A stretch of DNA of 64,000 bases. Origin: Enterococcus silesiacus (GTDB lineage: Bacteria > Bacillota > Bacilli > Lactobacillales > Enterococcaceae). Position 1 is the stretch's first letter, and every line of letters begins with the position of its first letter. The notes under the pieces were generated by a model. That model saw only the letters and a program-made list of their open reading frames with translations. It searched no databases and was not told where the DNA came from. This document shows positions 1 to 64,000 of the stretch, in pieces. The stretch is from positions 3,596,001 through 3,660,000 of the forward strand of contig CP013614.1 of assembly GCA_001465115.1 (NCBI GenBank), in the 5' to 3' direction. The position numbers and the translations under genes were made by a program.

Positions 1-265
1 GCATCAAGCCAATACTTTGAATGACATAACCAATTTTCCGGCGTAATTCGACCGGATTGATTGTTTGAATGTCCTCACCATTGATTAAGATTTTTCCTTT
101 TGATGGATCAGTCATTCGATTGATCATTCGCATAGAGGTTGTTTTACCGCTACCACTGGTTCCGATAAAGCAGACAAATTCACCTTTATCAAAAGACAGA
201 TTGATGTCATCTACAGCGATTTTACCGCCTTTGTAAATTTTTGAAACATGTTGAAATTCGATCAA
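1..265 (-). CDS. Quaternary-amine (OpuC-type) ABC transporter ATPase, 5' end only
   Basis: Only the N-terminal 88 codons lie in the window; the gene continues off the left edge. The translation has a Walker A motif GTSGSGKT followed by TSMRMINRM and then the Q-loop region RRKIGYVIQSIG, the pattern of ATPases that energise glycine betaine, carnitine or choline uptake in osmotic stress (OpuCA/OpuAA family). I place the start at a TTG (265) because GGGGTGAG lies just upstream; an in-frame GTG at 274 would overlap that ribosome site. The substrate cannot be told from this fragment; permease and binding-protein genes would be expected to the left. Confidence 0.8.
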   Translation of the reverse strand, partial: MIEFQHVSKIYKGGKIAVDDINLSFDKGEFVCFIGTSGSGKTTSMRMINRMTDPSKGKILINGEDIQTINPVELRRKIGYVIQSIGLM

Positions 266-306
266 CTTTCTCACCCCAAATTCTTTTTTCTGTGTCTCAT
301 TTTCTA

Positions 307-373
307 ACTGACGTCAGTGTTTCCTACTAAATGTTTCTACTACTAGTATGCTACAAAACAGCGATTTCGACAA
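307..373 (-). promoter_or_regulatory. Promoter and palindrome upstream of the OpuC-type ATPase gene
   Basis: On the minus strand TTGTCG (368-373) and CATACT (345-350) are separated by 17 bases and would drive the transporter gene. A perfect 12-base palindrome, ACTGACGTCAGT (307-318), lies downstream of the -10 in the leader, where a repressor could act. No regulator is identified. Nothing else stands out between 275 and 480. Confidence 0.45.
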
Positions 374-485
374 ATCAGATGTTTTTTTTGTTTTTTAAGG
401 TCAAAAATAATGAAGGAATAGTGACATTTTAATACTAAATATAATGAAAAAGTCAGAGAAGATTTTTTGAACAACTATTATTCTA

Positions 486-514
486 TTGACAATAGCTGGA
501 AACCTTAGTATATT
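486..514 (+). promoter_or_regulatory. Sigma-A promoter of the glycosyltransferase operon
   Basis: TTGACA (486-491), a 17-base spacer and TATATT (509-514) form a near-consensus promoter about 50 bases before the glycosyltransferase start, with no terminator in between. Confidence 0.75.
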
Positions 515-567
515 GTTGATTAGCTTCTACTATTTTATGAATAATAGAGAGTGAAAAGGAGAGCGTA

Positions 568-2556
568 ATGGAAAAATTTGGGTTAGGTTACTTGGTATTT
601 AGTTTAAGTTATTTGTTTGTGTTTTATCTTATTTCGAAAAAAAAGGAAGATTATCGGAAATTTGTACTAACTGGTTTTGTGATGATCCAGTTTGTTTACT
701 TAGTATGGCGATTTTTTTATACGATTCCTACTGGAAATGTTACCGAGCTGATTGCAGGAAGTCTATTGTATTTGGCAGAGTTTATGGGATTTATTCAGGC
801 CTTTACTTTGGTTGTCTTGTTTTGGAAACCATATAAACGAACTGAAAAATCATTGGCTGAATTAAAAGAATTACCCACAGTCGATATTTTAATCGCTACA
901 TATAATGAAAATATTGAGATCTTAGAAAGAACTGTTGTTGGGTGTTTATCGATTGATTATCCCAAAGAATTACTGAATATTTATCTTTGTGATGATGGGG
1001 ACCGCTCGATGGTGCGAAAGTTAGCTGAAAAACATCATGTAAAAGTTATTGCCCGTCCGACACATGAGCATGCTAAAGCAGGTAATCTGAACTATGCTTT
1101 AACGAAAACGAATGGAGAAATCATCGTAACGCAAGATGCCGATATGGTACCTAAGCGAGAATTTCTGGAACGGACGTTGGGCTATTTTGCAGAAGAAAAG
1201 GTAGGGTTTATTCAAACACCTCAGACATTTTTTAATTCAGATATCTTTCAGCATAATCTATATTTAGACAGTGAGATCAATAACGAACAAGACTTTTTTA
1301 TGCGTAGCTTAGAAGAGGGTAAAGATCAATTCAATGCGGTTCTTTATGTAGGAAGCAATGCATTGTTCAAGCGTAAGGCACTGGATTCGATTGGCGGATT
1401 TACAACAGGAGTGATCACAGAGGATATGGCTACAGGATTACTGTTGCAAAACAACGGCTGGCAAGGCGTGTTCGTCAATGAAGCCCTTGCTTCAGGTCTG
1501 TCACCAGAAACATTAGCAGATTATGTCAAACAGCGGGATCGCTGGGGACGAGGCAATGTGCAAGTTGCCAAAAAGTATACGTTGAAGAAGTTGAAGAATT
1601 TAACGTTTATTCAAAAATGGTTTTATCTGGATGGTGTGATGTATTGGTATTCTGGCATGTATAAATTGATTTATTTACTGTGCCCTTTTCTATATTTGGT
1701 TTTTAATATTTCAAGCTTGAAGACTACGCTACCACATCTAGTAGTTTTCTGGTTACCGGCATTTCTATCGGGGAGTTTGATGTATAAGTCCGTTGCTAGA
1801 AAAAAATACAATTCATTTATCAGTAATATTTATGAATTAGTTACTGCGCCGCAAGTTTCCTGGGCCGTTTGGAAAGAGACACTATTTAGTCCTAAAAAAA
1901 ATAAAAAATTTCATGTAACGATCAAAGGAATTCAAGGAGAAAAAGGCTATTTTGACTGGCGCAATTGTAAAGTTCAGATCTTATTATTGGCTGCAAATTG
2001 TTTTGCCTTGATTTATTATATCGCGCAATTAGATTTTGCTCATCTGCAGTGGTGGAATGTTTTTTCTATCAATATTTATTGGTTGCTCTACAACATTGTC
2101 AGTTTGACGGTTGCAGTGTCTGTGGCGTATGAGCGTCCACGTTTACCAATGATTATACCGGTCGACTATGACGGAAAGCTGGTCAAAGAAGATCAAGTGA
2201 TCCCTGTTAGAATTAATTATCTAGGTGAACGAAGTGTGACGATCACAGCTGATCCAAAAGATCCGTTCTTAAGTATATTGTTGAATCAAGAAGAGGGTCT
2301 TCTTTCTTTTCAAAAAATAAAAAATGTAAAAATGGTTCGTTCGCGTATAATTAATTTAACTGGAACAGTTGAAATTACGTTCAAGACCCAGAAATTTTCA
2401 CGTAAGAATCACTATCGTTGGTTAGGTTTGATCTATTCAGACCCAAAATATGGTGTGGGTGATATCCATTCCATTAGAGTTAAGTTTTACACGATTTTCA
2501 AGTATATCTTCAAAAATAGAAAAGATGCACAAAAAAATCAACAGTTATTGTCATAA
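568..2556 (+). CDS. Membrane family 2 glycosyltransferase, cellulose-synthase-like
   Basis: A 662-residue processive beta-glycosyltransferase expected to polymerise an exopolysaccharide and extrude it across the membrane. Three membrane segments lie in residues 1-85; the GT-A domain at about 100-340 shows ATYNEN, CDDGD, the metal-binding DAD in TQDADMVP, the catalytic ITED and QRDRWGRG (the QxxRW acceptor motif). Further membrane helices occur at about 350-520. The last 120 residues sit where BcsA has a PilZ domain, but I see neither RxxxR nor D/NxSxxG, so c-di-GMP binding is doubtful. The start is well supported by AAAGGAGAG. It heads an operon with a lipoprotein and a secreted coiled-coil protein. 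The polymer is unknown. Confidence 0.88.
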   Translation: MEKFGLGYLVFSLSYLFVFYLISKKKEDYRKFVLTGFVMIQFVYLVWRFFYTIPTGNVTELIAGSLLYLAEFMGFIQAFTLVVLFWKPYKRTEKSLAELKELPTVDILIATYNENIEILERTVVGCLSIDYPKELLNIYLCDDGDRSMVRKLAEKHHVKVIARPTHEHAKAGNLNYALTKTNGEIIVTQDADMVPKREFLERTLGYFAEEKVGFIQTPQTFFNSDIFQHNLYLDSEINNEQDFFMRSLEEGKDQFNAVLYVGSNALFKRKALDSIGGFTTGVITEDMATGLLLQNNGWQGVFVNEALASGLSPETLADYVKQRDRWGRGNVQVAKKYTLKKLKNLTFIQKWFYLDGVMYWYSGMYKLIYLLCPFLYLVFNISSLKTTLPHLVVFWLPAFLSGSLMYKSVARKKYNSFISNIYELVTAPQVSWAVWKETLFSPKKNKKFHVTIKGIQGEKGYFDWRNCKVQILLLAANCFALIYYIAQLDFAHLQWWNVFSINIYWLLYNIVSLTVAVSVAYERPRLPMIIPVDYDGKLVKEDQVIPVRINYLGERSVTITADPKDPFLSILLNQEEGLLSFQKIKNVKMVRSRIINLTGTVEITFKTQKFSRKNHYRWLGLIYSDPKYGVGDIHSIRVKFYTIFKYIFKNRKDAQKNQQLLS

Positions 2557-2574
2557 AAGGAGCCAATTAGACGT

Positions 2575-3264
2575 ATGAAAAATAAGAGAATAATTATCAT
2601 GTTAGCTTTTATAGTTGTTGTTTTTACGGGATGCGCGAAGAACGCTGATCCTAAAGATGTTGCTACAGCTTTCATCAATAATGTAATTTACGAGCGAGAT
2701 AAAGAAGAAGCAGAAAAATATTTTTATCAATTAGATGCGCCAAGTCAAGCAGATTTGATTCAAGATTTCTCTGAGCTGTTCGATCTTTCAAAAGAGCAAG
2801 CGAAAGAATTGGTAACAATCTATCAGGAACAATTGGAAAAAGAAACCAGCTTTTCGGTAAAAATGAAAGACAGTCAAGCAAAAAAGCAAGAAGCAGAAGT
2901 AACGGTCACTGGATTGGATCAGACTAATTTCGATCAAATAATTGATCAAAAAACCGATGAAGAACTAGTACAATGGTTAAAGAATAAAGGCTATGAGACG
3001 ATCAAACAGCTAGAGGATATCGATAAAATTTCTGATGAAAAGCAATTAAACGGGATTTTAAAAGAATTAAATGCATTAACAGACAAAGACCTTAATCAAA
3101 TTCAGTTTGAAGCACTAAAAAAGACATTTAAAGAATTGAAAGCAGCGAAAGAACCGAGAACAATTCATTTTGAATTAGAGCTAGATAAAAAAGAGAAAAA
3201 ATATTGGATCATTGTAGACGAGGAAAAACGGTTTAATGAATTGCTAGATGCTTTTCAAGGATAA
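2575..3264 (+). CDS. Predicted lipoprotein of the glycosyltransferase operon
   Basis: A 229-residue lipoprotein: a basic N-terminus, hydrophobic segment and lipobox VFTGC predict signal peptidase II cleavage and lipid anchoring at about residue 20. The mature part is rich in Lys, Glu and Gln and helical; residues 25-110 resemble the small cone-shaped DUF4878/NTF2-like lipoprotein domains (inference from pattern only). It starts 18 bases after the glycosyltransferase stop behind AAAAGGAG, so it is very likely cotranscribed and may assist polymer export or surface retention. I do not recognise a specific family. Confidence 0.8.
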   Translation: MKNKRIIIMLAFIVVVFTGCAKNADPKDVATAFINNVIYERDKEEAEKYFYQLDAPSQADLIQDFSELFDLSKEQAKELVTIYQEQLEKETSFSVKMKDSQAKKQEAEVTVTGLDQTNFDQIIDQKTDEELVQWLKNKGYETIKQLEDIDKISDEKQLNGILKELNALTDKDLNQIQFEALKKTFKELKAAKEPRTIHFELELDKKEKKYWIIVDEEKRFNELLDAFQG

Positions 3265-3303
3265 CTAGTAGGAAAGAAATATGTTGATTAAGGAGAAGTT
3301 AGA

Positions 3304-3864
3304 ATGAAAAAATTTATAGTATTTTGCATAGCTTTTTTAATGATCGGTATTGGGACAACTCAGACAATAACTACCGCAGATGCGGCATTTTCTAAAGATG
3401 AAGCAGTTAGAGAACGTTTTGCCTTAAAAAGAGAACGATTAGCTGAGGTCGTATCAAAAAAAATCGCTCATGTTGAAAACTCAATCAAGAAAAAACTAAA
3501 AGACCAAGAAATAAAGAAAGCCCAAAAGCAAAAAGAAGAAAACGAACAAAAAGCCGCCGCAAAGAAAACTGAAGCTGAAGCGACAGCAAGTCAGGCTTCC
3601 GCTCAAGCGGCCCAAGCCGCTGAGGCAGCTCAAGCAGTCGCAGCAGAGCAAGCGGCAGTTCAACCACCGGTAGAAACACCAGCACCGCAAATACCAGAAA
3701 ATGAAGCCACTGCTGACGTTGTTTCAGGAGCTTCAGCTAATGGCCAGGAACGAGGTCAAAGAAATCGTGAGTGGGGCGAGCAATTGGGAGATCCTAATTT
3801 GACACCAGAAGAGCGTCAAGGTATCATTCAAGAGAAAAAGAATTACAACCGCAATAACCACTAA
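3304..3864 (+). CDS. Secreted Ala/Gln-rich coiled-coil protein
   Basis: A 186-residue protein with a signal peptide (about residues 1-28, ending TTADAA). The mature protein is a highly charged, probably coiled-coil segment (residues 30-90, rich in Lys, Glu and Gln), an Ala/Gln-rich stretch with AAQAAEAAQ-type repeats (95-120), a Pro-rich linker (PPVETPAPQIPE) and a polar C-terminus. There is no LPXTG, lipobox or membrane anchor. It follows the lipoprotein by 39 bases in the same operon. The composition suggests a cell-wall-associated or matrix partner of the exported polymer; the function is not known. Confidence 0.75.
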   Translation: MKKFIVFCIAFLMIGIGTTQTITTADAAFSKDEAVRERFALKRERLAEVVSKKIAHVENSIKKKLKDQEIKKAQKQKEENEQKAAAKKTEAEATASQASAQAAQAAEAAQAVAAEQAAVQPPVETPAPQIPENEATADVVSGASANGQERGQRNREWGEQLGDPNLTPEERQGIIQEKKNYNRNNH

Positions 3865-4024
3865 TAAAAGACTAAACAATATTTTGTTGTAAAGCATAAA
3901 GCACTTTGGTGCGTGGCTAATTTTGCGCTCGTTTAAAAACAGTTTTTTACGATTACAGTAAAATAGTCTGTTTGATGAGATGAACTTAGCCATAATTGTT
4001 CTTTTCATAGTCGTTTTATTTCAG

Positions 4025-4053
4025 TGGACATTTATAGAAACAGCGGGTAATTT
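4025..4053 (+). promoter_or_regulatory. Probable promoter of the padR operon
   Basis: TGGACA (4025-4030), 17 bases, then TAATTT (4048-4053), 32 bases before the padR start. It is moderate in quality. The rest of the 3865-4085 gap shows no clear terminator or gene. Confidence 0.4.
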
Positions 4054-4085
4054 GTCAATCAAAACTGTGATAAGGGGATTGAGCA

Positions 4086-4403
4086 ATGAGGGCTTCTAGC
4101 CAATTTAAAAAAGGTGCTTTAGAAATGTGTGTACTTCATTTTATTGAAAAAGAAGATCGATATGGTTATGAGTTAACACAACGAGTGAATCAGTTTATAC
4201 CAATTACCGAAGGGGCGCTTTACCCAGTTTTGCGTCGATTAGTTAAAGAATCGTATTGTGTCATTTATACAAAAGAATCGCCTGATGGTCCTTCCAGAAA
4301 GTATTACCAAATGACTGATAAAGGGAAAGAATATTTGGAACTTTTAGAGCGTGATTGGGATGAATTCGTTGAACAAGTACGTAAACTGAGGGAGGCAGAT
4401 TAG
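4086..4403 (+). CDS. PadR-family transcriptional regulator
   Basis: A 105-residue winged-helix regulator of the short PadR type. Typical family patterns are visible: FKKGALEMCVLHFI at the N-terminus, YGYELTQRVNQF, the wing region ITEGALYPVLRRL and the C-terminal SRKYYQMTDKGKEYL. Such proteins normally repress their own operon in response to membrane or antibiotic stress. Its stop codon overlaps the GTG start of the next gene by one base, the usual arrangement of a PadR gene with a HAAS-domain membrane protein, so the pair probably acts as one regulatory unit. Confidence 0.88.
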   Translation: MRASSQFKKGALEMCVLHFIEKEDRYGYELTQRVNQFIPITEGALYPVLRRLVKESYCVIYTKESPDGPSRKYYQMTDKGKEYLELLERDWDEFVEQVRKLREAD

Positions 4404-5959
4404 TGAACACGATGGAAGAATATTTAAACCGACTAAAGGCTGCTTTTGCTGAAGAGGATATAGAAGATTTTAATGAGTTGAAAGAATACTTATTGGAGCA
4501 GTTGGACATTTGTTTGGAAGAAGGACAGACAGAAGCAGACGTCGTTTCTGGGCTTGCGCCACCAGAAGAGGTAGCAGCAGATTATTATGCAGATTTAAGC
4601 TTAGATGCTGCAATTAATGCTAAAACCTCTGTTGTTCCCAGAGAAGAAATCAAAGAGGTATTCATTCAATCACAGAAAAAAAGAATGCAAAAGCTTCTAA
4701 AAGCAGCGTTTAAAGTATTGAAACCGTTACTGCTTTTGCTACTAGTGGCATCCTTTGCTTTTTTCTTGGCCTATACGGTCAAAGAATTAAATGAAGAACG
4801 AAATTTAGCTGGGATTCCAACGATTTTATGTGTCTTATTGCTAGCGATTATTTTGCAAGTCATAAAAGGCTGGGCTTTTGAAAAACGGAAATTAATCAAT
4901 GGTTTATCACTTGGATTACTGTTAGTAGGGACAATGATGTTATTGTTTTTTTCTGCCACAGGTCAATTAATGTATACAGGCAGACAATATTACAAAGAGA
5001 TCAGCCTGTCTTCCAACAACCACGCTGCTTTCAGTTTGGATTCAGATGCAGATGTTGAAATCACGACTGTCGAAGTATCTAGTGCAGATAAACCAAGTTT
5101 GATGGTCAAAGGTAGATTTAAAGAGAGTGATATCAAGAAAATTGAAGCGGGTCTGTATGATAACAAGGTAAACTTGACATTAGACGAAGAGAATCTTTTT
5201 GATACATTCACTCGAACTGGACGTTCAGAAGTGATTTTCTTTATACCAAAAGGAACGATTCTTGACAATTTCCATTTAGGGTTAAGCCGGGGAGATTTGC
5301 GGTTACTGGATATTCAAACAAAGAATTTTGACTTAGATTTGATTTCAGGTGATGTCTATGCGAAAAATATTATTGCGGATGAAGGGAATATCAGAAGTGA
5401 TTATGGTGATGTTATCATAGAAGAATCTGCTATGAACTTAAAAGTCAAAAGCGCCTCTGGAAAAACCGTTATCACTGGGATGTTAGGGGACTTAACAATT
5501 GAGGGCAATCAAGGCCTCTCTATTTTAAAATTCTTACGTTCAGATAATGTCGTGTTAAATAATCATTCAGGGCGGATGATTTTAGAAGATTCTGAAACAA
5601 AAAAACTTACCGCTACTGCAACAGATGGTCAAGTGATTGTTAAACGAACAAATGGAGATCTTTCATTAGTCAATGAGAGTGGGAAGATTGTCTCAGAAGA
5701 AAATAAAGGTATCTTAGCGTTGAAAAATGGTTCCGGTCCAACAATCGCTGTCCAAAGCAGCAAATTAAATGCACGTGTCTCTAGTCAATCAGGATTCATC
5801 AAGTGGTTACAAGACCCTAGCCAATCAGTTAAAGTCACTGCAAGTACAGAGACTGGTGAGCTGAAAAATGATTTCTCTGATGTATCAGGGAAGGAAAAGT
5901 ATAAAATTGACGTAAAATCAAAAACGGGAGATGTCAAAATCTTGAAGAAAGTTGAATAA
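4403..5959 (+). CDS. HAAS/DUF4097 membrane protein paired with PadR
   Basis: A 518-residue protein with a GTG start overlapping the padR stop. Residues 1-75 form a helical HAAS-type domain (EEYLNRLKAAF, ELKEYLLEQLDI) typical of membrane proteins encoded beside PadR regulators. About four membrane segments follow (residues 105-195), then a large beta-strand-rich extracytoplasmic region (about 205-518) with repeated short motifs such as SGDVYAKNI, DYGDVIIEES, SGKTVITG and TGDVKIL, the pattern of DUF4097 beta-helix domains. LiaX of E. faecalis also ends in DUF4097, but its N-terminus and context differ. A role in envelope-stress sensing is an inference. Confidence 0.82.
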   Translation: MNTMEEYLNRLKAAFAEEDIEDFNELKEYLLEQLDICLEEGQTEADVVSGLAPPEEVAADYYADLSLDAAINAKTSVVPREEIKEVFIQSQKKRMQKLLKAAFKVLKPLLLLLLVASFAFFLAYTVKELNEERNLAGIPTILCVLLLAIILQVIKGWAFEKRKLINGLSLGLLLVGTMMLLFFSATGQLMYTGRQYYKEISLSSNNHAAFSLDSDADVEITTVEVSSADKPSLMVKGRFKESDIKKIEAGLYDNKVNLTLDEENLFDTFTRTGRSEVIFFIPKGTILDNFHLGLSRGDLRLLDIQTKNFDLDLISGDVYAKNIIADEGNIRSDYGDVIIEESAMNLKVKSASGKTVITGMLGDLTIEGNQGLSILKFLRSDNVVLNNHSGRMILEDSETKKLTATATDGQVIVKRTNGDLSLVNESGKIVSEENKGILALKNGSGPTIAVQSSKLNARVSSQSGFIKWLQDPSQSVKVTASTETGELKNDFSDVSGKEKYKIDVKSKTGDVKILKKVE

Positions 5960-6021
5960 AATCAGCAGAAGGAACATTTAGACCGATCGTGGTAAATGTT
6001 TTGTTGGCTTGAGTTATTCAA

Positions 6022-6065
6022 AAGGAGAGCTAGGCGAAACGCTACGAGTTTTGTCTAGCTCTCCT
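6022..6065. terminator. Inverted repeat after the HAAS protein gene
   Basis: A 12-base perfect stem (AAGGAGAGCTAG with CTAGCTCTCCTT) around a 20-base loop that can extend through GCGAAAC/GTTTTGT. The plus-strand T tract is missing, so it may be a weak terminator or an RNA stabiliser. Confidence 0.45.
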
Positions 6066-6142
6066 TAAAAATGAAGTGACTGAGTAGCGAGAAGGTTGTT
6101 GGTTCGCTATTTTGTAGAAAAAAGAGGTTTAAAGGAGAAAAA

Positions 6143-6655
6143 ATGTTTAATAAAAGGAAAATAAAGAAATGGTTTGAGCAGGCTCAGCAAGCTCTGAATG
6201 AAAATCAGATGCAGCAAGCGGTATATTTTTTGAAATTGGTCATTGAAACAAGTATAAAAAACGGCGGTATTCAATTAAATGAATGTTTTAGTTCGTTTGT
6301 TTTATTGGGAGATATTTATAACGAAGAGCAATGCTTTGAAGAAGCAGATCGACTGTATCGAATGGCTGCAAGCATGGATTTCTCAGCAAAATTTGTTTTA
6401 CTAAAAAAAGAATTGTTCCATGATGATTCAAATTATGAAGTAGCTAGCAAAAACTGGCTGAAAAAAAATATGATTGATTCTACAGACATTATCCAAGCGA
6501 GCGACGGCAAAAACTGGACGTTTCTTATTGAAGAAGGGGAAATCAGTTATTCAGCAAGAGCCTCTTCTAAAGAATCAAATAAGGCAGCATTAGAGGAATT
6601 TGATGTGGAGTCTTTATGGACATATGAAGATTGTTTAGATTCACCTAGCATGTAA
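6143..6655 (+). CDS. Hypothetical TPR-like protein
   Basis: A 170-residue cytoplasmic protein without signal peptide or membrane segment. Residues 1-95 are helical with tetratricopeptide-like spacing (WFEQAQQALNENQMQQAVYF, then LLGDIYNEEQCFEEADRLYRMA), suggesting two or three degenerate TPR helices for protein binding. The C-terminal 70 residues are more mixed. It is preceded by AAAGGAG and followed by a strong terminator, so it is a single-gene unit. I do not recognise a named family. Confidence 0.7.
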   Translation: MFNKRKIKKWFEQAQQALNENQMQQAVYFLKLVIETSIKNGGIQLNECFSSFVLLGDIYNEEQCFEEADRLYRMAASMDFSAKFVLLKKELFHDDSNYEVASKNWLKKNMIDSTDIIQASDGKNWTFLIEEGEISYSARASSKESNKAALEEFDVESLWTYEDCLDSPSM

Positions 6656-6681
6656 ATAGTACCATTAAAGCAAATAAAATC

Positions 6682-6726
6682 CAGAGCCTGAAAATCGATG
6701 TTTCGACTTTCGCTCTGTTTTTTTGT
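6682..6726 (+). terminator. Rho-independent terminator
   Basis: CAGAGC pairs with GCTCTG, with inner GAAA/TTTC and TCGA/TCGA pairs, followed by seven T residues. It ends the TPR-like gene. Confidence 0.75.
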
Positions 6727-6809
6727 TTCAATAAGCTACTAAAAAGTTAGAAAATATTGCTGTATTTTCATAATAAAACCAGATAAACAAAAAATTTTCT
6801 GACACTTTG

Positions 6810-6838
6810 TTGACTATGAAATTGTTTTTCTTTAAAAT
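6810..6838 (+). promoter_or_regulatory. Promoter of a candidate small RNA
   Basis: TTGACT (6810-6815), a 17-base spacer and TAAAAT (6833-6838). No gene of normal size follows, only a structured stretch ending in a terminator. Confidence 0.6.
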
Positions 6839-6844
6839 GAGTAG

Positions 6845-7097
6845 TAGATAGAAACGAATATAATAAAAAAGGCACTTCACAGATCAGTTGGCGCTGATCC
6901 ATGAAGCCCTGAGAAGTCAGAGAATGCTGACCAATCAAGTTGCCCGTGTCAATGCGTAACATCGACATATTCCATTTTACTCAATTTTTGGAGAAATATC
7001 TAGAACTTTCTTTGCCAGAGTTGAAGATGGATAATGAGATGTCTATTTGTTGAACATGCAATGGTGTTGGTGTACTTTGCCAACGCCATTTTTTTAT
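6845..7097 (+). ncRNA. Candidate small RNA of about 250 nt
   Basis: The stretch between a good promoter and a strong terminator has no credible ordinary gene but much structure. At 6872-6909 a hairpin forms from GGCACTTCA with TGAAGCC and GATCAG with CTGATC; a second forms from GTCAG with CTGAC (about 6917-6934). An 11-codon frame beginning ATGCTGACCAATCAAG at about 6924 has only a weak ribosome site. It could be a free regulatory RNA, a type I toxin-antitoxin RNA or a leader that has lost its gene; I cannot match it to a family. The rest of the gap (7100-7433) holds nothing I can name. Confidence 0.45.
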
Positions 7098-7100
7098 TTT
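7059..7100 (+). terminator. Terminator of the candidate small RNA
   Basis: AATGGTGTTGG pairs with CCAACGCCATT (one G-T pair) around a nine-base loop and runs into TTTTTTTATTTT. Confidence 0.75.
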
Positions 7101-7433
7101 GTTTCTATCTAAGGTAAAGGTTTGTATTTGCTGGTAGCTAAAGATTGAAGCCGACAAGCTTTAGCTATTTAGTAAATAGGAGCTTTGCTGTATTGAAGAG
7201 CCAAAGACCTGCAAATACTTGTAGAATCGTTAAAGTGGTAATGTTCTGTTTAGTAAAAAGTAGTCTTTGGTAGTTCAAGGTATATGAACAGGGGTGAGAG
7301 TCTAAATAAATTGATGGATTCTAGGTAAGTCAGTTTGTTTTTAGCTTGAGCGCCTGTTTGTATTTTTAGTAGGGAACATTCATCTGTGAACTGCTGAGTA
7401 AGAAGAATTAAATGAATTAAATTTTAGACATAG

Positions 7434-7504
7434 AAAAGCTGAAATAAGCGTGTTGATCCAAGGGCAAACCGCCTTTGATAGTATATCATCACTCTTATTT
7501 CAGC
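7434..7504 (-). terminator. Terminator of the dioxygenase gene
   Basis: An 11-base perfect stem (GCTGAAATAAG with CTTATTTCAGC) extended by GTG/CAC and GAT/ATC, and followed on the minus strand by CTTTTC. It lies just beyond the stop of the minus-strand dioxygenase gene. Confidence 0.65.
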
Positions 7505-7521
7505 TTGTAACTGTTGGGTAG

Positions 7522-8412
7522 TTATATTTCTTTATAGATATTTGCTTCGATTTCAGAACGCTTATCTTCTAAAAAAGGCGGTAAAGCAAGGTGTTCACCT
7601 AAAGAGCTCAGTGGTTCATCTAGCGTAAAACCAGGTGTCAATGTCGCAAACTCAACTCGAATACCTCCAGGTTCTCTGATATAGAGACTTTTAAAGTAAC
7701 CGCGATGGACGATTTTTTCAATGTTCCATCTTTGCTCTTTTGCTTTTACATAAAGCTCATCTAGCTTTTGTTCATCTTGGACTGAAAGGGCAACGTGATC
7801 CATACTTCCTCGACCCATGCGAGTTTTATCTGGTGTCGCAGTCGATAATAGTTGAATATAATCAGTTTCATTGAGTTGAATTTTTCCACGGTTGCTGTTC
7901 CAACCTATTAATCGATAAAAGAAGTCAGCTGTTTTTTTAGGGTCAGCAACGTGAAATTCAGTCGATAAAAGTCCCAGGATCTGTTTGTCGCCTGGAATAG
8001 AATTGTTCACCTGTAGCTCTTTAGCTAATGGTTCTTGCTCTACTTCAACCAAATGGAGACTTACCTGATCTTTGTCTTTAAAATGAAGACTGTTTTGTTT
8101 CTTAGTAAATTTAATTTTGGCATCAGTTAAGCGTTTCTCCCAAAAAAGCAGACTACCTTTAGGGATTTTTAATCCGATCGTACTTAAGAAATCAGCCTTA
8201 TCATAGCGTTGTGCTAATGAAGGGACCACAAAAAAAGTGATCACAGAACCAGGTGTGCCGGCATAATCGCCATAGTAGTAGTGTAGCATTTTATGATTAT
8301 CTTGATTGACCGTTTTCTTTACAAAACGCAATCCAAGGATCGTTGTATAAAAAAAGTGATTATCCTTAGCAAATCTTGTTAATAATGAGACATGATGAAT
8401 CGGTGCGAACAT
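7522..8412 (-). CDS. Ring-cleaving dioxygenase, VOC/glyoxalase superfamily (MhqO-like)
   Basis: A 296-residue two-module VOC metalloenzyme resembling the MhqA/MhqO group, which open catechol or hydroquinone rings and protect against quinones. Module one starts with the metal-side HHVSLLTR; module two contains DHVALSVQ and ends with RVEFATLTPG, supplying the other His and the Glu ligand. Length is normal for the family. It is transcribed alone from a promoter overlapping a perfect palindrome, as expected of a quinone- or thiol-stress-inducible gene, and ends at a strong hairpin. The exact substrate is inferred from the family. Confidence 0.85.
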   Translation of the reverse strand: MFAPIHHVSLLTRFAKDNHFFYTTILGLRFVKKTVNQDNHKMLHYYYGDYAGTPGSVITFFVVPSLAQRYDKADFLSTIGLKIPKGSLLFWEKRLTDAKIKFTKKQNSLHFKDKDQVSLHLVEVEQEPLAKELQVNNSIPGDKQILGLLSTEFHVADPKKTADFFYRLIGWNSNRGKIQLNETDYIQLLSTATPDKTRMGRGSMDHVALSVQDEQKLDELYVKAKEQRWNIEKIVHRGYFKSLYIREPGGIRVEFATLTPGFTLDEPLSSLGEHLALPPFLEDKRSEIEANIYKEI

Positions 8413-8439
8413 TGAAAGTCCCCCTTTAATTTTATTTTC

Positions 8440-8482
8440 ACTTACTAAAAGTAAGTTTATGCTATAGAAATAAGAAATTCAA
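8440..8482 (-). promoter_or_regulatory. Promoter with palindromic operator for the dioxygenase gene
   Basis: On the minus strand TTGAAT (8477-8482) and TAAACT (8454-8459) are 17 bases apart. A perfect inverted repeat ACTTACT-AAA-AGTAAGT (8440-8456) overlaps the -10 and the start site, a classic repressor position. MarR/DUF24-family regulators act on related genes in Bacillus; the regulator here is unknown. Confidence 0.65.
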
Positions 8483-8575
8483 GTATTTCGCTTTTAACAA
8501 GGGCTTTCTTCATAGCCAGATAGCGTAAAAAATGGTAGAATAGCCAAGACAAATCAAGTGGAGAGAGTGACCAAT

Positions 8576-9607
8576 ATGCTTAGTACAGAAGATTTTGATT
8601 TTGATTTACCAGAGGAACTGATTGCTCAGACGCCTTTGAAGGATCGGACAAGCTCGCGTCTTTTAGTTTTAGATCGAGAAACAAAAGAAATTGAAGATAA
8701 ACATTTTCATGAAATCATTGATGAATTAAATGCGGGAGACGCCTTGGTCATGAATGATACACGGGTGCTGCCAGCTCGATTATATGGAGAAAAACCTGAA
8801 ACTGGCGGACATTTAGAAGTGTTGCTTTTAACAAACACAGAAGGAGACACTTGGGAGACGTTGATTAAACCTGCCAAGCGGGCAAAAGTCGGTACCCAAA
8901 TCAGTTTTGGTGATGGTCGTTTAACAGCTACTGTTGTTGAGGAACTAGAACATGGCGGACGAATCGTAACGTTTAAATACGAGGGCATCTTCTTAGAAAT
9001 TTTAGAATCGCTGGGAGAAATGCCTTTACCACCATATATCAAAGAACGTTTAGAAGATCCTGAACGATATCAAACAGTCTATGCAAAAGAAAATGGCTCT
9101 GCAGCTGCCCCTACAGCGGGTTTACACTTTACACAGGAACTACTTGGTAAAATCCAGTCAAAGGGCGTGAAGCTTGTTTATTTGACCTTACACGTCGGTT
9201 TAGGAACTTTCCGGCCTGTTAGTGTGGATAATATTTCAGAACATGAAATGCATAGTGAGTTTTATCGATTAACAGAAGAAGCGGCGGCTCAACTAAATGA
9301 CGTTCGCCAAAATGGTGGAAAAATCGTTGCTGTAGGAACAACATCTATTCGTACACTTGAAACGATCGGAACGAAATTTGACGGACAAATCAAAGCAGAT
9401 AGCGGTTGGACAGACATTTTCATTACACCAGGTTATGAATTTAAAATCGTCCAAGCTTTTTCGACGAATTTTCATTTACCTAAATCAACCTTAGTAATGT
9501 TGGTCAGTGCATTTGCTGGGAGAGATTTGACACTTACTGCTTATCAGCATGCAATCGATGAACGCTATCGCTTCTTTAGCTTTGGTGATGCGATGTTTGT
9601 AAAATAA
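8576..9607 (+). CDS. queA: tRNA preQ1(34) S-adenosylmethionine ribosyltransferase-isomerase QueA
   Basis: A 343-residue cytoplasmic enzyme that adds the epoxycyclopentane ring to preQ1 in the tRNA wobble position, the step after Tgt in queuosine synthesis. Family signatures are clear: [19 protein letters not shown] near the start, [48 protein letters not shown] and [11 protein letters not shown] use the ATG at 8576, placed behind GGAGAGA and matching the usual MLSTEDF start, rather than the GTG at 8558, which overlaps that ribosome site. tgt and queH occur elsewhere in the window. Confidence 0.97.
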
Positions 9608-9618
9608 TTTTAGATAAT

Positions 9619-9717
9619 AAAAAAACTCGTTCTGCCTCTAACCCAAGCGGAGTGAGGGTAAATGTGTTCTAAGACATTTATCCCACTCGTTCAAGTTAGA
9701 AGAGAATGAGTTTTTTA
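9619..9717 (+). terminator. Long terminator hairpin after queA
   Basis: AAAACTCGTTCT pairs with AGAATGAGTTTT-type sequence at the far side, and an inner arm GGGTAAATGT pairs with ACATTTATCCC. The whole forms one extended hairpin of about 95 bases ending in TTTTTT. It may also serve the convergent spx-like gene. Confidence 0.75.
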
Positions 9718-9747
9718 GTGATTCTTTTAGATTCGAGGCAGTAACAG

Positions 9748-10146
9748 TTATAAACCGCTTAAAAGTAATGTTTGAGATAATTCTCTTTTACGAACTGATC
9801 TAGGCAGGAAACAGCGAATTTCATCTTCATTAAAACCAATCTGTAATCTTTTTTCATCGATCATAATGGGACGGCGGAGCAATCCTGGATTATCCTTAAC
9901 CAATTCCAATAAGGCGTGTAAAGGTAATTCATTGATGTCTATATCTAGTTTTTGAAAGACTTTGGAACGAATCGAAATAATATCTTCTGTTCCTTCTTCT
10001 GTAAGAATTAATATATTTTTTAGTTCATCTAATGTTATAGGAGTAGTGCCAAAATTCTTTTCTTCAAATGGAATCTCATGATCGATTAGCCATCTCCGCG
10101 CTTTTCTACATGATGTGCAACTATTTGTCGTATACAATTTTAACAT
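9748..10146 (-). CDS. Spx/ArsC-family transcriptional regulator
   Basis: A 132-residue thioredoxin-fold protein of the Spx group, which binds RNA polymerase and redirects transcription in thiol and oxidative stress. The N-terminal redox motif CTSC is present in TTNSCTSCRKARRWL; the family features GLLRRPIMIDEKRLQIGFNEDEIRCFLPR also occur in the C-terminal half (read as two adjoining motifs, GLLRRPIMI then IGFNEDEIRCFLP). Length matches Spx. The ATG at 10146 is chosen because AAAGGA sits nine bases upstream; the TTG three codons earlier is too close to it. Many enterococci carry more than one Spx paralogue, so I give no symbol. Confidence 0.9.
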   Translation of the reverse strand: MLKLYTTNSCTSCRKARRWLIDHEIPFEEKNFGTTPITLDELKNILILTEEGTEDIISIRSKVFQKLDIDINELPLHALLELVKDNPGLLRRPIMIDEKRLQIGFNEDEIRCFLPRSVRKRELSQTLLLSGL

Positions 10147-10192
10147 ATTTTTCAATCCTTTCGAAAATATTGGTACATACCTCTTAATAACT

Positions 10193-10221
10193 ATAATATA
10201 CGAAAAGTAAAAAATTCACAA
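10193..10221 (-). promoter_or_regulatory. Promoter of the spx-like gene
   Basis: Minus strand TTGTGA (10216-10221), 17 bases, TATTAT (10193-10198), about 50 bases before the start. The sequence AAATTCACAAAAT occurs here and again near 10276, which may be a repeated regulator site. Confidence 0.55.
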
Positions 10222-10391
10222 AATAAATGCTTACAAAATAGCTGTTTATTTCTATCAAAAGGTTGAAATAGCTCGAAATTCACAAAATTTTGTTATTTTT
10301 GCTGAACAAAATACAACAATTATCATGAGGTTGAGAAAACTACTTTGTTATGTAAGAATTTAACACCATACGGATATTTTATACGAACGAT

Positions 10392-10405
10392 TACAAGCGC
10401 TTTCG
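10392..10405. promoter_or_regulatory. Weak cre-like site
   Basis: TACAAGCGCTTTCG shares the AAGCGCTTTC core of CcpA sites but lacks the outer bases. It lies about 90 bases before the MerR-type gene. The remainder of the 10156-10488 gap is AT-rich with no gene. Confidence 0.25.
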
Positions 10406-10488
10406 GAAAAATGTAAATAGAAAGACAAGTTACTGAGTTGATTTTATTTCATAAAATATCGTTTGACTGTTGGGCGACCCGATAGTTT

Positions 10489-11283
10489 ATGCTAGAACAA
10501 GATCACAGTGAGGAGGAGAGAAAAATAGAGACGTATTTAACTATGGGACAATTAGCGGAATTGATGTCTATCTCCAAACATCAGATTCGTTACAATGAGG
10601 AAAAAGGCTTATTAACTCCAGCATTGATAGATACTAATGGTTATCACAAGTATGGTATGGATCAGGTATATCAGCTGGCAAATATACTCTTGCTACGTAG
10701 TCTAGGTGTATCAACAGCTCAAATAGCGCAATTCATGACAAATCAGGATAATGTCTGGGCAAAAGAAACGTTAAAGGAAACCTTGAAAGCGACAGAAGCA
10801 AAATTACAGCAACTTCTCTCGGCTAAAGAGCAAATTGAAAATCTGTTGCCTGAAATTGAACAAAAAGATGAAAGCTATCTCGAATTACCTGAGAGAAAAT
10901 TGAGTAAAATTTATTCGTACCCAATAACGGAGATGTTGGACATTCTAGAATTCTATAAAGCAATAAAAAATAAGCAAAGTAGTCATTCGTTATTTGGTGA
11001 ATCGTTTTACTATCTAGTGAATGCTCGACAAATCGATGTATATGTCGAAGGTACATTTTCAACAAAACAGCGAATTTTACAGGCAGGGGACTATTTAGTC
11101 AAAAGAGTTTGGATTGAAACCGAAGAGGAGTTGTTAGAAGCACTCAACGTTTTTAGTAAAGAAGTCAACAGTCCATTTTTTGAGCTCTCTGAAATCATTG
11201 TTAAAGAGACTGCCTATTCTTCGATTTTGATGAATAATAAACTGTTATATGAATTACAGTATTTTATTTCAGTGAAAGGATGA
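10489..11283 (+). CDS. MerR-family transcriptional regulator
   Basis: A 264-residue regulator. Residues 17-85 are a MerR-type winged helix: LTMGQLAELMSISKHQIRYN, then EKGLLTPALIDTNGYHKYG and LLLRSLGVSTAQIAQFM. A coiled-coil dimer helix follows (residues 85-125), and the C-terminal 140 residues are a possible effector domain, read as GyrI-like in position only. The start is uncertain: ATG 10489 has no clear ribosome site, while AGGAGGAG (10511-10518) is ideally placed for the in-frame ATA at 10525. It heads an operon with an acetyltransferase and a hydrolase and probably controls it. Confidence 0.85.
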   Translation: MLEQDHSEEERKIETYLTMGQLAELMSISKHQIRYNEEKGLLTPALIDTNGYHKYGMDQVYQLANILLLRSLGVSTAQIAQFMTNQDNVWAKETLKETLKATEAKLQQLLSAKEQIENLLPEIEQKDESYLELPERKLSKIYSYPITEMLDILEFYKAIKNKQSSHSLFGESFYYLVNARQIDVYVEGTFSTKQRILQAGDYLVKRVWIETEEELLEALNVFSKEVNSPFFELSEIIVKETAYSSILMNNKLLYELQYFISVKG

Positions 11284-11290
11284 GTATCAA

Positions 11291-11902
11291 ATGAATCATA
11301 AAATAGCTGTAGTGGATCGAAATCAGTTGACTGAGTATGAAGTGAAAAATGTCCTACAGTTACTGTTAACGTCGTTTGCAGATAAGTTTTCCAAGGTTCA
11401 TTTAACCACAACGGAGAAGTTGACGACGTTGCTCTATTTTGAACAACAGTATCCACCGTCGCAGACGGGTCCAACTGATTACATTGTGAAAAATGAACAT
11501 GAAATCATCGGTGTTTTAAGCATTTCTAAAAAATCAGCAATGCCTAAAAAAATAGCGTATCCATTTGAATTATCTAGAACATATGGTTTTTTTACTATTT
11601 TTAAATATGTTGTATTGCTGACAGCTTTGGAGTATTCTCCTGGCGATAACGAGCATTATATAGAAAATATTGCTGTCCACCAAAAGTATCAAAAACAAGG
11701 CATTGCTAAAGCTTTAATCACAGTAGCACAAGCAGAAGTAAAAAAAGGGGAGAAGCTCACATTACTTGTTTCAGCTACTAATCAACACGCATTACGCTTG
11801 TATTTAAAGTGTGGTTTTTCCATTGTCAAGAAGAAAAGAAAGGTTATTTTAGGACTTTTAGCCAATGAGGCAAATTGGCTTTTTATGGAATGGGGTAGAT
11901 AA
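11291..11902 (+). CDS. GNAT-family N-acetyltransferase
   Basis: A 203-residue cytoplasmic acetyltransferase. The acetyl-CoA pyrophosphate-binding loop is visible in YIENIAVHQKYQKQGIAKAL (Q/RxxGxG/A type), followed by VSATNQHALRLYLKCGF, the usual C-terminal strand and helix of the fold. It starts eight bases after the MerR-type gene and is followed by the hydrolase gene one base later, so all three form an operon. The substrate is unknown. Confidence 0.85.
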   Translation: MNHKIAVVDRNQLTEYEVKNVLQLLLTSFADKFSKVHLTTTEKLTTLLYFEQQYPPSQTGPTDYIVKNEHEIIGVLSISKKSAMPKKIAYPFELSRTYGFFTIFKYVVLLTALEYSPGDNEHYIENIAVHQKYQKQGIAKALITVAQAEVKKGEKLTLLVSATNQHALRLYLKCGFSIVKKKRKVILGLLANEANWLFMEWGR

Positions 11903-11903
11903 T

Positions 11904-12902
11904 ATGCGGCGAGGTCGAAAATTTTTATTTGGGTTACTGGGTGTGATGATTGCATTAAGCATGTTTGTTTGGTATGAACATCGCTATGAGATGCAGGAGA
12001 CGAGCAAATGGATTCCACTGTCTAAAGGGAAGCTCTCGGCTGTAGTGGTGGAGCCAGTCAAGCGACGTTCAAAGGGAATCGGGGTGCTTGTTCATGGCGA
12101 TGCACCAGTTGATGCTACAAATGAGGGCGGCTATAGACCAATGATGGAACAATTTGCTAAAGCCGGATTTACGACCATCTCTTGGGCAAAGCTTGGCGTA
12201 GCTGGCTCTTATGGAAATTGGCTACATCAATCGATGGATGACCGAGCGGCAGAAGTAACCGAAGTAATCCAATGGGCAATGAATCAACCAGAGTTAAATA
12301 CAGAAAAAATTATTTTATGGGGTGTAAGCCAAGGTGGCTGGGTCGTGCCAAAAGTGGCAGCACAAAAGAAAGTGCCGATTTCTAAGGTGATTTTAGTCTC
12401 TCCAGCAATTAATTGGCTGAGGCAAAATGATTATTACACAACCCAAAAACTAAAGCGTGAAGGTCAGACACAAGGTCAAATCCAGCAAGCTTTAGAACAG
12501 GAAGAGCAAATTATCTCATTAATGAAAAAGAACGTATCTTACCAAGAATATCTAGCGAATACACCAGAGCAAGAGCCGATGTCACAAGATCGTTGGATTT
12601 TTGCTAAAAAAAACCTATATTCAGATGTTCAATCGGACTTGGAGAAGATTGAAGTCCCAGTTGATTTGTTTCTTGCTGATCACGACGAAAATGTCGATGT
12701 TATAGATACTGAAAAAATCTATTCAAAAAAAATACCTAAAGAATTGTTGACCATATTTAAGATCAAAGATGCAGCGCATAGCATGGTCGATTCAACTATT
12801 GCCCAATCTGAAGTGTTGACAGTCGGGACTTATCTGTTGGCTCCTAAAGATTTTTTAATGAATAAATCGTTTTTACGGCAAAGTTATTTGTCAGTAGAAT
12901 GA
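11904..12902 (+). CDS. Membrane-anchored alpha/beta hydrolase
   Basis: A 332-residue serine hydrolase with one N-terminal membrane segment (residues 5-22), so the catalytic domain faces outside. The fold shows GVLVHGDAP (oxyanion strand), the nucleophile elbow WGVSQGGW, an acid residue in LADHDENVDV and the catalytic His in DAAHSMVDS. I prefer the ATG at 11904, directly after the acetyltransferase stop, to an upstream in-frame ATG at 11865 inside that gene. Peptidase, esterase or lipid activity cannot be told apart from the sequence. Confidence 0.85.
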   Translation: MRRGRKFLFGLLGVMIALSMFVWYEHRYEMQETSKWIPLSKGKLSAVVVEPVKRRSKGIGVLVHGDAPVDATNEGGYRPMMEQFAKAGFTTISWAKLGVAGSYGNWLHQSMDDRAAEVTEVIQWAMNQPELNTEKIILWGVSQGGWVVPKVAAQKKVPISKVILVSPAINWLRQNDYYTTQKLKREGQTQGQIQQALEQEEQIISLMKKNVSYQEYLANTPEQEPMSQDRWIFAKKNLYSDVQSDLEKIEVPVDLFLADHDENVDVIDTEKIYSKKIPKELLTIFKIKDAAHSMVDSTIAQSEVLTVGTYLLAPKDFLMNKSFLRQSYLSVE

Positions 12903-12944
12903 CTGTGAGTAAGACTGGCATAAAAAGTGAGCGACAGGGCTAAA

Positions 12945-13130
12945 TGAGGTTGGGACAGAAGCGTCTAATCTCGAAAAATAAGAAGGAATTCACGAAAATT
13001 GCTCTTCAAATTTTTGTGAATTTCAGCTTATTTCCGAAGGGATTGCTTCTGCTTCCACCGTTTATTCGGATAAAAAGATCTTGGGGCATAACTTGAAAAG
13101 TTATGTCCCAGGATCAAATTTTTGCTATAG
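12945..13130 (+). repeat. Intergenic repeat of the GAGGTTGGGACAGAAG family with terminator
   Basis: It begins GAGGTTGGGACAGAAGCG, contains TTTCAGCTTATTTCCGAAGG and CCACCGTTTATTCGGAT, and ends with a hairpin in which GGGCATAACTT pairs with AAGTTATGTCCC. The same blocks recur at 26513-26765, and a short form occurs at 23175-23286. It probably terminates the hydrolase operon. The rest of the 12903-13284 gap holds the lanM leader, with TTGACT at 13249 but no well-spaced -10. Confidence 0.6.
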
Positions 13131-13305
13131 AATATGCTGGGTAGAGGCCAGTGTATCAATCTAGAAGAGCTAAGGATTGAACGTTTCAGAACTAGGAATC
13201 TATTCTCTATTCCTTTTAAAAAAGCAAAAATAAAATTAGCGTAGTATTTTGACTATTTTTTTATTATTATAAAGAGAAGGGACAATGAATGCTAAAGGAG
13301 AGCTT

Positions 13306-16209
13306 ATGATGATTGAAGAAGTGACATACAGTTACGCCGCAACACTGTCAGAAAGAATCGACTGCTGGAAGAATCAAACGATAGAAGCAGATAAAGAACG
13401 TTATTTGGAGCAATGGCAAGCACGTAAAAGCTTGTTGAAAGCACCAGATTATCAGAAAATGTTCCAGCATTATCATTGGGATGAAGCAACTTTTAGTGTG
13501 GGACTGATGCCATTTACTGAAGAACGAGCGCAATTGTTATTACCAATGATCGAAAAAAGTGACTGGTTTCAATTACATAGGCGATTATTTTCAGCTGAGA
13601 TTCCAATCAAAGATCTCAGCTTGACCGCTGCCTTACGTTTTCACCTAGATTACTATAAGCAGCATATTCAGACATTGCTACAAAAATTTCCATTGATTCA
13701 GCTCTCGGCAGTAGTAATCGAGGATCTGATCGCTCAACTATCCGATGAATTCTTTTTCATCGCCCAAAAAACATTGGCTTGGGATGTTCATCAGATGATT
13801 GAAGAGTATCAACTACAAGCTGAATCAAAAGAAGAAGAATTCGCTAACTATATCAAGGAGTTTCTTGGTGATAAACAACGTACCTATCTTTTTTATGGTG
13901 AATACCCCACCCTGGCTAGAATTCTTGCTACCAGATTGACATTTGCCTGTGAAATGATCGAGGCGTTTTTCTCCTCTTTGAATGATGCTACTGAACAATT
14001 GGCAGAGGTATTTGCTATCACGACACCAATGAACCTCACTCAAATAAAGCTAGGGCAAGGCGATAGCCATGAACGTGGCAAAACAGTGATTCAGTTTCAA
14101 GTGCAAGAAAAGGCATTGATTTTTAAATTTAAGAATCTTGAGATTGGTGAGCGCTTTAATACCTTGTTGACGTATATTGAAGAACTAAATCCAACGGTTT
14201 CTTTTTATAAAATCAAACGGATCGTGCAACCAACCTTTACCATTGAGGAAAAAGTTGCGTATGAAGAGTGTTTAGAAGAAAGTGAAGTAATAGATTTTTA
14301 TCACAATTATGGTCAGTTGCTAGCGATTGTTTATTGGTTAGGGGCAACGGATTTGCATATGGAAAATTTAATTGCTAACGGACCTCATCCTGTGTTGATC
14401 GATGTTGAGACGTTGATTCGTCCTGAAATGTTTAAACTGACCAAAAAAATGGCGAGACAAACTCGAATAGAAAAGCATTCAGTCATTGTTGCAGGCTTGC
14501 TGCCGCAAAAAAAACAATGGAAGCGTGAGTTGGAGATGGATGCATTATCCGGCACAAAACAGAAATTACCGAAAAAGGTCAGAAGGCTGAGAAATGATCG
14601 TTCTAGTGATATTGCTTTTCAACTAGAAGAAGCTTATATGGATGGTGCTCAAAATATTCCACGCCTGGCAGGTAAAGAAGTCGATTATCAAGACTACCGC
14701 CATGTGATCCAACATGCATTTAAGGAGATGAACCAGCTACTATTAGCAAATAAAACGGAATTTATCGAGAAAGTCAAAGCGTTATTTGCAAATACAACGA
14801 TTCGGCTAATCTATAGAGATACTCAAGATTATGGCAATTTATTGAACTTTACCTTGCACACAGAGAGTATGTCTAATTATATTGAGCGGGAAAAGATCAT
14901 TGAAAACTTATGGGCCAGTCAAATCATTCCAGAAGTGCTGATTCCATTTGAAATTCAAGTGATGTTAGATCACGATGTTCCCCTGATTACAGCGAATACT
15001 TCTTTAACGAATGTCTATACAGATGGTCACGAGCTACTTCAAGTATTAGCAAAGTCACCTTTGCAGGATACAGTGGAGCATATGGAAAAAATAACGGAGA
15101 AAACCAGTCACTTTTCCTATCTTCTATTAAAAGAAAGTTTAGGTACGCTAGAATATAATACCCAAGAAATAACAATTCCAACGAGAAACGGATCAATTGA
15201 CGAACCGTTAGTACAAAAAGCTGCCGATATTGGAGATAAAATCCTTGATCAGCTTGTTCTGGAGCCAGAACATGGTGAAGTAGATTGGATGTCAGTGCTT
15301 CCAGAGTCTGATGACGAGATCAGCATTGTTTATCCTGATACTGACCTTTACGGAGGAAGTGCAGGTGTGTATTTATTTTTCGTTTATCTAAATCATTTGG
15401 TTCCTAAAGAGAGCTATCAAGAAGTGATCGACTTACTGGAAAAAGAAATCTTTTTAGGCGAGGGCAAAAAAGATACTTACGAGAGCGCTTTTTTTGATGA
15501 AGGGATGCGCGTGACTGTCGCTTTTTATGTGACAAGATTGCTCAATGATGCCAAGCATCGGATCTATCTGGAAACCAGTTTACAAGCCTTAAAAGCACGT
15601 CAAATCGTAACGGAAAATCAATCCAATGAATGGCTTTACGGCAAAGCTAGTTTATTAGCCGTTTTAGCAGCTATCTACCAAACCTATGCTAGCACAGATG
15701 CATACGAAGTACTTTTAGCCTATTCACAAGCCGTGACTTGTAAAGAAATGGAAGACAATAGTTTTGCTCACGGCTACGCTGGTGTCTGCTATGGTTTAAG
15801 CAAGGCAAATCAAGTCCTTAACGAGACAAAGACTAAAGAAAAACTAAACTGGTATCAACAAGCATTTGAAAAAAGGCTTGAAGAAAACAAGCAGCTGAAT
15901 AATTCTTGGTGTAAAGGAACTACTGGGATCAAAGAAGTGTGCGAATTGCTGAATATCAAGTTCCCTGATGAAAAGTTCAAAAAAATAGATGAAATGAGTA
16001 GGGCAGATGATTGTCTGTGTCATGGCACATATGGAAATAAAGACAATTATTTAGGTGATATTTTTATATTAAATGATGGTGTTATTAAATTGAAGACTGA
16101 TCCAGCAAGTGTCCCTGTAGGGTTATTCTGTGGATTAGCTGGAGTTGGGTTTCAAGTGCTAAGAGCATACGAGCCGTCCCATGTTCACTCCTTGTTATTT
16201 ATTAAGTAA
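13306..16209 (+). CDS. lanM: Class II lanthipeptide synthetase LanM
   Basis: A bifunctional enzyme of about 967 residues that dehydrates Ser/Thr in a precursor peptide and closes thioether rings with Cys. The N-terminal DUF4135 dehydratase shows GQGDSHERGKTVIQF, the active-site region GATDLHMENL and LIDVETLIRPEM. The C-terminal LanC-like cyclase has LYGGSAGVYLFFVYL, FAHGYAGVCYGL and all three zinc ligands: Cys in NNSWCKGTTG and Cys-His in DCLCHGTYGN. Nothing essential is missing. The ATG at 13306 follows AAAGGAGAG; an upstream ATG at 13285 is also possible. A precursor gene lies 81 bases downstream. No LanT, protease or immunity gene is adjacent. Confidence 0.95.
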   Translation: MMIEEVTYSYAATLSERIDCWKNQTIEADKERYLEQWQARKSLLKAPDYQKMFQHYHWDEATFSVGLMPFTEERAQLLLPMIEKSDWFQLHRRLFSAEIPIKDLSLTAALRFHLDYYKQHIQTLLQKFPLIQLSAVVIEDLIAQLSDEFFFIAQKTLAWDVHQMIEEYQLQAESKEEEFANYIKEFLGDKQRTYLFYGEYPTLARILATRLTFACEMIEAFFSSLNDATEQLAEVFAITTPMNLTQIKLGQGDSHERGKTVIQFQVQEKALIFKFKNLEIGERFNTLLTYIEELNPTVSFYKIKRIVQPTFTIEEKVAYEECLEESEVIDFYHNYGQLLAIVYWLGATDLHMENLIANGPHPVLIDVETLIRPEMFKLTKKMARQTRIEKHSVIVAGLLPQKKQWKRELEMDALSGTKQKLPKKVRRLRNDRSSDIAFQLEEAYMDGAQNIPRLAGKEVDYQDYRHVIQHAFKEMNQLLLANKTEFIEKVKALFANTTIRLIYRDTQDYGNLLNFTLHTESMSNYIEREKIIENLWASQIIPEVLIPFEIQVMLDHDVPLITANTSLTNVYTDGHELLQVLAKSPLQDTVEHMEKITEKTSHFSYLLLKESLGTLEYNTQEITIPTRNGSIDEPLVQKAADIGDKILDQLVLEPEHGEVDWMSVLPESDDEISIVYPDTDLYGGSAGVYLFFVYLNHLVPKESYQEVIDLLEKEIFLGEGKKDTYESAFFDEGMRVTVAFYVTRLLNDAKHRIYLETSLQALKARQIVTENQSNEWLYGKASLLAVLAAIYQTYASTDAYEVLLAYSQAVTCKEMEDNSFAHGYAGVCYGLSKANQVLNETKTKEKLNWYQQAFEKRLEENKQLNNSWCKGTTGIKEVCELLNIKFPDEKFKKIDEMSRADDCLCHGTYGNKDNYLGDIFILNDGVIKLKTDPASVPVGLFCGLAGVGFQVLRAYEPSHVHSLLFIK

Positions 16210-16228
16210 CACAATCTGAAAAAAGAAC

Positions 16229-16257
16229 TTTACTTATTTGAGAGAACGTTTTATAAT
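16229..16257 (+). promoter_or_regulatory. Promoter of the lanthipeptide precursor gene
   Basis: TTTACT (16229-16234), exactly 17 bases, then a consensus TATAAT (16252-16257). It lies in the 81-base gap between lanM and the precursor, so the peptide can be made at a higher level than the enzyme. Confidence 0.75.
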
Positions 16258-16290
16258 CTAAGTATTAACGCAAGGGGGAGAAATAATATC

Positions 16291-16458
16291 ATGAGAAAAT
16301 TATCGATTGAAAAAATGGAAGCAGCAAAAGATTTGAAAAAAGTGGATGCAGTTGTAGGGGCTTCGTTTGAAAGAAGTAAACGTTCTGACGATATAATGAA
16401 AGACACTGAAGAATCTAGCGCAGCTATTGGCTGGTATACAGTACTTATTTGTTTCTAA
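16291..16458 (+). CDS. lanA: Candidate class II lanthipeptide precursor (LanA), 55 aa
   Basis: A 55-codon gene behind AAGGGGGAG. The N-terminal part is a charged helix typical of class II leaders and ends DLKKVDAVVGA, which fits the pattern ELxxVxG(G/A) cut by C39 peptidases, giving a leader of 24 residues. The remaining 31 residues contain four or five Ser, two Thr and a single Cys, with the C-terminus ESSAAIGWYTVLICF. One Cys allows only one (methyl)lanthionine ring, for instance Thr50 to Cys54; other Ser/Thr could be dehydrated. Identity rests on position beside lanM, its own promoter and terminator, and leader form; no homologue search was possible. Confidence 0.75.
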   Translation: MRKLSIEKMEAAKDLKKVDAVVGASFERSKRSDDIMKDTEESSAAIGWYTVLICF

Positions 16459-16495
16459 AAAAAAAGAACTAGGTTTATCCTAGTTCTTTTTTTTT
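16457..16495. terminator. Bidirectional terminator after the precursor gene
   Basis: AAAGAACTAGG pairs with CCTAGTTCTTT around a five-base loop, flanked by a run of A on the left and T on the right. It serves the precursor gene and the convergent minus-strand genes. Confidence 0.9.
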
Positions 16496-16826
16496 AATTT
16501 GATTTCTTTAAAATCATAATACCGAATGCTTCAGTTCCAGATATAAGTAATAAAACTAAATTTATCATCCAATAATAAGAAACTTGGTTATAGGCTACCA
16601 CATCATAAAGAGTTGTACCTAAAATAAACAGTAGAATTATAGTAACGATAAATGAAATAAAACTTGCTGTTGAAATAATTTTCTTTCCTCGTTCATCTTT
16701 TCCTTCTTTACTAAAGAAAAAGTAGACTGAGTAAATAATAAATATCAACGAAAGTCCAATAATTAAAAAACTAGACCAGTGATTTACAGGCAAGTTATCA
16801 AAAAAAGATTTAAGTGATTCAGTCAT
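16494..16826 (-). CDS. Small membrane protein beside an Xre regulator
   Basis: A 110-residue protein with three predicted membrane helices (about residues 16-36, 47-66 and 80-100) separated by a basic loop GKDERGKK. It starts 19 bases after the regulator gene behind GGAAAGGA, so the two form an operon. Pairs of a short Xre-type regulator and a small membrane protein are common in Firmicutes. Because it faces the lanthipeptide precursor it could be an immunity protein, but nothing in the sequence shows this. Confidence 0.75.
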   Translation of the reverse strand: MTESLKSFFDNLPVNHWSSFLIIGLSLIFIIYSVYFFFSKEGKDERGKKIISTASFISFIVTIILLFILGTTLYDVVAYNQVSYYWMINLVLLLISGTEAFGIMILKKSN

Positions 16827-16845
16827 AATTTATCCTTTCCTTCCG

Positions 16846-17100
16846 TTAGTCGGTTTCTTCGTTCGTTTGCTCGTCTTCTGTCAATTTTTTGAAAGTGAAG
16901 ATTTGTTCAATCGGCACTTCGAAAACGTCTGCTATGTCATGAGCCAGTAAAAGGGAAGGATTATACCTATTTCTTTCTAACTGAATAATTGTTTGTCTAG
17001 ATACTCCCACCTTGTCAGCAAGTTCCTGTTGGGTCATGCGTTTCATGGCTCTGTAGACGTGAATGGAACTCTCAAAAGATGAGTTCTTCTTTTTTGGCAA
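16846..17100 (-). CDS. Xre-family helix-turn-helix regulator
   Basis: An 84-residue DNA-binding protein. The helix-turn-helix spans [20 protein letters not shown], followed by [19 protein letters not shown] and [10 protein letters not shown], the usual form of short YozG-like regulators. The C-terminus is acidic. I place the start at TTG 17100, seven bases after GGAGG; a TTG at 17115 lies upstream of that ribosome site and is unlikely. It probably controls itself and the small membrane protein downstream. Confidence 0.88.
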
Positions 17101-17197
17101 TGCAAATCCCTCCAATAGTCTAATTTATGTATTAAATAAAAAGCGCATAGTCAATATACCATATCTTACTTTCACTTACAAATATCATGCAGATAAA

Positions 17198-17600
17198 ATA
17201 TAAAGAAAAAAGCCAAGCTTCTCGATTAGCTTGGCTCTTGTTTCTGGAAGGAATCAGTGTATTGAATGATCATTTTTTACTTTTAGTTATACATGTAAAG
17301 TAATTAGTTGAATTTCTTGTTCATAAACCAAATCTTGTCTTCATTACATTTTCTACATTTCTTTTCTTAAATTTTTTTCAATCAAACTATCTTTATACGT
17401 GTTTTTTTACTTTATTTGGATTGATTGTCCAACTTTTCACACATATTCACTATTTTCTAAAGATGTTTTTATGATTTTTATACTTTACACATACATCGGG
17501 ATGAAAGGTGAATCGTGTTCTGCTAACAATTTTGTGTTTATTTTTGTCTGCTTCGAGAAATTCTTCAATACAACTGATATTTCCTCCTTCCTTCTATAAG
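17198..17600 (-). other. Candidate small minus-strand transcription unit, CcpA-controlled
   Basis: A minus-strand promoter TTGAAA-17-TACTAT (17626-17599 region) is followed by GGAAGGAGG and, about 390 bases on, by a terminator hairpin. Behind the ribosome site a reading frame of about 27 codons starting at a TTG (about 17562) ends in PFIPMYV. The rest of the unit has no reading frame of note. It may encode a peptide, be a regulatory RNA, or be the remnant of a gene. I see nothing else in the 17116-17807 gap apart from the ATPase promoter. Confidence 0.3.
17204..17236 (-). terminator. Minus-strand terminator
   Basis: AGCCAAGCT pairs with AGCTTGGCT around an eight-base loop; on the minus strand the stem runs into TTTTTTCTTTAT. 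No annotated gene ends here, which points to a small transcript from the right. Confidence 0.7.
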
Positions 17601-17615
17601 TATAGTAACATATGT

Positions 17616-17629
17616 GGTAAGCGTTTTCA
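17616..17629. promoter_or_regulatory. cre-like CcpA site
   Basis: GGTAAGCGTTTTCA matches the consensus TGWAAGCGNTNNCA at all but the first base. It overlaps the -35 region of the minus-strand promoter and lies about 190 bases before the P-type ATPase gene. Confidence 0.5.
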
Positions 17630-17727
17630 AGTTGGAAGACTCAGGTATTTACAACTTTTTTTATTGATTGGCAGGTTCTCTACGGAAAAAAATGCCAGAA
17701 AAAAATAAAAATTTAGCCATTTTTATT

Positions 17728-17757
17728 GAAGTTTGAAAAAAAAACATGGTATAGTGA
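17728..17757 (+). promoter_or_regulatory. Promoter of the P-type ATPase gene
   Basis: TTGAAG, an 18-base A-rich spacer and TATAGT. Just downstream, TATAGT and ACTATA form an inverted repeat about ten bases apart, a possible operator. There is no riboswitch in this leader. Confidence 0.5.
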
Positions 17758-17807
17758 ATATAGATACTATATTAATAGAAGGAAAAAAATAAGAATGGGG
17801 GGATAGG

Positions 17808-20444
17808 ATGGAAGCATACAAACAACCTATCGAGACAATTATCAAAGAAGTGAACACAAATAAAGAGCACGGCTTATCAGGGCAAGAGGTAAAGAATCGA
17901 CTTGCTGAACATGGTGCCAATAAGTTCCATGAAGCCAAAAAAGAATCTGTATTGAAGAAGTTTCTTCATAGTTTATCTGATTTTACAACAATTATTTTAT
18001 TAGTTGCAGCAGCTATTTCCTTTTACACAGCAATTGCTACAGATCATGGGGATTATTTTGAAGGGATTTTGATTATCGCCATCGTGATCATCAATGCAGT
18101 ATTAGCGATCGTTCAAGAAGGAAACGCTGAAAAATCGTTGGCTGCGTTGCAGGATATGAACAAACAAAGCAGCTCAGTTTTACGTGATGGCAAAGTTGAG
18201 ACCATCGATGCAGAAGATGTTGTTGTTGGCGATATACTAGTATTAGAATCAGGGTCGATGATCACAGCGGATGCCCGCTTGATTCAAGCATCCCAACTCA
18301 GAGTAGAAGAATCTGCACTGACTGGAGAAAGTGAACCTGTCGAAAAAGATTCGGAGTACATAGGAAAAGAAGATGCACCGATCGGTGATCAGATCAATAT
18401 GGTCTTTAAAGGTTGTACAGTAGCAAATGGTCGTGGGCGAGCGATTGTTACAGCAACTGGGATGCAAACTGAAATGGGTAAAATCGCTGGTTTGTTAAAT
18501 GACGATGTGACTCAACAAACGCCTTTACAAAAACGTTTGAACCAATTAGGAAAGCGAATTAGTTTCATTGCACTTGGTGCTGCAGCATTAGTCTTTATCA
18601 TTGGTGAATTACAAGGTGAGCCGATCTTAGAAATGTTTATGACGGCAGTCTCGTTAGCTGTTGCAGCTGTACCTGAAACCTTGATGGTGATTGTGACATT
18701 GACATTGGCTTACGGTGTACAGAAAATGGCTAAAAAACATGCGATTATTCGTCGTCTGCCAGCGGTTGAGACATTAGGAACAGCTAACGTGATTTGTTCC
18801 GACAAAACAGGAACCTTGACGCAAAATAAAATGCGCGTCAGACGAGTTTGGTCTCGTGGAGATGAAGTAACGGACACTGAAGATGCGATGACAGATGAAG
18901 CGATGGAAGTCCTAAAAATGGCTTCACTTTGTACAGACGTTATCGTAGATAAAGATGGCGATGATTTAGTCATCAAAGGAAATCCTACAGAAGCTGCGAT
19001 TGTTCGTGCAGTAGAAGAAAATTATCATACCAAAGCTGAATTAGAAGAAAAATACCCGAGAATCGGTGAAATTCCTTTCGATTCAGAGCGTAAGATGATG
19101 ACGACTGTGCATAAAATGGGGAAAAAATATATCTCTGTAACTAAAGGCGCGTTCGATGTTTTGTTGACTCGTTTCCGTTTTGGAGACGTTGAACAAGCTG
19201 CTGTGGTAAATGACCGCTTTGGAAAACGTGCTTTACGTGTAATAGCAGTGGGTTATGCCATCTATGATGAAGAACCTACAGAAATCACTTCAGAGGCGTT
19301 AGAGAAGAATTTACGGCTATTAGGATTGATTGGCATGATCGATCCGCCAAGACCAGAGAGTAAGGGCGCAATTGCTAGAGCGAAAAAAGCAGGGATCAAA
19401 ACAGTCATGATCACAGGAGATCATGTAGTGACCGCTGGAGCGATTGCCAAGGAATTAGGTATTTTAACGGATAAAAGTGAAGCATTAACAGGGTCAGAAT
19501 TGCAAAAAATATCTGATGAAGAATTGGATTCACGAGTGAAATCACTCTCTGTTTATGCTCGAGTAACGCCTGAAGACAAAATCCGTATCGTTAAATCTTG
19601 GCAGCGGACGGGTGCTGTTGTTGCGATGACAGGAGACGGTGTTAATGATGCACCGGCCTTAAAAGCGAGTGATGTTGGTTGTGCTATGGGGATCACTGGA
19701 ACAGATGTCGCCCAAGGTGCAGCAGACATGATTTTGACTGATGATAACTTTGCGACAATTGTTGATGCGGTTGCCCAAGGGCGTGCTGTTTATCGAAATA
19801 TCCGTAAAGCAGTCAACTTTTTGCTAAGCTGTAATATTTCGGAGATATTTATTGTCCTGATCGCTATGTTGCTTGGTTGGGGAGCACCGTTTACAGCCGT
19901 TCAATTATTGTTTGTAAACGTTGTTGCTGATGGTTTGCCTGGTTTTGCTTTAGGAAAAGAACCTGCTGAAAAAGGCATCATGGATGAAGCACCGATTCCA
20001 AGAAATGAAGGGATTTTTGCACGTGGCTTGTGGCAAAAAATTGGAATCAATGCCTTTGTCTTTACGGTAATCACCTTGTTTGGATTCTACTTAGGTGCAA
20101 ATGTCGATTCAGTTTCTTACTTTTTCGAAGCAAGCCATGAAATTGGTCAAACAGTAGCATTCTTAATTTTAGCTTATTCATCAATTTTACATGTGTTTAA
20201 TGTGAGAAGTACAGAATCTATTTTTAGAGTAAAACTATCGACAAATAAATCATTGTTTGAAATGGCTGTATTGGCTGTCATTATTACAACGGTCATTGCT
20301 TTATTACCGTTCACACAAGATCTGTTTGGCTTAGTTCCGATTGGGATGAATCATTGGTTATTAGTAATGGGTCTATCGATCATACCGATTTTTGTCAATG
20401 AAATGATCAAATTCCATTATTCAACGGAAGAAGACGTAGAATAA
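17808..20444 (+). CDS. P-type cation-transporting ATPase (Ca2+/Mn2+ group)
   Basis: An 878-residue membrane pump of the P2 type. It shows the actuator motif ALTGESEPV, phosphorylation site [13 protein letters not shown], nucleotide-domain [12 protein letters not shown] and the hinge [13 protein letters not shown]. Ten membrane helices are expected. The M4 cation motif, PEGLP in SERCA-type pumps, reads PETLM here (in [14 protein letters not shown]), and M6 reads NVVADGLPG where SERCA has NLVTDGLPA, so ion choice may differ. Calcium or manganese export is likely from the family. It starts behind GGGGGGATAGG and ends at a strong terminator. A manganese riboswitch lies after, not before, the gene. 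Confidence 0.92.
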
Positions 20445-20455
20445 AATCGTAACAA

Positions 20456-20515
20456 AGAGAACGCTTGACGTGTTGATTTCTTAGTAGGAATCTATACGTT
20501 AAGCGTTCTTTTTCA
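20456..20515 (+). terminator. Terminator of the ATPase gene
   Basis: AGAACGCTTGACG pairs with TACGTTAAGCGTTCT (one mismatch) and is followed by TTTTTC. Confidence 0.8.
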
Positions 20516-20704
20516 ACACTCCTGATGGATTGAAAGAATATCTTGAAAATACTATTGAATTTATTTACATAAAAGACTTGCTAAAATGATGAAGGAGTAT
20601 TATAGTTGTTATCAAAATCAGTTGTTTTATTTTTTAGCTGGTGTTTTTTTAAATTTAATTATAATTAACAACCAATATTTTTATTTGGATGCCCAAATAA
20701 AAAT

Positions 20705-20835
20705 CTTAGGGGAGTAGCAGCATAGTTTATCTATGTTTTTAGATCAACAGCAAGTGTGCAAACACTGGTCTAAGAATGAAATTGCGAGACCTAAGTGTAA
20801 GGGCCGAGTGTCGTTTCACTTAGGTCTCTTGTTTT
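20705..20835 (+). promoter_or_regulatory. yybP-ykoY manganese riboswitch with terminator
   Basis: The aptamer (20705-20795) has the diagnostic GGGGAGTAGC at 20709-20718, closing stem CTTAGG/CCTAAG, an internal AGATCAACA...GGTCTA arm and the 3' box GCGAGACC. Its 3' strand also forms a terminator: GAGACCTAAGTG (20786-20797) pairs with CACTTAGGTCTC (20817-20828), then TTGTTTT. The two folds exclude each other, so Mn2+ binding should allow read-through. This is the established design of the family. The next gene is kup, an unusual target. A separate 11-base-pair hairpin (20678-20703) lies just upstream. Confidence 0.85.
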
Positions 20836-20858
20836 ACTTAAAAAGCGGGATTAGGGGA

Positions 20859-21138
20859 ATGTTCAGTCGAACCTGATCGAGCCTGTTCAGCTTTTAGTAT
20901 CGTTTAGCTTCAAGAGCTAGCCTCTCGGGAAAAAGATAAAATCTGCCTGTGACAAAGAGCGCCACAAACAAATTTTCCTATTTTTCAGTCAGAGCAAGAC
21001 AAGCCCACTACGCTTTTAGCACTATCTAGCTTCGCAGGCTAACCTTTCGGGAAAAAGATAAAAAATGAATGAGCCAAAAAGCGTCTCAGTCATTTTTTCC
21101 TATTTTCCTGTCAAGGTTGACCGAGCCTGTTCAGCTTT
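20859..21138 (+). repeat. Hairpin repeat element: fragment plus two copies before kup
   Basis: A 3' fragment (20859-20897), a diverged copy (about 20904-21006) and a better copy (21026-21138). The last begins TAGCTTCGCAGGCTAACC, contains TTTCGGGAAAAAG and AAAAAGCGTC, and ends AAGGTTGACCGAGCCTGTTC. The ends pair (GCAGGCT with AGCCTGT, AACCTT with AAGGTT), and the centre pairs with changed but complementary bases relative to the copies at 62488-62724. The kup ribosome site follows directly. The 20836-20858 stretch holds nothing else. Confidence 0.65.
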
Positions 21139-21157
21139 TAAATTGGAGGAGAATTTT

Positions 21158-23167
21158 TTGGTAGAGAAATCGAAAGTTTCGCATCATCAGAAATTGACCG
21201 CTGCTGGTCTTTTGGTAGCAATGGGGGTCGTTTATGGCGATATCGGAACAAGTCCGCTTTATGTAATGAAAGCGATCGTTGGGGACAATGGCGGTCTTCA
21301 AAATGTTTCAGAGAATTTCATTATTGGTGCGGTATCATTAATATTTTGGACATTAACGATTTTAACAACGATCAAATATGTTGTGATTGCTTTGAATGCG
21401 GATAATCATGGTGAAGGTGGAATTTTTTCTTTGTACACGCTTGTACGTAAAAAAGGAAAATATTTGATCATTCCAGCGATGATTGGTGGGGCAGCGTTAT
21501 TAGCGGATGGTGTATTAACACCTGCAGTAACGGTAACAACGGCAATTGAAGGGCTGCGGGGAATTCCGGTGTTTTTTGATCGGTTCGGTAGTGATCAAAA
21601 TATTATTGTGATGATTACGCTAGTCATTATTCTTATTTTATTTTCTGTTCAGCGTTTTGGAACGGATGCAGTAGGTAAGGCTTTTGGACCGATCATGTTT
21701 GCTTGGTTTACATTTTTAGGCGTGATGGGGCTGATTAATTTCGGACAAGATTGGACGGTGCTTCGTGCGTTGAATCCTTATTATGCGATTCATCTCTTGC
21801 TTAGTCCTGAAAATAAACTAGGAATCTTTGTTTTAGGAAATGTCTTTTTAGCAACAACTGGGGCAGAAGCACTATATTCTGATTTAGGTCATGTTGGAAA
21901 ACACAATATTCGTGCTAGTTGGCCGTATATCAAAGTTTGTTTGATCCTTAACTATTTGGGACAAGCAGCGTGGATCTTAAGTGCAAAAAATGATCCATCG
22001 ATTTTAGCGATTGAAAATCTAAATCCATTTTTCCAAATGATGCCAAACAGTATAATGCTGATTGGAGTGGTTTTTGCTACAGTTGCGGCCGTTATCGCTT
22101 CTCAAGCACTGATTTCAGGGTCCTTCACATTAGTTTCTGAAGCGATCAAATTAAAACTTTTGCCTAGATTAAAAATCATCTATCCAGGTGCAAATATCGG
22201 ACAAATGTACATTCCAGCCGTTAATATGATGTTATGGATCGTGTGTTCACTGATCGTTATTACCTTTAGAACATCTACACACATGGAAGCCGCATATGGT
22301 CTTTCAATCACTGTGACGATGCTGATGACCACTATATTATTAATGTTTTATCTATTACAAAAAGGTGCACCAAGATGGGTTGCGTATCTTGTTACGTTGT
22401 TCTTTGGGAGTATTGAATCGATCTTTTTTGTTTCAAGTATTGCGAAATTTTTCCACGGCGGTTATGTAGCGGTTGGGATTGCTCTATTGATTTTGGCTGT
22501 GATGACAATTTGGGAATGGGGCAATATCATCAAAGAGAAAACATCTGATACAGTTCCGCTAAATCAATACGTAGAACAATTACGGATGTTAAAAGATGAT
22601 ACAACTGTTCCGAAATCTCAGACAAATGTTGTGTTTATGACGCCAGATACAATAGGAGATGAAATTGGTCGTCAAATTATTTATTCGATTTTAGACAAAC
22701 AGCCAAAAAGAGCCAATGTTTACTGGTTTGTCAATGTTGAAGTAACAGATGAGCCTTTTACTAAGGAATATTCTGTTGATATGATGGGCACAGATTTTAT
22801 TGTTCAAGTACAGCTATACCTAGGGTTTCATGTCGCTCAGGAAGTGAATGTCTATATTCGTCAGATCGTTTACGATTTAATGAAAGAAGGACGCTTGCCT
22901 AAGCAACCACAGAAATATTCATTGACCCCTGGGCGTGAAGTGGGTGACTTCCAATTCATTATTATTCGTGAAGAATTATCGAAAGTAACAGAATTGAAGA
23001 AGTGGGATCGTCAAATCATGCAGTTGAAATTGGCAATCAAAAAAAGAACCACAACTCCAGAAAACTGGTTTGGTTTGGAATATAGTGAAGTGAAATACGA
23101 ATCGGTTCCGCTGATTATTGGAGATGCTCGCAAAACAAGATTGAGAGAAAGAAAAACTTTGGTATAA
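21158..23167 (+). CDS. kup: Low-affinity K+ uptake permease Kup
   Basis: A 669-residue K+/H+ symporter of the KUP/HAK family. The signature [18 protein letters not shown] is at the N-terminus, with [12 protein letters not shown] and [20 protein letters not shown] following; about twelve membrane helices cover residues 15-465 and a cytoplasmic domain makes up the rest. I use the TTG at 21158 because GGAGGA lies seven bases upstream; the longer frame from 21065 reads through a repeat element. It is preceded by a manganese riboswitch and hairpin repeats. Confidence 0.95.
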
Positions 23168-23174
23168 AGGGAAA

Positions 23175-23287
23175 TGAGGTTGGGACGGAAGTATTTAGCT
23201 CAGAAAGAGTTGCTTTTGAGCCCACTGATTATCTGTATTCCATGAGACTGGAGCATAACTCAAAGAGTTATAGCCAGTCTCATTTTT
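23175..23287 (+). repeat. Short GAGGTTGGGAC-family repeat with terminator after kup
   Basis: Starts GAGGTTGGGACGGAAG and ends with GAGACTGG(A)GCATAACTC pairing with GAGTTATAGCCAGTCTC, then TTTTTTC. It serves as the kup terminator. Confidence 0.7.
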
Positions 23288-23370
23288 TCTGCTGTTCAAT
23301 AGCTTCTATTCGCTCTATTGGATTAGGACAAGTATAATAAATAAGAAGAGAAGAAAAAGAGGTGTAAACT

Positions 23371-24669
23371 ATGCTTGCAATAAATTTTTTAATCCTATTT
23401 TTAATGATTGCAATCACGGCGTTTTTTGTAGCAAGTGAATTTGCTTTAGTGAAAATTCGTATGTCCAGATTGGAACAATTGAAAAAGGACAATGTGAAAA
23501 ATGCGGAACTGGCGATCCATGTTACTCACCATTTAGATGCTTATCTGTCCGCTAGTCAATTGGGCATTACTTTGACTGGACTAATTATTGGGTGGGTCGG
23601 CGAAGGGTCTGTGGCAGCTCTGTTGCATCCTTTGATTGGAAATCTGCCAATCAGTGCGGCGCTTAGCCGGACGATCTCAGTTATTTTAGGTTTTGCCATT
23701 GTGACCTATGTTGATGTCGTTGTAGGTGAACTATTACCGAAAAGTTATAGTATCGCGCAGACTGAAAAAGTGGTTCTAGCAATTGTTAAACCCTTGCACT
23801 ATTTTTATAAAGTAATGTATCCATTTATTTGGTTATTGAATCACTCAGCCGCAAAATTAGGTAAATTATTGGGAATAAAGCTGGTTTCTGAAGGGGAAGA
23901 AACGCTGACCCAAGAAGAGCTATTATTTGTAGCTGTGGATTCCTATAAAAAAGGTGAATTAACAAAAGAAGAATATCATTATATGGAAAATGTGTTTGAA
24001 TTTGATGATACTTTAGCTAAAGAGATTCAGGTCGATCGGACTTCTATGGAAGTATTTGAAGTAGACGAAACGGTAGAACAAGCGATTCAGCACTCTTTAA
24101 AACGAGGACATTCACGTTATCCTGTGATCGAAGAATCTAAGGATAATGTACTAGGTTATGTGACGCTACCTGCGTTGATCAAAGAATCATTTATCGACAA
24201 TCAAAGAAAAGTTAGCGAGTTAGTGGAAGAGCCGATCGTTGCATTAGCGACTACTCCAATCAAGAGTTTATTGACCATGATGAGAAAAGAAGGCAAGCAT
24301 ATTGCGATTTTGAAGGATGAATACGGTGGAACCACTGGTATGGTCACGATAGAAGATATTTTAGAAGAGTTAGTTGGTGATATTCGAGATGAGACGGATT
24401 TAGAAAATGCCTTGATTGCTAAAGAGTCGGATCATTCTTATATCGTCTCAGGCAAGATTACTCTCGATGATTTTGAACGGTATTTTAAAGTCAAGATTGC
24501 CGCATTTGAGGAATCTGAAATGTCCACATTAGCTGGTTTTATTGTAGAAAGAAAAAATAATCAAATTGCTGTAGGAGATACAATCGAGATCGATGGTTTT
24601 ACTTTTGAAGTGATGGATTATGAACATGCACATATTGATTATTTTAAAGTGAAAAAAATAGCTGAATAA
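23371..24669 (+). CDS. CNNM/CorC-family transporter-like protein (hemolysin C type)
   Basis: A 432-residue membrane protein. Residues 1-195 are a DUF21/CNNM domain with three to four helices (FFVASEFALVKIR, SASQLGITLTGLIIGWVGE, VVGELLPKSYSIA); residues 205-330 form a CBS pair (RYPVIEESKDNVLGYV, AILKDEYGGTTGMVTIEDIL); residues 345-430 are the CorC/HlyC domain. Relatives such as B. subtilis MpfA/YhdP act in Mg2+ efflux, so a cation transport role is likely. The neighbours kup and the P-type ATPase fit an ion-homeostasis region. It is followed by its own terminator. Confidence 0.88.
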   Translation: MLAINFLILFLMIAITAFFVASEFALVKIRMSRLEQLKKDNVKNAELAIHVTHHLDAYLSASQLGITLTGLIIGWVGEGSVAALLHPLIGNLPISAALSRTISVILGFAIVTYVDVVVGELLPKSYSIAQTEKVVLAIVKPLHYFYKVMYPFIWLLNHSAAKLGKLLGIKLVSEGEETLTQEELLFVAVDSYKKGELTKEEYHYMENVFEFDDTLAKEIQVDRTSMEVFEVDETVEQAIQHSLKRGHSRYPVIEESKDNVLGYVTLPALIKESFIDNQRKVSELVEEPIVALATTPIKSLLTMMRKEGKHIAILKDEYGGTTGMVTIEDILEELVGDIRDETDLENALIAKESDHSYIVSGKITLDDFERYFKVKIAAFEESEMSTLAGFIVERKNNQIAVGDTIEIDGFTFEVMDYEHAHIDYFKVKKIAE

Positions 24670-24679
24670 AATCGTAAAT

Positions 24680-24726
24680 CGAGGTTGAGATGTGAGTCGA
24701 AGAGTGATGTCTCAACCTCGTTTTTT
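24680..24726 (+). terminator. Terminator
   Basis: CGAGGTTGAGA pairs with TCTCAACCTCG around a 19-base loop, followed by TTTTTT. Confidence 0.9.
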
Positions 24727-24821
24727 AGTGGGGTGATTTCTTTGTGTGAAGTGGCAAAAAGGATTGACGGAAATCGATTATTCAGCTAGGATTAAGAAAA
24801 AATGAAATAGAAGGTGTTTGA

Positions 24822-25739
24822 ATGCGTAAAGTAGGAATTATTGGATTAGGTCATGTTGGTGCCACACTTGCTTATACCTTAGTCACTGAAAACTTAGTTG
24901 ACGAACTTGTTTTGATTGATAAGGATGAAAAATTGGCAATTTCTGAACAATATGATCTCTTAGATGCACAAGTTTTTTTAACAGGTAAAACAACGATCAT
25001 CATTCAGGACTATCAGGCATTAAGAGACGCCTCAGTTATTGTTTTTTGTGCCGGACAAATCAGTGCGCTGGGAGATGACGGGGATCGTTTTAAAGAACTT
25101 GAAATCACAAGTAAAATAGTAGAAGATACCGCACCTCAAATCAAGCAATCTGGGTTTGACGGCATTATTGTGACTATCACAAATCCATGTGATGTCATTG
25201 CCGCTTATATGCAAAAATTAACAGGCTTTGAGACAAATAAAGTCTTTGGAACAGGGACGATGCTGGATACAGCACGAATGAAACAGGCAGTAAGCCGCAA
25301 TCTAGCAATCGACAGTCGCAATGTCGGTGGGTATGTCTACGGTGAGCATGGAGATTCTCAATTTGTTGCTTGGTCAAGTGTGACTGTGGGGGATCGACCG
25401 CTTTTATCTTGGAATCGTGAACTGGATTTAGAGACATTAGATGAGGATGTTCGGGCTGGAGGCTGGAATGCATTTGCTGGAAAAGGCTACACAAGTTATG
25501 GTATTGCAACCTGTGCTGCTCGTCTGATTCGGATGATTTTGAATGATTCTAAAACGATCGTACCAGTTTCAGCTTACAACAAACAAGCAGATGTTTATTA
25601 TGGACAACCAGTAGTGATTGGGAAAAATGGTATAGAATCATTTGTTGATTGTCCGCTGACTGACAAAGAAAATGATTCCTTAACATGTTCTATTGAAATT
25701 ATCAAAAATGGACTGGCTAATTTACCATTTAAGCCGTAA
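24822..25739 (+). CDS. L-2-hydroxyacid (hydroxyisocaproate-type) dehydrogenase
   Basis: A 305-residue NAD-dependent enzyme of the lactate/malate dehydrogenase family that interconverts 2-oxoacids and L-2-hydroxyacids. It has the Rossmann motif GIIGLGHVGATLAY, substrate Arg in the loop GDDGDRFKE, TNPCDV, GTGTMLDTARM and the catalytic His in GEHGDSQFVAWS. The loop and the helix after it resemble L-2-hydroxyisocaproate dehydrogenase of Lactobacillus more than true lactate dehydrogenase, suggesting bulky branched or aromatic substrates. The GAAGGTG ribosome site supports the ATG. Confidence 0.87.
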   Translation: MRKVGIIGLGHVGATLAYTLVTENLVDELVLIDKDEKLAISEQYDLLDAQVFLTGKTTIIIQDYQALRDASVIVFCAGQISALGDDGDRFKELEITSKIVEDTAPQIKQSGFDGIIVTITNPCDVIAAYMQKLTGFETNKVFGTGTMLDTARMKQAVSRNLAIDSRNVGGYVYGEHGDSQFVAWSSVTVGDRPLLSWNRELDLETLDEDVRAGGWNAFAGKGYTSYGIATCAARLIRMILNDSKTIVPVSAYNKQADVYYGQPVVIGKNGIESFVDCPLTDKENDSLTCSIEIIKNGLANLPFKP

Positions 25740-25778
25740 AATAAGAGACGTGATTTTACTAAATATGGAGGCAATCTA

Positions 25779-26504
25779 TTGATAAATTTAACAGAAATAA
25801 CGGAGAAGATGTCTCCAAATCAAAAAATAAACTATGACCGTGTTTTACAAAAAGTGATTGCAGAGTGGGGAAAATCAGCTATCCGTCCTACTATTTTGCT
25901 CCACAGTTGTTGTGCACCTTGCAGTACGTACTCACTTGAATATTTGACACAATATGCAGATGTTACGATTTTCTTTGCCAATTCCAATATTCATCCTAGA
26001 GCTGAATATCAGCGTCGAGAAATCGTTCAAAAAAAGTTCGTAGAGGATTTTAATGAACAGACCAATAATCAGGTACAATTTTTAGCGGCACCCTATGAAC
26101 CAAATAAATTTATCCAAATGGTGCAGGAAAAAGAACTGACAGAAGAGCCAGAAGGTGGCAAACGTTGTTCAGCATGTTTCCAAATGCGTTTAGATATCGT
26201 TGCGGAAAAAGCACAAGAATTAGGGTATGATTATTTTGGAAGTGCGCTAACGCTATCACCAAAGAAAAATAGCCAATTGATCAACGAGATCGGAATCGAT
26301 ATTCAAAAATTTTATGCAACCAATTATTTGCCCAGTGATTTTAAGAAAAATAATGGTTATAAACGTTCGATTGAGCTGTGTAAAGAATATGATGTATACC
26401 GACAATGCTATTGTGGCTGTATGTTTGCGGCGACAAAACAAGGTGTTAATCTAAAAACTGTGAACAAAGAAGCTAAAGAATTTTTAGCGGAATGTAAAAA
26501 ATAG
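25779..26504 (+). CDS. queH: Epoxyqueuosine reductase QueH
   Basis: A 241-residue cytoplasmic iron-sulfur enzyme that performs the last queuosine step, reducing epoxyqueuosine in tRNA. The conserved cysteines are all present: HSCCAPCSTYSLEYL near residue 45, CSACF and the C-terminal CYCGC. It is the non-B12 alternative to QueG. The start is TTG, supported by GGAGGC eight bases before it. It follows the dehydrogenase after 39 bases and may be cotranscribed with it. queA and tgt are in the same window. Confidence 0.93.
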   Translation: MINLTEITEKMSPNQKINYDRVLQKVIAEWGKSAIRPTILLHSCCAPCSTYSLEYLTQYADVTIFFANSNIHPRAEYQRREIVQKKFVEDFNEQTNNQVQFLAAPYEPNKFIQMVQEKELTEEPEGGKRCSACFQMRLDIVAEKAQELGYDYFGSALTLSPKKNSQLINEIGIDIQKFYATNYLPSDFKKNNGYKRSIELCKEYDVYRQCYCGCMFAATKQGVNLKTVNKEAKEFLAECKK

Positions 26505-26512
26505 TTAAATAA

Positions 26513-26765
26513 GACGAGGTCAGGACAGAAGTGTTTAACTCCAAGAACCAAGTTCTTCAATTCTTAGTGTCTTTGACACTTATAAGTTGATGAGATCGGA
26601 ACGCAATGTAGTAGGTACTGTGCAACATCAATTCATACTTCGCTGTATTTTACAGCAAATTCAGCTTATTTCCGAAGGAGTTAATGATGCTCCCACCGTT
26701 TATTCGGATTCCTTGAGGCTGGAATGTAACTCGTAGAGTTATGTTCCAGCCTCGTTTTTTTGTTG
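26513..26765 (+). repeat. Long GAGGTTGGGACAGAAG-family repeat with terminator
   Basis: Begins GACGAGGTCAGGACAGAAGTG, shares TTCAGCTTATTTCCGAAGG and CCACCGTTTATTCGGAT with the copy at 12945, and ends with GAGGCTGGAATGTAACTC pairing with GAGTTATGTTCCAGCCTC, then TTTTTTTG. The ends form a terminator for queH; the centre contains an extra insert around 26575-26640. Confidence 0.65.
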
Positions 26766-26783
26766 TAATGTCTCATTTTAGTA

Positions 26784-26800
26784 TATAGTTTTAAACTATA
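26784..26800. promoter_or_regulatory. MET-box (MtaR/MetR-type) operator before metE
   Basis: TATAGTTTTAAACTATA is a perfect 17-base palindrome and matches the motif TATAGTTTSAAACTATA described for LysR-type methionine regulators of streptococci and relatives. It lies about 85 bases before metE, as expected of an activator site. No S-box or T-box is visible in this leader. Confidence 0.75.
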
Positions 26801-26882
26801 GATAATGATAGGAAATAAGTTCTATTCTATATTTCTTCCTCGTGGTAAAGTAGTTGAAATACCTTACTGAAGGAGGAAAAGT

Positions 26883-29147
26883 ATGAAAACATCGATTATC
26901 GGGTTCCCGCGGGTAGGAGAATCAAGAGAGCTAAAATTTGCAACAGAGAAGTATTTTAGAAAGGAAATCACCGAAGAAGAATTAGAAGCAAAAGGCAAAG
27001 AATTACGCCACAAACATTGGCAACTTTTAGTCGATCAGGGAATCGATTTTATACCAAGCGGGGATTTTTCTTTCTTTGATACAACGTTGGATACGGCACT
27101 TTTATTGAATCTTGTACCTGAGAAATATCAGTCTTTACAGTTATCACCATTAGAAACGTATTTTGCATTAGCTAGAGGCTATCAAGGCGCTGCGGGGGAC
27201 GTTACAGCTTTAGCTATGAAAAAGTGGTTCAATACCAATTATCATTATATGGTTCCAGAAATTGATGATACTACGGAGCTTAAACTTGTTGGAGATAGTC
27301 TATTTAAGGCTTTTAATGAAGCAAAAGAGCACGATATCATTACTCGACCAACAATTTTAGGCCCGTTTACCTTATTAAAATTGGCAACTTACCATGGTTC
27401 AAAGCAGGCAGCTGATTTTTATGAGGACGCTATTATAGCTTATGGGCAAATTTTTGATCAATTAGCTGCATCAGGCTGTGAATGGCTTCAGATCGATGAG
27501 CCAGCTTTAGTTTTAGATTTATCGCCTGCGGAAGTTCAACAATTTAAAGGATTGTACCAACGATTATTGGCTAAAAAAGGTCACCTGAATATACTAGTAC
27601 AAACCTATTTCGGAGACGTTCGAGATACTTATCAGGAATTGATTGAATTGCCATTTGATGGGATTGGCTTGGATTTTGTTGAAGGTAGAAAAACAGTAAG
27701 TTTGCTTGAAGAATATGGTTTCCCAAAAGGGACACTTTTATTTGCGGGAATCGTGAATGGGAAAAACATTTGGAAAAATAATTACCAAGAAACACTGTCA
27801 CTCCTAGAAAAAATTCAACCGTTCGGCACTATTGTGTTGAATACCTCATGCTCATTACTCCATGTGCCTTTCACACTGGCTAATGAATCGGCTTTAGAAA
27901 CAACAGTAACAAACCATTTTGCTTTTGCAGTTGAAAAATTAGCTGAATTAAATGAATTAAAGAAAATAGTTGCGGATAAACAGACGCATCATGAGTTACT
28001 GAAGGGCAATACAGCGCTATTTGTTCAAGAGCGTTTTTCTAAAAACAAGCATGTTGCTCAACAGATCGAAGCATTGACAGAAAGAGATTTTATTCGGTTA
28101 CCGGTGTTGGCTGAACGGGCAACGATCCAAAAAGAAAAGTTACAATTGCCGATTTTGCCGACGACTACGATCGGTTCTTTTCCACAAACAAAAGAAGTCA
28201 AACAAAATCGTGCTAAATTTAAAAAAGGTGAAATCACGGAAGCGGAATATACAGCTTTTAATCAGGAGAAAATTGCGGAATGTGTTGGTTTTCAAGAAGA
28301 GATTGGTTTAGATGTTCTAGTTCACGGTGAATTTGAACGCAATGATATGGTTGAATATTTTGGTGAGAGTCTGGATGGCTATTTATTTACTGAAAAAGCT
28401 TGGGTTCAGTCATATGGCACTCGCTGTGTCAAACCTCCGATTATCTGGGGAGATGTTTCACGTTCACAACCAATCACGGTAGCCTACTCAAAATATGCCC
28501 AAACCTTGACGGACAAACCGATGAAAGGAATGCTGACAGGGCCTGTAACGATATTGAATTGGTCGTTCCCTCGTGAAGATATCAGTTTAAGAGAGTCAAC
28601 CTTGCAATTAGCATTAGCTATTCAAGAAGAAGTGCTGGATTTAGAAACGAATGGAATTGAAATTATTCAAATCGATGAAGCGGCATTACGTGAAAAATTA
28701 CCCTTACGTCAAACGGATTGGCATTGTGAATACCTAGCTTGGGCGATCCCCGCTTTCCGCTTAGTGCATAGCAAGGTCCAGCCGACAACTCAAATTCACA
28801 CGCATATGTGTTATAGCGAGTTTGCAGATATCATTCAGGATATCGACAACATGGACGCAGATGTTATTTCATTTGAGGCCTCTCGTTCAAATTTAGATAT
28901 TTTAGATGCTTTAAAGGCTATTGATTTTCAAACTCAAGTTGGGCCAGGAGTTTATGATATTCATTCGCCTCGTGTACCATCAGTAGAAGAAATTGAAACA
29001 ACGATTCATAACATTTTAACCAAATTACCGATCGAAAAAGTTTGGGTCAATCCTGATTGTGGGTTAAAAACGCGTGGAGTACCAGAAACAAAAGCAAGTT
29101 TGAAAAATTTGGTCCTTGCAGCTAAAAAGGTACGTGGAGGGGTGTAA
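26883..29147 (+). CDS. metE: Cobalamin-independent methionine synthase MetE
   Basis: A 754-residue cytoplasmic enzyme that transfers the methyl group of methyltetrahydropteroyl-triglutamate to homocysteine. The N-terminal barrel begins with [16 protein letters not shown]; the catalytic C-terminal barrel has [26 protein letters not shown], the zinc ligands in THMCYSEF and the last Cys ligand in [11 protein letters not shown]. Length is standard. It starts behind GAAGGAGG and its stop is directly followed by metF, which makes the cosubstrate. A MET-box upstream points to methionine control. Confidence 0.97.
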
Positions 29148-30011
29148 ATGAGGACAGATACCTTGTTCAAAGAAAAGACCGTCTTTTCCTACGAAATTTT
29201 TCCACCTAGACGAACAGCACCAGTCGATACGATATACCATACCTTGGATCGTTTGAAAGGGCAACAGCCTGATTTTATCAGCGTGACTTTAGGAGCTGGC
29301 GGTATTGGCGCTAACTTAAGCACCGTAGATATTGCTCAGAAAATTCAAGATGAGCAATTTTTGCCAAGTGTGGCCCATTTACCAGCTGTAAATTTTTCAA
29401 AAGATGAGATCGTGGTGATTTTAGAAGAATTGAAACAAAAAAAGGTAGAAAATGTATTAGCTTTAAGAGGGGATCTTTTACCGGATAAAGAGCCAAAGAA
29501 AGATTTTTCTTATGCGAATGATCTAGTCGCGTTTATCCAGGAACAAGGTGATTTTAATATTATAGGTGCTTGTTATCCTGAAACCCATAGTGATGCAGCA
29601 AATTCAGTGGAGGATATTAGAAACTTAAAAAGGAAAGTGGAATCAGGAACGAATCAATTGATCTCACAATTGTTTTTTGATAATAATTACTTTTATACGT
29701 TCAAAGAAAAATGCGATATTGCTACTATCGAGGTGCCGATTCAAGCTGGGATCATGCCTGTCGTCAATAAAAAGCAAATTGAACGTATGGTCAAGATGTC
29801 TAATGTGACACTGCCAACAAAGTTTTTAAAAATGATGGAACGTTATGAACATAATCCAGAAGCCATTCGAGATGCAGGTATTGCTTACGCTATCAATCAA
29901 ATTGTTGATTTAGTCGCACAAGGCGTTGATGGGATTCACTTATATACAATGAATAATCCTTATGTAGCACAAAAAATCAGAGAAGCTACACGTAGTTTAT
30001 TTGACGCATAG
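29148..30011 (+). CDS. metF: 5,10-methylenetetrahydrofolate reductase MetF
   Basis: A 287-residue FAD enzyme that reduces methylenetetrahydrofolate to the methyl donor used by MetE. Family motifs: FSYEIFPPR at the start, DFISVTLGAGG, ENVLALRGDLL, CYPETHSDA, LISQLFFDNNYFY and GIMPVVNKKQ. Its ATG directly follows the metE stop, so translation is coupled. Confidence 0.96.
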   Translation: MRTDTLFKEKTVFSYEIFPPRRTAPVDTIYHTLDRLKGQQPDFISVTLGAGGIGANLSTVDIAQKIQDEQFLPSVAHLPAVNFSKDEIVVILEELKQKKVENVLALRGDLLPDKEPKKDFSYANDLVAFIQEQGDFNIIGACYPETHSDAANSVEDIRNLKRKVESGTNQLISQLFFDNNYFYTFKEKCDIATIEVPIQAGIMPVVNKKQIERMVKMSNVTLPTKFLKMMERYEHNPEAIRDAGIAYAINQIVDLVAQGVDGIHLYTMNNPYVAQKIREATRSLFDA

Positions 30012-30085
30012 TTGAAGAAATAGGGAGCTAGCAAACTTAAGAAATGTTGAAAAATAGACTGGGCTGATAGCCTGTGTGTGATTGA

Positions 30086-30147
30086 ATACCATTGATTTAA
30101 AAAATAGTCTTAACCAAAGACTATTTTTTTATCAATGGTATTTTTTG
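30086..30147 (+). terminator. Strong terminator of metEF
   Basis: A long stem: ATACCATTGAT pairs with ATCAATGGTAT and AAAATAGTCTT with AAAGACTATTTT, around a four-base loop and followed by TTTTT. Confidence 0.9.
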
Positions 30148-30324
30148 TTTCATGTGTCCTTGGAATTTACCCTATTTTTAAAAATATAGTTCTAAAAATG
30201 CAATAGAATAACTATATAAACGAGCTTTTTTGCAAAAGAAATATATTTGTAATAATCGATTTAAAAGACAAAATAATGTTTTTTTGTTGTCTTTAATCGT
30301 TTTTTTTGTATTATGAATTTCTTG

Positions 30325-30374
30325 TTTTCGCATTATTTATTTATATAAATGTATATAAATAAATAATGCGAAAA
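30325..30374. repeat. Perfect 23-bp inverted repeat before the matrix operon
   Basis: Two 23-base arms (30325-30347 and 30352-30374), for example CGCATTATTTATTTATATA on the left, pair without mismatch around a four-base loop AATG. Neither side carries a T tract, so it is not a normal terminator. It lies about 300 bases before the signal peptidase gene. The remainder of the 30150-30672 gap is very AT-rich; I could not fix a promoter in it. Confidence 0.7.
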
Positions 30375-30672
30375 AATGATAAAAACAGCAGAGGCGTGGG
30401 ATGTTGACACCTTGATCAATTATTATTTATTATAGGCTTAAGTTTGTGAAATGGATGGAATACAATTCTTTTGGTTGATTTTTATAATTTTATAGTTAGG
30501 ATTAATTTATTTGATTTTGTGACTCTCTTATTAGAGAAATTAAGACTAGGGAAAAGTATAGTGATTACTTTCTCTAAATGTTTCCAGAACAAAAAAAGAT
30601 TCAATCTGGTTTAAAAGGTACTTGATTTGTTTGTTAGCAAGTCTCTGAACTGATTGAAGGAAAGTGTATAAC

Positions 30673-31434
30673 ATGGAACAGCGAAGAGTGAAAAGACATA
30701 GGAACTCATCTCTTGATGAGAGACCAAGAAAGAAGAAGCCTTCTTCTAGTTCAAAAAGCAGGCAGAAGAAACAAACATACAACAAATCAAGTGTAAATGG
30801 AAAAAATCCAAAGACTCTTCGGCCACAATCACGACAGAAGAGTCGACAAAAGAAACAGCAATCGAAAGTGCGAAAAAAACGGTCTTCTCTAAAAAATAAA
30901 GGGGTAAAAAAAATTTTAGATCTGCTATTTTATATCATTACTCTAGGATTGATTTGTATGTCGATTCTTTTTGCATTTAGTGATGATCAAAATAAGACTA
31001 TTTTTGGCTATCGTATCTTTAATGTGTTGACAAATTCAATGGCACCTAATGAACGTGATCAAAAACCTGGTGGCTTTTATGCTGGGGATGTCATCATTGT
31101 AAAGGACATTCAAGGAGATACTGCAAAAAAAGGTGACGTGATTACCTACCGACCTTCAATGAAAAGCGAAGCTTTTTTAACCCATCGAGTGGTTAAAAAA
31201 TTAGATCATTTGAATAAATCAAAAGGAACTTACTACATTACTAAAGGAGATAACAATGATACTGAAGATTTACCGATTAGTGAAAAACAAGTGGTAGGGA
31301 AAAAAATAATTGTTTTTCCAAAAATTGGTGCAGTTTTAAAGTTCATTCGAAAAAACTTTATTGTGTCTATTATCTTTATGCTGTCTATCTTTGGTTTTAT
31401 ATTGGTAATTAAGATGTATATATTCTCGAAGTAG
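30673..31434 (+). CDS. sipW: SipW/ER-type signal peptidase I
   Basis: A 253-residue signal peptidase. A long, strongly basic cytoplasmic tail (residues 1-75, rich in Arg, Lys and Ser) precedes a membrane helix; the catalytic Ser is in VLTNSMAPN, and the general base position is His in FLTHRVVKK, the mark of the SipW/ER type that uses His where ordinary bacterial enzymes have Lys. KGDNNDTEDLPI and a C-terminal membrane helix follow. In B. subtilis and C. perfringens such enzymes process TasA/BsaA matrix proteins, and BsaA-like genes follow here. ATG 30673 is preferred to GTG 30664. Confidence 0.92.
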   Translation: MEQRRVKRHRNSSLDERPRKKKPSSSSKSRQKKQTYNKSSVNGKNPKTLRPQSRQKSRQKKQQSKVRKKRSSLKNKGVKKILDLLFYIITLGLICMSILFAFSDDQNKTIFGYRIFNVLTNSMAPNERDQKPGGFYAGDVIIVKDIQGDTAKKGDVITYRPSMKSEAFLTHRVVKKLDHLNKSKGTYYITKGDNNDTEDLPISEKQVVGKKIIVFPKIGAVLKFIRKNFIVSIIFMLSIFGFILVIKMYIFSK

Positions 31435-31493
31435 CTTCCTAATTTAGTGAAATGATGTCAAATTAAATAAAAAAATATGTGGGGGAAGTAAAA

Positions 31494-32582
31494 ATGAAAA
31501 ATAAAAAGTTATTGATTATAGCAGGTTTATTCGCCTTACTGGCTTTGGGGGCTGGGACTTTTGCCTGGTTTACTAGTGAGGACTCGGTTACCAATCATTT
31601 TGAGGGCGAAATTGCCGGAAATGATATTCAGATTGTGGAGACATTTACACCTGAAGAAGATTGGACACCAGGAGAAGGGGTCGCAAAAAAAGTTTCTGTA
31701 GCCAATGTATCGGAATATGATGCATTGATTCGCGTAAGTTTTGAAGAAGTATTCAAAAAATTAAGAGACAACAATGAGATTTATTTCGATGGAACAGAAA
31801 CGTACATTTGGGCATCCGGGCCGAACAAAGGAAGTGAATTATCAAGCCCACCAGTAGTACCTAAGGCTATGCCTTCAAAATCAGACTATGTAAGTTTAGG
31901 CTATAAAGATGTCACAGCAAACTTATCAACAGAAGTAAAGAATATTACAGTTGCGAATAAAGAATATCGTTTTAAAATATATGAGAAGGAAGTACAAGCA
32001 GCTGGCAACAAGCCATCTGGGGAGCCTATTCCAGAAGAATATTCCTATGTAGCACAATGGGAAGCATCTGATAGTACTAAAGCAAAAGCATATATTGGGA
32101 ATACGTCAGGTAGTATTGAACGTAATCGAACCACTCAGAAATTAACCTTAGTAAATCCAGCATATCTTTCTATGATCGATGCAACTTATAATGAAATAAA
32201 GGAGAACTGGGCTGAGCCTAATAAACTATATAATAAACCTGCTGTAGACGAAATAACCTATAAAGCATTTGCAGATGACCTTATTCAATTAGGGTTTACA
32301 GAGCTGACCAAAGAGATTACTAAAAATAAATGGTACTACAATGTAGCGGATGGGCATTTTTATTTTGTTGGAAAAGTATTACGTGGCACCCAAACTCCTC
32401 AACTTTTGGATAGTGTAAAATTAATGGAGCAAGCGGACAACAGCTATAGCTTACTTCAATTTGATTTGATAGTAAATGCAAATGGAATTCAAAATGCACA
32501 ACAATCAATCAAAGACTCATGGAAAACCGATGTAAGTAATCCTGCTTTGTACGACAAACTAGTGGAATTTTGTGACTATTAA
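31494..32582 (+). CDS. TasA/BsaA-like SipW-dependent matrix protein 1
   Basis: A 362-residue secreted protein. The signal peptide is of the SipW type: MKNKKLLIIAGLFALLALG followed by GTFAWFTSEDSVTNHFEG, the same junction as in the protein encoded at 33372. The next block, EDWTPGEGVAKKVSVANVSEYDALIRVSFEE, split here as EDWTPGEG and YDALIRVSFEE, is the camelysin/TasA pattern. Such proteins polymerise into extracellular fibres. There is no wall anchor. ATG 31494 has GGGGGAAG upstream; the GTG at 31479 precedes that site. It follows the peptidase gene by 59 bases. Confidence 0.88.
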   Translation: MKNKKLLIIAGLFALLALGAGTFAWFTSEDSVTNHFEGEIAGNDIQIVETFTPEEDWTPGEGVAKKVSVANVSEYDALIRVSFEEVFKKLRDNNEIYFDGTETYIWASGPNKGSELSSPPVVPKAMPSKSDYVSLGYKDVTANLSTEVKNITVANKEYRFKIYEKEVQAAGNKPSGEPIPEEYSYVAQWEASDSTKAKAYIGNTSGSIERNRTTQKLTLVNPAYLSMIDATYNEIKENWAEPNKLYNKPAVDEITYKAFADDLIQLGFTELTKEITKNKWYYNVADGHFYFVGKVLRGTQTPQLLDSVKLMEQADNSYSLLQFDLIVNANGIQNAQQSIKDSWKTDVSNPALYDKLVEFCDY

Positions 32583-32608
32583 TAAATAGAAAACAATGGT
32601 GATATAGA

Positions 32609-33322
32609 ATGGAAAAGATAAAATACCTTTGTCAGCTATTCAGTTTGATTATTATAAGTTTATCAATCATCGGTGGTTCTCCGTATTTTGCCCATGGGGC
32701 TGAGGGAGAACCACTGCCTTCTGGTATTGTCATTGGAGACGATAAAGGAATCCAGGTTCAATCTGATGGGGAATATCTAGTTGAAATCAATGATGTCCTA
32801 CCAGGCAAAAAGTGGACGCTTGACATTGATTTAATGAGCGTAGATAAGGGCACACCGTATGATTTAAGCATGCAAATTTTTGAGCCTGCATTAAGCGGTC
32901 CAATCGACTTTTCCAAAGCAATTCATATGGTGCTGAATTATGCAGGAAAAGAAATTTATGATGGTCCGGCTTCTGGTATTAGCGCTAAAACGAATCTACA
33001 AGAATCTGACTATTCTTTAGGAACATTTCATCCGGGGGATAGTAAGCGTTTACGCGTTGTTTTTGAAATGGATCACACCTATACTAAAAATGATTTTCAG
33101 GTAAAAAGTATGATGGAAAATGTTTGGAAATTTCGAGCAATCAAAAATCAAGAGCCTGAGCAAACAAAAAACAAAAAACAAACAAAACGAAAACAGTTTT
33201 TTCCGCAGACTGGAGAAGAGTGGCGGGACGTATTGATTTATATTTGTTTAGGCTTATTTATATTGTTGATGGCAGTTCTGATTTTGAAAAAGAAATACGA
33301 CGATCAAAAGAAACGCTCATAA
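32609..33322 (+). CDS. Sortase-anchored surface protein (FPQTG)
   Basis: A 237-residue wall protein: signal peptide (residues 1-30, ending YFAHGA), a beta-rich domain (31-170), a Lys/Gln linker and a C-terminal sorting signal FFPQTGEEWRD followed by a membrane helix and the tail KKKYDDQKKRS. FPQTG is a variant of LPXTG accepted by class A sortases. It is the only protein of this operon with a sorting signal, so it may tether the fibre or the large repeat protein to the wall, as TapA anchors TasA in Bacillus (inference). Confidence 0.85.
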   Translation: MEKIKYLCQLFSLIIISLSIIGGSPYFAHGAEGEPLPSGIVIGDDKGIQVQSDGEYLVEINDVLPGKKWTLDIDLMSVDKGTPYDLSMQIFEPALSGPIDFSKAIHMVLNYAGKEIYDGPASGISAKTNLQESDYSLGTFHPGDSKRLRVVFEMDHTYTKNDFQVKSMMENVWKFRAIKNQEPEQTKNKKQTKRKQFFPQTGEEWRDVLIYICLGLFILLMAVLILKKKYDDQKKRS

Positions 33323-33371
33323 ATGATGAATCAACTCATGATCGAATTAGGAAGTTTGGAGGGAACACCTC

Positions 33372-34235
33372 TTGAAAAAGAAGAAACGTAGATCTATAAA
33401 ATATAAAAAAAAAGCAAGAGTTGCTAAAAGAGGTTTCCGTTTATATTTAGCTCTCTTTGCGTTATTTTTTTCTAGCCTGTTGATTCTTGGAAGTACCTAT
33501 GCTTGGTTTACATCAGCTGATTCCGTTACAAATAAATTTGAAAGCGGACGTTTTCAAGCTGAATTAACGGAAGTTTTTAAACCGAATCTGACCTGGCAGC
33601 CTGGGAAAGATACTACAAAGCAAATTCGTGTTCAGAACACAGGACAATTACCTGCTCTTGTGAGAGTTTCCCTATACGAGTATTTGTTAACTTTCAAAAT
33701 AGATGTCAGAGATAAAATAGGTAATGGGAATTTAATAACCGTTTCAAGCGAACAAAAACCAGTAGTTAATGGGAAAGATTTAGCTACTTGGCAACCTGCT
33801 TCAGAAAAAGGTGGTACATATAAGGATGGCTCACTTTATTATGTAGCTAATAAAGCTTATATAGCAGATCGAACGAATAGCAAAGATAGATATATGTTAA
33901 ATGACCCCGCAAGAAAAGCTCTGCCATTTCACTTCATTGAAATCAATTTTTCAGCGTACATGATTACTTCACTTCCCAAACCAGGAGTAAAGAACTATTG
34001 GATTTATGAAGATGGATATTTTTACTATTCTGAAGTATTAATACCTGGAAATATAAGTGAACCATTAGTAGATAATGTATCACTTTCTTCAAGTGCATCA
34101 AATACCTACAAAGGAGCATTATATCAGCTGAATCCCTATTTAGAAGCTCATGATCCTATAAAAACAATCATTAAAGAATGGGGAATTGAAACTGATAGTT
34201 TAGTTTATGGAATACTCAAAGATAAACTAAACTAA
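33372..34235 (+). CDS. TasA/BsaA-like SipW-dependent matrix protein 2
   Basis: A 287-residue secreted protein with a long basic N-region and the SipW-type junction LGSTYAWFTSADSVTNKFES. The following region (TEVFKPNLTWQPGKDTTKQI, RVQNTGQLPALVRVSLYEY) parallels the protein encoded at 31494, so the two are paralogues, although this one is shorter. The start is TTG, with GGAGGGAA nine bases upstream. It has no sorting signal. It probably co-polymerises with, or caps, the first matrix protein. Confidence 0.87.
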   Translation: MKKKKRRSIKYKKKARVAKRGFRLYLALFALFFSSLLILGSTYAWFTSADSVTNKFESGRFQAELTEVFKPNLTWQPGKDTTKQIRVQNTGQLPALVRVSLYEYLLTFKIDVRDKIGNGNLITVSSEQKPVVNGKDLATWQPASEKGGTYKDGSLYYVANKAYIADRTNSKDRYMLNDPARKALPFHFIEINFSAYMITSLPKPGVKNYWIYEDGYFYYSEVLIPGNISEPLVDNVSLSSSASNTYKGALYQLNPYLEAHDPIKTIIKEWGIETDSLVYGILKDKLN

Positions 34236-34277
34236 ATAGTAAATGATACCAACTCTGTGTGAGAGATGGAGGGAATA

Positions 34278-34931
34278 ATGGGTACGAAAAAAAATAAAAG
34301 AACAAAAATTAGATACTCTAAAAAATGGTTGTTAATCGTTTTATTTTTAGCTCTAGTACTTGTAATTGGTACGCTTTTGCGAGATGTTTATGCAGCGAAT
34401 AAATCAATAGATGAAGAAGTTAATAATTTTCGCTTGAATGATTTAAAAGGGACAATCAAAGAAACATTTACCTCATCAAAAGACTTGAAAATAGATACAC
34501 CTATCACAAAAAATGTCGCAATTACAAATGATCAAAATCAAGACATGTTTATTCGAGTACTAGTCCTACCAACAATTATAGTAACAAGTTCTGGCGGAGA
34601 AGACTTAGTGCTTCCCGCTAAATTTAAAGGAGAACATGCTCAGATGGAGATTCCTTTTGATACAGCTAATTGGATAGATGGTGAAGATGGCTACTTCTAT
34701 TATATAAAGAAATTGAAAAAAAATGAAACTAGTTCTAGTCTATTCAAACAAGTAACGATCGTTTCAAAGAATTTAGATCAGCAGTATTTAAATGCAGAAG
34801 TAAAGATTGAAATTAAACTAGAAGGAGTAAACTCGACAGCATATGCTTATCGTGATGCGTGGTGGCAAGGCACTAGTCCTACACAAGATCCTAGAAAAAA
34901 AATAGATGATCATTTGAAACTGCAAATTTAA
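34278..34931 (+). CDS. Diverged BsaA-like secreted protein
   Basis: A 217-residue protein with a basic N-terminus, one hydrophobic segment and a cleavage region VYAANKSIDEEVNNF. The mature part begins LKGTIKETFTSSKDLKIDTP, then NVAITNDQNQDMFIRVLVLP, which follows the camelysin/TasA order of strands in weak form. ATG 34278 is chosen because GGAGGGAA sits four bases before it. Position and pattern make it a third member of the matrix set; the fold itself is an inference. Confidence 0.75.
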   Translation: MGTKKNKRTKIRYSKKWLLIVLFLALVLVIGTLLRDVYAANKSIDEEVNNFRLNDLKGTIKETFTSSKDLKIDTPITKNVAITNDQNQDMFIRVLVLPTIIVTSSGGEDLVLPAKFKGEHAQMEIPFDTANWIDGEDGYFYYIKKLKKNETSSSLFKQVTIVSKNLDQQYLNAEVKIEIKLEGVNSTAYAYRDAWWQGTSPTQDPRKKIDDHLKLQI

Positions 34932-34979
34932 GGCGATAATTCTGTGAGATAGATTCATTTTTTTTAGAAAGGATACAAA

Positions 34980-37900
34980 ATGAACAATAAATGGGTGAAA
35001 ATAATAGCTGTGGTTGGTTTCTTATTAGGAAGCTTGGGAATGGTACTATTTCTAAAAAATATAAGTAATATAAAAGCTGAAGAACAAGATACAACAATAA
35101 ATGGGCAGATAGAAACCTCTGGGGATAGAAATGAAGAAGCTTCTAAGTTTATTGATGAAACTGAAAGTAATACAGAACAATTTACGGAAGAAGAAAAAAA
35201 TTTTTTCTCTGATTTAAGAAAAGACAATAGTATGTATGGACAAAGTTTTGCCATTGGAGGTATGCTATCACCACCTGGAGCCAGAGTTGTCAGTGGTAGC
35301 TTAGGGGATTACAATACGTGGATTCCGTCTGATTATAATATGAGTATTAAAGTTACAGCTAATACCAAGGTTGAAGGCTGGGGTGGAGTCATTGCTACGG
35401 AGGCACCTAATCAAAAAGTTATGCAAGTTCCTGCAAATAAACAAGGAGAATTGGGGCTATGGTACAAAAATATAGGAATGTATAATGGTGAATCGATTGA
35501 TATAAAGGTAACATTTGATTCTTATATTTTAAAGTTGGGAAAAGGTTCCAAACCATATGGTGTGCTTAGATTTTTTGAAAAAGAAATGACACAGGATATT
35601 TTTGGCATTTATGATATTAGAGAAACATTTAGTTTTTATAAGAGTGGAACTTTAACGCCAATTAGTGTAAAAGGAGCGCTTACTTTTGGGGATATTGATT
35701 ATGCTGAAGAGTTAGTGTTTCCGAATTTCGATACTTCCAATTGGCAAAAAACGTATATTCATCAACAAAACCAATTAGGGTACGGAATGACAGAGAAGGA
35801 TTTACGTTTTGTTGGAAAAGGGAAAGATGCACAGAAAGAAAATACTCCACAAGCCTTTGCAACTGGTATTTTCCAAGGTTCTTCAGTCGTAATAAAATAC
35901 GAAGATAAATACAGAGATGTTGTAACGAAATGGCCGACAGGTAATGGCGGTCAAGGTTATACATTTATATTAATGATGACCAATGCTCGGCCATTTAAAG
36001 CACCTGTGATTAAAAAACAAGTTAGCGATAGTGATGAAATAAAAAAAATCACAAATACGCTAGCTTCAAAAGAAGAAGGATTTACTTATACTTTTGAAAC
36101 TAGAATACCCAATGAACGTAAAGAGTGGTGGTATAACTCTTTGCAAATTACTGATAAATTACCTGATGGCATCGAACTTAATGGTTCTATTGCTGTTAAA
36201 GATAATGTCAGTAATGAAAATTTAACTTCTCAATTCACTTCAAGTATTGATGCGAACAATAATTTGACAGTGAAAGCCATTAATACAAAGCAAGCAAGTT
36301 TTTACGATAGAGTCCTTGAAGTGACTGTTCCAGTCAAGTTGAATGCAAAAGTAAATTTGAATTCTTATCCAGTAATAGATGGATTAGCACAAATAACAAA
36401 TAAAGCGACTGTCACCACTCAAACATTCGACAATGTTCGACGCAATGAAGTATCAAATACGGTGACGACAAAAGTTCCGTTCGATCCTCCAAAACCAACG
36501 ATTCAAAAGAAAGTAAAAAATGTTACTACTGGGGAAACTCTGTATCAAAAAAGCACGAAAGTAAAGTTTGATGATGTAATCGAGTATGAAATTGTATTGA
36601 AAAATGAAAGCACAAATGTAAATATGTCTAGTTTAAGAAATGCGGTACTTACGGACAAATTACCAGTAGGAGTTACTTTGAAGTCATGGTCTATAAATGG
36701 TGAAGCAAAACCAAATTCAGCATGGGTAGAAAATAAGCTCACTAACTATAATTATGCAGCAGGAAAAAATCATGAAAGAAATCAGACATATGTTGTAAAA
36801 ATTCAAGCGATAGTTGGTCAAGCAAATGATGGAACGGTGCGAAGAAACGAAGCATCAGTGAATGGAGCTAATTTGAATGGAGCTATTCCAACAAGTATCG
36901 CGGATGTAGTAGTACTAAAACCGAATCTAAAAATAAATAAAGTAGTAAACAAAGCATCGGTTGTGAATGGAGAAGAATTTGAGTACACCATTACGATGGA
37001 AAATATAACTAGAGATGCTGTATTATATAGTTCAATGATTATTGAAGATAAATTGCCAGCTGGGATTACAGCAAAAGCCGGAACAACAACCTATTCCTTA
37101 AATAGTGGTGCAAGTAAGAAAGTGTCTGATACTTTGATATGGAATACTTTGAGAACGGTATTGAATACAAAAGAATTGCCTGACTCGGCTTCTAAATCAC
37201 CTATTACCAGCCAATCAAAGGGGAAATTGGTCATTAGCTTTACCGCTGTAGCTGATGCGACTACGGTTGGTAAACCATCCTTGGTGAATACTGCAATCGG
37301 GAGTGGAAAATATGATTTAAATAAAGAGAATTTGGTAGACAAAGGAAAGCCCTATGATTCTTTAAAAGCAACTGCTGCATTAAGTGTGACACAGGCTACA
37401 GGCGGACTGCAAATCATCAAACAGGATGATACAAAAAAACGATTAACAGGTGCGAAATATATCGTAAAAAATGCCTCAGGAACCCAAGTTGGAAGCGGTC
37501 AAACCAACGCCAATGGCGTGTATACTCTAGGAAATTTACCAACCGGAAAATACACAGTGAGTGAAACAGCGGCACCTACAGGGCATGTAGCGACCCCGGT
37601 AGAAGGAAACAATCGAGCAGTAGAAGTTGTGAGAAACCAAACAGCGACCCTAACCTTTACCAATAATCGTCAAGGACGAATAAAGATCAAGAAAATTGAT
37701 AAAGAAAGTAAAGCAGTCTTGTCAGGCGCAGAATATCGTGTGAGCGATAGTCAAGGTAAGCCAGTAATCGCGAGCCTCAAAACGGGAGCCGACGGAACAG
37801 TCACAACTGGGTACTTACCGGCAGGAAACTATCAGGTACAAGAGAGTGCGGCCCCGACAAATTATGATCTAGCGACACCCTCAAGTGTTGAAGTGACCGT

Positions 37901-40900
37901 AAAAATGGGCGAAACCACGCCAGAGGTAGTATTTGAAAACCAACGTCAAAAAGGTGGACTCCAAGTCATCAAACAAGATGATACAAAAAAACGATTAGCA
38001 GGGGCGAAATATATCGTAAAAAATGCCTCAGGAACCCAAGTAGGAAGTGGTCAAACCAACGCCAACGGCGTGTATACTCTATGGAATTTACCAACTGGAA
38101 AATACACAGTGAGTGAAACATCGGCACCTACAGGGCATGTAGCGACCCCGGTAGAAGGAAACAATCGAGCAGTAGAAGTTGTGAGAAACCAAACAGCGAC
38201 CCTAACCTTTACCAATAATCGTCAAGGACGAATAAAGATCAAGAAAATTGATAAAGAAAGTAAAGCAGTCTTGTCAGGCGCAGAATATTGTGTGAGCGAT
38301 AGTCAAGGTAAGCCAGTAATCGCGAGTATCAAAACGGGAGCTAACGGAACAGTGACAACGGGGTACTTACCGGCAGGAAACTATCAGGTACAAGAGAGTG
38401 CGGCCCCGACAAATTATGATCTAGCGACACCCTCAAGTGTTGAAGTGACCGTAAAAATGGGCGAAACCACGCCTGAGGTAGTATTTGAAAACCAACGTCA
38501 AAAAGGTGGACTCCAAGTCATCAAACAAGATGATACAAAAAAACGATTAGCAGGTGCGAAATATATCGTAAAAAATGCCTCAGGAACCCAAGTAGGAAGT
38601 GGTCAAACCAACGCCAACGGCGTGTATACTCTAGGGAATTTACCAACCGGAAAATATACAGTGAGTGAAACAGCGGCCCCTACAGGGCATGTAGCGGCAC
38701 CAGTAGAAGGAAACAATCGCTCTATCAACATAGTCAAGGGTCAAACAGCAACCCTAACTTTTACCAATAATCGTCAAGGACGAATAAAGATCAAGAAAAT
38801 CGATAAAGAGAGTAAAGCGGTCTTGTCAGGGGCAGAGTATCGCGTGAGCGATAGTCAAGGCAAACCAGTAATAGCGAGTATCAAAACGGGAGCTAACGGA
38901 ACAGTGACGACGGGGTACTTACCGGCAGGGAACTATCAGGTACAAGAGAGCGCGGCCCCGACAAACTATGATCTAGCAACGCCCTCAAGTATTGAAGTGA
39001 CCGTAAAAATGGGCGAAACCACTCCTGAGGTAGTATTTGAAAACCAACGTCAAAAAGGTGGACTCCAAGTCATCAAACAAGATGATACAAAAAAACGATT
39101 AGCAGGTGCGAAATATATCGTAAAAAATGCCTCAGGAACCCAAGTAGGAAGTGGACAAACCAACGCCAATGGTGTGTATACTCTAGGGAATTTACCAACT
39201 GGAAAATACACAGTCAGTGAAACAGCGGCCCCTACAGGGCATGTAGCGGCACCAGTAGAAGGAAACAATCGAGCAGTAGAAGTTGTGAGAAACCAAACAG
39301 CGACGCTAACCTTTACGAATAATCGCCAAGGGCGAATAAAGATCAAGAAAATTGATAAAGAAAGTAAAGCGGTCTTGTCAGGAGCAGAGTATCGCGTGAG
39401 CGATAGTCAAGGCAAACCAGTAATCGCGAGTATCAAAACGGGAGCTAACGGAACAGTGACAACGGGGTACTTACCGGCAGGAAACTATCAGGTACAAGAG
39501 AGTGCGGCCCCGACAAACTATGATCTAGCAACGCCCTCAAGTATTGAAGTGACCGTAAAAATGGGCGAAACCACGCCTGAGGTAGTATTTGAAAACCAAC
39601 GTCAAAAAGGTGGACTCCAAGTCATCAAACAAGATGATACAAAAAAACGATTAGCAGGTGCGAAATATATCGTAAAAAATGCCTCAGGAACCCAAGTAGG
39701 AAGTGGTCAAACCAACGCCAACGGCGTGTATACTCTAGGGAATTTACCAACCGGAAAATATACAGTGAGTGAAACAGCGGCACCTACAGGGCATGTAGCG
39801 GCACCAGTAGAAGGAAACAATCGCTCTATCAACATAGTCAAGGGTCAAACAGCAACCCTAACTTTTACCAATAATCGTCAAGGACGAATAAAGATCAAGA
39901 AAATTGATAAAGAAAGTAAAGCGGTCTTGTCAGGGGCAGAATATCGCGTGAATGATAGTCAAGGCAAGCCAATAATCGCAAGTATCAAAACGGGAGCCGA
40001 CGGAACAGTCACAACTGGGTACTTACCGGCAGGAAACTATCAGGTACAAGAAAGTGCAGCCCCGACAAATTATGATCTAGCGACACCGTCAAGTGTTGAA
40101 GTGACCGTAAAAATGGGCGAAACAACGCCCGAAGTAGTCTTTGAGAATCAACGCCAAAAAGGTAGTCTCCAAATCATCAAACAGGATGATACGAAAAAAC
40201 GATTAACAGGGGCAAAATATATCGTAAAAAATGCCTCAGGAACCCAAGTAGGAAGCGGACAAACCAACGCCAATGGCGTGTATACGCTAGGAAATTTACC
40301 AACAGGGAAATACACGGTAACAGAAACGGCTGCACCTGCGGGGCACGTAGCGGCACCAGTAGAAGGAAATAATCGAGCAGTAGAAGTTATGAGAAATCAA
40401 ACAGCGACGCTAACCTTTACGAATAATCGCCAAGGGCGAATAAAGATCAAGAAAATTGATAAAGAAAGTAAAGCAGTCTTGTCAGGCGCAGAATATAGAG
40501 TGAACGACAGTCAAGGCAAACCAATAATCGCAAGTATTAAAACAGGAGCCGATGGAACAGTGACAACTGGGTATTTACCCGCAGGAAAATATCAGGTACA
40601 AGAAAGCGCAGCACCAACAAACTATGATCTAGCGACACCGTCAAGTGTTGAAGTGACCGTAAAAATGGGCGAAACAACGCCCGAAGTAGTCTTTGAGAAT
40701 CAACGCCAAAAAGGTAGTCTCCAAATCATCAAACAAGATGATACGAAAAAACGATTAACAGGGGCAAAATATATCGTAAAAAATGCCTCAGGAACCCAAG
40801 TTGGAAGTGGCAAGACTAACGCAAATGGTGTGTACACGCTGGCGAATTTACCGACAGGTAAATATACGGTAACGGAAACAGCAGCGCCAACAGGTCATGA

Positions 40901-42035
40901 AATAAATCCAGTAGAAGGAAACAATCGCTCTATCGACATAATCAAAGGCCAAACAGCAACCCTAACTTTCACAAACAACCGTCAAGGATTAATTTTGATC
41001 AAGAAATTCGATAAAGAAAGCAGGGCAGTGCTGGCTGGAGCAGAATTTAGGGTATTAAATAATGCTGGTAAAGAAGTTGCTTCAAAGCTAAAAACTGGAA
41101 ATGATGGACGAATCACCACCGGTTTCTTAACTACAGGGGAATATACAGTTGAAGAAACAGCAGCCCCGACAAATTATGAGCTAGCAGTTCCGAAGAGCAA
41201 GAAAGTTATAGTGAAACCTTGGGAAACGACACCCGTAGAATTTGAAAACCAACGCCAAAAAGGTGGTCTAGAAATCATAAAAGTCGATGAAGAAAGAAAA
41301 GATAGAAAACTAGCTGGAGCTATTTTTGATATCGCAAGTGATGACAAAGGACAAAATATTCTATATAGAAATCAAAAAACGGATGCGTCTGGAAAAATAA
41401 CTATTCCAGGTATTGCAACGGGTCTGTACTATGTCAGAGAAACAGCTCCCCCAGCTGGCTATCAGATAATAAAAAAAGGTTGGATACCAGTAACTGTGGT
41501 TCGCGGAAAGACAACAATATATCAAGTTGAGAACAGACCTATTAGGCTTCATTTACGTCAAGTCGTATTAAATGAAAATCATGCTTTGGTTGTTCCTAGT
41601 ACAGGCTATTTCAAACTGGAGCAAATCACAGGTTCTGGCAATACAATAAATACGTATCAATTGGTTACTGGTTCAACGTTGAAGAATAAACCAACAGAGA
41701 TTACAAAAGAACTTTTTACAACAGTAAGTATTTCTATTGGAATAGATACACTTCAGATTACTGATTTGATCCCTGAGTATTATATGTATCAAGGAGCCAT
41801 TGCAACAGTAAATGATACTAATCTTGGAGAAAAGCATTCTTTTGATAATACTTCTGAAATAGTAAAAAATGATTCTATTGTAGTAGATTATAGTAAATCG
41901 AGTGAATATTGGGTAACTGTTTTTGTCGAACCAAAAATGGGAACAACTTCTAATGGTGAGAAAGAGAAAGAACCTCGACCATATAGTTGGGACTATAAAA
42001 CCAATGAACTAGGGCGTTTGACTCAAGTTAAGTAG
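34980..42035 (+). CDS. Giant 2351-residue surface protein with tandem CnaB (SpaA) repeats
   Basis: A secreted protein with a signal peptide (residues 1-34, ending NIKA). Residues 35-340 are an unassigned, possibly ligand-binding region; 345-800 hold three fimbrial D2/DUF11-type isopeptide domains (KKQVSDSDEI, TDKLPDGIEL, LTDKLPVGVTL, IEDKLPAGITA). Residues 808-2094 are seven near-identical 184-residue units, each of two SpaA/CnaB domains with conserved Lys (KQDDTKK, KKIDKES) and Glu (SETAAPTG, QESAAPTN) for isopeptide bonds. A final diverged CnaB domain and a 150-residue C-terminal region follow. No LPXTG, membrane helix or WxL motif is present, so the attachment route is unclear. Confidence 0.9.
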   Translation: MNNKWVKIIAVVGFLLGSLGMVLFLKNISNIKAEEQDTTINGQIETSGDRNEEASKFIDETESNTEQFTEEEKNFFSDLRKDNSMYGQSFAIGGMLSPPGARVVSGSLGDYNTWIPSDYNMSIKVTANTKVEGWGGVIATEAPNQKVMQVPANKQGELGLWYKNIGMYNGESIDIKVTFDSYILKLGKGSKPYGVLRFFEKEMTQDIFGIYDIRETFSFYKSGTLTPISVKGALTFGDIDYAEELVFPNFDTSNWQKTYIHQQNQLGYGMTEKDLRFVGKGKDAQKENTPQAFATGIFQGSSVVIKYEDKYRDVVTKWPTGNGGQGYTFILMMTNARPFKAPVIKKQVSDSDEIKKITNTLASKEEGFTYTFETRIPNERKEWWYNSLQITDKLPDGIELNGSIAVKDNVSNENLTSQFTSSIDANNNLTVKAINTKQASFYDRVLEVTVPVKLNAKVNLNSYPVIDGLAQITNKATVTTQTFDNVRRNEVSNTVTTKVPFDPPKPTIQKKVKNVTTGETLYQKSTKVKFDDVIEYEIVLKNESTNVNMSSLRNAVLTDKLPVGVTLKSWSINGEAKPNSAWVENKLTNYNYAAGKNHERNQTYVVKIQAIVGQANDGTVRRNEASVNGANLNGAIPTSIADVVVLKPNLKINKVVNKASVVNGEEFEYTITMENITRDAVLYSSMIIEDKLPAGITAKAGTTTYSLNSGASKKVSDTLIWNTLRTVLNTKELPDSASKSPITSQSKGKLVISFTAVADATTVGKPSLVNTAIGSGKYDLNKENLVDKGKPYDSLKATAALSVTQATGGLQIIKQDDTKKRLTGAKYIVKNASGTQVGSGQTNANGVYTLGNLPTGKYTVSETAAPTGHVATPVEGNNRAVEVVRNQTATLTFTNNRQGRIKIKKIDKESKAVLSGAEYRVSDSQGKPVIASLKTGADGTVTTGYLPAGNYQVQESAAPTNYDLATPSSVEVTVKMGETTPEVVFENQRQKGGLQVIKQDDTKKRLAGAKYIVKNASGTQVGSGQTNANGVYTLWNLPTGKYTVSETSAPTGHVATPVEGNNRAVEVVRNQTATLTFTNNRQGRIKIKKIDKESKAVLSGAEYCVSDSQGKPVIASIKTGANGTVTTGYLPAGNYQVQESAAPTNYDLATPSSVEVTVKMGETTPEVVFENQRQKGGLQVIKQDDTKKRLAGAKYIVKNASGTQVGSGQTNANGVYTLGNLPTGKYTVSETAAPTGHVAAPVEGNNRSINIVKGQTATLTFTNNRQGRIKIKKIDKESKAVLSGAEYRVSDSQGKPVIASIKTGANGTVTTGYLPAGNYQVQESAAPTNYDLATPSSIEVTVKMGETTPEVVFENQRQKGGLQVIKQDDTKKRLAGAKYIVKNASGTQVGSGQTNANGVYTLGNLPTGKYTVSETAAPTGHVAAPVEGNNRAVEVVRNQTATLTFTNNRQGRIKIKKIDKESKAVLSGAEYRVSDSQGKPVIASIKTGANGTVTTGYLPAGNYQVQESAAPTNYDLATPSSIEVTVKMGETTPEVVFENQRQKGGLQVIKQDDTKKRLAGAKYIVKNASGTQVGSGQTNANGVYTLGNLPTGKYTVSETAAPTGHVAAPVEGNNRSINIVKGQTATLTFTNNRQGRIKIKKIDKESKAVLSGAEYRVNDSQGKPIIASIKTGADGTVTTGYLPAGNYQVQESAAPTNYDLATPSSVEVTVKMGETTPEVVFENQRQKGSLQIIKQDDTKKRLTGAKYIVKNASGTQVGSGQTNANGVYTLGNLPTGKYTVTETAAPAGHVAAPVEGNNRAVEVMRNQTATLTFTNNRQGRIKIKKIDKESKAVLSGAEYRVNDSQGKPIIASIKTGADGTVTTGYLPAGKYQVQESAAPTNYDLATPSSVEVTVKMGETTPEVVFENQRQKGSLQIIKQDDTKKRLTGAKYIVKNASGTQVGSGKTNANGVYTLANLPTGKYTVTETAAPTGHEINPVEGNNRSIDIIKGQTATLTFTNNRQGLILIKKFDKESRAVLAGAEFRVLNNAGKEVASKLKTGNDGRITTGFLTTGEYTVEETAAPTNYELAVPKSKKVIVKPWETTPVEFENQRQKGGLEIIKVDEERKDRKLAGAIFDIASDDKGQNILYRNQKTDASGKITIPGIATGLYYVRETAPPAGYQIIKKGWIPVTVVRGKTTIYQVENRPIRLHLRQVVLNENHALVVPSTGYFKLEQITGSGNTINTYQLVTGSTLKNKPTEITKELFTTVSISIGIDTLQITDLIPEYYMYQGAIATVNDTNLGEKHSFDNTSEIVKNDSIVVDYSKSSEYWVTVFVEPKMGTTSNGEKEKEPRPYSWDYKTNELGRLTQVK
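37401..41261 (+). repeat. Seven tandem 552-bp repeats inside the giant surface gene
   Basis: Units begin at 37401, 37953, 38505, 39057, 39609, 40161 and 40713; the first six are exactly 552 bp and the last is 549 bp and more diverged. They keep the reading frame. Short alternative blocks (RAVEVVRNQ or RSINIVKGQ) alternate between units, a mosaic typical of recombination or gene conversion. Unit 2 carries two private changes (LWNLPTG, GAEYCVSD). Confidence 0.95.
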
Positions 42036-42047
42036 GAGGAAACTTAA

Positions 42048-42614
42048 ATGAAAAAGAAACTAATTGGATTGGCAATTCTTGGGTGTTGTCTATCGCTAGC
42101 TGGATGTAGCTCAAAAACTGAGGATGAATCAAAAGAAAAAAAAACGAATCAGGAAAATGTAGGAAAGAAAGAAGTATCTGAAAATAATTATGCGTCAGCG
42201 GATAATTCATTTGCTGTAAACAATGAAAATTTTATCACGCCGGACTTTGAAGCAAAGCTGACAGGATCAACTGTTGTTCATGGAGATGATAGTGCAACGT
42301 ACCTTGTAGTTTTTTATACCTTTACTAATAAAACGAATGTCTTTAAAACAGGACAAGAAGTGTTTGAAAAGTATTTGTTAGCTAATCAGGCATCAAATAA
42401 AGACGAGATGGAAACGTTATTTATAGATCATCCTGAAATTAGTGAACAGGTTAAAAAGCTTTCGGATGAATCTACAAAAGAGCAAGAACAAGGGCAAGCA
42501 ATTCCGATGGCTACAGTCTATAAAACAGTTTCAGATAAAGACTTAAGGTTAGATTTTTTAGATGCCGAAGGATCAACGATAGTATCGAAAAATTATTTGA
42601 TCAAATTGGATTAG
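42048..42614 (+). CDS. Lipoprotein with DUF5067-like domain, end of matrix operon
   Basis: A 188-residue lipoprotein with lipobox SLAGC at residue 20 and a low-complexity Lys/Glu/Asn linker (21-60). The folded part (65-188) includes FEAKLTGSTVVHG, YLVVFYTFTNKTN and a C-terminal strand pair, the immunoglobulin-like DUF5067 pattern. It starts 12 bases after the giant gene behind AGGAGG and is followed by a terminator, so it closes the operon. The role is unknown; it may help assemble or retain the fibres. Confidence 0.8.
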   Translation: MKKKLIGLAILGCCLSLAGCSSKTEDESKEKKTNQENVGKKEVSENNYASADNSFAVNNENFITPDFEAKLTGSTVVHGDDSATYLVVFYTFTNKTNVFKTGQEVFEKYLLANQASNKDEMETLFIDHPEISEQVKKLSDESTKEQEQGQAIPMATVYKTVSDKDLRLDFLDAEGSTIVSKNYLIKLD

Positions 42615-42675
42615 TTGTAGTGATCAATAAAGGAACTACAACGCCACTTATAATTTAAGCAATAGAATAAAAACG

Positions 42676-42736
42676 AAAGACCTATCACTAAATTCTGTCA
42701 TTAAATATGAGGAGAACTTAGTGGTAGGTCTTTTAT
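42676..42736. terminator. Terminator of the matrix operon
   Basis: AAAGACCTATCACTAA pairs with TTAGTGGTAGGTCTTT (one mismatch), flanked by T residues on the plus strand and by TTTCG on the minus strand. Confidence 0.8.
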
Positions 42737-42797
42737 TGACTGATTTTCTTACTTAGAAGAATTATTTAGTATCTAGAAAATATCAGTATTATTCAGT

Positions 42798-43949
42798 TTA
42801 AAATGTCATTTTCTCGATTCGATCAAATGCTTCTTTTAATGTATTTATATCTTGAGTTGCTGCTAAACGCACATAGTTATCACCAGTTGTTTCACCAAAA
42901 GCTTTTCCTGGAATCATTAATACATTCGTTTCTTTTAAGACTTTTTCAACAAAAGGGACAGAGGTTAGACCAGTTTTTGAAATGTTGATGAAAGCGTAGA
43001 TACTACCTTTAACTGGAAGTAAGGAGAGAAACGGAATAGCTGTGATGCGCTTTTCCAAGTATTCCAAGCGTTCTTTAAAAATCGTTACAACTGTTGGAGT
43101 TAGCGTTTCAGCGTGATGTAATGCGTAAATACCAGCTTGTTGAGAAGGGCTAGGTGCAGAATAGGTAATACTCTCATTGATCAATTTTGCGGCATCATTG
43201 ATATAGTCTGGTGCAACCATATAGCCGATACGCCAGCCAGTCATCGCAAAAGCTTTTGAGAAACTGCTGAATGTGATTGTATTGTCAGGTGCAAATGTTG
43301 CCATTGGAACAAAGTCATCATAGAAACAAAAAGCCTCATACACTTCATCAGAAAGAATATAAAAGTCATGTTCAATCGCTAAATCAGCAATTGCTTTAAA
43401 CGTTTCATGAGAAAAAACAGCGCCAGTTGGATTATTTGGTGAGTTGATAATAATCGCTTTGGTTTTATCTGTAATCGCTGCTTTCAACACATCTATATTG
43501 ATCTGAAAACCATCTTCTTCATAGGTTGGGATAAACACTGGTTTGCCGCCAGCAAAAATCACTTGGTCTTTATACGGAGAAAAATAAGGTTCATGAATAA
43601 TGACTTCATCTTCTGGATCTAATAACACTTGTAATGTTAAATACATACCGTGTAAAGCTCCGACCGTAGCACGCACTTGGCTTGCATCAAAGGCTAGACC
43701 GTATTGTTTTTGATAAAATGTAACGACAGTATCGATAAATTCCTGGCTGCCACCAGAAGCAGTGTATTTTGTATGACCGTTTTTTACATCTGTAAAGGCA
43801 GCATCAATAATTCGTTCGTCTGTAATCAAATCTGGATCACCTATCGATAAATCCAATAAATCTGGTACTTGTTTTGCTAATGTAGCAATATCCATTAAAA
43901 TGTTTTCAGCAGGCTGCTGATGTTTTTTTGCAATGTTTGAACGATCCAT
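42798..43949 (-). CDS. PLP-dependent aminotransferase, class I/II
   Basis: A 383-residue fold-type I aminotransferase. Family motifs are INSPNNPTGAVFS, LSDEVYEAF and the PLP-lysine region SFSKAFAMTGWRIGYM, with Arg for the substrate carboxylate in NYVRLAAT. It resembles the aspartate/aromatic and PatA (N-acetyl-diaminopimelate) groups; the substrate cannot be fixed. It is transcribed alone on the minus strand and downstream of the glutamine-transport genes. Confidence 0.88.
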   Translation of the reverse strand: MDRSNIAKKHQQPAENILMDIATLAKQVPDLLDLSIGDPDLITDERIIDAAFTDVKNGHTKYTASGGSQEFIDTVVTFYQKQYGLAFDASQVRATVGALHGMYLTLQVLLDPEDEVIIHEPYFSPYKDQVIFAGGKPVFIPTYEEDGFQINIDVLKAAITDKTKAIIINSPNNPTGAVFSHETFKAIADLAIEHDFYILSDEVYEAFCFYDDFVPMATFAPDNTITFSSFSKAFAMTGWRIGYMVAPDYINDAAKLINESITYSAPSPSQQAGIYALHHAETLTPTVVTIFKERLEYLEKRITAIPFLSLLPVKGSIYAFINISKTGLTSVPFVEKVLKETNVLMIPGKAFGETTGDNYVRLAATQDINTLKEAFDRIEKMTF

Positions 43950-43999
43950 TTTTTTACCTCCAATAATTTGTTACTATATTCATTCTATACCATTTTTTT

Positions 44000-44041
44000 A
44001 AGAGGGCAAAGCAAGTTTTTTTATCCCTGCTTTGCCCTCTT
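44000..44041. terminator. Hairpin between glnQ-like gene and aminotransferase gene
   Basis: AAGAGGGCAAAGCA pairs perfectly with TGCTTTGCCCTCTT around a 14-base loop. The T tract lies on the plus strand, so for the minus-strand genes it may be only a partial terminator. Confidence 0.55.
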
Positions 44042-44048
44042 AATTTTT

Positions 44049-44771
44049 TTACAAAACTTTTCTCAGAAAATCTTGCGTTCTTGGGTTTTTCGGCTGGCCA
44101 AAAATCTCTTCCGGTGTGCCTTCTTCTTGAATAATACCAGCATCCATGAAGATCACACGATCGGCTACTTCACGGGCAAAGCCCATTTCATGTGTTACAA
44201 CGACCATGGTCATTCCTTCAACTGCTAAAGCTTTCATAACGGCTAAAACTTCACCGACCATTTCTGGATCAAGTGCAGATGTTGGTTCATCGAATAGCAT
44301 CACATCAGGATTCATTGCTAATGCACGCGCAATCGCTACCCGTTGTTGTTGTCCGCCGGATAAGCTTGACGGATAGCTAGTAGCTTTGTCTTGTAAACCA
44401 ACTTGTTCTAACAGAGCCAGTGCCTTTTCTTTTGCAGCTTCGGCCGTCTCCTTTTTAACTTTGATTGGACTGATCGTTAAATTATCCAAAACTGTTTTAT
44501 GAGGGAAGAGATTAAAATTTTGGAATACCATCCCCATTTTTTGGCGAAGAGCATCGATGTCTGTATCTTTATCCAATAAATTTTTCCCTTCAAATTCAAT
44601 CACACCGTCTGTTGGCTGTTCTAATAAGTTCAAGCAACGTAGAAAAGTACTTTTCCCACTGCCGGAAGGACCGATGATCACGACCACTTCACCAGCTTTT
44701 ACATCCAAATCAATGCCTTTTAAGACTTCATTTTTCCCGAAGGTTTTGTGTAAGTTTTTTATATTAATCAC
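44049..44771 (-). CDS. glnQ: Polar amino acid ABC transporter ATPase (GlnQ-type)
   Basis: A 240-residue ATPase that powers uptake of glutamine or related polar amino acids. It has Walker [11 protein letters not shown]-loop FQNFNLFPH, signature [15 protein letters not shown], Walker [13 protein letters not shown] and the H-loop VVTHEMGFA. Its start overlaps the end of the fused permease gene by eight bases, so the two are translated together. Confidence 0.94.
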
Positions 44772-46227
44772 TTGTGCTCATTCTCCTTTCAGCAACACCT
44801 AATAGGCGAGAAATGGTAAAGGTTAAAACAAAGTAAATCAATGATACCACTAAATATGGTAAGAATGGTTTAAAGCTGGCACCTTGAACATTACCGGCTT
44901 GGAAAATCAATTCTGAAACGCCGATAACGGAAACGACAGAAGATTCTTTGATGACAGTGACAAATTCATTGCCTAACGCAGGTAAGATATTTTTGATTGC
45001 TTGCGGTAAAATGATATACCGCATCGCTTGCGGTTGATTCATACCAAGAGAACGTGCCGCTTCTAATTGCCCTTTGTTGACAGCATTGATTCCTGCACGA
45101 ACGATTTCAGCAACATAGGCACCACTGTTTAAGGCAAGGGCGATACAACCAGCAGCGATTTTCGATAGGTCAAGACCTAACACACCTGTACCGAAATAAA
45201 CGATAAAGATTTGAACTAATAAAGGAGTACCACGAACATATTCAATATAGCAAATCGCAATACCACGTAAAATTTTTGATTTAGATAACTTCATCAAGGC
45301 TAATAAACCACCCAGAATCGCACCAAATAAAACGCCCATAAAGGCTAAGAAAATAGTATAACCAGCACCACTGATGTAGAATTTCCCGTATTTGCCAAGG
45401 AAACTTTCATCATCGGTAAACATTAATTTACCTGCTTCTTTTTTATAACCATCGAGTAAGTTGTTGTCATTGATTGTTTTGATTGAAGCATTTACTTTTT
45501 GTTCTAAAACAGGCGCATTTTTAGGAATCGCAACGGCTGCATCCTTTTGACCTTGTTCAAATGAAACATCTGCAAAAGTTAATTCTTGATCACGATCAAC
45601 ATACGCTTCTGCGACAGGACCTTCTAAAACAGCAGCATCCACTTTTTTATTTTTTAAGTTCATAATGATGTCTGGTACTTTTTGTAAGGAAGTTGGGATC
45701 GAGCCGACAAGCTCTGTTTTCGCCAATTCTTCTTGTGTGGTTTGCTTTTGGACACCAACTTTTACACCATCAAAATCTTTTGTTGATTGGAATTGATCTT
45801 TGTCCGCTTTTCTCACGACCACTTTTTGTTGGACGGTCATGTAAGGCGTGGAAAAATTGACTTCTTGCAGTCGCTCAGGCGTTGGTGCCATGCCTGAAAT
45901 GATTAAATCGATTTTACCTGTTTTCAATGCACCTAATAATGCATCAAAACCCAATTCTTCGATTTTTAATTTAACGCCCATATCATCTGCAATTTTTTGT
46001 GCAATTGAGATGTCAAAACCAACGACTTGGTCTTTGCCATCAACGTCTGCATGAAATTCATATGGTGCGTAATCAGCGGACAAACCAACAATCAGCTCTC
46101 CTCGTTTCATGATGCTGTCGTAAACTGGATCTGGTTCTTCGGCGATTGCTGTAGTTACTGGAATAAAAGTAAGCAGTACTAGCAATATAGGAATGATAAG
46201 TGCTAAGGTTTTTTTACATAATTTCAT
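44764..46227 (-). CDS. glnP: Fused substrate-binding/permease protein of polar amino acid transporter (GlnP-type)
   Basis: A 487-residue fusion: signal peptide (1-30, ending TTAIAEE), a family 3 solute-binding domain (about 35-265; [35 protein letters not shown]) and a permease domain (about 285-487) with the EAA loop [20 protein letters not shown]. The fused layout is typical of lactic acid bacteria and tethers the receptor to the channel. I use ATG 46227 behind AGGAGAAG; the longer frame to 46308 lacks a ribosome site. Confidence 0.93.
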
Positions 46228-46450
46228 TTGTTCTTCTCCTTTATAATAGAATGATAACAGTTCAAGAAACATAACTGCTTGATTTTCAATAAATATTCTA
46301 AAAATCATGAATAAATGTATAAAAATTTATTGTTTTTGGATGTGTTTTATCATATCATAGATTAAGGGAAAGGAAAAGTGAATTTTATCAAAGAATTTAC
46401 GAAAGTTCACTTTTGCATAAAAATTAGTAAAAAATGAAAGGTCGAGAAGA

Positions 46451-47539
46451 ATGAATCAATCATTGATAGTAAGAGGAGCACCGCAAGAATATGAATGTCG
46501 AGTTGGTGCATGGGATGATTTAGAAGAACATTTAAATAGAAGAAAGATCAAACGAGTCATGGTTTTACACGGGAAAGATTCGTGGGAAGCGGCTAAACCT
46601 TATTTTCCGACATTTGTGAATATAGATGCACAGTTTGTCTATTATGGCGGAGAATGTACAGATAAGAAGACGATGGAATTAAAACGTTTATTTGAGCAGA
46701 AGCAATTAGATGGGATCATTGCTGTTGGCGGTGGTAAAATTGCGGATTTAGGGAAAGCAGTGGCAAATCAATGCAACACGCCGATCTTGATTTTACCAAC
46801 CTTAGCTGCGACGTGTGCTGCGTATACGCCGCTAAGCGTAATTTATAAAACAGACGGTGCCATGGATCGTTATGATGTTTTTGCAAATAGCAATGCCTTG
46901 GTTTTGATCGAGCCTAAAGTAATTTTGGATTCGCCGATTGAATTGATGATTGCTGGCATCGGCGATACTGCAGCAAAATGGTACGAAGCAGATGCGATGA
47001 TATCTCAGTTAGAAGTACAGCCGATTGAAATCCAAGTTTCTGCATTCGCAGCCAAAAAATGTCGAGATGTTTTGCTTGCAAACAGTCAAGAAGCACTTAA
47101 TGCTATGAAAGAAAAAGAAATCAATCAAGCCTTTTTAAATGTTGTAGAAACGAATATTTTACTTGGTGGAATGGTTGGAGGGTTTGGTGATGACTATGGT
47201 CGAACGTCTGGGGCCCACTCAATTCATGATGCATTGACTATCTTGCCAGAGAGCCATCAACAATTACATGGTAATAAAGTTGCTTATGGAGTGTTGGTTC
47301 AGTTGGTGATCGAAGATAAATGGTCAGAAATCGAACAACTAATTCCATTTTACCGCAGCCTTGATTTACCAATTTCTTTAAAAGAAATGAAGATGCATTT
47401 ATCAGAAGATGATTATCAGCGCGTTGCTGAGCGTGCTGCTGAACCACATGAAACCATTCATTATATGAAAGAAAAGATTACGCCAGAAATTATAAAAACA
47501 GCAATGATCGAACTTGAAGCAGCAATGAGTAACAAATAA
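46451..47539 (+). CDS. GldA-like iron/zinc-containing dehydrogenase
   Basis: A 362-residue family III alcohol dehydrogenase. NAD binding shows in GIIAVGGGKIADLGKAVA; metal ligands are the Asp in AGIGDTAAKWYE and His residues in GAHSIHDAL and LHGNKVAYG. It is related to glycerol dehydrogenase, but the length and sequence are closer in style to the HcxA (YbdH) hydroxycarboxylate dehydrogenase group, so 2-hydroxyacids are an alternative substrate. It is a single gene with its own terminator. Confidence 0.85.
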   Translation: MNQSLIVRGAPQEYECRVGAWDDLEEHLNRRKIKRVMVLHGKDSWEAAKPYFPTFVNIDAQFVYYGGECTDKKTMELKRLFEQKQLDGIIAVGGGKIADLGKAVANQCNTPILILPTLAATCAAYTPLSVIYKTDGAMDRYDVFANSNALVLIEPKVILDSPIELMIAGIGDTAAKWYEADAMISQLEVQPIEIQVSAFAAKKCRDVLLANSQEALNAMKEKEINQAFLNVVETNILLGGMVGGFGDDYGRTSGAHSIHDALTILPESHQQLHGNKVAYGVLVQLVIEDKWSEIEQLIPFYRSLDLPISLKEMKMHLSEDDYQRVAERAAEPHETIHYMKEKITPEIIKTAMIELEAAMSNK

Positions 47540-47558
47540 GTGAAGTTGAAAAACAAAA

Positions 47559-47602
47559 GAACTGGAGAGCGAAGGTTTAAAAATCTTATCTCCAGTTTTT
47601 AT
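47559..47602 (+). terminator. Terminator
   Basis: AACTGGAGA pairs with TCTCCAGTT and is followed by TTTTTATTG. Confidence 0.85.
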
Positions 47603-47705
47603 TGTCTAAGGATATCTTAAAGAAAGCCCGTAAAACCTTGCAAATACGAACAAAAAAAAGTATGATGAGGAAAGTGTAAATTTACAAAAGAAAGTAGGAG
47701 AATGA

Positions 47706-48851
<1,146 letters not shown>

Positions 48852-48933
48852 AAAAAAGATCAAAAGACTAGTGTTGCACAAGAAATTTTGGTACAGTAAA
48901 CTAGTGATTATACGATAGAGAGGTGAATAGAAA

Positions 48934-49293
48934 ATGGGCGGAGGACTTTCGTTTATTTTACCATTAATTCTTTTAGCGGGAATGATGTTTTTTATGACTC
49001 GTTCGCAAAAGAAACAACAAAATGAACGTCAAACACTTTTAGACGCAATGAAAGTGGGCGATGGCGTTGTAACGATCGGCGGCTTACACGGCGTGATCTC
49101 TGAAATTGACGCTGATAAGAGAACTGTATTGATCGATTGTGAAGGAATTATCCTTGAATTTGATCGTGCTGCAATCAAAACAGTAAAACCAGGTACCATT
49201 GTTACAAATGACAATGACGTAACTGTGGTTGAAACAGAAGAAACAATTGTTGAAGAACCAACAACTTCTGAAAATGATGAGACGAAAGAATAA
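48934..49293 (+). CDS. yajC: Preprotein translocase accessory subunit YajC
   Basis: A 119-residue protein with one N-terminal membrane helix (LSFILPLILLAGMMFFMT) and a small cytoplasmic beta domain (KVGDGVVTIGGLHGVISEID), the standard YajC form, with an acidic tail. YajC associates with SecDF. It is preceded by GAGAGGTG and followed by a small hairpin (CCAGC/GCTGG then TTTTTT, 49297-49319). Confidence 0.95.
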   Translation: MGGGLSFILPLILLAGMMFFMTRSQKKQQNERQTLLDAMKVGDGVVTIGGLHGVISEIDADKRTVLIDCEGIILEFDRAAIKTVKPGTIVTNDNDVTVVETEETIVEEPTTSENDETKE

Positions 49294-49296
49294 ATT

Positions 49297-49320
49297 CCAG
49301 CTTGCTGGGATTTTTTCTTT
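49297..49320 (+). terminator. Small terminator after yajC
   Basis: A short GC-rich stem, TTCCAGC with GCTGGGA, then TTTTTTC. Confidence 0.55.
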
Positions 49321-49370
49321 CTAACTAAAACTACTAGACATAGATTATTCTTTGGAAAGAGGGGAGAACC

Positions 49371-49652
49371 ATCGAAAAGCTATCATGGCACCAAAAGTTC
49401 TTATTAAAAAGAGAATTAAAAATCACTTGCCGATCTTTTCAGCAACTAGGTTATTCATCAGTCAATGAAACCGAATTGATGAACTATCTCGTTTCTTATC
49501 GTTGGAAAAAGAAAGCTCCATCATCTATCAAAGCTTGTCGTGAAGACATTTTACATATTGAACCAAACGAATTTTTTGATTATCAACAATTGATTGCACA
49601 AACTAGTAATTTAACTATCAAAGATTGGCATGATTTAACGGATCTATTCTAG
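49371..49652 (+). CDS. ComN-like post-transcriptional regulator with non-standard start
   Basis: A 93-codon frame with no ATG, GTG or TTG at its 5' end. The ribosome site GAGGGGAG (49360-49366) places initiation at the ATC of ATCGAAAAGCTATCATGG (49371); an in-frame stop lies about 30 bases upstream. The product (EKLSWHQKFLLKRELK, FQQLGYSSVNETELMNYLVS, YRWKKKAPSS, CREDILHIEPNEFFDY) follows the helical pattern of the ComN/PF13797 family, which in B. subtilis acts on comE mRNA. Position between yajC and adhE and an intact frame argue for a real gene. The stop codon is inside the terminator stem. Confidence 0.75.
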   Translation: MEKLSWHQKFLLKRELKITCRSFQQLGYSSVNETELMNYLVSYRWKKKAPSSIKACREDILHIEPNEFFDYQQLIAQTSNLTIKDWHDLTDLF

Positions 49653-49678
49653 TGCAGAATAGATCCGTTTTTTCTTTT
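49638..49678 (+). terminator. Terminator overlapping the ComN-like stop codon
   Basis: ACGGATCTATTCT pairs perfectly with AGAATAGATCCGT around a five-base loop, followed by TTTTTTCTTTT. Confidence 0.92.
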
Positions 49679-49686
49679 AGTATGAT

Positions 49687-49700
49687 AAGAAGCGCTTACA
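49687..49700. promoter_or_regulatory. cre-like site before adhE
   Basis: On the minus strand TGTAAGCGCTTCTT matches the CcpA consensus in its first twelve positions but not the last two. It lies about 55 bases upstream of the adhE promoter. Confidence 0.4.
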
Positions 49701-49754
49701 ATGATAATCCAGAAAAAAATGTGCTTAAATGTGAAGAAAATCACAATAAAACTA

Positions 49755-49783
49755 TTTACAAGAAAAAAATAATGTTGTATGAT
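49755..49783 (+). promoter_or_regulatory. adhE promoter
   Basis: TTTACA (49755-49760), 17 bases, TATGAT (49778-49783). Confidence 0.7.
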
Positions 49784-49787
49784 ATGT

Positions 49788-49805
49788 ATGTGAAATAGTT
49801 AACAA
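49788..49805. promoter_or_regulatory. Rex operator overlapping the adhE start site
   Basis: ATGTGAAATAGTTAACAA fits the Rex consensus TTGTGAnnnnnnTCACAA with small changes and lies directly after the -10 box, where the NADH-sensing repressor Rex blocks fermentation genes. Confidence 0.65.
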
Positions 49806-49843
49806 ACAAAAAATAAATCATTTATTTTTCTAGGAGGATCACA

Positions 49844-52441
49844 ATGGCTAAAACAATGAAGAAAGAAGATACTAAAACAACTGATGTATCAACAATGATC
49901 GACGAGCTAGCGAAAAAAGCAAATGTCGCTTTAAAAGAAATGGAAGACTTCGATCAAGAAAAAGTTGACCACATTGTGCACCAAATGGCAATGGCTGCTT
50001 TAGATCAACATATGCCTCTAGCAAAAATGGCTGTCGAAGAAACTGGCCGTGGAATTTACGAAGATAAAGCAATTAAAAATATGTATGCATCTGAATATAT
50101 CTGGAACAGCATTAAACACGATAAAACAGTAGGAGTTATTAATAAAGACGACCAAACAGGCTTAATCGAAATCGCTGAACCAGTCGGAGTTGTTTGTGGT
50201 GTTACACCAACAACAAATCCAACATCAACAACTATTTTTAAAGCATTGATTTCAATCAAAACACGTAATCCAATCGTATTCGCTTTCCATCCAAGCGCTC
50301 AAAAATGTTCTGCTGAAGCGGCTCGTATCGTCCGTGATGCAGCAATCAAAGCAGGCGCTCCTGAAAACTGTGTACAATGGATCGAACAACCTTCATTAGA
50401 AGCTACTTCAGGTTTGATGAACCATCCTGGAATCGCCATTGTTTTAGCCACTGGTGGTGCGGGCATGGTGAAATCAGCGTATTCAACTGGTAAACCAGCG
50501 TTAGGTGTAGGACCAGGTAACGTTCCTTCATATATTGAAAAAACAGCAAAAATCAAACGTGCAGTCAACGACTTGATCGTGTCTAAATCATTCGATAATG
50601 GTATGATCTGTGCTTCTGAGCAAGCTGTGATCGTAGATAAAGAAGTTTATGCAGCTGTAAAAGCTGAATTTGAAGCGCATCAAGTGTACTTCGTTAAACC
50701 AAACGAATTACAAAAACTAGAAGATGCTGTTATGAACGAAGGCAAATATGCCGTTAATCCAGCAATCGTTGGTTATTCTGCTGAACATATCGCAGAACTT
50801 GCTGGCATCAAAGTACCAAAAGGCACGAAAATTTTAATTGCTGAGCTAGAAGGTGCTGGTGCTGAATATCCACTTTCACGTGAAAAATTATCGCCAGTTT
50901 TAGCGATGATGAAAGCAAAAAATACAGATCACGCTTTTGACTTATGTGAAGCAATGCTTGAATTAGGTGGATTAGGCCATACAGCAGTGATCCATACAGA
51001 AGATGAAGATCTACAAGTGAAATTTGGCTTACGTATGAAAGCTTGCCGTATCTTAGTGAACTCTCCATCTGCTGAAGGCGGAATCGGTAATATCTATAAC
51101 GAAATGATTCCTTCATTAACATTAGGTTGCGGATCTTACGGTAAAAACTCAGTCTCTAAAAACGTATCTGCTGTCAACTTGATCAACGTCAAAACTGTAG
51201 CGAAACGGAGAAATAATATGCAATGGTTTAAATTACCGCCAAAAATTTTCTTTGAAAAAAATTCATTACAATATCTACAAAAAATGGAAAATGTTGAACG
51301 TGTGATGATCGTTTGTGATCCAGGAATGGTTCAATTCGGCTATGCAGATACAGTTCGTAAAGAATTACAAAAACGCAAAAACGACGTTCAAATCGAAGTA
51401 TTCTCAGCAGTAGAACCAAATCCATCTACAAATACAGTATATGCTGGAACAAAAGTGATGGTTGATTTTGAACCAGATACGATCATCGCTTTAGGTGGGG
51501 GCTCTGCAATGGATGCAGCCAAAGGCATGTGGATGTTCTATGAGCACCCAAATACAGAATTCTTTGGCGCTAAACAAAAATTCTTAGATATCCGTAAACG
51601 TACGTACAAAATTGAAAAAGCAGTTAAAACACAATTTGTATGTATTCCAACAACCTCAGGTACAGGTTCAGAAGTAACACCATTTGCGGTTATTACAGAT
51701 AGCGAAACACATGTAAAATACCCATTAGCGGATTATGCCTTGACACCAGATGTTGCGATCATCGATCCACAATTTGTCATGTCAGTTCCTGCTTCTGTAA
51801 CAGCGGATACTGGTATGGACGTTTTAACACATGCGATCGAGTCTTATGTTTCAGTAATGGCTTCTGATTACACTCGTGGATTAAGTTTACAAGCAATCAA
51901 ATTAGTCTTTGAACACTTAGAAAACTCAGTGAAACGTCCAGATGCTGAAAGCCGTGAAAAAATGCATAATGCATCAACAATGGCTGGTATGGCATTTGCC
52001 AACGCATTCTTAGGAATTTGTCACTCAGTAGCGCATAAAATTGGTGGAGAATATGGGATTCCTCACGGACGTACAAATGCGATTTTATTACCGCATATCA
52101 TCCGTTACAATGCCAAAGATCCTTCAAAACATGCAATGTTCCCTAAATATGACTACTTCCGTGCAGACACAGATTACGCTGATATCGCGAAATTCTTAGG
52201 TCTTAAAGGAAAAAATACAGCAGAATTAGTGGATGCATTAGCAACAGCAGTTTATGATTTAGGTGTATCTGTTGGAATCGATATGAATTTGAAAGCTCAA
52301 GGTGTAACACAAGAAATTCTTGATTCTACAGTTGATCACATGGCTGAATTAGCGTATGAAGATCAATGTACAACAGCAAATCCGAAAGAACCATTGATCA
52401 GCGAATTAAAACAAATCATCATTGATGCTTATAATGGTTAA
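49844..52441 (+). CDS. adhE: Bifunctional acetaldehyde-CoA/alcohol dehydrogenase AdhE
   Basis: An 865-residue fermentation enzyme that reduces acetyl-CoA to ethanol with two NADH and assembles into spirosomes. The N-terminal aldehyde dehydrogenase (residues 15-440) has GVTPTTNPTSTTIFKALI and the catalytic Cys in NGMICASEQAV; the C-terminal iron-dependent alcohol dehydrogenase (about 455-860) has ALGGGSAMDAAKGMW, TTSGTGSEVTPFAV and the iron ligands around GICHSVAHKIGGEYGIPHG. Length is standard. It is a single gene with a Rex-like operator and ends at a terminator. Confidence 0.97.
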   Translation: MAKTMKKEDTKTTDVSTMIDELAKKANVALKEMEDFDQEKVDHIVHQMAMAALDQHMPLAKMAVEETGRGIYEDKAIKNMYASEYIWNSIKHDKTVGVINKDDQTGLIEIAEPVGVVCGVTPTTNPTSTTIFKALISIKTRNPIVFAFHPSAQKCSAEAARIVRDAAIKAGAPENCVQWIEQPSLEATSGLMNHPGIAIVLATGGAGMVKSAYSTGKPALGVGPGNVPSYIEKTAKIKRAVNDLIVSKSFDNGMICASEQAVIVDKEVYAAVKAEFEAHQVYFVKPNELQKLEDAVMNEGKYAVNPAIVGYSAEHIAELAGIKVPKGTKILIAELEGAGAEYPLSREKLSPVLAMMKAKNTDHAFDLCEAMLELGGLGHTAVIHTEDEDLQVKFGLRMKACRILVNSPSAEGGIGNIYNEMIPSLTLGCGSYGKNSVSKNVSAVNLINVKTVAKRRNNMQWFKLPPKIFFEKNSLQYLQKMENVERVMIVCDPGMVQFGYADTVRKELQKRKNDVQIEVFSAVEPNPSTNTVYAGTKVMVDFEPDTIIALGGGSAMDAAKGMWMFYEHPNTEFFGAKQKFLDIRKRTYKIEKAVKTQFVCIPTTSGTGSEVTPFAVITDSETHVKYPLADYALTPDVAIIDPQFVMSVPASVTADTGMDVLTHAIESYVSVMASDYTRGLSLQAIKLVFEHLENSVKRPDAESREKMHNASTMAGMAFANAFLGICHSVAHKIGGEYGIPHGRTNAILLPHIIRYNAKDPSKHAMFPKYDYFRADTDYADIAKFLGLKGKNTAELVDALATAVYDLGVSVGIDMNLKAQGVTQEILDSTVDHMAELAYEDQCTTANPKEPLISELKQIIIDAYNG

Positions 52442-52453
52442 TTGAATAAAGTG

Positions 52454-52488
52454 AGAAGAGTAGCTAAAAAGTTACTCTTCTTTTTTTA
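52454..52488 (+). terminator. adhE terminator
   Basis: AGAAGAGTAGCT pairs with AGTTACTCTTCT (one G-T pair) around a short A-loop, then TTTTTTT. Confidence 0.88.
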
Positions 52489-52533
52489 TGAAAAAGAGTA
52501 TAATGAGGAGAATAAAAAGCGGAGGGATAGATA

Positions 52534-52965
52534 ATGACAATCAGAGAAGCAAAACTAGAAGATATTGATACAATCAATCAACTAAATACGTATCCATTAA
52601 ATCATGAATATCCACTGGAAGAGGCGAAAAAACAGTTGAGTTACCTACTTTCATCACCTGTCAATAAATTATTTGTACAAGAATTAGAAGGAAGAGTAGT
52701 TGGCTACATCCAACTAAGTGAATATGTCTGTACTTATGGTCCGAAGCTGATGAATGTGATGGCTCTAGTAGTAGATGAAAACATACATGGTCAAGGGATA
52801 GGAAAATCTTTGCTCAATCATGCAGAACAATGGGCACAAGAAGAGGACGCCAAAGGTATTCGACTAAATTCAGGTGTAGAGCGAACTGAAGCGCACAAGT
52901 TTTATGAACATCAAGGCTATGTAAGAGTCAAAAATCAAGTGAATTTCAGAAAGCTATTTGACTAA
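52534..52965 (+). CDS. GNAT-family N-acetyltransferase
   Basis: A 143-residue acetyltransferase. The acetyl-CoA site is in LVVDENIHGQGIGKSLLNHA and the fold ends with HKFYEHQGYVRVKNQVNF. A standard ribosome site (GCGGAGGGA) precedes it. The substrate is unknown; short single-domain forms like this act on amino groups of small molecules or proteins. Confidence 0.87.
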   Translation: MTIREAKLEDIDTINQLNTYPLNHEYPLEEAKKQLSYLLSSPVNKLFVQELEGRVVGYIQLSEYVCTYGPKLMNVMALVVDENIHGQGIGKSLLNHAEQWAQEEDAKGIRLNSGVERTEAHKFYEHQGYVRVKNQVNFRKLFD

Positions 52966-53005
52966 GTGAGATAACAATATCAGTCGTAAAGAATAAAATT
53001 ATATA

Positions 53006-53035
53006 TTGACAAATGAAAACGTAAAATGATACCAT
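53006..53035 (+). promoter_or_regulatory. Promoter of the rtcB leader
   Basis: TTGACA (53006-53011), 18 bases, then TACCAT (53030-53035) preceded by TGA, an extended -10. Confidence 0.55.
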
Positions 53036-53068
53036 AGAAAAATAACGAAGAAGAAAGGAGGGAGCAAA

Positions 53069-53182
53069 ATGACAATGAATCAATTCGACACAAGTAATAG
53101 TCAGAAATGGGTTGTAGAGCATTATCTTAGATTGAGACAATGGCAAAAATCATGTTTTTTTGCTCTCTCTTTCAGTATATAG
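53069..53182 (+). CDS. Small leader ORF upstream of rtcB, 37 aa
   Basis: A 37-codon frame behind a strong AAAGGAGGG site. The product begins MTMNQFDTSNSQKWVVEH, continues YLRLRQWQKS and ends in a short hydrophobic tail with one Cys. It lies between a promoter and a terminator hairpin that precedes rtcB, so it may be a leader peptide whose translation controls attenuation; a free small protein is the other option. I recognise no homologue. Confidence 0.5.
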   Translation: MTMNQFDTSNSQKWVVEHYLRLRQWQKSCFFALSFSI

Positions 53183-53213
53183 AACTATTTAAGCACAGTT
53201 CTTTAACAGATAA

Positions 53214-53248
53214 AGCCGTCGATCATTTTTGATCGGCGGTTTTTTTGT
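53214..53248 (+). terminator. Attenuator terminator in the rtcB leader
   Basis: GCCGTCGATC pairs with GATCGGCGG (one G-T pair) around six bases, followed by TTTTTTT. It lies inside the rtcB leader, so transcripts must read through it to reach the gene unless an unseen promoter lies closer. Confidence 0.75.
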
Positions 53249-53272
53249 CGAAATTTTACGGAGGTGAATCCA

Positions 53273-53308
53273 ATGAGTGGAAGAAAAGGAAAAAATCAAA
53301 CCGGCTAA
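53273..53308 (+). CDS. Second leader ORF before rtcB, 11 aa
   Basis: ATG behind a near-perfect CGGAGGTG reads MSGRKGKNQTG and stops 54 bases before rtcB. A ribosome site this strong for so short a frame, set against the weak GAGGA of rtcB, suggests translational coupling or control. Confidence 0.4.
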   Translation: MSGRKGKNQTG

Positions 53309-53362
53309 GGGATGCGGCCGTCATTTTGCATTCCGAATAGTATAAAAGAATGAGGAATCAGA

Positions 53363-54538
53363 ATGTTAACAATTAAAGGAAAATATAACGAAGCACAAGT
53401 ATATACAGATATGGTGGACGATAGCACGATCGGGCAAATCATATCTTTATGCAATCAAGAATTTGCTAAAGATAGTCAAATCAGAATCATGCCAGACACG
53501 CATAGCGGCTCTGGTTGTGTGATTGGCACAACGATGACAATCAAAGACAAGGTAGTGCCCAATCTAGTTGGGGTAGATATTGGTTGTGGACTATATGTCG
53601 TTAAACTAAATAAATCTATCAAAACAAATTTTGATAAACTAGATCGGATTATTCGAACAAGAATTCCAAGTGGTTCTCACTCACATGATAAAAGTCAGTA
53701 TATGTTTGAACTAGGAGCGGTGTCGGCGCCAATTCACAAAGGATGGGCTTTAAGAAGCTTAGGGACACTTGGTGGAGGAAATCATTTTATTGAAGTCAAT
53801 GAAGGCAATGATGGATTGTATTTAGTGATTCATAGTGGTAGTCGGATTTTAGGGAAAGAGATTGCTGAATACCACCAGGAAGTTGCGTACCAAACGTTAT
53901 CTCAACTACGAAAAGAATTAAAGATCCAAAGGACAAATGCTAAAAATAATGGAGAGTTTGAAAAAACTTTAGAGCTACAAAAACTACGAGAATCAGTAAA
54001 AATTCCGTATGAGCTATCTTATGTTACAGGAGAGCATTTAACAAACTATTTAAATGATATGAAAATCGCTCAAGCCTACGCGGCAATGAATCGTAAAGTT
54101 ATGGCTGAGATCATTATCAAAGGAATGAAGTGGAAAAAGGCTGTGATCGAATCATTTGACTGTCCACATAATTATATTGATTTAGAGCATAAACTTTTAA
54201 GAAAAGGAGCGGTCTCAGCTAAGCTTGGTGAAAAAATCATCGTTCCTTTAAATATGAAAGATGGAAGTATTCTTGCTACAGGAATGGGGAATAGTGACTG
54301 GAATCAATCAGGACCACATGGCGCAGGTCGCGTGTTAAGCCGTTCACAGGCAAAAGCAAAAATTAGTTTAGAAAGTTATCAACATGCTATGAAACATGTC
54401 TGGACGACTTCCGTTTCAAAGAAAACAATTGATGAAGCGCCAAAAGCATATAAACCAATGAAACAATTGATGGAAGATATGAAAGACACAATGGAAATTC
54501 AGGAAGTGATTCGCCCACTGTATAATTTTAAGGGCTAA
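53363..54538 (+). CDS. rtcB: RNA ligase RtcB
   Basis: A 391-residue GTP- and Mn-dependent ligase that joins 3'-phosphate (or cyclic phosphate) to 5'-OH RNA ends, repairing cleaved tRNA or rRNA. Visible motifs are MPDTHSGSGCVIG, LVGVDIGCGLYVVKL (metal Asp and Cys), LGTLGGGNHFIEVNEG, VIHSGSR and the guanylylation His region GPHGAGRVLSRSQAK. Length fits the short bacterial branch. No archease or PrfH gene is adjacent; a GNAT gene follows. Its leader has two small frames and a terminator. Confidence 0.94.
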   Translation: MLTIKGKYNEAQVYTDMVDDSTIGQIISLCNQEFAKDSQIRIMPDTHSGSGCVIGTTMTIKDKVVPNLVGVDIGCGLYVVKLNKSIKTNFDKLDRIIRTRIPSGSHSHDKSQYMFELGAVSAPIHKGWALRSLGTLGGGNHFIEVNEGNDGLYLVIHSGSRILGKEIAEYHQEVAYQTLSQLRKELKIQRTNAKNNGEFEKTLELQKLRESVKIPYELSYVTGEHLTNYLNDMKIAQAYAAMNRKVMAEIIIKGMKWKKAVIESFDCPHNYIDLEHKLLRKGAVSAKLGEKIIVPLNMKDGSILATGMGNSDWNQSGPHGAGRVLSRSQAKAKISLESYQHAMKHVWTTSVSKKTIDEAPKAYKPMKQLMEDMKDTMEIQEVIRPLYNFKG

Positions 54539-54568
54539 GTTGTTTGAGCTAAATAGGAGAAAAATAGT

Positions 54569-55087
54569 ATGAGTGAAAGAGTAATCATGTCTAAAAAAGT
54601 TGAAAAAGTAGAAACAGTTGATCGTTTCGCTGACAACTTCTTAAGTAGTTCTGAAAATCAGGTTGAATTGAATAAATACTTTGCCCGACACTTTTTTGAT
54701 GCATTCAAAGGAACGATTGATGATGAAGGAGAGACGTTGACTGATTGGCTGATCGAGGTTAGGGAAGCTTTTCAAGGAAAATATGGACCGATAATGAAAG
54801 AACACTCTTTTTATATTAAAGAAGAAGAGAGGATCATTGCCAGTACCGTTGTTGCCTTGTTTCGGGGTGTTCCCTTAGTTATTTATGTTGCGGTTGACCC
54901 TAGAGATAGAGGGCGTGGACTTGCTAAAAAATTGTTAATGAACATGCTAAATTCTTTTTATGACTCAATCTATCAAGACGTTTTTTTGGTTGTAACACCA
55001 GGCAATCTACCAGCAGAAATAATTTATAAACAGCTAGGGTTTGAGGGAGTCGGAATAAACTGGGAGGAACTCTTAGAATCGACATGA
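54569..55087 (+). CDS. GNAT-family N-acetyltransferase
   Basis: A 172-residue protein whose C-terminal part has the acetyl-CoA loop in VAVDPRDRGRGLAKKLLMNM and ends PAEIIYKQLGFEGVGI, the usual fold end. The first 70 residues are charged and unassigned. It starts 30 bases after rtcB behind TAGGAG, so the two are probably cotranscribed. An internal ATG at 54587 is an alternative start. Confidence 0.82.
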   Translation: MSERVIMSKKVEKVETVDRFADNFLSSSENQVELNKYFARHFFDAFKGTIDDEGETLTDWLIEVREAFQGKYGPIMKEHSFYIKEEERIIASTVVALFRGVPLVIYVAVDPRDRGRGLAKKLLMNMLNSFYDSIYQDVFLVVTPGNLPAEIIYKQLGFEGVGINWEELLEST

Positions 55088-55192
55088 TCAAGAGCATGGC
55101 TTTTTCAAATAAATCATTTGATGTATATAATGGAATCAAAGGATCTGAGTTTGATTAAACCAGTAATTTCATTTAAGAAAGGATGATTAAAA

Positions 55193-56053
55193 ATGTCAAA
55201 ATTTTCTCCATGTTTATGGTTTGACGGAAAAGTAGAAGAAGCGGCTGAGTTTTATGTGAACGCATTTGAAGAGAGTAAAATTAATCAGGTTGATTACTAT
55301 GTAGATAGTGAACATCAACCCAAAGGCTCAGTGTTGACGATAGCATTGACCCTTGCAGGGCAAGAAGTTATTTTGCTAAATGGTGGACCAGAATTTACGT
55401 TTACACCAGCAATTTCATTTTTTGTGGAGTGTGAAACAGAAGCGCAAATCGACAAATTATGGGAAACGTTGAGTCATAATGGTGAAGTTTTGATGGAATT
55501 TGGTGAATATCCATTCAGTAAAAAATATGGTTGGCTGAATGATCAATATGGCGTTTCATGGCAATTAGTTTTAGCTGGCACACCGCAGTCGATTGCGCCT
55601 AGTTTTTTATTTGCTGGAGAACAATTTGGCAAAGCGGAAGCGGCGATGCAACAGTGGATTGAAATTTTTGGTGATGGCAAGGTAGAATATATCCAAAAAA
55701 ATCCTGATGGTACTGTTGCACAAGCACTATTTACGATGCATGGGCAACCATTTCGGGTAATGGATAGCGGTGAGGCACATGACTTTACGTTCACGATGGC
55801 AACTTCGTTTTATGTTTACTGTAAAGATCAAGCAGAGATCGATCGTTTGTGGGAGGCTGTCACCGCCAAAGGAAAAGAATGGCCGTGTGGTTGGATGGAA
55901 GATGAGTATGGGGTCTGTTGGCAAACCGTGACGAACGATATGGAGGAGCTGTTGGATAATTCTGATCCAGATAGAGCTTATCGGGTAATGCAGGAATTGT
56001 ATAAAATGAAACGCATTGATATCGCTGCATTGAGAAAAGTATATGAAGGCTAA
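55193..56053 (+). CDS. VOC-superfamily protein, PhnB-like, two modules
   Basis: A 286-residue protein made of two copies of the PhnB/3-dmu-9_3-mt VOC fold: the first opens SKFSPCLWFDGKVEEAAEFY and ends YGVSWQLVL; the second opens IAPSFLFAGEQFGKAEAAM and ends YGVCWQTVT. Single-copy relatives are common; the duplication makes a full pseudo-dimer. No enzyme activity can be assigned, and resistance or catabolic roles are both known in the superfamily. AGAAAGGATG precedes the start. Confidence 0.83.
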   Translation: MSKFSPCLWFDGKVEEAAEFYVNAFEESKINQVDYYVDSEHQPKGSVLTIALTLAGQEVILLNGGPEFTFTPAISFFVECETEAQIDKLWETLSHNGEVLMEFGEYPFSKKYGWLNDQYGVSWQLVLAGTPQSIAPSFLFAGEQFGKAEAAMQQWIEIFGDGKVEYIQKNPDGTVAQALFTMHGQPFRVMDSGEAHDFTFTMATSFYVYCKDQAEIDRLWEAVTAKGKEWPCGWMEDEYGVCWQTVTNDMEELLDNSDPDRAYRVMQELYKMKRIDIAALRKVYEG

Positions 56054-56055
56054 AA

Positions 56056-56092
56056 AAAGAAGATTGGGCGTTTAAGCTCAATCTTCTTTTTT
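56056..56092. terminator. Bidirectional terminator
   Basis: AAAGAAGATTG pairs with CAATCTTCTTT and A and T runs flank the stem, serving the VOC gene and the convergent mevalonate operon. Confidence 0.9.
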
Positions 56093-57137
56093 ATCTACTT
56101 CTTTTAGCAAACGGTTGATAAGCAATCCCGCGACTTTCGCACCAATGAATGATCTCACTAGAAAAAATAATATCTGTTGTTGTAAGCTCAGTAGTGGTTT
56201 TCTTTCCGAGTAACGTATACATCATTTTAAGTTCATCTTCCCATTGTTGAACAAGTTCAATCGTCTCATCTACACTATTTGTCATCAGTTGATTCAAAAT
56301 GGTTCCGGCAACACCGACACTTTTTGCCCCCAGACTAAGTGCTTTAACAATATCCAACGACTGGCGAATACCACCAGAAGCTAAAATAGTAAGATCACGT
56401 TGCCAATTCATCGATTCTAACAAGGAAAGAACAGTGGATTGTCCCCAATCAGCTAAAAATCCTAACTCTCGTTTTTTTCGACGGGCATTTTCAATTTGTG
56501 TAAAGCTCGTTCCGCCTTGACCGCTGACATCAACTGCTTTGACACCACGCTGGACTAATTGTTCGATTGTCTCACTGCTCATACCAAAGCCAACTTCTTT
56601 CACAATGACTGGAACAGACAAGTGCGCGACAATATCTTCAACATTATCTAACCAACCATGAAAATTACGATCTCCTTCTGGCATGACTAGCTCTTGTGGA
56701 ACATTTACGTGAATTTGCAGTCCATCGGCGTCAAAAAGATCAACGGCTCTTTTAGCTTCTTCTAAAGAAAGGCCAGCGCCAATATTTGCTAAAATCACAC
56801 CGTCAGGATTTTCCTTGCGCATGATTTGATAAGTATCTGCTAACTCAGGATTTTTCAAAGCAGCATTGACCGATCCTGTCGCTACCATCGCACCAGTTTC
56901 TCTAGCGATGATGCCAAGCTTCTGATTGATGTCTTTTGCTCGCTCACTGCCTCCTGTCATGGCATTGATATAAAAGGGTTGCTTCAAAGAAAAATCAAGA
57001 AAAGATGCTGAAATATCGACGTCATCCATGGCTGTTTCTGAAAATGAATGATGGACGAAACGAATTTGATCAAAGTCATTCGTTTTATCTTTATGAAAGG
57101 CTTTCGCTAAAGAAATGTGCTCATCTTTTCGATTCAT
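56091..57137 (-). CDS. fni: Type 2 isopentenyl-diphosphate isomerase Fni
   Basis: A 348-residue FMN enzyme that interconverts isopentenyl and dimethylallyl diphosphate. Motifs: [60 protein letters not shown] and [20 protein letters not shown] 57137 is used, 17 bases inside the end of the mvaK2 gene, so the genes are translationally coupled. It is last in the four-gene mevalonate operon. Confidence 0.95.
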
Positions 57138-58218
57138 CTTTGTCCTGCTTTCCGTAAAAGTATACATGTAATGGTAAGGGGGTGATTCCTTCTTTTTCCC
57201 AAGAACTCATCAAAGGTAAAATACCTGATTTTTGTTTAAACAACACAATGCCGCAATCGCCACCGCCTGCGCCAGATGATTTCGCTGCGCCACCACAAGT
57301 TTGAGCCAAGTTACATAATTTTTTTAAGGCAGGCGTTTCGATCGTAACGCCTGTGATCGATGTTAATTGTTGGAGTAATTGACGATTTTTTCGTATCTGC
57401 GTTTGGATCAAAGAGATATTTTCTGTCTGAAAACCTGTGATCATTGTTTCGACACACGATTTACTTTCATCTAAAAATTGTTGATATGCTGTTTCTTGTA
57501 CTTCTTTGGACTGATTGACTTGATCAACTAAATCAGAAGTAGAAGCAGGACTGCCTGTCCAGCCAATTAATAGACGTAGTTTTTTAGGAACAGTCAATGG
57601 TTGAATCATTAATTTCGGCCAAGTTGCTTGAAGTAAGCCTGTCAGTGCTTGTTTTTGAACCTGATCAGTGACCCAGTGATGATCGAACGTCGAAAAGGCA
57701 ATCCAACCGCCGTAGCAACTTGCAGCGATATCTCCACAAGAACCATTTCCTTGAACCTCTAAATGAGCTAGTGCAGAAAGTTTGAAGATTTCTTCTTCCG
57801 TTAGAGCTAAATCATAAAAGAGCCCCAAGGCTTTGACAGTTGCCACAGTCACAGCACCGCTGGAACCTAGACCGTATTTGCGTCCATTAGAACTATCTAA
57901 CTCACTGGTGACTTTCAAATGATAGAAAGACAACTCTTTTTCTTGTTCCTGCGCATATTTCTCCGTTAAGCGAATGGCTGCTAAAACGTAGTGAAAGGGA
58001 TTTTCCCGAATATCAAGAACGAGTTCGTTGTTTCTTCTAGTCCAGCGTACAGGGAGCGAGCTGTATTGAGCAGATTGAATACTGCCAACATTTTCTGCTG
58101 TTTCAAGAGTGACCGTTACAAATTGATCTACGGCAACGATAATCGCTGGATGTCCTGGTTCAACAACGGCGTATTCGCCAGCAATAAATAGTTTGCCTGG
58201 TGTAGAAACTTCTATCAT
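57121..58218 (-). CDS. mvaK2: Phosphomevalonate kinase MvaK2
   Basis: A 365-residue GHMP kinase: [20 protein letters not shown] at the start, ATP loop [18 protein letters not shown], and [19 protein letters not shown] near the C-terminus. It makes mevalonate diphosphate. Its start overlaps the mvaD stop by four bases, confirming the operon order mvaK1-mvaD-mvaK2-fni. Confidence 0.95.
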
Positions 58219-59213
58219 AATTCTTCCAACCTTTCTATAGGCATCAAGGTAATTCCTGGTCCCGCATACGCTGTGATCAGCTTTTGTTCAGACAGATGAT
58301 CCGCTAAAAAATGCTTTAAAGCAGTCAGGTTTTTCTTTTCGACTAAAATTTTAACATTCGGTCCTGCATCCATTGTAAAGTAACAAGGTAGACCAGCTTG
58401 TCGAGCTGAACGTACGAGTTGCATGACTTGTAAACTTTCAGGTGACCAATAAGTAAACGGTGGAACCGCCGCTAAGGTAGTACCATGCATACGTAAACCA
58501 TTTGCCTCAGTGATCGCACCTAACTTATTGAAATCTTTTTCTTTGATGGCTTGTTTAGCTGCTGCTAAATCGGGTTCAACATTTTCTAACCAACCAGAAT
58601 AAAAGCAAGATGTATCAACTGTTCGTTTCATACCGTCGCGACTGGAAATATCTTTGACACCATCATCGACTAAAACGAATAACATGGCTAGTTCATCCTC
58701 CCAATTATCTGAAGGAATCATTTGAGCAAATGAGGTTTGATCAGAGTCGCCTTTTTGCCATTCGGCAAAGCCACCGAAAATACTGCGGCAGGCAGAGCCA
58801 GAGCCGCGTCTAGCTAAGCGGGATAGTTCTGTTTCCGTTAAGTCTAAATCTAATGCCTCGCTGCAGGCACCAGCCAGAGCCGCCAAACCACTAGCAGAAG
58901 AAGCAAGACCTGCTGCTGTTGGTACGAAATTTTGACTGTCGACTTTTGCAAATAACGATAAATTTTTCCGTTTGCGAACCAAGTCTAAAAAGTTGGAAAT
59001 TTTTTCTGTTTGCTTAGTGTTTTGTTTTTTTCCATCTAAAAAGAAGATATCTTCAGTTAATGTTTCATCAAAGTGGACACTGGTTTCCGTATAAAAAGCA
59101 TCTAATGTTAAAGAAAGACTGCTGTTCATCGGTAGTATCAACTGTTCATTTTTTTTACCCCAGTATTTAATTAGCGCAATGTTTGTATAGGCTCGTGCTT
59201 TTCCAGCGTACAT
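58215..59213 (-). CDS. mvaD: Diphosphomevalonate decarboxylase MvaD
   Basis: A 332-residue GHMP-fold enzyme that makes isopentenyl diphosphate. Signatures: GKARAYTNIALIKYWGKKNE, LILPMNSSLSLTL, TAAGLASSASGLAAL, RRGSGSACRSIFGGF and FTMDAGPNVKILVE. ATG 59213 shares one base with the mvaK1 stop and has AGGAGTG upstream; the longer frame to 59243 begins inside mvaK1. Confidence 0.95.
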   Translation of the reverse strand: MYAGKARAYTNIALIKYWGKKNEQLILPMNSSLSLTLDAFYTETSVHFDETLTEDIFFLDGKKQNTKQTEKISNFLDLVRKRKNLSLFAKVDSQNFVPTAAGLASSASGLAALAGACSEALDLDLTETELSRLARRGSGSACRSIFGGFAEWQKGDSDQTSFAQMIPSDNWEDELAMLFVLVDDGVKDISSRDGMKRTVDTSCFYSGWLENVEPDLAAAKQAIKEKDFNKLGAITEANGLRMHGTTLAAVPPFTYWSPESLQVMQLVRSARQAGLPCYFTMDAGPNVKILVEKKNLTALKHFLADHLSEQKLITAYAGPGITLMPIERLEEL

Positions 59214-60157
59214 TAATTTTTCACTCCTAATGATTGAATCCAAGTAGCTTTTGCGCCAGCCTTCTCTAAAGCCGCAGCAATTTTTTCTGCGTGAGCCTTA
59301 GAATCAGCTAAAGCGATCATACAACCACCGCGGCCGCCACCTGTTAATTTTGCTCCTAAAGCGCCGTTTTCTAGAGCGGCTGCGACTAATTGATCTAATT
59401 GGTCATTGCTAACGGTCAATGCTTTAAGTTGTTCTTGTGCTTGATTCATAACGTTTCCTAATGTATGAACATCATCTGCTAAAATAACCTGTTTGGCTAG
59501 TTTAGTCAAGCGGCCTAGCTCCGTAATATGTTGAGAGACTATTTGTTTGTTTTGCTCAAAAAGATGAGCAACGTCACGGACAGCTGCTCGTGTTTGACCT
59601 TTGATGCCCGTATCAGCAACAATCAAAAAAGCATTGGAAACATTCATTGGGAACGTTTCTAATGGGTGACCTTTTATGAAAAATAGTGGCTCGCTTCCGC
59701 TAGTGGCGGCTGCATCAATTCCGCTAGGATTACCGTGAGCGATTTTTTCAGCACGATTGACTAAATGTAGCAATGTATCTGGTGCACAGGGAACGTTAAA
59801 ATAATCAAACATCCCACGAACGATAGCGACAGCAGTTGCAGCGCTTGACCCCATACCACGCTCTGCAGGAATTGTACTAGTAATGGTGATTTTTAATGTT
59901 GCATCTTCTTGCTGAAGTGTCATCAAGGTTTGATTGATGGCTTCTTTGATGCTCTTTAATTGATGAGGAACGTCTGAAAGTCTCCCAGAAAAATAATGAC
60001 AATCGACGGTCATCGTAGTGTCAGATTCAACTTTTGTTGAAATAAAGGTCTCTTGAAATGGAAAAGCAATCGCAGGTTCCCCATAAACGACAGAATGTTC
60101 CCCCATTAATATAATTTTCCCAGAGGCTTGCCCATGACCCGTTTTTTCTTTATTCAT
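59213..60157 (-). CDS. mvaK1: Mevalonate kinase MvaK1
   Basis: A 314-residue GHMP kinase heading the operon: ASGKIILMGEHSVVYGEPAI, ATP loop AERGMGSSAATAVAIVRGMF, HGNPSGIDAAATSG and LTGGGRGGCMIAL. It phosphorylates mevalonate; HMG-CoA synthase and reductase genes are not in the window. A 444-base gap upstream separates it from the pentapeptide gene. Confidence 0.96.
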   Translation of the reverse strand: MNKEKTGHGQASGKIILMGEHSVVYGEPAIAFPFQETFISTKVESDTTMTVDCHYFSGRLSDVPHQLKSIKEAINQTLMTLQQEDATLKITITSTIPAERGMGSSAATAVAIVRGMFDYFNVPCAPDTLLHLVNRAEKIAHGNPSGIDAAATSGSEPLFFIKGHPLETFPMNVSNAFLIVADTGIKGQTRAAVRDVAHLFEQNKQIVSQHITELGRLTKLAKQVILADDVHTLGNVMNQAQEQLKALTVSNDQLDQLVAAALENGALGAKLTGGGRGGCMIALADSKAHAEKIAAALEKAGAKATWIQSLGVKN

Positions 60158-60601
60158 TTTAATAAACAGTCCTTTTATTTAAAATATCAGATGCGTGATG
60201 ATCCAAGGTACAGTATAAAAATCATGGATTGAGCAACCAAATTTACACTTATTTTATTAAAGAGTACTATAAACAATTCTTACCATCAAACTACCCAAAA
60301 TAGTAATCAAGCCATTTTGTATGTAAGCAAATATATAGTAAAACCCATAAATAAACCTAATAGAGAAATATTTTTTAGCTAAAAGCCGCACCTAGCGGTC
60401 ATAGTTCATGATAATAAAGTATGTAGTAGAATGGCAGTTCATGTACTTGAGAAATATTCTCAACCTACACTAGTTTACCAAAAAAAGATATGAAGTAAAA
60501 TTTATAGTTTCTATATTAAGGAAAAAATTAATTTCTTGTTAATATCTACAAACAAATAACTTAGAGCAAAAATCCTAAGTTCAGCTCTAAGTATTTTTTT
60601 C
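60158..60601. other. Gene-free gap upstream of the mevalonate operon
   Basis: AT-rich with no credible gene. It should hold the mvaK1 promoter on the minus strand, which I could not place with confidence. A hairpin ACTTAGAGC/GCTCTAAGT (60559-60592), followed by ATTTTTTT on the plus strand, lies at the left end of the convergent pentapeptide gene. Confidence 0.5.
60559..60600. terminator. Terminator of the pentapeptide-repeat gene
   Basis: ACTTAGAGC pairs with GCTCTAAGT. The plus-strand side has a run of T and the minus side reads TTATTTGTTT, so it may act both ways. Confidence 0.65.
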
Positions 60602-61237
60602 TTACTCTTCAATGAGTAAGCCTAATCCTGCTGCAATCGTAATTGCTTGTTCTTGTGTTACTTTTAAGCCTTTAAGTAATTCTTGAGAAAAAGCAATTTT
60701 TTCAAAGGTACTCTTCGTTAAATCAAGACCTGCTAATTTTGTATGAAACCAGTTACTGCCAGTCACTGAACAGCCATCAAGCAAAAGATTATTCCAAGTG
60801 ACTTCAACAAATTCTGTATCATTTAAACTAGTCTGTTTGAATTGAACGACCTTTTGATTAGTAGCACTGAAAGAGGTGTAGTCCGCTAAGCAATCTTCAA
60901 AGAGACAATCCCGCAAATAACTTTCGGCAAAGTTTGTGCCTGTTAACTTACACTGACGAAAATGGACTTGATGAAAACTTGCGCCGATCCATTCTGTATT
61001 TGAAAGATCACAATGATCAAAAATCACATTGCTACATTCAAAGCGCTCCAAGTGATTTCGATTCATTGTTAATTTTTCAAACTGGCATTCCCTAAAGACT
61101 AAATTGCGGACATCTTGATAACTTAAATCTTGTTCTTTTACCGATAAGCCTTCAATGATCACTTCATCATCTAAAGAAATAAAATCAGTTTCAGTCAGCT
61201 TAGGTAGCAAAGGGGCAACAGGCTTCTTGATTTTCAT
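60602..61237 (-). CDS. Pentapeptide-repeat protein
   Basis: A 211-residue protein with A(D/N)LXX-type repeats over residues 40-185 (for example CQFEKLTMNRNHLERF, CDLSNTEWIGASF, CKLTGTNFAESYL, DCLADYTSF), forming a right-handed quadrilateral helix. Relatives of the Qnr/MfpA type protect DNA gyrase from quinolones, while others have unknown roles; nothing here proves gyrase binding. A very good ribosome site (CGGAGG) precedes it. It follows a FUSC-type gene by 30 bases and is probably cotranscribed. Confidence 0.88.
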   Translation of the reverse strand: MKIKKPVAPLLPKLTETDFISLDDEVIIEGLSVKEQDLSYQDVRNLVFRECQFEKLTMNRNHLERFECSNVIFDHCDLSNTEWIGASFHQVHFRQCKLTGTNFAESYLRDCLFEDCLADYTSFSATNQKVVQFKQTSLNDTEFVEVTWNNLLLDGCSVTGSNWFHTKLAGLDLTKSTFEKIAFSQELLKGLKVTQEQAITIAAGLGLLIEE

Positions 61238-61266
61238 AAATATAACCTCCGATAAATGGGATAGAA

Positions 61267-62325
61267 TTATTCTGTTTCTTTATCTAAATTTTCATTTAAT
61301 TGATATGCGCGATTATAAAATTTTAAACAGGTTGTTAAAACATAAGCCCCTAAAAGACCTAAGAGGCTGCCTAAAACAATCCCAATCAAACGATAATTTA
61401 ACAAACTCACTAAATATTGATGGCGCGCTAAGTTAGCGAGTAATAAAGACATTGGTGTGGTAAAGAAGTTGGCAATCGCATAATTTCTTTTGATGAAAAA
61501 TTCGACAGTTATAAAGAAAAAACAAATCAGAAAAATTGTTTCTAAAGAAGTAAATGAAATACTTAACAACAAAGCGGCAATCAACAACCCAATCATTGTC
61601 CCTAAGATCCTTTGAATATTCCGATGCATGACTGCTCGTAAATTATCTCCTTGCAAAACTGCTGCACATGAAACGATCATCCAATAAGCATTCGTCAAAT
61701 GTAAAGATTGACTGATATAAGTTGCTAAAAATAAAATAGCAGCATAATGCAGAGCATCTAGAAGTGCCGCAGGATCGGTATACAGTCTCTCTTGTAAGGA
61801 AACTTTTTTTTCTGGGAGGACCGTTTCCCCTTCAATAAAGTATAAGACAACCGCTACTGCAAGTGATGTTAGCACGCCTAATAAAACATAACTCATCATG
61901 GTAGGAACTCGTTCTAAAGGGATTTTAGTACCGCTGCCCATGGCGGTTACCATGACAATAAAAAAAGCCCCCGGCTTAGCAATTCTGTATAACCTAAAGA
62001 TGATTCTGGCAAAAAAAGCAATCAATGCTATAGCGATCGGGATAACCCAAGGAATGTGGGTACTCAAGACACCGACTAAATTACCAAAAAGTAAAAATCC
62101 GCCAACTGAACTTAATCGAATCAACAGCTCTTTTAATGGAAGCGTTTGATAGTAGAGAAAAGTAAAAATCCCAAGTGAACCGAAACTGCCAATCAATAAG
62201 TTATTTGAAAAATAACCAATGAATAGTGGTACAGCCATACAAATACCGGCACCAATCAAGCGAAAAGGTGCTTTTTGAGGCTTATGAAATGTAGTTAATT
62301 CTTTGAAAAACGATGAACGATGCAT
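61267..62325 (-). CDS. FUSC-family membrane protein
   Basis: A 352-residue membrane protein with about ten helices in two blocks (residues 20-165 and 195-345) and the fusaric-acid-resistance type motif in YWMIVSCAAVLQGDN, LRAVMHRNIQRILGTMIGLL. Such proteins export aromatic acids or other small molecules, but substrates are seldom known. It is likely cotranscribed with the pentapeptide-repeat gene. Confidence 0.85.
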   Translation of the reverse strand: MHRSSFFKELTTFHKPQKAPFRLIGAGICMAVPLFIGYFSNNLLIGSFGSLGIFTFLYYQTLPLKELLIRLSSVGGFLLFGNLVGVLSTHIPWVIPIAIALIAFFARIIFRLYRIAKPGAFFIVMVTAMGSGTKIPLERVPTMMSYVLLGVLTSLAVAVVLYFIEGETVLPEKKVSLQERLYTDPAALLDALHYAAILFLATYISQSLHLTNAYWMIVSCAAVLQGDNLRAVMHRNIQRILGTMIGLLIAALLLSISFTSLETIFLICFFFITVEFFIKRNYAIANFFTTPMSLLLANLARHQYLVSLLNYRLIGIVLGSLLGLLGAYVLTTCLKFYNRAYQLNENLDKETE

Positions 62326-62487
62326 CTGATCACTCCTTATATTAATATGAAATACGTGAACTATTTTTTATCAGTTACTACTAAACTGTACAATGCTTAA
62401 AAAGTATCTGCCAAGGTCACAGGATATTTCTTCTTATACTAATCTAACATACTCTTTTATAAGAAGACAATCGCTTTTTATCTAATT

Positions 62488-62724
62488 TAGCTTCACAGGC
62501 TAACCTTTCGGAAAAAAGAGCAAACCTGCTTGTGACCAAAAGCGTCACTCCCATGTTTGCCTATTTTTCAGTCAAGGTTAAACGAGCCTGTTCAACTTTT
62601 TATTGAATCTAGTTTCACAGGCTAACCTTTCGGAAAAAAGATCAAACCTGCTTGTGACCAAAAGCGTCACGCCCATGTTTGCCTATTTTTCAGTCAAGGT
62701 TAAATGAGCCTGTTCAACTTTTTA
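62488..62724 (+). repeat. Two tandem hairpin repeat elements
   Basis: Copies at 62488-62602 and 62608-62724 are almost identical and related to those before kup. Each begins AG(C/T)TTCACAGGCTAACC and ends AAGGTTAAACGAGCCTGTTC-like. Base pairing: ACAGGCT/AGCCTGT, AACCTT/AAGGTT, GAAAAA/TTTTTC, CAAAC/GTTTG and GTGAC/GTCAC, which makes one long imperfect hairpin. The stretches 62326-62487 and 62725-62800 hold nothing else. Confidence 0.75.
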
Positions 62725-62800
62725 TTGCAGTTTCTAAGAAATCACTTCTAAGTAAGACATAATTTAATGATGGTAGTATTAAAAAAAAATAAGATTATTC

Positions 62801-62829
62801 TTGATTTTTTAATGTAAAAATTGTAAACT
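62801..62829 (+). promoter_or_regulatory. Promoter of the OppA-type gene
   Basis: TTGATT (62801-62806), 17 bases, TAAACT (62824-62829), about 75 bases before the start. Confidence 0.55.
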
Positions 62830-62906
62830 ATACCTCAGAACAGTAAATAATTATTAAATTCTGATTTTTCAGAAAATACTTAGGGCATTTTAGGGAGGAA
62901 ATAAAA

Positions 62907-64000
62907 ATGAAGTTAAAGAAGTCATTTGCTTTTGGATTCATCACTTTATTTAGTTTAACATTAGCAGCATGTGGTAACGGCGGCGGAAAAACAGACGATA
63001 CAGGCAGCTCGAAAGCAGCTGATGGCGAAGCCAGCGGGGAACAAATTTTCCGTATTAATGAGCAACAAGAAATGCCAAGTGCAGATCCATCTCTAGCCAC
63101 TGATGAAGTAAGTTTTACAGCGTTAAACAATGTTTATGAAGGAATCTATCGTTTAGACGAAAAAAATAAACCACAACCAGCTGGTGCTGCTGAAAAAGCA
63201 GAAATGAGCGATGACGGTCTTGTTTATAAAATCAAATTAAATGAAGATGCTAAATGGTCTGACGGAAAACCTGTAAAAGCAGAAGACTATGTTTATGGAT
63301 GGCAACGTACCGTTGATCCAGCAACTGCTTCAGAATATGCTTCCCTTTATAGTGCAGTTAAAAATGGCCAAGATATCATGGACGGCAAGAAAGACAAGGC
63401 AGAATTAGGGATCAAAGCCGTCGGTGACTACGAATTAGAAGTCACTTTACAACAAGTAACACCGTTTATGGATTACTTATTTGCATTCCCATCATTCTTC
63501 CCACAAAGACAAGATGTTGTGGAAAAATATGGTGCTAAATTTGCTGCTAACAGTGAAAATGCAGTGTATAATGGACCCTTTACTTTAGCTGATTTTGACG
63601 GACCAGGAACAGATACAGAATGGTCACTTAAAAAGAATAAAGAATATTGGGATAACAAGACAGTTAAATTAGACGAAGTTAAAGTGAGCGTTGTTAAAGA
63701 AGCTCCTACATCGTTGAATCTTTTCCAAGATGGTCAAGTGGATGAAGTCGTATTGAGCGGCGAGCTAGCACAACAAATGGCTAGTGATCCAGAATTTGTC
63801 ATTGAAAAAGAAGCGTCAACTCAATATATGGAATTGAATCAACGTGAAGATAGTTCACCATTTAAAAATGAAAACCTAAGAAAAGCAATCTCTTATTCAA
63901 TCGATCGTAAATCTTTAGTTGAGTCGATCTTAGGAGACGGTTCAGTAGAACCAAAAGGACTTGTTCCAGCGGATATGTCAACAAGCCCTAAAGGGGATAA
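62907..64000 (+). CDS. Oligopeptide-binding lipoprotein, OppA type (3' end outside window)
   Basis: The first 364 codons of a family 5 solute-binding lipoprotein. Signal sequence with lipobox SLTLAACG (Cys 22) is followed by a Gly/Asp/Ser linker and the family opening IFRINEQQEMPSADPSLATD; further signatures are DEKNKPQPAGA, LVYKIKLNEDAKWSDGKPV and LRKAISYSIDRKSLVESIL. The gene has no stop before the right edge. It delivers peptides to the Opp transporter; paralogues in enterococci import pheromones. A GGGAGGA site supports the ATG. Confidence 0.92.
   Translation, partial: MKLKKSFAFGFITLFSLTLAACGNGGGKTDDTGSSKAADGEASGEQIFRINEQQEMPSADPSLATDEVSFTALNNVYEGIYRLDEKNKPQPAGAAEKAEMSDDGLVYKIKLNEDAKWSDGKPVKAEDYVYGWQRTVDPATASEYASLYSAVKNGQDIMDGKKDKAELGIKAVGDYELEVTLQQVTPFMDYLFAFPSFFPQRQDVVEKYGAKFAANSENAVYNGPFTLADFDGPGTDTEWSLKKNKEYWDNKTVKLDEVKVSVVKEAPTSLNLFQDGQVDEVVLSGELAQQMASDPEFVIEKEASTQYMELNQREDSSPFKNENLRKAISYSIDRKSLVESILGDGSVEPKGLVPADMSTSPKGD

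Follow-up and report, generated by a model that had tools for sequence, protein, structure and literature searches.

What might a class II lanthipeptide synthetase and one small precursor with a single core cysteine be doing side by side in Enterococcus silesiacus? We analyzed this locus in a window of 64,000 nucleotides, i.e., the whole stretch of DNA under study (contig CP013614.1, positions 3,596,001 to 3,660,000), and traced its genes among 22 genomes of the genus and 105 of the family.

The gene set and its distribution

The locus comprises the following features, given in window coordinates.

13285..16209, plus strand: lanM, class II lanthipeptide synthetase
16229..16257, plus strand: promoter-like site of lanA, TTTACT-17-TATAAT (consensus scan)
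16291..16458, plus strand: lanA, precursor of 55 amino acids
16291..16362, plus strand: lanA leader, predicted from the alignment to end after Ala24 (VGA)
16438..16452, plus strand: predicted ring segment, Thr50-Val-Leu-Ile-Cys54
16456..16496, no strand assigned: terminator-like inverted repeat between the convergent genes lanA and TM (consensus scan)
16494..16826, minus strand: TM, membrane protein of 110 amino acids, proposed cognate sensor and/or immunity protein
16846..17115, minus strand: XRE-type helix-turn-helix protein, related to CylR2

The lanM reading frame scored 503.7 bits against TIGR03897 (cut-off 304), matched DUF4135 and LANC_like and aligned with CylM at an E value of 2e-76. 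All 12 CylM-equivalent catalytic and zinc residues are present and do not vary among the 19 unbroken orthologues, the genome with a broken lanM (G003) being excluded from this count. An earlier note on this DNA had hence rightly described a complete LanM with intact dehydratase and zinc-cyclase motifs. Translation probably starts at 13306, because the equivalent methionine opens most relatives and GGAG lies directly upstream.

The lanA frame starts 81 bases past the lanM stop codon. Its homologues adjoin lanM in 20 of the 22 genus genomes, i.e., in each of the 20 with an orthologous lanM, and dN/dS values between 0.016 and 0.278 in 10/10 same-type pairs reveal purifying selection. We therefore conclude that the 55-codon frame is more than a chance frame, as the earlier note had held. 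Loss of the small frame from genomes retaining lanM, which that note had named as grounds for refutation, was not observed in any of the 20. No family in Pfam or NCBIfam matched the precursor. In the alignment of 20 precursors the leader ends in VGA in 17 and in IGA, VGT and VGV once each, and every precursor carries a single core cysteine with serine or threonine at Cys-4. One five-residue thioether ring is therefore predicted and, with the LanM residues intact, the product is probably a class II lanthipeptide with one ring, which agrees with the leader-like part, single C-terminal cysteine and likely single ring proposed before. In one database relative, P0007, serine replaces the cysteine. 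The promoter and strong terminator claimed for lanA were recovered as predictions by consensus scans: TTTACT and TATAAT are both invariant in 20/20 aligned upstream regions, and the terminator-like stem has 18 pairs.

The TM and XRE genes, which adjoin lanA on the opposite strand, had been missed. Strong matches to TM occur in the same 20 of the 105 family genomes as lanM, with none in the other 85, and XRE adjoins TM in all 20 carriers. Two genomes (G016 and G022) lack lanM, lanA and TM jointly and retain XRE at the site. Because the adjacent TM gene shares the distribution of lanM, neither the term 'orphan' nor the claim that immunity genes are absent is supported. The noted lack of LanT at the locus was borne out, i.e., the neighbouring genes include no dedicated transporter, and no protease or ABC immunity genes either. 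The MerR, GNAT and hydrolase genes upstream were rejected as module members; they adjoin lanM in just 7 of 19 relatives.

Membrane protein, regulator and possible export

The XRE protein matched HTH_3 (1.1e-13) and CylR2 (1utx, E value 1.7e-10), with a PbsX-family regulator matching slightly better (4.8e-11). In G016, G022 and G095 it occupies the same site in the absence of the module, and it may therefore have another job. TM is small and hydrophobic and contains an invariant loop, SKEGKDERG; a single-sequence structure model of low confidence (mean pLDDT 68) predicts three long helices. Pfam yielded weak matches only, e.g., to DUF4418 for 6 of 18 members and to DUF2178 for 3 of 18 (E ≤ 0.01), the latter being also the precomputed label of two database relatives. 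A profile search against the PDB returned nothing under an E value of 0.1. A membrane protein encoded next to an XRE gene within a lantibiotic cluster of G007 was discarded as a relative, since only a short DER motif is common to both (hhalign probability 1.2).

On the best reading, the locus would by analogy be a stripped-down lanthipeptide signalling module that operates as the CylR1/CylR2 branch does in cytolysin control and occurs in several specificity types; we judge the chances of this reading to be evenly balanced. The main rival is a small bacteriocin (lantibiotic) for which TM would be the cognate immunity protein and XRE a simple regulator, strain competition diversifying the types. 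LanM products are frequently antibacterial, TM has the size, hydrophobicity and 20-genome distribution suited to such a role, and the matched diversification of core and TM described below is typical of toxin-immunity pairs. We nevertheless hold a bacteriocin to be rather unlikely: XRE is related to CylR2, the locus has no exporter of its own, and TM is incomplete in two carriers (truncated in G018, split in G021) whose lanA and lanM are still open, which is easier to reconcile with a sensor than with an immunity protein.

A C39-type LanT exporter is usual for class II lanthipeptide systems, albeit not universal. The earlier note had suggested a look for C39-type transporters elsewhere in the genome; such domains are present elsewhere in 21 of the 22 genus genomes, with two in the genome of the window, but none was found in G017, a module carrier. 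With the transporter of a second cluster as query against six genomes, close relatives were found in G021 (82%) and G015 (70%) and a match of 31% across almost the whole length in G020, and among the matches listed for G017 none covers the first 125 residues. The peptide may be exported by a transporter encoded away from the module.

In two genomes, G007 and G001, precursors that share this leader are found between LysR-type and HisC-like genes, in 14-kb stretches where no LanM was found, and G014 has a copy in a similar place. The lanA product might hence be half of a two-component lantibiotic with its partner encoded elsewhere. This seems highly improbable to us, as such extras occur in only 3 of the 22 genus genomes, the G014 copy holds a stop and 17 of the 20 carriers have no extra precursor at the threshold used. 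At the lanM locus itself one lanA-like precursor, rather than two, was found in the 20 loci.

A shared operator of lanM and XRE was rejected as evidence. In the window genome the two promoters have 13 of 15 bases in common, which 2 of 60 shuffles reach; among 12 genomes compared, only G020 stood out besides, with a different sequence, and the remaining 10 were no better than shuffles. Scanning the genome of the window with the XRE motif (≤3 mismatches) gave the XRE site itself as sole match.

Matched exchange of core and TM

Mantel tests were run on 17 of the 20 carriers, with G003 (broken lanM) and G018 and G021 (incomplete TM) excluded, and in a second version on 14 genomes from which the three genomes of the distant D group had also been dropped. 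Core distances correlated with those of the C-terminal half of TM at r 0.75 (17 genomes) and 0.69 (14 genomes; 0/2000 permutations each), and at 0.69 once flank distance had been partialled out. With third codon positions alone (14 genomes), both TM halves followed the core (0.46 and 0.45, 0/2000), the respective values being −0.01 for the leader, 0.01 for the lanM end and 0.04 for XRE. When the D group was included (17 genomes), correlations with the core were 0.39 for lanM, 0.40 for the flanks, 0.40 for the leader and 0.53 for XRE, the last retaining 0.40 after the flanks were partialled out (1/2000). Leader and lanM do not track the core when the D group is excluded.

Between the sister genomes G007 and G014 (100/100), the lanM end is 95%, the leader 94% and XRE 100% identical; identity is just 82% in the core and 79 and 82% in the TM halves. 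Same-type pairs are not always close, i.e., the cores of G000 and G012 are 75% and the C-terminal TM halves of G009 and G017 73% identical. Grouped by eye, about seven matched peptide/TM types can be told apart, the enzyme, leader and regulator beside them being of one kind. By these sequence comparisons, core and TM are matched and form an exchangeable cassette, the types of which do not follow the species tree.

Since core and TM adjoin each other, their 3' ends about 36 bases apart, linkage alone could move both. A recombination-prone segment would then carry core and TM without functional matching, and TM and XRE would be an unrelated pair, in line with the occurrence of XRE without the module. 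Such mere co-transfer appears improbable given that the leader touches the core yet does not track it at third positions in the 14 genomes, that TM accompanies lanM in 20/20 genomes without a strong match in the rest of the family, and that lanM, lanA and TM are missing jointly where XRE is kept.

The swapping of the core/TM pair between species suggests either that the product signals between cells or that it is an antibiotic peptide encoded along with an antidote. Variable signal-plus-receptor blocks inside conserved flanks, exchanged between strains, are known from the agr and comQXP pherotype loci; the module resembles these in block layout but lacks a histidine kinase or response regulator. 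In its most specific form, the signalling reading would make the product a dedicated lanthipeptide pheromone, i.e., a one-ring peptide without toxin, with a cognate receptor and a CylR2-like regulator, whose several pherotypes are exchanged as a core-plus-receptor cassette between Enterococcus species, conserved leader and regulator gene serving as homology arms. We put this forward tentatively, as plausible though short of an even chance.

Comparison with known systems and proposed function

In cytolysin control, signalling runs from CylLS'' to CylR1 and on to CylR2, as given in the available text of PMC11343131 and PMC3709268. The module is like enterococcal cytolysin in combining a class II LanM with a small membrane protein that adjoins a CylR2-related XRE protein, with the peptide gene and the two regulator genes on opposite strands; by analogy, the two systems may work alike. 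In contrast to cytolysin, the module has one precursor with one core cysteine, its LanM gene comes first, transporter, protease and ABC immunity genes are missing from the locus, and its regulator genes are convergent with lanA and have no promoter region in common with it.

For the signalling module we propose that LanM would recognize the conserved leader, dehydrate the serine or threonine at Cys-4 and close a single five-residue thioether ring close to the C-terminus. The released peptide would be recognized by TM via its variable C-terminal half, and TM may pass its state through the invariant loop to the well-conserved XRE protein, which would alter transcription. No toxin or dedicated transporter adjoins the module, unlike in full cytolysin autoinduction, and core and TM would diversify and swap jointly as specificity types.

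Bacillus bibacillin 1 and II are, in the available text of PMC11343131, likewise class II clusters with CylR1/CylR2-like genes. A bibacillin peptide is described there as able to trigger CylR1/R2, and one bibacillin II component as having one predicted ring, as predicted here, so a one-ring peptide has precedent. Unlike the bibacillins, which form a two-component lantibiotic, the module encodes a single precursor, and antibacterial activity is not known for it. LanM-like proteins encoded next to agr operons in clostridia may offer a further parallel, i.e., a gene of the LanM family in a quorum-sensing context where the usual lanthipeptide genes are absent (PMC10301443, available part). These proteins are described as lacking the conserved catalytic residues and are given no precursor in that text, whereas here the residues are intact and a precursor is adjacent.

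Among the literature matches listed, no title or abstract concerned this locus. Two papers naming these species deal, in their available parts, with other RiPPs, and the available part of PMC12715929 does not treat it. PMC3709268 (available part) states that the way in which CylLS'' is sensed via CylR1 and CylR2 is not understood, and PMC11343131 (available part) treats the occurrence of such sensing across other clusters as unexplored. If the product is a bacteriocin instead, the locus would represent a minimal one-ring lantibiotic with an immunity protein of 110 amino acids. As a signalling module, it would offer matched types in a toxin-free setting, where type swaps could reveal the TM residues that read a lanthipeptide.

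LanM and its small precursor gene

The window lies in a genome of one contig (3,928,141 bases). Its LanM, a class II lanthipeptide synthetase, matched TIGR03897 (503.7 bits), the domains DUF4135 and LANC_like and, in the PDB, the enterococcal cytolysin synthetase CylM (E 2e-76) and LicM2 (6.2e-53). PMC4550811 assigns CylM residues K274, D347, H349, N352 and D364 to phosphorylation, D252, H254, R506 and T512 to phosphate elimination, and C875, C911 and H912 to zinc. All have identical counterparts in the window LanM and are invariant in 19/19 unbroken orthologues. The lanM reading frame opens at 13285; most relatives start at the residue encoded at 13306, preceded by GGAG. Orthologues (E ≤ 1e-130) were found in 20 of the 105 family genomes, all within one genus. 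Relatives recovered with lanM belong to Enterococcus and include E. crotali, E. ureasiticus, E. plantarum, E. moraviensis and E. caccae. In the nearest relative (G003:C7:69033-71947) lanM is interrupted, in two pieces, and the genes for the precursor and an adjacent membrane protein are open. Upstream of lanM (window 13238-13271 and the equivalent place), most of the 17 genomes outside D, a distant group of three carriers (G002, G006, G015), have an imperfect inverted repeat resembling ATAGTATTTTTNCTA, with TTTTTTATTATTAT after it; the surrounding DNA diverges while the repeat is kept. Two long inverted repeats of 16 and 18 pairs at window 12985-13115, also upstream, may be a dispersed repeat.

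The 55-codon gene 3' of lanM, lanA, is real. Precursors of 55-57 residues occur in 20 of the 22 genus genomes searched, the same 20 as lanM and adjoining it every time (G013 and G016 had none), and a sequence scan found the promoter and terminator just as the earlier note had described them. No fitting family was found in Pfam or NCBIfam. A protein database gave 25 matches, one being the window's own; every match that carried an organism name was from Enterococcus. The aligned precursors run from MR..SIEKME to the leader end (VGA in 17/20; one each of IGA, VGT and VGV). FER comes next, and after it a middle part that varies and a single core Cys; the G015 precursor has one more Cys, within the leader. 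Four residues ahead of the core Cys stands a Ser or Thr in 20/20, in the pattern [WY][ST]xx[IV]C. Among database relatives, Phe precedes the Ser in P0010 and P0016, and P0007 has Ser for the conserved Cys, a natural variant or an error.

Neighbouring genes, exporters and other lanthipeptide loci

Two genes convergent with lanA were overlooked in the earlier note:

16494-16826, minus strand: TM, a membrane protein of 110 residues
16846-17115, minus strand: XRE, a helix-turn-helix regulator of 89 residues

Strong TM matches came from exactly the 20 lanM genomes among the 105; a 21st (G084) was weak (36% over 53 residues, E 8.5e-4). XRE was wider (36/105 genomes at E ≤ 1e-15, paralogues included). 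In the PDB, XRE matched CylR2 of the cytolysin sensing pair (1utx, 1.7e-10); its match to a PbsX-family regulator was a little stronger (4.8e-11). The module of lanM, lanA and TM is flanked by QueA, XRE, Ca-ATPase and Kup in 19/19 relatives, and MerR, GNAT and hydrolase genes are near it in just 7/19. Among relatives, XRE identity is 97-100% for the 16 nearer ones and 90% for the three in D; this conservation is not special, since Ca-ATPase gave similar values (94-98% and 83-85%). In G016, G022 and G095, XRE still lies near QueA and Ca-ATPase, and lanM and TM are missing. As G016 is sister to the D carriers (support 100/100), it most simply lost the unit; two gains are a less simple alternative. 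The XRE promoter motif persists in G016, hence XRE may have another job besides the module. Promoter comparisons brought out no common operator: in 10 of 12 genomes scanned, the best match did not exceed that of shuffled sequence.

C39 domains, usual in LanT exporters, were present in 21/22 genus genomes; the genome scan found none in G017, which carries the module. The window's own genome has a second LanM cluster (L086 5340-10905; G000:C1 ~2,195,340-2,200,900) with a C39 transporter, a 1037-aa LanM and a 61-aa Ser/Cys-rich precursor containing an 11-Ser run. LanM frames of ~1040 aa, 28-30% identical to the window LanM, occur in many genus genomes. Precursors with an MRKLSI leader sit between LysR-type and HisC-like genes in G007 (L158 6663-7093, two in tandem) and G001 (L160 6760-6936). 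No LanM was found in the 14-kb stretch around them, and they may be modified in trans; G014 has a precursor copy with a stop in a similar place. G007 also has a lantibiotic cluster (L162 2111-12276) with two LanM, two precursors and a C39 transporter, then an XRE gene and a 112-aa membrane protein, for which no homology to TM was found past a DER motif. G013 (L161, contig C16) has a number of LanM frames, one of them broken by internal stops, and several short double-glycine-type peptides adjoining a C39 transporter.

Covariation of core and membrane protein

Core types, named by eye from the precursor sequences

Type A: WYTVLICF (G000, the window's genome; G012)
Type B1: GGWSRIICLP (G001, G014, G019)
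Type B2: GGWSRLVCWP or LICWP (G007, G010, G011, G018, G021)
Type B3: NGWTRLICF (G008, G020)
Type C: GGWT[KR]LICF (G004, G005, G009, G017)
Type C2: AGWSRFICW (G003)
Type D: YGWSRIICLF (G002, G006, G015)

TM proteins fell by eye into the same types with zero mismatches among 20, of which the single C2 member is uninformative on matching and two have incomplete TM genes. When the types were placed on a tree built from three flank proteins, they required 11 changes, against a minimum of 6 (shuffled mean 13.4; 11 or fewer in 5/200 shuffles), and with G016 and G022 added 13 (minimum 7; shuffled mean 15.3, 12/200). Judged by these counts, types are a little clustered: D forms a single clade, yet A, B1, B2, B3 and C lie dispersed over the tree. 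Database entries named E. rotai include three different variants of the core. Over ten same-type pairs, dN/dS was 0.016-0.278 for lanA and 0.021-0.136 for TM.

Identities were compared in 16 chosen pairs. The sisters G007 (B2) and G014 (B1; support 100/100) are 95% identical at the lanM end, 94% in the leader and 100% in XRE, but just 82% in the core and 79 and 82% in the TM halves. G014 and G019, both B1, share 66% at the lanM end, yet 91% in the core and 94 and 92% in the TM halves. Less tidy same-type pairs were G000/G012 (core 75%) and G009/G017 (TM C-half 73%). Between the sisters G000 and G003, identity in 250-base windows was 76-90% along lanM, fell to 59 and 68% where two windows cover lanA and TM, and was 98% at XRE.

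Mantel correlation with the core in 17 of the 20 genomes and in 14 with D left out (in brackets, permutations of 2000)

Region; n=17; n=17, flanks partialled out; n=14
TM C-half; 0.75; 0.69 (0); 0.69 (0)
TM N-half; 0.54; 0.41 (1); 0.48 (1)
XRE; 0.53; 0.40 (1); 0.28 (135)
Leader; 0.40; 0.16 (149); 0.10 (318)
LanM; 0.39; 0.03 (782); 0.00
Flanks; 0.40; partialled out; -0.02

At third codon positions (n=14), both the TM C-half (0.46) and N-half (0.45) correlated with the core (0 of 2000 each); the first 300 lanM codons gave 0.21 (136 of 2000), the last 100 0.01, the leader -0.01 and XRE 0.04 (748 of 2000). With D included, XRE (0.47) and lanM (0.44, 0.32) correlated as well. We read these sequence comparisons as pointing to an exchange block of core and whole TM, with edges near the leader and XRE, in which amino-acid change appears concentrated in the TM C-half. 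Being neighbours, core and TM could travel together through linkage alone; because there were no mismatches and the boundary lies at the leader, we infer functional matching of the two.

A putative peptide-sensing module

LanM would close one five-residue ring on the precursor, and TM would read the variable peptide and contact a constant partner. A single-sequence model of TM has three long helices (pLDDT 68). Its loop SKEGKDERG is invariant in 18/18 complete proteins and its C-half varies along with the peptide, which would suit such a role. As precedent, PMC11343131 and PMC3709268 describe CylR1 relaying the action of the cytolysin peptide CylLS'' to CylR2 without a phosphorelay. An essential immunity role of TM is mildly disfavoured, because G018 has a truncated TM gene and G021 a split one, both next to open lanM and lanA, if these assemblies are right.

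Taken singly, the parts of the module belong to known kinds, and a class II component with one ring was predicted earlier, in bibacillin II (PMC11343131). The combination proposed here pairs a one-ring lanthipeptide, free of any toxin, with a membrane partner that matches it and can be exchanged along with it, and is kept over most of a genus group; searches of an open-access literature library listed no earlier description of it.
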